From contig NW_003119493.1 in assembly GCF_000003605.2 (NCBI RefSeq), positions 1 through 23,832 on the forward strand: a stretch of 23,832 nt of DNA, given 5' to 3'. Every line of letters starts with the position of its first letter. Positions within the stretch are counted from its first letter, which is position 1. This DNA is from Saccoglossus kowalevskii (taxonomy: Eukaryota > Hemichordata > Enteropneusta > Harrimaniidae). Made by a program: the position numbers and the translations under genes. Shown here piece by piece: positions 1 to 23,832 of this stretch. The notes beneath the pieces were generated by a model. That model was not told the DNA's origin and did no database searches. It saw nothing but the letters and a program-made list of their open reading frames with translations.

Positions 1-135
1 CATCCTACATTGTGTATATCTGACATATTGTCCATCCTACATTTTGTATATCTGACATATTGTCCATCCTACATTGTGTATATCTGACATATTGTCCATC
101 CTACATTTTGTATATCCGACATATTGTCCATCCTA
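1..135. repeat. 32-bp tandem satellite, cut by the left window edge
   Basis: Four full 32-bp units start at 1, 33, 65 and 97, and a 7-bp fifth fragment ends at 135. The unit begins CATCCTACATT and ends GACATATTGTC. Units 1 and 3 read ACATTGTGT where units 2 and 4 read ACATTTTGT, so the array is really a 64-bp dimer. Unit 4 has one further change (ATCCGAC for ATCTGAC). No coding potential is visible. The array continues off the left edge. Confidence 0.93.
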
Positions 136-544
136 GTTCACTTCTATAGCTGTAAATACATTATTCCATTTGTAATAACACAATGAGTTTGCAGGTACAT
201 GTATATTTGATTATTGTGAAAATTGCAATCATTTTGTGGTAATTTGGGATTGACAAGCCAGTGGCAGTGTGCATATTAAACCCAATAGTAAAATGAGTAT
301 TAAGTATTTATTAGACACAACACTGTCTCCAGAGAGATCAGCAATAAGGTCACTAAAATGAGTATAAATTGTGAGAAATGATCAAGGCCTTAAATGCTAA
401 TCTTGAAAACAAATTGTTGTTGACACCTTTCTCTCTTGCTGTTTGCAATCCAAGAATATACGCCACTTGGAACTCAAATTTCAAGGACACGCTCGCGACA
501 ACCCCTCCGCTTTAATATGACGAGCACAAAGAGAACTTAACAGG
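136..544. other. Non-coding stretch, no gene seen
   Basis: AT-rich sequence with scattered stops in all frames and no convincing exon. A small CpG-containing patch near 488-530 (CTCGCGAC, then CCTCCGCTTTAAT) vaguely resembles one end of the inverted-repeat element at 11265-11438, but the match is too short to call. Confidence 0.6.
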
Positions 545-741
545 GACTGTGTCATTTTCAATGACTTGTTTTAGCTGAAATTAATTTTCACTGAAAAGAC
601 GTTTTGTATGAAGTTTGTTGTCCCTGATTTTTGATGAGTTAAATGTGAAATATGGGGAAAAAGGTATTTTCACTGCATTTTGTTTTTACTTATTTATCCC
701 TTCGAAGCAAAATAAAATTCCAAGTGAAAATACTTCACAGT
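545..741. mobile_element. Diverged copy of the TACTGT-end inverted-repeat element (MITE-like)
   Basis: This is the same element as the intact copy at 9918-10128. Shared blocks in the same order are TTAGCTGAAATTAATTTTC, CTGAAAAG, TGATGAGTTAAATGTGAAAT and AAAAGGTATTTTCACTG. The right end, CCAAGTGAAAATACTTCACAG, resembles the reverse complement of the left end. The terminal repeats are more eroded than in the 9918 copy, so the exact boundaries are approximate. No transposase coding is present, so it would be a non-autonomous element. Confidence 0.75.
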
Positions 742-1649
742 TTACAGAAATGTCAAAACAGTACTAGATAACTGTTTTAAGAGTGGTGGATGTCCAAGCT
801 AAACATTTATATTTCCTATCATGAACGTATAATATCAAGAGTATTTCCTTCAACTTGTTTTCATAGGTTTGATCTGATAATAAATGCCCACAGTAGTTTT
901 AGAGAATTAAATCTTGAAACAGCGATAGAGCGTATAATCTTATTTGTATTTCAAGTATCATTCATTATCTTGCCTATGACAGTATCTTAATTCTCTTAGG
1001 TTATTGACATGTCTTGAAGCAAGTGCTTTCAGCACACCGAGTAATAACTTGTCATTTGTGGTTTTAATGATCTATTTTCTCTGATTTTCAAGGACATCAA
1101 ATTTGTTTTATGAAACTTGTAAATGTAAATTGAGATTTAGTGTTCATTCAAACTTGGTAGATCAGACCGTCCTCATAGTTTCTAGGTCAGCCCCATCTAA
1201 ATTATATTAGCTCTCTCTACTCCTTAGTGGCTAGTAACAACTTTGTGCATTGGAGAGCATGATGCTGGTCACTGATAAAACATACTTTTAAAGTGTCATG
1301 ATCAAAATGATTAATATGCACCTGTAGTTGGTATAGTTTTCCTTAATGAATACTGTATAAGTTGAACTTAGACTTTAGCTCATAGCCATGCAATGTAAAC
1401 AAATAGTTTAGGTTAGGCTCAGCTACTTTCAAGTGTGTTATGTAGCATCAGTAGGGAGTATCTGTCTGTAAATATAGTCTAAGAATGTTTTTCACAGAAA
1501 AATTACGAACATATAAACATGCAACATATGCAAGATTAAACTCGCACTCAAGGCAAAGTGTCTTCAATGCAAACTGTAAGCAGATGTGCACCCCCTTTGA
1601 TAGCTTGAAATATCATGGAATAAATACTACAAGTTCTTTGAAAGCTTGT
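742..1649. other. Non-coding stretch, no gene seen
   Basis: The longest open frame here (790-990, 66 codons) has biased AT-rich composition and no recognisable domain. No tandem structure or inverted repeats stand out. It is best read as intron or intergenic DNA. Confidence 0.6.
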
Positions 1650-1927
1650 TAAGACCTCTCCTGTAAAACCTCTCCTGTGAGATCTCTCTTGTGAGACTTC
1701 TCCTGTAAGATCTCTCCCGTAAGACCCCTCCCCTAAGACTCCTCCTGAAAGTCCTCTGCTGGAAGACCTCTGCTGGAAGACCTCTGCCGTAAGAACTCTG
1801 TCGTAAGAACTCTGTCGTAAGATCTCTGCCGTAAGACTTCTCTTGGAAGACCACTCCCATATGACCTCTTCCAGAAGACCTCTATAAGACCTCTCCTGTA
1901 AAACCTCTGTAAGACCTCTCCTGCATG
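1650..1927. repeat. 15-bp minisatellite (AAGACCTCTCCTGTA type)
   Basis: About 18 imperfect units of a 15-bp motif, variants of AAGACCTCTCCTGTA (for example AAGACCTCTGCTGGA, AAGAACTCTGTCGTA). Some units are shortened near 1880-1910. Because 15 is a multiple of 3, two overlapping minus-strand frames stay open (about 1548-1943 and 1627-1860) and would encode pentapeptide-like repeats rich in R, S, E, G and L. I regard these frames as by-products of the repeat, since there are no splice signals, homology or flanking coding sequence to support a gene. Confidence 0.9.
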
Positions 1928-2165
1928 TACAGCTGTACAACACCCTAAATGATGGTCAATGAATCATACTATAGTCTGATATAATCATACAATTTGATTG
2001 GTTGGTTGATTGATTGAAAATGTCATCAGTGTATTAAGCTAGGTCTATCATAATTTTATATTGGGAATTCCCTGCATGCAACAATTGTATTGAATTTGAC
2101 TGAGCTGATTCTAGGCTGTCTCGCTTATGTCAATATCATACAAGGATACATGTATCTCATGACAA

Positions 2166-2775
2166 GCCTCTAGAGGGATCTTCAGCAGCCACTAGAGGAA
2201 ACTTTGTTAGCAACTGGTGGAAGCTCTACAATCTACTAGAGGGATCTCTTCCAGCCAATAGATGGAGCTCTTACCATCATTCAATAAAGGCAGCTCTATC
2301 AGTCAATAGAGAGAGCTTTGTTGACCACTTAGAGGAAGCTTTGTCGCATATTAGAAGAAGCGGTCAACCACTAAAGTGAGCTACTGGAGGGTGCTCTATT
2401 AACCAATGGAGGGAGTTTCATCAGAGAAAGGTTGATTGGCCACTAGAGGGGACTTTGTCTGTCACAAGTGGGAGCTCTATCTTCCACTAGAGGGAATCGT
2501 CACCTATTGGGAAAAAGTTGTCAACTACTAAAATGAGCAACTAGAGGGTGCTGTATCAACCGAGAGAGAGAGCTCCAACAGCCACTAGAAATAGCTTGGT
2601 TGGTCACTAGAACCATAGAATGCTTCATCCACCAATAGAAGATACTCTGTTGGCCACTAGAGAGATAAACTAAATCATTCACTAATTGCATCAACCGCTG
2701 GAAAAGTATATGTACATGTGCTCTTCCATTTAATTTGACTGTATCTTCCTCTAGAGGCTTCTCTAGCACACTCTA
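2166..2775. repeat. Degenerate ~31-bp minisatellite (CCACTAGAGGGAGCTTTGT type)
   Basis: Roughly 18-20 degenerate units built round CACTAGAGG followed by GAGCTCT or AGCTTTGT and a spacer with CAGCCA or CAACCA. Spacing is about 30-32 bp but uneven, which indicates an old, decayed array. The minus-strand open frame at 2521-2769 lies inside it and is not credible as a gene. Confidence 0.8.
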
Positions 2776-3565
2776 GTGGCAATATAACTCATAACTACTC
2801 TGATTTTCAGAAATAGTGTATCAGTTTGTCATCAATTCTTTTACTTTAAGGAAGTTTCCTCTCTAATATTGCAGCCAGGGAAGCAGATTTGGGGGGTCTG
2901 CTCAATATACTGCGATGATATGAATTCAGCTCTCCAACTTAAATGTTTCAAAACAAAAAAATATTCCTTTGTTGTATGCCATATCATTTGATGTCAGTAA
3001 AGATACACATGTCTTGTTTCCATAGTGATATGCAAATCAACATTCAATATGCAAATTAATGCAAATCTTTTGACTTCTATTTATATCGAGTTAGTGATTT
3101 ATGCGCATAACTAGAATTTGTTTATTCTCTATTTTACCATCGGAAATATTATTAGAACCATTCTGTTGTAATAAATTCATTTGGTAATTTTCCCTACCGT
3201 GTTCAAATTGTCAGTTCCTTTATATTTGTCTTGCTGTGCTGAATACTAGTATAAATATCACGTTTAGTAGCGAACGTGGATAGAATCTCATTATGGCGTT
3301 GAAGTTGATGGATCAAGTTGTCGTTTTCCCCAAGAGACTGTAATATTAGCTGTATTTAAATACTTAGTGCTAATGTCATGCTGTGCAGAGTTGAAGAGAT
3401 TGCATGTAATTAGGTGCAGGTAGATAGACCTGGCTCTTTATGCATGCTAGGGTCATAATGTTTGGGTGCAACATCACAAACATACAGTGTACACATGTTA
3501 ATTAAATTTTACCCTTCACTGATCATACTATAATATTGTCAGTTTATCCCTGAAACTTGCAATAT
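2776..3565. other. Non-coding stretch, no gene seen
   Basis: AT-rich sequence with no exon, clear repeat or RNA gene. Two short neighbouring stretches repeat the words GCAAATCAAC / GCAAATTAAT (about 3030-3070), which is too little to define an element. Confidence 0.55.
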
Positions 3566-3987
3566 GTTATTGCTTTTTAACAATTCTTTTTCCCTCAAAA
3601 ATAATTTACTTGAACCTGAATAGCCTGAAATACTGTGTGTAATAAGTTTGCATTCTGATCCTTTTTAGATAAATAATGTTATTGCTTTTTAACCATTTCT
3701 TTTCCCTCAAAAATAATTTACTTGAACCCGAAATACCGTGTGTAATAAGTTTGCATTCTGATCCTTTTTAGATAAATAATGTTATTGCTTTTTAACCATT
3801 TCTTTTCCCTCAAAAATAATTTACTTGAACCCGAAATACCGTGTGTAATAAGTTTGCATTCTGATCCTTTTTAGATAAATAATGTTATTGCTTTTTAACC
3901 ATTCTTTTTCCCTCAAAACTAATTTACTTGAGCCAGTGAATACCCTGCAATATGTGTTTTCATTGTGATCTCTTTCAGAAAAATACT
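3566..3987. repeat. 103/112-bp tandem repeat, four copies
   Basis: Copies start at 3566 (112 bp), 3678 (103 bp), 3781 (103 bp) and 3884 (diverged). Each begins GTTATTGCTTTTTAAC and contains CCCTCAAAA, TAATTTACTTGA and TTTGCATTCTGATCC. Copies 2 and 3 appear identical by eye, while copy 1 carries 9 extra bases after TTGAACC and copy 4 is the most diverged. The pattern fits recent unequal exchange or slippage in the middle of an older array. Confidence 0.93.
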
Positions 3988-5125
3988 GAATACCTTGATT
4001 TTTTTCCCTAAATACAGGCAAAAATATACAAACAGTGAAAGTACATACATGTTGTTTATCTTAATGTATTCCATGGTTCATTATACACATCAATATAAAA
4101 TGAATACATACGACTTGGAAATAAAAATCCAATTTTCTCATTACTGGCTGTCACTGTACTATCACTCTTTCAGGTTATTTCACTCGCACTTTAATTTATA
4201 TCGTTTTATTTGAAAAACAATGTTCTACTAAATAACTTACACCTTATATTCCAATATAAATCACAACACACAATTCTGAGATAAATAAATTATTTTTACC
4301 TGTCAGATAAATTCTTTCTTTATGCATCAGTTCTCAGTTGACCTTTTAAAAAATTGATGTAGCCAACGTCCTGCTTTCTCAATCATAACCTTTTAAGTGT
4401 TCCCACTAACATTTTGGACACATTTCTGTATTTTTCTTTAATTTTGTTGTAAATTGGTCTGAATTTTTGAAAAAAATATGGAAATATAATGCAGGTTCAT
4501 TTTGTGTGGGAAACAAAACTTGCCTTTGGTGTTTGGGGGAGGGTAAAGGTCAAAAGGTTGAATATCAAAAGTTAGAGGTCAAATAAATGTCAAGGAGTTG
4601 AATACAGCATACATCGCATTAGTTTGTTTAACCTTTTGGATAAATTATATATGTATAACGTCTTAATTGACCGTTTTAAAGAACTTGCACAACCATCAGC
4701 CAACATTATCCTTTCTGAAACTTAATGATTTAATGGAAAATGTTTTAAAATTCTCTGTCAATCTCGACCTATGTTTTTTTTAATGGAGAGGTTTTAATAT
4801 TTCACAAACCTCCATCTATGCATCATCCTTTGAAAAGATTCTATAAAACATTTATTATATTCATGCAGCTTTGCATCTACTAATCAGTTAGGTGTGTTTC
4901 TATGGCAACCAGTGATGGAGAAATGTATTTTCATTCCCAAAAACTATGGTAACATTAATGGAATATGTTCGCATCTCTGATTTCATAATATTGCATAACT
5001 GAGTAAAGCAATTTTAATGAGTGTTATTTGAGTTGTACATGTATGAACTTTCTTGTTTGTCTGACTGATGCACAGAGAGATTTTTACTGAAACTGTGTTG
5101 CGTATTTAGCCCGCTGTCAACAGAG
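3988..5125. other. Non-coding stretch, no gene seen
   Basis: AT-rich DNA without a recognisable exon. The small plus-strand frame at 3965-4213 is low-complexity and shows no family resemblance. The blocks near 4340-4400 and 4660-4720 share loose similarity (GACC..TTTTAAA, GCCAAC, CTTTCT), possibly a very old duplication. Two AGGTCA words lie near 4547-4585, but I do not call a regulatory site from them. Confidence 0.5.
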
Positions 5126-5242
5126 TTGAGCAGAGCTATTTATATTACTGATTGTCAATCATTGTCCTTCGGCACAAACTTTAAATTTTCAACTTCTTTT
5201 TTACTTGAAGCACACAATGGGAGTCTTTTACAGTTAGTGTGT

Positions 5243-5272
5243 CCATGGAACTATAGGTTTATAGTTCCATGG
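5243..5272. repeat. Perfect 13-bp inverted repeat (hairpin) beside a TG run
   Basis: CCATGGAACTATA at 5243-5255 is followed by a 4-base loop and its exact reverse complement TATAGTTCCATGG at 5260-5272. It immediately precedes the TG microsatellite. It could be a replication-prone or cruciform-forming site, but no function is implied by the sequence. Confidence 0.9.
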
Positions 5273-5317
5273 TGTGTCTGTATGTGTGTGTGTGTGTGCG
5301 TGTGTGTGTGTGTGTCC
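5273..5317. repeat. (TG)n microsatellite
   Basis: Alternating TG run with three interruptions (TCTGTA, and a single GC within the run). The two opposing open frames across it consist largely of Cys-Val and His-Thr dipeptides and are artefacts of the microsatellite. Confidence 0.95.
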
Positions 5318-5920
5318 ATCTGTTCCACTGATGCAGTTTGTATCTCAAGAACCATACATCGTTTATTGATGAAACTTGGTGCATAGCTCTGGGCTAATGC
5401 GCAGATTTTATTAGATTTTGGTAAAAATACTTGCATATTAATTACCTAATTTGCTTGATAATTAGCTAATTGTTAGCTGTTTCATAACTGTTCCACTGAT
5501 ATCTAAAGAACCACTCACTGGATTTTGATGAAACTTGGTACATAGATGCTCTCAACTAATGAACTCTGAACAGATTTAATTAGTTTTGGGTAAAAAACTG
5601 TGCAAAATAATTACCTATTTTACATAATGATTAGTTAATTTTTGGCTTTATCAGCTAATATCAGCTCAGCTGATTCAGCTGACTGGCTGCTTGTGTCTGT
5701 TATATGTAGGCTGTTGCGCGTCTCATGTCCATTACATAATTAGAACTGGTTAGTTCAAACAATTTTTACGAGTGTGCGCAATTCAGCTAAATGCATGCAT
5801 TTACGAGCATTATGACGTGTACCAGACACACCAGAGACTACATTCCAAAATGTGGAGTACATTTTGTTTTTTGAGTATTTTATTTCGTTTACTCTGCCAT
5901 TTAATATATAGCAATTTACA

Positions 5921-5940
5921 TGAATGAATGAATGAATGAA
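5921..5940. repeat. (TGAA)5 microsatellite
   Basis: Five uninterrupted TGAA tetranucleotides. Confidence 0.95.
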
Positions 5941-6429
5941 ATTGAAAGGCAACTACATAGTGATCTTCTATTTATATTCAAAGTGTCTGAGTTCCTCACC
6001 ATTAGTTTGACGTCTCCTGTTGAGGTTGGTTTGACCCACCTTTTTCCAATGGTGTAATGATCTGCTGGCGCACATAAGAAACCAGTTAGCGACTTAGATG
6101 GCAATGTTGCTGTTTTGGTGTTTGGGGGCCACAGTAATGTAGACAACACTTTGGTTACCTATCAGTGGAATGTATGTAATCTCCAAGGCATTTTTACAAC
6201 CATCTGTCTATGCCACTCATGTCAGTCTTGTATGTAAATCTGCTTTAATTTTCCAGAATATCACAAATTGGAAAGTTTCTATCTGGAAAACTGAAGTCCT
6301 AATTTGTGCACTATTTATTGTATAGTATTTCCAATCCAGGGTATCTAATCATAGTCATTCTTGAGTCCAGCTGTAAGCTAAGCTCCATTGGTTGCCTGTG
6401 AAATACAGAATACTCCATATTTAGTACCC
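5941..6429. other. Non-coding stretch, no gene seen
   Basis: The minus-strand frame 5916-6149 (77 codons) has no recognisable domain, no plausible splice neighbours and overlaps the tetranucleotide repeat. I see no exon or repeat with confidence. Confidence 0.5.
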
Positions 6430-7140
6430 GTTCGAACGCAGTCCGAAAACGGGGACTTATGTTTTGACCCTTGTGCATCTGTGCTTCCGTGTGTGCGTCC
6501 AGACCTGTATCTTAGAAATGCCTGGACCAATCATAATCAAACTTCACACATACATCATACATGATATTATACATATGCACATCAATTTGTTCAACGATCT
6601 GATTTAAGATGGCCAAATGGCGGCTATTTTTGTGCTAAAAAATCATTAAAATCAAGCATTTCTCAGCTGTTTACAGATAGATTTTGTTCAAACTTGGTAT
6701 ATACATTAGACATTATGGTACCTTGATGCAAATAATTTAAATTTGTTTTTCAGATAAGATTCAAAATGGACGACTGGCGGCAATTTTGTTTTAATGAATG
6801 TGGTTCTCATGTCATATCTCTGACTTTCTTTGACTGATTATGTTCAAATTTTAAACATTCATTATACATCATGTCATAGATATACAGATATATTGGTTTG
6901 ACGATCCTATTCAAAATGGCCGAATGGTGGCCATTTTCGTGCTAAAAAATCATCAAATATCAAGCATTTATGGTTGGATTTTGTTCAAACTTAAATATAA
7001 CATACATTAGACAATACAGGTTTCTGATGCACATCATTTTATTTTTCAAATCGGATTCAAAATGGCTGACTGGCGGCCATTTTGTTTTAATGATTGGGCT
7101 TCTAGAGCCATACAAATGTATCTCTGACATGCTTTGACTG
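6430..7140 (+). repeat. Interspersed repeat family B, copy 1 (X-Y-X-Y units)
   Basis: Starts CCGAAAACGGGGACTTATG, followed by a GTGTGTGCGTCC stretch and CTGTATCTTAGAAATGCCTG, all shared with the copy at 8706. The body has four ~150-bp units, each with a palindromic core of the type AATGGCGGCCATT (near 6615, 6770, 6920 and 7065). Units 1 and 3 (type X) continue GTGCTAAAAAATC. Units 2 and 4 (type Y) continue GTTTTAATGA and include a CTCTGAC word. All units contain a TTGTTCAAACTT-like word. No coding frame is present. Confidence 0.85.
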
Positions 7141-7156
7141 ATTATCTGTCTTATCC

Positions 7157-7451
7157 GTATGGGAACACTGTACTCCATATTGGGCACTATTATATTGTCT
7201 TATGGACTAGAAGAATACTGTCTCTCCATATGGGAACACTATACTCCATATTGGGCACGATTGTTTTGTCTTATGAGCCAGAAGGACACTGCCTCTTCAT
7301 ATGGGGGTAATGTGTTCCATATTGGGCACAATTGTGTTTTCTTATGAGCCAGAAGGATACTACCACTCCATATGAGGACAATGTGCTCCATATTGGGTAT
7401 GATTGTGTTGTCTTATGAGCTAGAAGGACACTGCCTCTCAATATGGGGACC
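7157..7451. repeat. 71-bp tandem array, four copies
   Basis: CTCCATATTGGG (or TTCCATATTGGG) recurs at 7173, 7244, 7315 and 7386, exactly 71 bp apart. Each unit also has TGTCTTATG, AGAAG.A.ACT and CCATATGG. The array abuts the end of the family B repeat. The frames open on both strands (7159-7347 plus, 7271-7489 minus) read through this array and repeat themselves, so they are not genes. Confidence 0.93.
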
Positions 7452-8362
7452 TGAAGACAAATGAATCCATAGTGACTGCCAAGAAACAAAGATTGATGAC
7501 ATAACAGATGTACTATGATTCATTCAATTTGTTTCATATTCCCTGGATGGTGTCTACAACACTCCTAATTGCTATTCTTACTTCTAAAGCACTTACTCAA
7601 TCGCTTAGTCACTCTCAGCATATTTCATTCCATCCAATATTAGCCCTATAACATCTTAGCCAATATTTGTTTAAGTTTCATCGCTCTGGTACTGTCAAAA
7701 TGTGTCATACAAAATGTATGTTATCTGTCCTCGGAAAGGTAAGACGACTTAATTTCAAGGCATATACCATCTCAATTTGGAATTCTGATATTAATGATGC
7801 GATGCAAAACAAAAGAATTACGAGTATTTATTGGTTTGTTTTTGCGTGACTAATTTTCAAAAATCTGGCAAAAAGTTTAAAACATAAAAATTTAAAATAT
7901 ACTTCTGTGGATTACTCGATTGTTCCTGGAATTTATTCTCGAAAAAAAAAATGAAGGTGACACATGTAATTTATTTCATATATGTTTGTCCCAAATTACT
8001 TGAATTTTAGTTTTGCTGCTTTACAAAAAAGTTAAAATAAAATCCAAGTGAAAGTAATTCCAAAGTACACAAATAGAACTAAGTGTAATATTTATTAATT
8101 TATACACATATTAGATATTACTGGTATGATTAAATTATCACAGGACTCCAGGACTGTATTATTATACATGTAAATTGTATTATTTTAAATTATTTATTAA
8201 ATTAAATTAAATTATATATGCAATGTTTAATTTATATATTTAAGCTATTTGATATTATCCAAAACTGCATCTGTCTGAGGTGTTGTGATTTGATTGGTCC
8301 ATCCTCATCAGCTGACTACCATAAAATACATTATCATTGTTTTTCAAAAGAAAACTGAAATT
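7452..8362. other. Non-coding stretch; AT-rich 8160-8230
   Basis: No exon seen. The segment 8163-8232 is almost pure A/T with repeated AAATTA words. Near 8030-8060 the words AAAATAAAATCCAAGTGAAAG resemble the right end of the inverted-repeat element at 545-741, so a decayed copy is possible but its left end is not visible. Confidence 0.5.
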
Positions 8363-8705
8363 TTGTCGAGCGGAGCTTATCATATGAGTGATTGTCCGGC
8401 GTCGTCCGTGTCAATGTTTTACTTTTTCGACTTCTTCTTGAAAACTACAAGCCTGAATGCTTTGATACTTGGTGTATATGTACAAATGTACCTTGGGTAG
8501 ACCTCTCTCAGATTTGTTCATTTCATGATGATATCTTCAATTCTCTAATTTTGGTGAATATTTTTGTCATTTTTGGTAAAAAGTGATATTTTCGACTTCT
8601 TGTTAAAAACTGCAAGTCCAATTGCTTTGATATTACATATATAGATACTACATGTGGATCTCTCTCAGATTTGTTCATTTTGTAATGATATCTTCAATTC
8701 TCTAA
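8363..8705 (+). repeat. Interspersed repeat family A, short copy joined to family B
   Basis: The head GCGGAGCTTATCATATGAG and the next ~330 bases closely match the element at 14478. It contains TTTTCGACTTCTTCTTGAAA, CTCTCTCAGATTTGTTCATT and TTTTTGGTAAAAAGTGATAT. After about two 157-bp units it stops within CTCTAATT and the family B head CCGAAAACAGGG begins with no gap. The plus-strand frames at 8294-8500 and 8392-8586 belong to the repeat, because the same frames recur in the 14478 copy. Confidence 0.9.
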
Positions 8706-9545
8706 TTCCGAAAACAGGGACTTATGTTTTGACCTCTGTGTGTGCGTGCGTGCGTCTGTGCGTGCGTCCAAACCTGTATCTTAGAAATGCCTGAATCAAT
8801 CACAATCAAACTTCACACATACATCATACATGATATTATACATATGCACGTCAATTTGTTTCACGATCTGATTCAAGATGGTCGAATGGCGGCCATTTTG
8901 GTGCTAAAAAATCCTTAAAATCAAGTATTTCTCGGCTGTTTACAAATGGATTTTGTTCAAACTTGGTATATACATTAGACATTATAGGACCTTGATGCAC
9001 ATCATTTTATTTTACGATCTGATTCAAGATGGTCGAATGGCGGCCATTTTTTGTGCTAAAAAATCCTAAAAATCAAGCATTTCTCGGCTGTTTATAGATG
9101 GATTTTGTTCAAACTTGGTATATACATTAGACATTATAGGACCTTGATGCACATCATTTTGTTTTACGATCTGATTCAAGATGGTCGAATGGCGGCCATT
9201 TTTGTGCTAAAAAATCCCAAAAATCAAGTATTTCTCGGCTGTTTACAAATGGATTTTGTTCAAACTTGGTATATACATTAGACATTATAGGACCTTGATG
9301 CACATCATTTTGTTTTACGATCTGATTCAAGATGGTCGAATGGCGGCCATTTTTGTGCTAAAAAATCCCAAAAATCAAGCATTTCTCGGCTGTTTACAGA
9401 TGGATTTTGTTCAAACTTGGTATATACCATAGACATTATGGGACCTTGGTGCAAGTAATTTTGTTTTTCAGATAAGATTCAAAATGGCCGACTGGTGGCC
9501 ATTTTGTATTAATGAATGTGGTTCTCGTGCCATATCTCTGACTTG
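8706..9545 (+). repeat. Interspersed repeat family B, copy 2 (X-X-X-X-Y units)
   Basis: The same head as 6430 (GGGACTTATGTTTTGACC, a GTGCGTGCGT-rich segment, GTATCTTAGAAATGCCTG) is followed by four near-identical ~151-bp type X units. GATCTGATTCAAGATGG recurs at 8865, 9016, 9168 and 9319. A single type Y unit closes the element (AAAATGGCCGACTGG, then GTTCTCGTGCCATATCTCTG). The near-identity of the X units here, against alternating X-Y in copy 1, shows that unit number changes within individual copies. Confidence 0.92.
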
Positions 9546-9917
9546 TTTTTTTTAATTTGATATTTTTGCTTCACTGTTTTTCCACCACAATAATTTTGTG
9601 TTATGCATTTTCTTAAAATCATAATCCTCTTCTTATGACATTAGCATGCAAGGTACATGTAAATCATAAGATATGCCAAGGAAACAATTTTGAAAATCTG
9701 GCTTTTAAAATCTGATTTATGACCCCAAGTCTCAAAAGATCATTTTGAAATCTGATATACACATCTGTGGTTGATTGTTATCTGTCTCCCAAAGGAGTAG
9801 GAACAGCACATAGCATGGCACTAATATGACTCTTCTATTAAATGGGTGTCTTCCCTCTGGGTTCTATAAAATGTTCATACTCGATTTGGGGAGTGTTTAA
9901 TTAAAAGTATTTTCAAG
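9546..9917. other. Non-coding stretch, no gene seen
   Basis: AT-rich sequence between the family B repeat and the next inverted-repeat element. No exon, RNA gene or repeat is visible. Confidence 0.55.
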
Positions 9918-10128
9918 TACTGTGAAATACTTTATTTTAGCTGGAATTAATTTTCGCTGAAAAGCGTTTTTGGGTGTTTTCTATGGATTTTATTTTCACT
10001 GATTTCTGATGAGTTGAATGTGAAATATAGAAAAAGGGTATATTCACTGAATTTTATTTTCACCGAATCATTCCTTCTGCGAAAATAGCGAAAATTAGTT
10101 CCAACCAAAAATAAAGTATTTTACAGTA
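9918..10128. mobile_element. Intact TACTGT-end inverted-repeat element, TA flanks (MITE-like)
   Basis: The left end TACTGTGAAATACTTTATTT and its continuation (AGCTGGAATTAATTTTCGC) pair with the reverse complement of the right end (GCGAAAATTAGTTCCAACC, then AATAAAGTATTTTACAGTA). This gives terminal inverted repeats of about 40 bp with few mismatches. If the outer TA is the target duplication, the element proper begins CTGTGAAATAC. A TA target and short non-coding body are typical of non-autonomous Tc1/mariner-type elements, but the superfamily is inferred. Related copies lie at 545-741 and 22752-22893. Confidence 0.88.
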
Positions 10129-10592
10129 TAACTTAAATTACTAATTGCATAACCTGTGCATTTTACAATTACTGGTTATTTTTCATTTTATCATCAGTAA
10201 GCAAATCTTGAATCAGTTGAATTTTATTGAATAAAGCTGAATAATAGTGTTTAACTTGTGTATGTAAAACATAATTCTGCAATCAGCTGTTCACATAAAA
10301 CCTGGTTCTGTAGTGCAAATATTTGTATTCTCTGTTGTTACAAAATACTTGGCAGCAACACCTGAATACACAATTGCATTTGTAATTCCTCATTGAATGT
10401 TAATGCAAGGAATCCTGCTACGAATACTGATGAGTTATCATTAGTACATGTACCTGACACATGCATAAATCTTCCTGGTATAGTATAGCGCAATTTAATA
10501 GGACAGATCATGAATCTTTGCAGCTTGGGTATCCATCTACCCTTTTGCTTATGTCCCACTCTTAACTTTGAAATTTAGAAGTAGTTAACTTA
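10129..10592. other. Non-coding stretch, no gene seen
   Basis: The minus-strand frame at 10338-10559 (73 codons) has no repeat and mixed composition, but no domain is recognised and no splice partners fit. I do not call it. Confidence 0.5.
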
Positions 10593-10644
10593 GTGTGACA
10601 AGGTCGTGTGGGTTGCGCCCTCTGCGGTGCTCCAAACCCAACAC

Positions 10645-10954
10645 ACGCCTGACAGAGCGAAGTAGTTTTTCACTTTCCTCAACGAATTTTTGTTGATACC
10701 AATCAAATTGAAGGAACATTAGTTAGTACCATCAAAAAGTAACCATTCAAGGCAGAGTTTATTTCCGCCTAATGTTTATCATTTTCTTGTAAACAGTCTG
10801 TATTTTTCGCCGACAATGCAAACACAACTTTAATTGATGGTGTTACCATGACCACCAAAATGAATATTCATTGAAACTCATTGCAAGAAGGTGTGGACTT
10901 TGTGAATTCACAATCTTGCCAACGAGACATACACTACCGTATTCTGTCAGGCGT
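10645..10954. mobile_element. Possible decayed inverted-repeat element
   Basis: ACGCCTGACAGAGCGAAGTAG at 10645-10665 pairs with the reverse complement of 10934-10954, with about 4 mismatches in 21. Looser pairing (TGACA....GTGG.GCGCC) continues outward to about 10595 and 11015, so the element may be about 420 bp. The ends are more G+C-rich than the surroundings. No target duplication is recognisable. Confidence 0.5.
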
Positions 10955-11264
10955 TAGTGAGGTCTGATGCTGTTCGGCCGGTGAAGGCGCCACTCATGTC
11001 TACATGTCAGGCTAGGGTTAACTCTCATCAGAAAATTAGTATATTAGTATATTCATATTAGCAACATACTTTATTTGTTTATCATCTAATCAATAACACA
11101 GACTGTGAATGTAAGATATTCACAGCTATTCCAGACACTGGTGGGCTTGCTAGAATCTATGGTACACCACAACCTGTATTGTACCCAATAACTGACTTTC
11201 ATTCAATTTACATGTAACTCAAATTACTATTATTGTGACTTGCGCTATACCAGTCGTATACTTT
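10955..11264. other. Non-coding stretch, no gene seen
   Basis: Contains the possible outer arm of the preceding inverted-repeat element up to about 11015. Beyond that nothing is recognisable. Confidence 0.5.
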
Positions 11265-11438
11265 GCTCTTAAAGCAGGAGGGTGGTCACCTGCGCACGTG
11301 CTGGAATTGAGTCCTAAGCGACGATAACAACACGCGGCTAAAAATGCAAAGGCTCATGGGTAAACTCTTGTTTGTAAAAAATGACATGCTATGGCCATCT
11401 GACGCATGCGCAGGTAACGACTCCCCCGCTTTAAGAGC
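11265..11438. mobile_element. 174-bp palindromic element with ~37-bp inverted ends
   Basis: The left arm GCTCTTAAAGCAGGAGGGTG continues into GTCACCTGCGCACG. It pairs with the right arm (GCATGCGCAGGTAACGACTC continuing into CCCCGCTTTAAGAGC), about 30 of 35 positions. GTATAC occurs just outside both ends (about 11256 and 11454). The arms are much richer in G+C than the neighbourhood. No coding is present. It behaves like a short foldback or MITE; the family is unknown. Confidence 0.8.
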
Positions 11439-11712
11439 TACCTGTAGGTATACTGAACTGTCATTGTAGGTTCCAGGATGCTGATGCTTGACAGTGTCAG
11501 ATGACATACATGTACACCTGTACATGTAAGGCTGTTGTATTTGTAATGTCAGGCATAGTTGTCACGTCTGTCCAGATATTACAGGCTTGATTCAGTGCTG
11601 CATGGCTGCATGCCCACACAACAGTGAAATCAAAGAGGATTTTCTCAGTACATATACATATACTGTTAGAATATGAAAACCACAACTAGAATGATGAGAA
11701 TGGTTACATTGG

Positions 11713-12128
11713 ATAAAGTCAGAGGTACATTACTTGGGGTTTGTAACTACGGTGACATGATACCAAGATCCCGTCACAATCTCGCTCTCGCATAAACGTT
11801 CCAACTCAGAAAAAATGCAAATGCGCATGCCCGAGGTAACTAGGATACTGGGATGTCCAGGTGGATCAAAATAGCTGCCCACGATATGACGGATTACGAG
11901 AACTATATTTTCTGTACATTTTCGATGTATTACATTTTTCACTATGATAGTGACAAGAAAAGTTTATTTTTTTCATTACAAACCTTGAACATTGATATGC
12001 GTCATGTCAGAAGGTCGTAGCCTCAGTCTCGCTATCTACGAGAAGAGACTTGAATGGGATCTTGACATGATGTCACCATACAGTACTATGCAAGTTGCAA
12101 ACCCCAAGTAATGCACCTCTGATAAAGT
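11713..12128. mobile_element. hAT-like non-autonomous element with 7-bp target duplication
   Basis: The element is 11720-12121 (402 bp). The left end CAGAGGTACATTACTTGGGG, followed by TTTGTAAC, pairs with the right end, whose reverse complement is CAGAGGTGCATTACTTGGGG followed by TTTGCAAC. Further pairing inward (GGTGACAT..., AAGATCCC, TCTCGCT) makes the arms about 90 bp. Exact direct repeats ATAAAGT flank it at 11713-11719 and 12122-12128. Ends of the form CAGAG...CTCTG are characteristic of hAT transposons, which normally make 8-bp duplications. The visible one is 7 bp, so the assignment is an inference. No transposase is present. Confidence 0.88.
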
Positions 12129-13239
12129 ATAATGCATCAATTTAATGTACACTCATCACGGATTGCACATGGTTGTTAACTATAATTATGTGTGAATATA
12201 GATTCTACTTTAAACGAGACATCGTGATTCACTATCGTACTGCCCTCTATGCACAAGGCTGATTGCGTGTTTTTTTTGCTTTAAAAGATAAGTGAGGAAA
12301 AAAATTTGTGCACATAGAATGTTGCACTAGTTAATACATTTTCTTCATGTGTGCAGACACAGTGACTTGTTTCTGAGAACCAATCATCAGGGGTTTTTCT
12401 AGAAAAAACTGCAAGAGAGAGCACTGCAATTCAGCAGCGCCACCAAGTGGGGGAGATAGGGTTCTCCCTACCAGGGTGTGGAGTTTTTGATAATTCTAAG
12501 TTAAAATGGAGCATTCTACAGCTTCCTTGGGACCAAAATTACCCGGTACTATCAGACAGGTCACAGTTGAAGACTATGGCAACATGTGATCCCTGGTCAA
12601 TCAGAATTTTATAGTTGCCAGAGGATCTGCTTCCCAGGGTGACGGGTGCATGGCCATAGCATGAGGGCGCTGCGTCCCTGTTCCCTTGTTTAAAATAATC
12701 CCTGAATCATTGTATCCGTAGATAAAATATTGATCTTCCTTCAGAAGATTAGGACAAAAATAGACAAATTTAGTGAAAACTGAAAATTGACTCAAATTTT
12801 ATCTGTTTTGTCTCCAAAATTAAGGTTCATTAAAGAATATAAGAAAAAAAAGTTTAATTCAAATAATGCCATGCAAAGTGGCCGTTTGTCGTCTACTTCA
12901 CAGCCCATTTTATATTGAGGGCATTTTGCAGCACATACAAGTTGTTTTTATCACCAGAATTCATTCATAAATCTCAAATTTCATGTACAGTGTGACAAAA
13001 GCCAGACCTCTGCTCCCCTTTAAGTACTTTTAGGTGGTTGCTACATGTATACACATGTTCTACTGTATATTAAAATAAAAGATTCCGACTGACACATATT
13101 CCTACCTGGTATTACATGGACACTGCAATGATCAATTGGTGTCTAATATACATGTATACATCCTGGTGTGTAGAAAGCTTGTTTTTATGACACGCATCAA
13201 TATTACTAACACATTGCTCTTTCTTTTGCTTTGTTGCAG
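12129..13239. other. Non-coding stretch ending at the SCAI splice acceptor
   Basis: No exon is recognised before 13240. A weak inverted similarity (CAATCATCAGGGGTTTTTCT near 12382 against the reverse complement of about 12688-12712) and CAGCGCC / GGCGCTG words suggest a decayed element of about 330 bp, at low confidence. The final 20 bases before 13240 form a pyrimidine-rich tract ending TTGTTGCAG, a good 3' splice site. Confidence 0.5.
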
Positions 13240-13326
13240 ACAAATTTTAGACACAAAATATGGTTTAAAAAGGTGGCAGATTGGTGAAATCGCTTCCAAG
13301 ATTGGACAGCTGTATTATCATTATTA
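13240..13326 (+). CDS. SCAI: SCAI coding exon (first in window)
   Basis: The exon begins after TTGTTGCAG with the third base of a split codon, which would complete an Arg if the upstream exon ends in AG or CG. It then reads QILDTKYGL and KRWQIGEIASKIGQLYYHY. The KRWQIGEIASKIGQLYY block is essentially unchanged between this sequence and vertebrate SCAI, which makes the identification very secure. It ends with TA, the first two bases of a Tyr codon completed in the next exon, followed by the donor GTAAGT. An apparent TAG stop at 13325-13327 exists only if the intron is read through. The 6.2-kb intron that follows is loaded with transposon-like repeats. Confidence 0.96.
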
Positions 13327-13409
13327 GTAAGTTTGGAAGTTCTTTTTTTTGTATTTAAAACAACTTTTTTATTGGGGCATACTTTCAAACTTTATATAGC
13401 ATATATAGA

Positions 13410-13597
13410 TACACTGTAACCTCAATATAATGAACACCTTTATAATGAATTTCCTGATATAATGAATTCATAACATGTCTCCCGATCACTACAAACCCAA
13501 TGTATTATGTGGTTCATTATACATGTAGTGAACATTTCACTATAACAAACTAATTATATGTCCCCCAAAGAATTGGTTATAACGAGGCTACAGTGTA
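13410..13597. mobile_element. TA-flanked inverted-repeat element in SCAI intron
   Basis: The element is 13412-13595 (184 bp). The left end CACTGTAACCTCAATATAAT pairs with the reverse complement of the right end (ATAACGAGGCTACAGTG), about 16 of 20 positions. The dinucleotide TA flanks both sides (13410-13411, 13596-13597). The interior is AT-rich with repeated ATAATGAA words and no coding. TA target sites and CAGTG-type termini fit non-autonomous Tc1/mariner/pogo-like elements, an inference. It sits only 84 bp after the SCAI donor at 13327. Confidence 0.85.
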
Positions 13598-14477
13598 ACT
13601 GGTAATTAATTACATGTAATAAAAGGCCATAACAGTGGTCTTTGTGAAGCTATCTACATGCTGGTAATTCATTTCAAGAATTTACTCCACTTCTTGATGT
13701 GAGAATTCAGTTTGTTTCTCCAAGAGGCAATATTATATTATATTTTATGAACATGCCTTTTTTAAACAATAAAGTTAATTTTTGCTTTCAGTTTGAAAGT
13801 TCTTCAGTTAGCATGTGTGTGGTTGCACTCATAAGGTGAACAGATTAACCCAGTCTCATCCTGAGCTTGTTTAGAACAGAGTCAGAGGGTCAGTGTGACC
13901 TTTATTTCTGTGTTAAACGCTATAATCATATGTGAACAAAATTTCTGAGTTTAAAAAAAATTCCACTAGCAGTGCTCAATAGTATGTGAATAGGTGTAAA
14001 TGCCAAGCTTAATATGAACCACAATGAACAGAACATAGGTTTTGCCAACTGATAAGGGATATTTACAAATATGTCAAACCCTCTGTTTGACTGTGAACAA
14101 GGCTTCAGATTATTTCATTTCATCTTAATATAAAATGTTCTGAAATTGAACTGCATGAGTTCCTGAGAACAGCTCACAGATTGGCAAGATAACGCATGAG
14201 TAGACATGCCCTGACAAAACCATTAACTGTTTCATTAATAACAGTGTTGCAGCAAAGGACTACTGGGCTTTGCTATCTATATTGTGCACTTTATGTTAAA
14301 GCCATGTGCAATTAGTGCTGTATCAAAGGTAGTACACTACTATTAGGATAAAACAAGAAATGTCACTACAAATTCTGAATCAATGCAAAGGTAATCACAA
14401 GATTGTGCCTGATTGTCTACTGACATTTACAATAAGAACAATTAAGAGAGCAGCATGTTTTTAGCTTCGCTGTCGAC
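13598..14477. other. SCAI intron, no further feature seen
   Basis: AT-rich intronic sequence. No exon, RNA gene or clear repeat is visible before the family A element starting near 14478. Confidence 0.6.
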
Positions 14478-15510
14478 TTTGTCGCGCGGAGCTTATCATA
14501 TGAGTGATTGTCGTCGTCCGTGGTCTGTCGTCTGTGTCAATATTTTACATTTTCGACTTCTTCTTGAAAACTACAAGCCTGAATGCGTTGATACTTGGTG
14601 TATATGTACCTTGGGTAGACCTCTCTCAGATTTGTTCATTTCATGATCATATCTTCAATTCTCTAATTTTGGTGAATATTTTTGGTAAAAAGTGATATTT
14701 TCAACTTCTTGTTAAAAACTGCAAGTCCAATTGCTTTGATATTACATATATAGGTACTAAATGTGGACCTCTCTCAGATTTGTTCATTTTGTAATGATAT
14801 CTTTAATTCTCTAATTTTGGTGAATATTTTTGTCATTTTTGGTAAAAAGTGATATTTTTGACTTCTTGTTAAAAACCACAAGTCCAATTGCTTTGATAAT
14901 ACATATATAGGTACTACATGTGGACCACTCTCAAATTTGTTCATTTCATAATGATATCTTTAATTTTCTAATTTTGGTGAATATTTTTGTCATTTTTGGT
15001 AAAAAGTGATATTTTCAACTTCTTGTTAGAAACCGCAAGTCCAATTGCTTTGATATTACATATATAGGTACTACATGTGGACCTCTCTCAGATTTGTTCA
15101 CTTTGTAATGATATCTTTAATTCTCTAATTTTGGTGAATATTTTTGTCATTTTTGGTAAAAAGTGTTATTTTCGACTTCTTGTTAAAAACGACAATTCCA
15201 ATTGCTTTGATATTACATATATAGATACTACGTATGGACCACTCTCAAATTTGTTCATTTCATGATGATATTTTCAATTCTCTAATTTTGATGAATATTT
15301 TGTCATTTTTGGTAAAAAGTGATATTTTCTTCTTGTTAAAAACCCCAATCATTTATGGTGAAAAATGATATTTTTGAATTCTTGTTGAAAACTGCAAGTC
15401 CCATTGCATTGATACTATGCATATTGTTCATTTTCTAATGATATCTTCTGTTCTTTAATTGAAATGTGCATTGCTAACAGCGGAGCTATCTCAGCCGAGA
15501 GGCTGCTTGT
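14478..15510 (+). repeat. Interspersed repeat family A, long copy with five 157-bp units
   Basis: The head GCGGAGCTTATCATATGAG matches the copy at 8363. TTTGGTAAAAAGTGATATTT (or close variants) recurs at 14681, 14838, 14995, 15152 and 15308, a steady 156-157 bp period. Each unit carries TCTCAGATTTGTTCATTT, TCTAATTTTGGTGAATATTT, ACTTCTTGTT and CCAATTGCTTTGATA. The last unit is shortened, and the tail is CAGCGGAGCTATCTCAGCC followed by GAGAGGCTGCTTG. Small plus-strand frames (14455-14695, 15077-15265) repeat with the unit and are not genes. Confidence 0.93.
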
Positions 15511-16552
15511 TTTTTGTTTGGTTTTATGAAAAATTAACGCTGAAATCTTTAAAAAAGAGGTCAGGAATGTTGTTGTATATTGTGTCTTTAAACTGTAAAA
15601 ATTGCATTCCATCATAAAGAGCCATTACTGAAATACCTGGTCACAAAGTTGAATATCAGCGAAAACACTTTGCAGTTACTGTTTATAAATCTTGGCCAAG
15701 CACATTGACACATGTGGTATAAATATAGCTTCAGTTTTCAGCAGCTAGAGGATAAATGGGTCATACTATTACTAATCTCAGTGAAAACTGTAGAGGGGGG
15801 TCAGGGCTACATTTTGATGGGAATTATAGTGGTGATACTGTAACAAACCCAGGTCCTGGTAATATACAAAGACCAAAGAAGTCAAGTTGTTATTAAAGGT
15901 ACATCAAGGTTTACTCAGATTTATGAATGCGGTTTCTTTCATTTATTTATGAGACAGTTTGGTTGCACTTGTGTTCTCTGAGGTTTTGGACATTGGTCAA
16001 TGGAAGTTTTTAGTTATCAGTACAATACTAGATTAAGGGAAATCACTTTATGATGAGTTGTACCCACATATAATTCACCTGTTTGCAGATGTTCTATGTA
16101 TCATTTTATAATTAAATGATGGGGACTGTGACATTCATGTCTTGTTAATTCAGGGTTTACACAGAATAATTCCAGTCGTGTAAGAATGACCAAGTGCCTT
16201 GTGAACTAATTGTTGCCTTAAGTATTTTGAGTTGACTGCACTCAAGTGAAAGCATCAGAAAATTATCACAATTGTGTCATTATAAACTAAATAAATATTT
16301 TGATGTGTGTGTCTGATCTCCTTTAATTGGCTTCCTTTAGGAGTGCAACCTACATGGGCAGAAAATCTGCAACCTCCATACATGTATCAGTCTTTAATCT
16401 GATTGTGAATCCCTATACTAATACTGAAATAATGATTTGTTATTTTGATGGGAATTACAGTTTTTGCTTTTTAGTTATCAGTCTTGTATCGTTTACATGA
16501 TTTGTTACCAAAATTGGCTCTGTATAATAAGTTCATGAAACTAAGGTTTGGG
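15511..16552. other. SCAI intron, no further feature seen
   Basis: About 1 kb of AT-rich intronic DNA. Short words repeat (GATGGGAATTA at about 15817 and 16448; TTTTTAGTTATCAGT at about 16008 and 16470), which may mark an old duplication. The minus-strand frame at 15415-15615 overlaps the tail of the family A repeat and is not credible. Confidence 0.55.
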
Positions 16553-16790
16553 TTTTACTCGTACTTTCAGTGCAACAAAGGCATTCCTTTCATGTTTAGA
16601 AATATTTAAAAATTTCACGATTCAAACTGAAACAAAAGGTTTATGTTGACCAATTGAATAACAATGGAATGTTTTCCAATGATGTTGCTGCACTCTGTGC
16701 TTGTTGATTGGCTTGTTTGATTCAACTGCCATTGAAATTCATAAATACTTGTAAAGATGAAGGAATGCCTTTGTTGCACCAAGTGTAGTA
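16553..16790. repeat. ~240-bp foldback (imperfect palindrome) in SCAI intron
   Basis: GTGCAACAAAGGCATTCCTT at 16570-16589 is matched on the opposite strand by 16759-16778 with one base missing. Pairing continues inward (ATTTA..AATTTCA against TGAAATTCATAAAT) and more loosely outward to about 16553 and 16790. There is no clear target duplication. It could be a decayed foldback transposon. In RNA, the arms would form a long intronic hairpin. Confidence 0.75.
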
Positions 16791-16949
16791 GTTTACATTT
16801 TGTAGTTGTCTTAAAAATTTAAAAGTGAATATATTAATAATACTCCGGTTGTTTAATTTTATGACTAATGGAAAAGTAAGTTGCTTGGGGTGTCTGACAT
16901 GCATTTTTTGTTGGAATGCACACAAACAGAGTAATAGTTTGTCATTACC

Positions 16950-17031
16950 ACTGAATACTACAGTGATTTGTTGTGTTAGATAATTGTCTAATAGACAAAT
17001 CCGTCAGGTGATAAATCAGACAGTATTCAGT
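16950..17031. repeat. 82-bp small foldback with perfect inner palindrome
   Basis: ACTGAATACT at 16950-16959 pairs exactly with AGTATTCAGT at 17022-17031, and GATTT/AAATC blocks follow inside. Near the middle TTGTCTA (16984-16990) pairs exactly with TAGACAA (16992-16998) around a single base. It may be a miniature foldback element or a chance structure of eroded arms. Confidence 0.65.
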
Positions 17032-17402
17032 AGTCCCTAGGCCTTTAGTAGAAGTCTTCTGATTTGATAGACAAAAGTATTCAAGTTATAACTCTGTATT
17101 AATTCATTAACAGTGATTGTTTATTTGTAGTCATAGTTTTTCTTCCAGGATTTTTGGTTTATCCCATATACTGTCATAGGCAGTACACAATTTATGTACT
17201 GTGCTTTTATGAGATATCCAAACAAGGGGAAATTTTTGCCAGTAGACAAAATGGAGAATTTCAAGAAGATTATCAACATTAGTGTTCGAATATATAGAAT
17301 ATGGAAAAACAAAATAAAAAAAATATTTTTGGTCACTTTTTGAATTAATGTATGCCCTTTTGCATTCATACATGTACATGTAGTAATAAGGCGCTGTCAG
17401 GG

Positions 17403-17646
17403 TTAACCTTTTCACCACCAGACTTTTTTGCCCAAATTTTTCTTTAGTTTTATTCTAATATTCTTCAATATTCCTGAAAATGAACCATAATTTTGGAGCC
17501 AACAGACAAAATACATGTATCAGTAAATTATCAGATTTTACTCATTCAGACAAACAATAATTTTTCTATTTTTGTGCAGACTATAAACAGAACTATTTTA
17601 TGAATTTGTGATGAAAATAGGTAACTGGTGGTGGTGAGAAGGTTAA
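17403..17646. mobile_element. TTAA-flanked inverted-repeat element in SCAI intron
   Basis: The element is 17407-17642 (236 bp). The left end CCTTTTCACCACCAG pairs with the reverse complement of the right end CTGGTGGTGGTGAGAAGG (one extra CCA triplet on the right arm). Both ends are bordered by TTAA (17403-17406 and 17643-17646). A TTAA target with CC-type termini is the pattern of piggyBac-type (also Kolobok) elements; which of the two is an inference. The interior is AT-rich and non-coding. Confidence 0.87.
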
Positions 17647-19522
17647 TATACATCCAATGCGTTTGCAGTATTTTGGACTGTGAGCATAATAATTCTACGT
17701 AGATGAAATTAATTATGATTACAAAAATGTAGTTTTTACTTTAGTATCAAATGGCATGATTTATTATTGCTGTCCCACATTCATCCTCTCCTACCTGTAT
17801 TTTTAATTGAGCTAAAGTACGCCAATTCCATTCCTCATACTGTGTTTCCTTGTAGTACATAACATGTATTACATGACATCTTTGCTTTGGGGCATACAGG
17901 AGATAACTATGTTTTAAAAAAATCTGAAAGTATGGTAGACCTTTACAGACTCTATCAATTTTAATGGATGGACGTGGTTCAAGAGTTCATATTTTTCTGT
18001 GCTGGACTTATCTTCTGTTGTAAAACTATCCTGATGGTTCTGGTCGTGAAAAAAACATTAAACGATGGTGGTCATTGCGCATGCACAAGATACATGTATT
18101 GGTCTCATATAAACAAAGATGGCGACTTTGCCTGTTGCGCAGATCACAAGTACAAACTGAAGCATTACCAAGCTTTAGCCAGGTATCAAAGGAGTCACTG
18201 GCATTAATTAGTTCATGTCGCACCAAGGTCAAAACTTGTTCTTGTGATTTCCATTAAAAGCGTGCATTAGATTGTTTATCAACACAAATGTGTTGGCTCG
18301 ATGAACACCATCCTTCAGAGGAAGTTGGTTCTTATCTCTGAGACAGTCCATTGTCTTCCTTTCAGTTTTGTAGAAGTAGGAGCATAGTTTATTATATTCC
18401 TTCATATTCACTTCACACAAATGTAAAGACTTGTTGTTTCAACACTTCTTGAAAATGGCAGCACTCACAAAAGTTCAGCTTGGTTTTGCTGGTTAATTTT
18501 GTTGACTGTTTTTGAGACTAAAATCCATGCTTCAATCTGATTATGGGCGCAGTGACGTAGAACATTTTCTTGGATTCAACAAATGCATAAAGGGGTATTT
18601 CCATGCTTAATGATGTGATATACACATCTGATGATGGTCAGTTTTAATGAAGTGAAAATACCTCAATGCCATATTCCCATCTTGAAAGATTAGCATTTTA
18701 ACATTGAAGTATAAAAAAGTTCAAATTCAAATCATTTGAATCAATATATAATGCAGCAAGCATTCAATTTGATTTTTGCAGCTGGGCTATTTTACTCATA
18801 CAAGTACATTGTAGAACCACTAAATGAATGAATGAATTAAAAAAGTGATTTGTCTAGTATTTAAATTCAAATAGTAAATCACATCAAGTCACAAAAATGA
18901 AGTTGATTCAACTACATTGGCATTGGTAATATTAGAAAAGTTTACCTAACTTAATATAGTGACCCCTTGCCAGTTACAGTTTTGAAGTATAAGAACTAAT
19001 GTTTCATACATCTTGTATTTAATTGGCTGTTAAGGGTCTGGAGAAGACAACTTAACACCTACTGGTTGTCAATTACTGAGATGCAAAAGGTGACGGAAGC
19101 TTGACACCGAGGTGTGGACGTATGAAGTCGCGACTTTACATACTTCTCGGCCGTTCCCTCTTGATAAAGCTCTATAAAACTCGCGACCCTCAATAAATCA
19201 CGATTTTTGCTTGAATCCTGACACCCGCGACTTAGTGAATTGCCACTATACTTGCTCTAAGTTATCAACAATTTTCACTAAAATTCCATTCACAAATCCA
19301 TTGTAAAAAGCTGTTTTCAAAATAGCGCACATTTATAAGTATGTGACCTCACACCTTGATTAAAATTCTATTTGTAGTGTGAAACCTATACCGAGCAAGT
19401 GTCTGAAACAGGTAGCAGAATAAACCTACTAATAGTACCATTTTGCTGCTTTCCTGCTGTGACACTCAGGGTCTTGCAGTAAATCTAATATACTAATGCA
19501 TGTTGTCTTTGATTGGTTTTAG
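17647..19522. other. SCAI intron; CpG-bearing patch 19085-19235; acceptor at its end
   Basis: No exon is seen in this 1.9-kb stretch. Overlapping frames at 17968-18257 on both strands look slightly more G+C-rich and include AAAGATGGCGAC and GCGCATGC words, but show no protein family. The patch 19085-19235 carries three CGCGAC words (including the palindrome AGTCGCGACT at 19126-19135) in otherwise CpG-poor DNA. The stretch ends in the acceptor GATTGGTTTTAG before 19523. Confidence 0.55.
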
Positions 19523-19618
19523 TTTACGCACCAGTGAAACGAACTACTTGAATGAGTCATTCTCATTCTATTCTGCAATCCGTGCTAGAGCGTATTATTC
19601 CAAAGCAAATAAAGAAGG
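19523..19618 (+). CDS. SCAI: SCAI coding exon (second in window)
   Basis: The first base completes the Tyr codon begun at 13325. The exon then reads LRTSETNYLNESFSFYSAIR and ARAYYSKANKE. This continues the SCAI sequence exactly: vertebrate SCAI has LRTSETSYLNEAFSFYSAIR at this point. The aromatic-rich YLNE-FSFYSAIR stretch is a strongly conserved helical segment. The exon ends with GG, two bases of a Gly codon, followed by the donor GTAAGT. Intron phase 2 on both sides. Confidence 0.96.
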
Positions 19619-19632
19619 GTAAGTTCTCTCCT

Positions 19633-20160
19633 CATTATTATTAAAGCCGCAATGAATCTCTCCTGAAATATAAACAAGCATTCAAAAGAATTTACAGTAT
19701 CTACCACTGGGGGCAGTATTCTACAAATACATTCTCATTATTGAAGCTGCAATATATCTCTTGAAATATGAATAAGTACGGATAGTTATGTGCATTCAAA
19801 AGAATTTACAGTATCTACCACTGGGGGCAGTATTCTACAAATACATTTTCATTATTGAAGCTGCGCTGTATCTCTTGTAATATGAAAAAGTAAGGATAGT
19901 TATGTGCATTCAAAAGAATTTACAGTATCTACCACTGGGGGCAGTATTCCACAAATACATTCTCATTTTTGAAGCTGCAATATATCTCTTGAAATATGAA
20001 TAAGTACGGATAGTTATGTGCATTCAAAAGAATTTACAGTATCTACCACTGGGGGCAAAAATACATTTTCATTATTGAAGCTGCGCTGTATCTCTTGTAA
20101 TATGAAAAAGTAAGGATAGTTATGTGCATTCAAAAGAAGTATTCCACAAAAATACATTCC
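19633..20160. repeat. 114-bp tandem array with alternating A/B subtypes
   Basis: TTCAAAAGAA recurs at 19681, 19795, 19909, 20023 and 20129. Spacing is 114 bp, and 106 bp for the last step, where GGGGGCAAAAATAC marks a deletion. Units contain ACAGTATCTACCACTGGGGG. Two versions alternate: A (GCAATATATCTCTTGAAATA, GAATAAGTACGG) and B (GCGCTGTATCTCTTGTAATA, GAAAAAGTAAGG), in the order partial-A-B-A-B. The true repeating block is therefore about 228 bp. The array lies within the SCAI intron between 19619 and 20569. Confidence 0.94.
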
Positions 20161-20569
20161 ATGAGTATTTAAATTGTTCAGTGTATTCGGGTGATGAGTT
20201 TACTTTATTTGTGTTCAATGTTTACCTGTCATGAGTAAAAACTTTCTATGTACAATCATTGATTTTCAATTCATTGACGCACTATGTGTGAAAGGCACAT
20301 TCAAAAATAGAATGATTTGATTCTCAACTTTGAATGTCGAAATTCTGATCTTTCAGAGGGTATTGACATTAAATGTGCAATGACCTTTGTGCGTCTTGTT
20401 TTCACGTTTGATTTCACACATAACACATTTTGCAGTGGACAGAAAATGATATATCAATTTGAATAAATGAATGTATGCACAATTTATTTGACGACCACTT
20501 GTTCTAACGAGAAAGTAGTTCTCGTATTGCTCACTCCTAATCTTCTTGTTGTATTTTTTCATTACTCAG
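20161..20569. other. SCAI intron remainder ending in splice acceptor
   Basis: No repeat or extra exon is seen. The stretch ends in a T-rich tract and ATTACTCAG, the acceptor for the exon at 20570. The minus-strand frame at 20353-20562 has no recognisable product. Confidence 0.6.
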
Positions 20570-20666
20570 GCCGGAACTTTGTGTGAAGAAGTTGAGATAT
20601 TATGCACGGTTTGTGGTGGTGTGTTTGCTACTCAGAAAAATCAGTCTAGTACGGGAACTTATTCAG
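20570..20666 (+). CDS. SCAI: SCAI coding exon (third in window)
   Basis: The first G completes the Gly codon GG|G. The exon then reads PELCVKKLRYYARFVVVCLL followed by LRKISLVRELIQ. The block KKLRYYARF-VVCLLL is diagnostic of SCAI. Vertebrates have an additional residue at the preceding junction (KEDRPEL against KEGPEL here), so the junction loop is one residue shorter. The exon ends in CAG at a codon boundary with the donor GTATGT. The long open frame seen from about 20546 is in a different frame and is a shadow of this exon. Confidence 0.96.
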
Positions 20667-21275
20667 GTATGTTACGCAGTGTTGCTGTTTTCTTTCATAA
20701 CAAGTACAAATTACATAAATGTGATGGGTATTTCTGTTTATTATGATACCTAGAGGTGGTAATAATCCTATAAGAAATCTCACTTCTCTCCCTTTCCTGA
20801 CAGTACATTGGATATCAGTTTGTTTTTTTCATTTTCTTGCATAATTATTAATAGCTGTTCAGTGCTTTGGACTTAAATCTGCGCATGTGCAGATGACGCT
20901 TCAAGAGACATGCAACTGTAGTATTAATGTAAGATTCAAACGTTCATTGGGTGAGAAATTATGTTTTGAATGAGTTTTTACTTCTCTTCTGTTAACAAAG
21001 TTGAGAAGAGCTTTTTGTATTATTGTCACGTGATTTGCCACATCAACTTTACATTTTCAACTTCTTAAAAACTCTCAGCTGTATGGTTTTCATACTCGCA
21101 ATGATAAAAATGTACCTTTGATGGGTCTCTCTCAGATTTATTTATAAGACATACTTTGTATGCCTGTGTTTATCAGACATACTCCTGATACATGTATTTT
21201 TAAGCAAAAACTTATCTCAACCAGTTGTGGTTAATGAGTGCTTTGTCATTTAGCTGTATTTTCTTTTTATGACAG
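20667..21275. other. SCAI intron with a decayed family A repeat
   Basis: The intron runs from GTATGT to TATGACAG. At about 21000-21150 it contains a decayed family A head (listed separately). The rest is AT-rich and featureless. Confidence 0.7.
21000..21150 (+). repeat. Decayed family A repeat head in SCAI intron
   Basis: TTGAGAAGAGCTTTTTGTAT, ACATTTTCAACTTCTT, AAATGTACCTTTGATGGGTC and TCTCTCAGATTTATTTAT follow the same order as the heads at 8363 and 14478. The internal tandem units are absent or unrecognisable. Confidence 0.7.
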
Positions 21276-21374
21276 GAATTAAATAAACAAATAGAAGAGT
21301 ATACTAGTTTATATGAACCAGAAGATCAGTTGGAATGGCAGCTAGTGCTCGGGGAAATCAGGTCATTTATTGAT
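21276..21374 (+). CDS. SCAI: SCAI coding exon (fourth in window)
   Basis: Thirty-three codons, phase 0 at both ends, between the acceptor TATGACAG and the donor GTATGT. It reads ELNKQIEEYTSLYEPEDQLE and WQLVLGEIRSFID. This aligns with the vertebrate segment ELSDEIEDYTHRFNTEDQVE followed by WNLVLQEVAAFIE. The conserved core is E-Y-T....EDQ-EW-LVL-E...FI. The exon is too short to show as a notable open frame and is recognised by homology and splice sites. Confidence 0.96.
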
Positions 21375-22355
21375 GTATGTATACCATCTATATATACCCG
21401 GTAACCACAGTCATTGCCTTGTGTTCAATATAAGTCCCTTGTGATATATACAACATACATTAAGTATTATTGTTTGTTTGAAATTTGAAATGCTATGTGT
21501 CAACAGCCACTAAAGCTTATTTGAACATTTTGTATAAACCCTTTGAATATCAATATTTTTCCAGTCAGCCAAAATTTTGCACGTTTTTGTGTTTTTTTCT
21601 ATAGTTTCCTTGTTTAATTTTGACCAAGTAGACATGATTTATAATCAGTAATATATTTATTGATCAAAATTTCAACAACAAATAAAAACAATGCTGCTGG
21701 TTTATGTTATGAATGGTGAATGTAATGCACAGATGCTTATTGTGATTACATTGATAACTCTAACTGGCTTGTATTATCAGCTTGTACTTTGGTTGGCACA
21801 AGTTAAACAAAATATGCGCATTTCATTTACTGTCTCTTTCAAGATTGCCATCTGACAGCCTTTGGAGTGCAAAACGATGCACCATAGTCAAGATTTCATT
21901 CAAATTTTGTACATATTTAGAATTTAAGGAATCCTTGATGCACATCATATTTTTTGTAAGGGATCTTGAAAGCTGGCAGCCATTTTGTTTACAATGGTGC
22001 TTTTTCACAGCCATATCTGTGAAATGCTTGAACTAATCACATTCAAATACATACCTAATGCTTGTAAGTGTGAGCTGCACATCCTTAATATTGCTTGGTT
22101 TGGGATGTGAGATGAAAAAAAAACTAATCTTTGATATAAACCATGTGATACTTGCTGCATAAGATAACTTCACTAAAAATGACCTACGTAATAATGGGCG
22201 TGTGTCCATGATCAAACTAAATCCTAAATTTTGTTTTAAATCTTTTCACAATCAGTTCCCTCCCAACTACAAAACAGTAGTAAAAATATGTCATTTTAAC
22301 AATTTCACGATAATGACTTATAATAACGTATTCAGTGATTGTGTTTACATTGCAG
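21375..22355. other. SCAI intron with a diverged family B fragment
   Basis: The intron runs from GTATGT to TTACATTGCAG. Apart from the diverged family B sequence at about 21840-22085 it is AT-rich with no exon. Small frames on both strands at 21782-22036 fall within the repeat. Confidence 0.65.
21840..22085 (+). repeat. Diverged family B repeat fragment
   Basis: ATTCAAATTTTGTACATATT, CTTGATGCACATCAT, then AAGCTGGCAGCCATTTTGTT and GCCATATCTGTGAAATGCTT match the X/Y unit order of the copies at 6430 and 8706 with many substitutions. It is clearly older than those copies. Confidence 0.7.
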
Positions 22356-22508
22356 GCAGAGCAGATAATTAATGTCATAGAGACAGATACCAAACCATTA
22401 GTATTAACACATAGATTAAGTAAAGATGGCGTACCGGCATTGGACAGAGGACAACATGTATATCTTACATTACAAGAAGCACTGATCATTGGCAATTGTA
22501 ATGAACAG
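22356..22508 (+). CDS. SCAI: SCAI coding exon (fifth in window)
   Basis: Fifty-one codons, phase 0 at both ends, from the acceptor TTACATTGCAG to the donor GTAACA. It begins AEQIINVIETDTKPLVLTHR, continues LSKDGVPALDRGQHVYLTLQ and ends EALIIGNCNEQ. The ending LIIGNCN-Q is identical in pattern to vertebrate SCAI (DALIIGNCNNQ), and the N-RL...G.P.L..G spacing also matches. The middle is less conserved, as expected for this part of the protein. An open frame starting at 22335 reads into this exon from the intron and past its donor; the true limits are set by the splice sites. Confidence 0.96.
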
Positions 22509-22751
22509 GTAACAACATCTTATTATGATTATACATCTGGCAGTAAAGACAGTATAATTTAACTGGCAGTGAAAACTCAAGTCAATGCAAAGACACTTAC
22601 AACATTGTGTCTGATTGGCTATCCAACCCTAACACCCAACAATCAGACCAATCAAAGATAAGCTTGTTTGCTAACAGGTTTTTTTAACAAATCAAATTCG
22701 GTCTTGCATATATGCTTTGATACAATTTAAAAAACTCTTGTTCAAGAGTTT
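22509..22751. other. SCAI intron start, no feature called
   Basis: Intronic DNA with a partly self-complementary patch at about 22605-22660 (TCTGATTGG ... CAATCAGACC). No exon is seen. Confidence 0.55.
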
Positions 22752-22893
22752 TACTGTAAAATACTTTATTTTAGCTGGATTTAATATTCGCTGAATAGAT
22801 TTTTTTTGGTGTTTTGTATGGAATTTATTTTCACTGATTTTTGAAGTTTAATGAAAAATATAGGAAAAAAGGTATTTTATTTTCACTGAATGT
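22752..22893. mobile_element. Right-truncated TACTGT-end element in SCAI intron
   Basis: The left end TACTGTAAAATACTTTATTT and then AGCTGGATTTAATATTCGCT match the 9918-10128 element, followed by TATTTTCACTGATTTTTGA and AAAAAAGGTATTTTATTTTC. The match stops near 22893 and the right inverted end is missing. Confidence 0.82.
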
Positions 22894-23519
22894 AGATAGG
22901 AGTAATCTAATTTGTTAGGACAATACTTCTTGAAATGCCAGGTGAATTATATTGCGTGTTATACACACTGTTCATTTAATTGTATTAATCGATATAACAG
23001 GTAATTAAATTTTATTGAAGAAACATGTTTTGATGAGAATGGAATCACATTAAAGGCTTTTACAGTCTAAAATGTTCACCTATTACAAGATTATTTATTC
23101 TTTTATACATATTGTGCTGAAAATTTACTGTTCTGTTAAAAGGCTGATCTGTATTCATTCCAAAACATATCTGCTCCAGTTCATTTTTACATTCAACGCC
23201 ACCAACACATTCCCGGTTATTGACACCACAATCAAACACTTTTCTTTGTCTACATTAGACGTAGAAGCGATACAATGTATGCTTGAAATAAAATTTTGTT
23301 AATGAACCCAAACGTTAGCACAGTGTAAACCATTTTTTCGTTGCCATTTTATCTATTAAACTTATCAGAGAGAAATGGTGTATAATTGTGGTGTATATCA
23401 CAAGATATGTGTCTATACAATCATTGCACTGTCTTTGTGCATACTTTGCAGGATTATTGTAGTAACCTCAGATTTTCTTCTCAAGTTATTTTGAATTTTC
23501 TAATATTTATTATTTACAG
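22894..23519. other. SCAI intron remainder ending in splice acceptor
   Basis: AT-rich, no exon or repeat recognised. The plus-strand frame 23072-23302 has no family resemblance. The stretch ends TTATTATTTACAG, the acceptor for the exon at 23520. Confidence 0.6.
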
Positions 23520-23651
23520 ATTAAATTCAGTGAGTTGACCCTTGACATGTACAGAATATTACAGGCATTAGAAAGAGAACCAAAGGGAGATGACATCCAT
23601 CATCACCACCACCATAACGACTCATCACCTGCACCAGGTCAACAACCAGTG
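23520..23651 (+). CDS. SCAI: SCAI coding exon (sixth in window), with His6 run
   Basis: Forty-four codons, phase 0 at both ends. It opens IKFSELTLDMYRILQALERE followed by P, against vertebrate VKFSELTVDMFRMLQALERE followed by P. After this conserved helix comes a non-conserved linker, KGDDI, six consecutive His codons (23598-23615), NDSSPAPG and QQPV. The same point in vertebrate SCAI is a variable polar linker, so the His run is probably a tolerated lineage-specific insertion. The donor is GTATGT at 23652. The last five codons (GQQPV, 23637-23651) and the donor form the first unit of a 59-bp tandem repeat extending into the intron, so the 5' splice site is present several times. Confidence 0.93.
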
Positions 23652-23832
23652 GTATGTATGGCCTAATATTAATATGCAAATTATTTGTACCACTTGGTCA
23701 ACAACCAGTGGTATGCATGGCCTAATGTTAATATGCAAATTATATGTACCACTTGGTCAACAACCAGTGGTATGTATGGCCTAATATTAATATGCAAATT
23801 ATATGTACCACTTGGTCAACCAGTGGTATGTG
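23637..23832. repeat. 59-bp minisatellite spanning the SCAI exon/intron boundary
   Basis: Units start at 23637, 23696, 23755 and 23814, exactly 59 bp apart. The last is cut by the window edge and lacks three bases (AAC). Each begins GGTCAACAACCAGTGGTATG, which in unit 1 is coding up to 23651 and then the intron donor. Copy 2 has GTATGC instead of GTATGT at the donor. Unit 1 differs from units 2 and 3 at ATTTGTACC against ATATGTACC. Reading through the first donor meets TAA at 23664-23666 (V-C-M-A-stop). Confidence 0.96.

Follow-up and report, generated by a model that had tools for sequence, protein, structure and literature searches.

What happens to splicing when the end of a coding exon and its 5' splice site have themselves become the repeat unit of a minisatellite? 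The question is raised by one complete contig of Saccoglossus kowalevskii, 23,832 bases long and analysed here at its full length (the window), in which a 59-bp tandem array spans the boundary between an exon of SCAI and the following intron and stops exactly at the assembly end. A preliminary description had proposed that the exon end and donor of SCAI are amplified here, and tandem repeat finding (TRF), the PF12070 profile and the reading frame all bear this out.

TRF reports the array at 23637–23831 with a period of 59, 3.4 copies and 94% matches. There are three complete units (23637–23695, 23696–23754 and 23755–23813), which differ from each other at one (units 1 and 3), two (units 2 and 3) or three (units 1 and 2) of the 59 positions; each combines the 15 bases at the SCAI exon end with the 5' splice site and another 38 bases of intron. 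Exon and intron sequence are thus repeated together, and the start of the unit 15 bases inside the coding exon (23637, with the predicted donor at 23652) is as had been proposed. A 27-base string covering the exon end and donor occurs three times at up to 3 mismatches, and is absent from 100 dinucleotide shuffles. The fourth copy is 19 bases long, has a 3-base deletion and ends in the letters GTATGTG, such that the proposed "at least four near-identical copies" are better described as three full units and a shortened edge copy. Because the contig end cuts the array, the units number at least this many, and the final bases of the contig are presumably the least trustworthy. The coordinates of the array and its associated features are collected in Table 1.

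Table 1. Features of the SCAI exons and the 59-bp array. Coordinates are positions in the window, and a slash marks an exon boundary.
Feature	Coordinates	Strand	Evidence and remarks
Preceding SCAI coding exon	22356..22508	+	PF12070 E 2.4e-4, 20.6 bits; ends CAG/GTAACA, phase 0
SCAI coding exon, 44 codons	23520..23651	+	PF12070 E 3e-9, profile 230–252; acceptor TTTACAG/
59-bp minisatellite	23637..23832	+	TRF, repeat finding, contig end; three units and partial fourth
Exonic part of unit 1, GGTCAACAACCAGTG	23637..23651	+	Sequence listing
Donor 1, GTG/GTATGT	23652..23657	+	PWM 2.8, U1 duplex -7.2 kcal/mol; keeps SCAI frame open
In-frame TAA if donor 1 is bypassed	23664..23666	+	Translation
Predicted stem-loop into donor 2, TACCACT...AGTGGTA	23688..23713	+	Fold -13.2 kcal/mol, z -1.68; exact 7-base arms
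Donor copy 2, GTATGC, weaker	23711..23716	+	PWM 1.09, U1 duplex -4.2 kcal/mol
Predicted stem-loop into donor 3	23747..23772	+	Fold -14.2 kcal/mol, z -1.67
Donor copy 3, GTATGT	23770..23775	+	PWM 2.8, U1 duplex -7.2 kcal/mol
Predicted stem-loop into donor 4	23806..23828	+	Fold -13.0 kcal/mol, z -2.44
Donor copy 4, GTATGT, then G at contig end	23826..23831	+	PWM 2.8, U1 duplex -6.1 kcal/mol

The gene is identified as SCAI by exon translations that score over the curated PF12070 cut-off of 25 bits, one of them only with its neighbours: the exon at 22356–22508 alone scores below it, and the match at 22344–22514 (profile 170–231) exceeds it only together with in-frame neighbours. A PF12070 search of the 572-Mb assembly gives seven exon matches, six on this contig and one on scaffold C4454, which span profile positions 14–252 of 529, with the exception of position 75. 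In the exon that carries the array, residues 1–31 match the profile and the remainder is a linker beyond the match; with the repeated exon tail outside the Pfam-matching part, change there could be tolerated. We also note a 114-bp array at 19678–20138 that starts 58 bases past the SCAI exon match at 19524–19619, near, but not on, a predicted splice site.

The 3' half of SCAI (profile 253–529) was not found by the PF12070 search of the 572-Mb assembly, which puts both the right-hand end of the array and the phase of the following exon beyond reach. An assembly search with a human SCAI C-terminal stretch, run without a positive control, gave no match. BLAST searches covered C4454:20001–200000 (180,000 of 331,194 bases, with 151,194 outside); the same stretch gave three protein matches there, at E 2.8 or worse, and the tail sequence, searched for the right flank, gave matches of at most 24 bases, none of them usable. 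A search of solved structures returned 39 matches, all at chance level (E 0.05 or worse) and none named SCAI, and the two alignments shown rest chiefly on a histidine run. Scans of the window for Rfam families and, with the bacterial code, for tRNAs gave no matches.

The four donor copies were compared using a simple position weight matrix (PWM) and a simple U1 energy model. They had been described as identical, and this needs correction, as donor 2 reads GTATGC and forms a U1 duplex of -4.2 kcal/mol versus -7.2 kcal/mol for copies 1 and 3; the value for donor 4 reflects a site shortened by the contig end. Past donor 1 the frame reads ...PGQQPV/VCMA and then stops, with four added codons before the TAA. 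The proposal that a later donor adds codons and an in-frame TAA therefore holds in translation at any copy number, as does its corollary that the first donor alone preserves the SCAI frame, all later donors leading to a premature stop.

As to where the array came from, local tandem duplication appears to be the simplest origin. A DNA search of the array against the whole assembly, in which very common words are skipped, returned self matches alone, with none of the further copies that would mark a dispersed or mobile repeat. The exact core pattern of the unit has three matches in the assembly, all in this array, and the same pattern written backwards has none. In these searches the unit was found nowhere else in the assembly, which favours local duplication.

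Our preferred reading, which we consider probable, is that a locally born minisatellite lies across the SCAI donor, that the first donor is dominant, and that some truncated product is made alongside. Replication slippage or unequal exchange would have multiplied the exon end and donor segment into a tandem row; we infer this process, the choice of donor and the decay of later-donor transcripts. Donor 1 is most likely the source of nearly all SCAI mRNA: it adjoins the coding exon, no other copy outscores it, and it keeps the frame open; with the next SCAI exon missing from the search results, this choice is based on the strength of the splice site and on the frame. Were a later donor used now and then, VCMA and a stop would be added, and such mRNAs would be degraded, or would yield a protein that lacks its C-terminal half, judging from the frame and from what is generally known of nonsense-mediated decay. 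Copy 2, by its poorer U1 match, and copies 2–4, by predicted local hairpins, may be at a disadvantage. The array would then be mostly a passive by-product of a minisatellite-rich genome, and we expect SCAI to be spliced normally for the most part, with a minor share of truncated mRNA. The published analogues from amphioxus, where regular splicing seemed undisturbed, and from human ABCA7, with its retention of one unit at about 2%, are in line with this. Two reports discussed below, the preference for the distal site in CBS 844ins68 and the repeat-keeping transcripts of human duplicated genes, argue against so passive a reading.

Arrays with periods of at least 10 make up 13.0% of the window and 8.7% of the 101,133 called bases among 180,000 sampled from C4454. 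As a yardstick for exons we used the 56 myosin-head matches listed for this genome, which has at least that many, with flanks of up to 200 bases, some of them shorter; one match (L072) is covered in part. An array is present in 11 of 56 myosin pieces and 5.6% of flank bases lie within arrays, and an overlap with the matched coding stretch is seen in none of the 56, the nearest array being 15 bases away (a 72-bp array on C464). The comparison is a rough one, since the limits of a match need not be those of its exon, stops occur in some matches, and conservation is high in myosin exons. Arrays near exons look ordinary in this genome, and an array across a donor less so. The absence of overlaps among the myosin pieces suggests that a boundary array is not routine, and one that is retained might be retained for a reason.

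A rival reading is a splicing rheostat, in which the donors compete, each unit raises the share of truncated and decayed SCAI mRNA, and the number of repeats sets the dose between individuals. The GT is kept at all of the later donors, three of the four donors read GTATGT, and any use of a later donor stops translation after the four added codons. A human precedent is at hand in the variable number tandem repeat (VNTR) of CBS, for which lower enzyme activity is reported with more units (PMC2630376, and the review PMC5188458), and CBS 844ins68 is a documented case in which the distal site of a duplicated junction is used. On the other side, the nearest competitor, donor 2, is weakened, retention of one unit in human ABCA7 is independent of repeat length, and the comparable repeats of amphioxus seemingly leave regular splicing undisturbed. 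Published analogues range from no effect on splicing to falling CBS activity, which makes the rheostat a possible and reasonable hypothesis; we regard it as unlikely, and the idea itself is not new.

A variant holds that the first donor is open while the predicted hairpins mask the others to varying extents, and that variable units tune the decaying share of SCAI mRNA; we consider this quite improbable. Stem-loops are predicted to run into donors 2, 3 and 4 (Table 1), and copy 1, from which the upstream hairpin arm is absent, folds at -10.4 kcal/mol with a z of -0.28. Regulation by a hairpin at a natural donor has been reported for tau exon 10 (PMC6720520). In accessibility calculations, however, donor 1 is the most open in only two of four folding settings, with 9-base and 6-base sites in agreement. 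In the longer fold of 23600–23832 (-71.2 kcal/mol, z -3.31) a downstream arm pairs with donor 1 as well, and hairpins with 7-base arms are not rare in the window, with 52 overlapping listings, three of which lie inside the array. Hairpin masking was for these reasons rejected as a firm explanation, and masking of donors 2–4 is a possibility suggested by folding models. An exact search for the hairpin in prokaryote genome contigs gave no match.

The boundary itself could be placed differently, if the true donor were CAG/GTCAAC at 23638 and the array, starting at the exon end, were wholly intronic. The TRF start at 23637 is one base ahead of that GT, the exon side reads CAG, and the next exon, whose phase would decide the matter, is the one not found in the assembly. 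GTCAAC is nevertheless a poor donor (PWM -0.49 versus 2.8 for GTG/GTATGT), and the SCAI profile match ending at 20666 is followed by CAG/GTATGT, from which it seems that GTATGT donors are used in SCAI. We give the 23638 donor little credence.

A mis-assembly at the contig end, whether it affects the number of units, the short fourth copy or the array as a whole, is very improbable. The contig does end inside the array, and at its opposite end it starts within a 32-bp array that continues in C4454; of the eight N-run edges in the C4454 sample, three are no more than 60 bases from an array. Units 1 and 2 have private differences, though, unlike a simple repetition of one sequence, and arrays are common in this assembly.

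At its left end the contig starts inside the 32-bp array (window 1–135), and C4454:89901–91085 is an array region of about 1.2 kb with several periods, including a 32-bp row at 90424–91085. Window 1–373 corresponds to C4454:90951–91323, directly before a 60,108-base N run (91324–151431), and the sequence suggests that this contig probably belongs in that run, after 91323, although the run may be something other than a plain assembly gap. Elsewhere, window 6473–7145 and 8719–9557 both match C4454 near 20520–21210 at about 74–83% identity, as a dispersed repeat, and the second of these matches sits within a 151/303-bp array (8844–9506). The window has a G+C content of 34.2%, below the approximately 41% of amphioxus.

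That the unit is a mobile or dispersed repeat which landed on the boundary and supplied the last 15 bases of the exon is hardly credible: a 72-bp array beside myosin exons on C464 does have a core of about 27 bases in common with it, followed by a palindrome, and has the highest score of 77 array rows (33, against 22 for the best other row that is unrelated), and ATGCAAATTA occurs eight times outside the array versus 0–3 times in ten shuffles, but random local segments (3000 drawn) score up to 32, and the shared-core pattern has two assembly matches, both the places it was taken from (backwards control 0), so that no new places appear and this origin was rejected. The eight places of ATGCAAATTA, which is part of the unit, lie in C4454:20001–200000, the window and the loci L029–L068, and three are followed by GGTA; longer pieces of the unit, unlike ATGCAAATTA, have no clear enrichment. 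An extension of the repeat further into the exon was also rejected, as 23% of 5000 random 20-mers align to a unit tail no worse than do the 20 bases that precede unit 1. The C464 array, with the palindromic core ACCATATATGGT, is present at 9408–9546 and 10258–10425 (L031 and L054), near both ends of the interval between two myosin exon matches, and is perhaps one array filling much of an intron (9547–10239 lying between the sampled parts).

The SCAI array is a real boundary-spanning minisatellite, and this kind of feature is already known. Among the papers listed in searches of one open library, with limited SCAI-specific coverage, none reports such an array in SCAI. SCAI thereby becomes one of a small number of genes in which a minisatellite spans a splice donor, and the animal genome concerned is rich in arrays. 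If the number of repeats varies and splicing follows it, the array would offer a natural series for studying how the spliceosome selects one of several near-identical donors; should the additional donors be ignored, it would be further evidence that the choice of an exon-proximal donor can be robust.

The human CBS VNTR has a 31-bp unit and is named c.1444_1467+7(16_21) in PMC2630376, a name that we read as 24 exonic and 7 intronic bases repeated, and thus as exon end and donor together, as in SCAI. A table in PMC1395315 places it at exon 13–intron 13, and PMC5188458 calls it non-coding at the boundary between exon 13 and intron 13, a description that agrees only partly with the name. It differs from the SCAI array in its unit length, in its 16–21 copies, in having variation between persons shown, and in its gene and organism. 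In CBS 844ins68, a 68-bp duplicated junction, the more distal site is strongly favoured according to PMC2630376, which argues against a simple rule by which the first site wins.

In human ABCA7 the first two bases of a 25-bp unit in the intron 18 VNTR are the exon 18 donor, and use of the next donor retains one unit and leads to a premature stop; as we read PMC5954066, this retention is about 2% and independent of length, the effect of length being the skipping of the next exon. The repeated donor and the premature stop after use of the next donor are shared with the SCAI array, whereas the ABCA7 unit begins at the GT, has no exonic bases and is repeated about 12 to 427 times. De Grassi and Ciccarelli (2009; PMC2812944) describe minisatellites at human exon–intron boundaries that can give alternative introns, and in 66% of the intron changes linked to boundary repeats in human duplicated genes there are also transcripts that keep the repeat. 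Unlike SCAI, these cases are recent human paralogues in segmental duplications.

Similar in form are the "mirages" of amphioxus, minisatellite-like repeats across exon–intron boundaries with units of 10–160 bp, which occur in Adh3, the globins BflGb6 and BflGb9, TnC and PGBD5, the last of these in a lancelet (PMC3087553 and PMC3902484). In BflGb9 it is the 3' boundary of an exon that is duplicated. According to PMC3087553, no effect on regular splicing was seen for the Adh3 and globin mirages, and according to PMC3902484 no aberrant mRNAs arise from the splice sites that are duplicated in the mirages of Adh and TnC. Transcripts of the mirages have been checked and instability in length is reported, whereas the SCAI array is known from the sequence of one assembly; in structure the two are alike, as minisatellite-like tandem repeats that span an exon–intron boundary.
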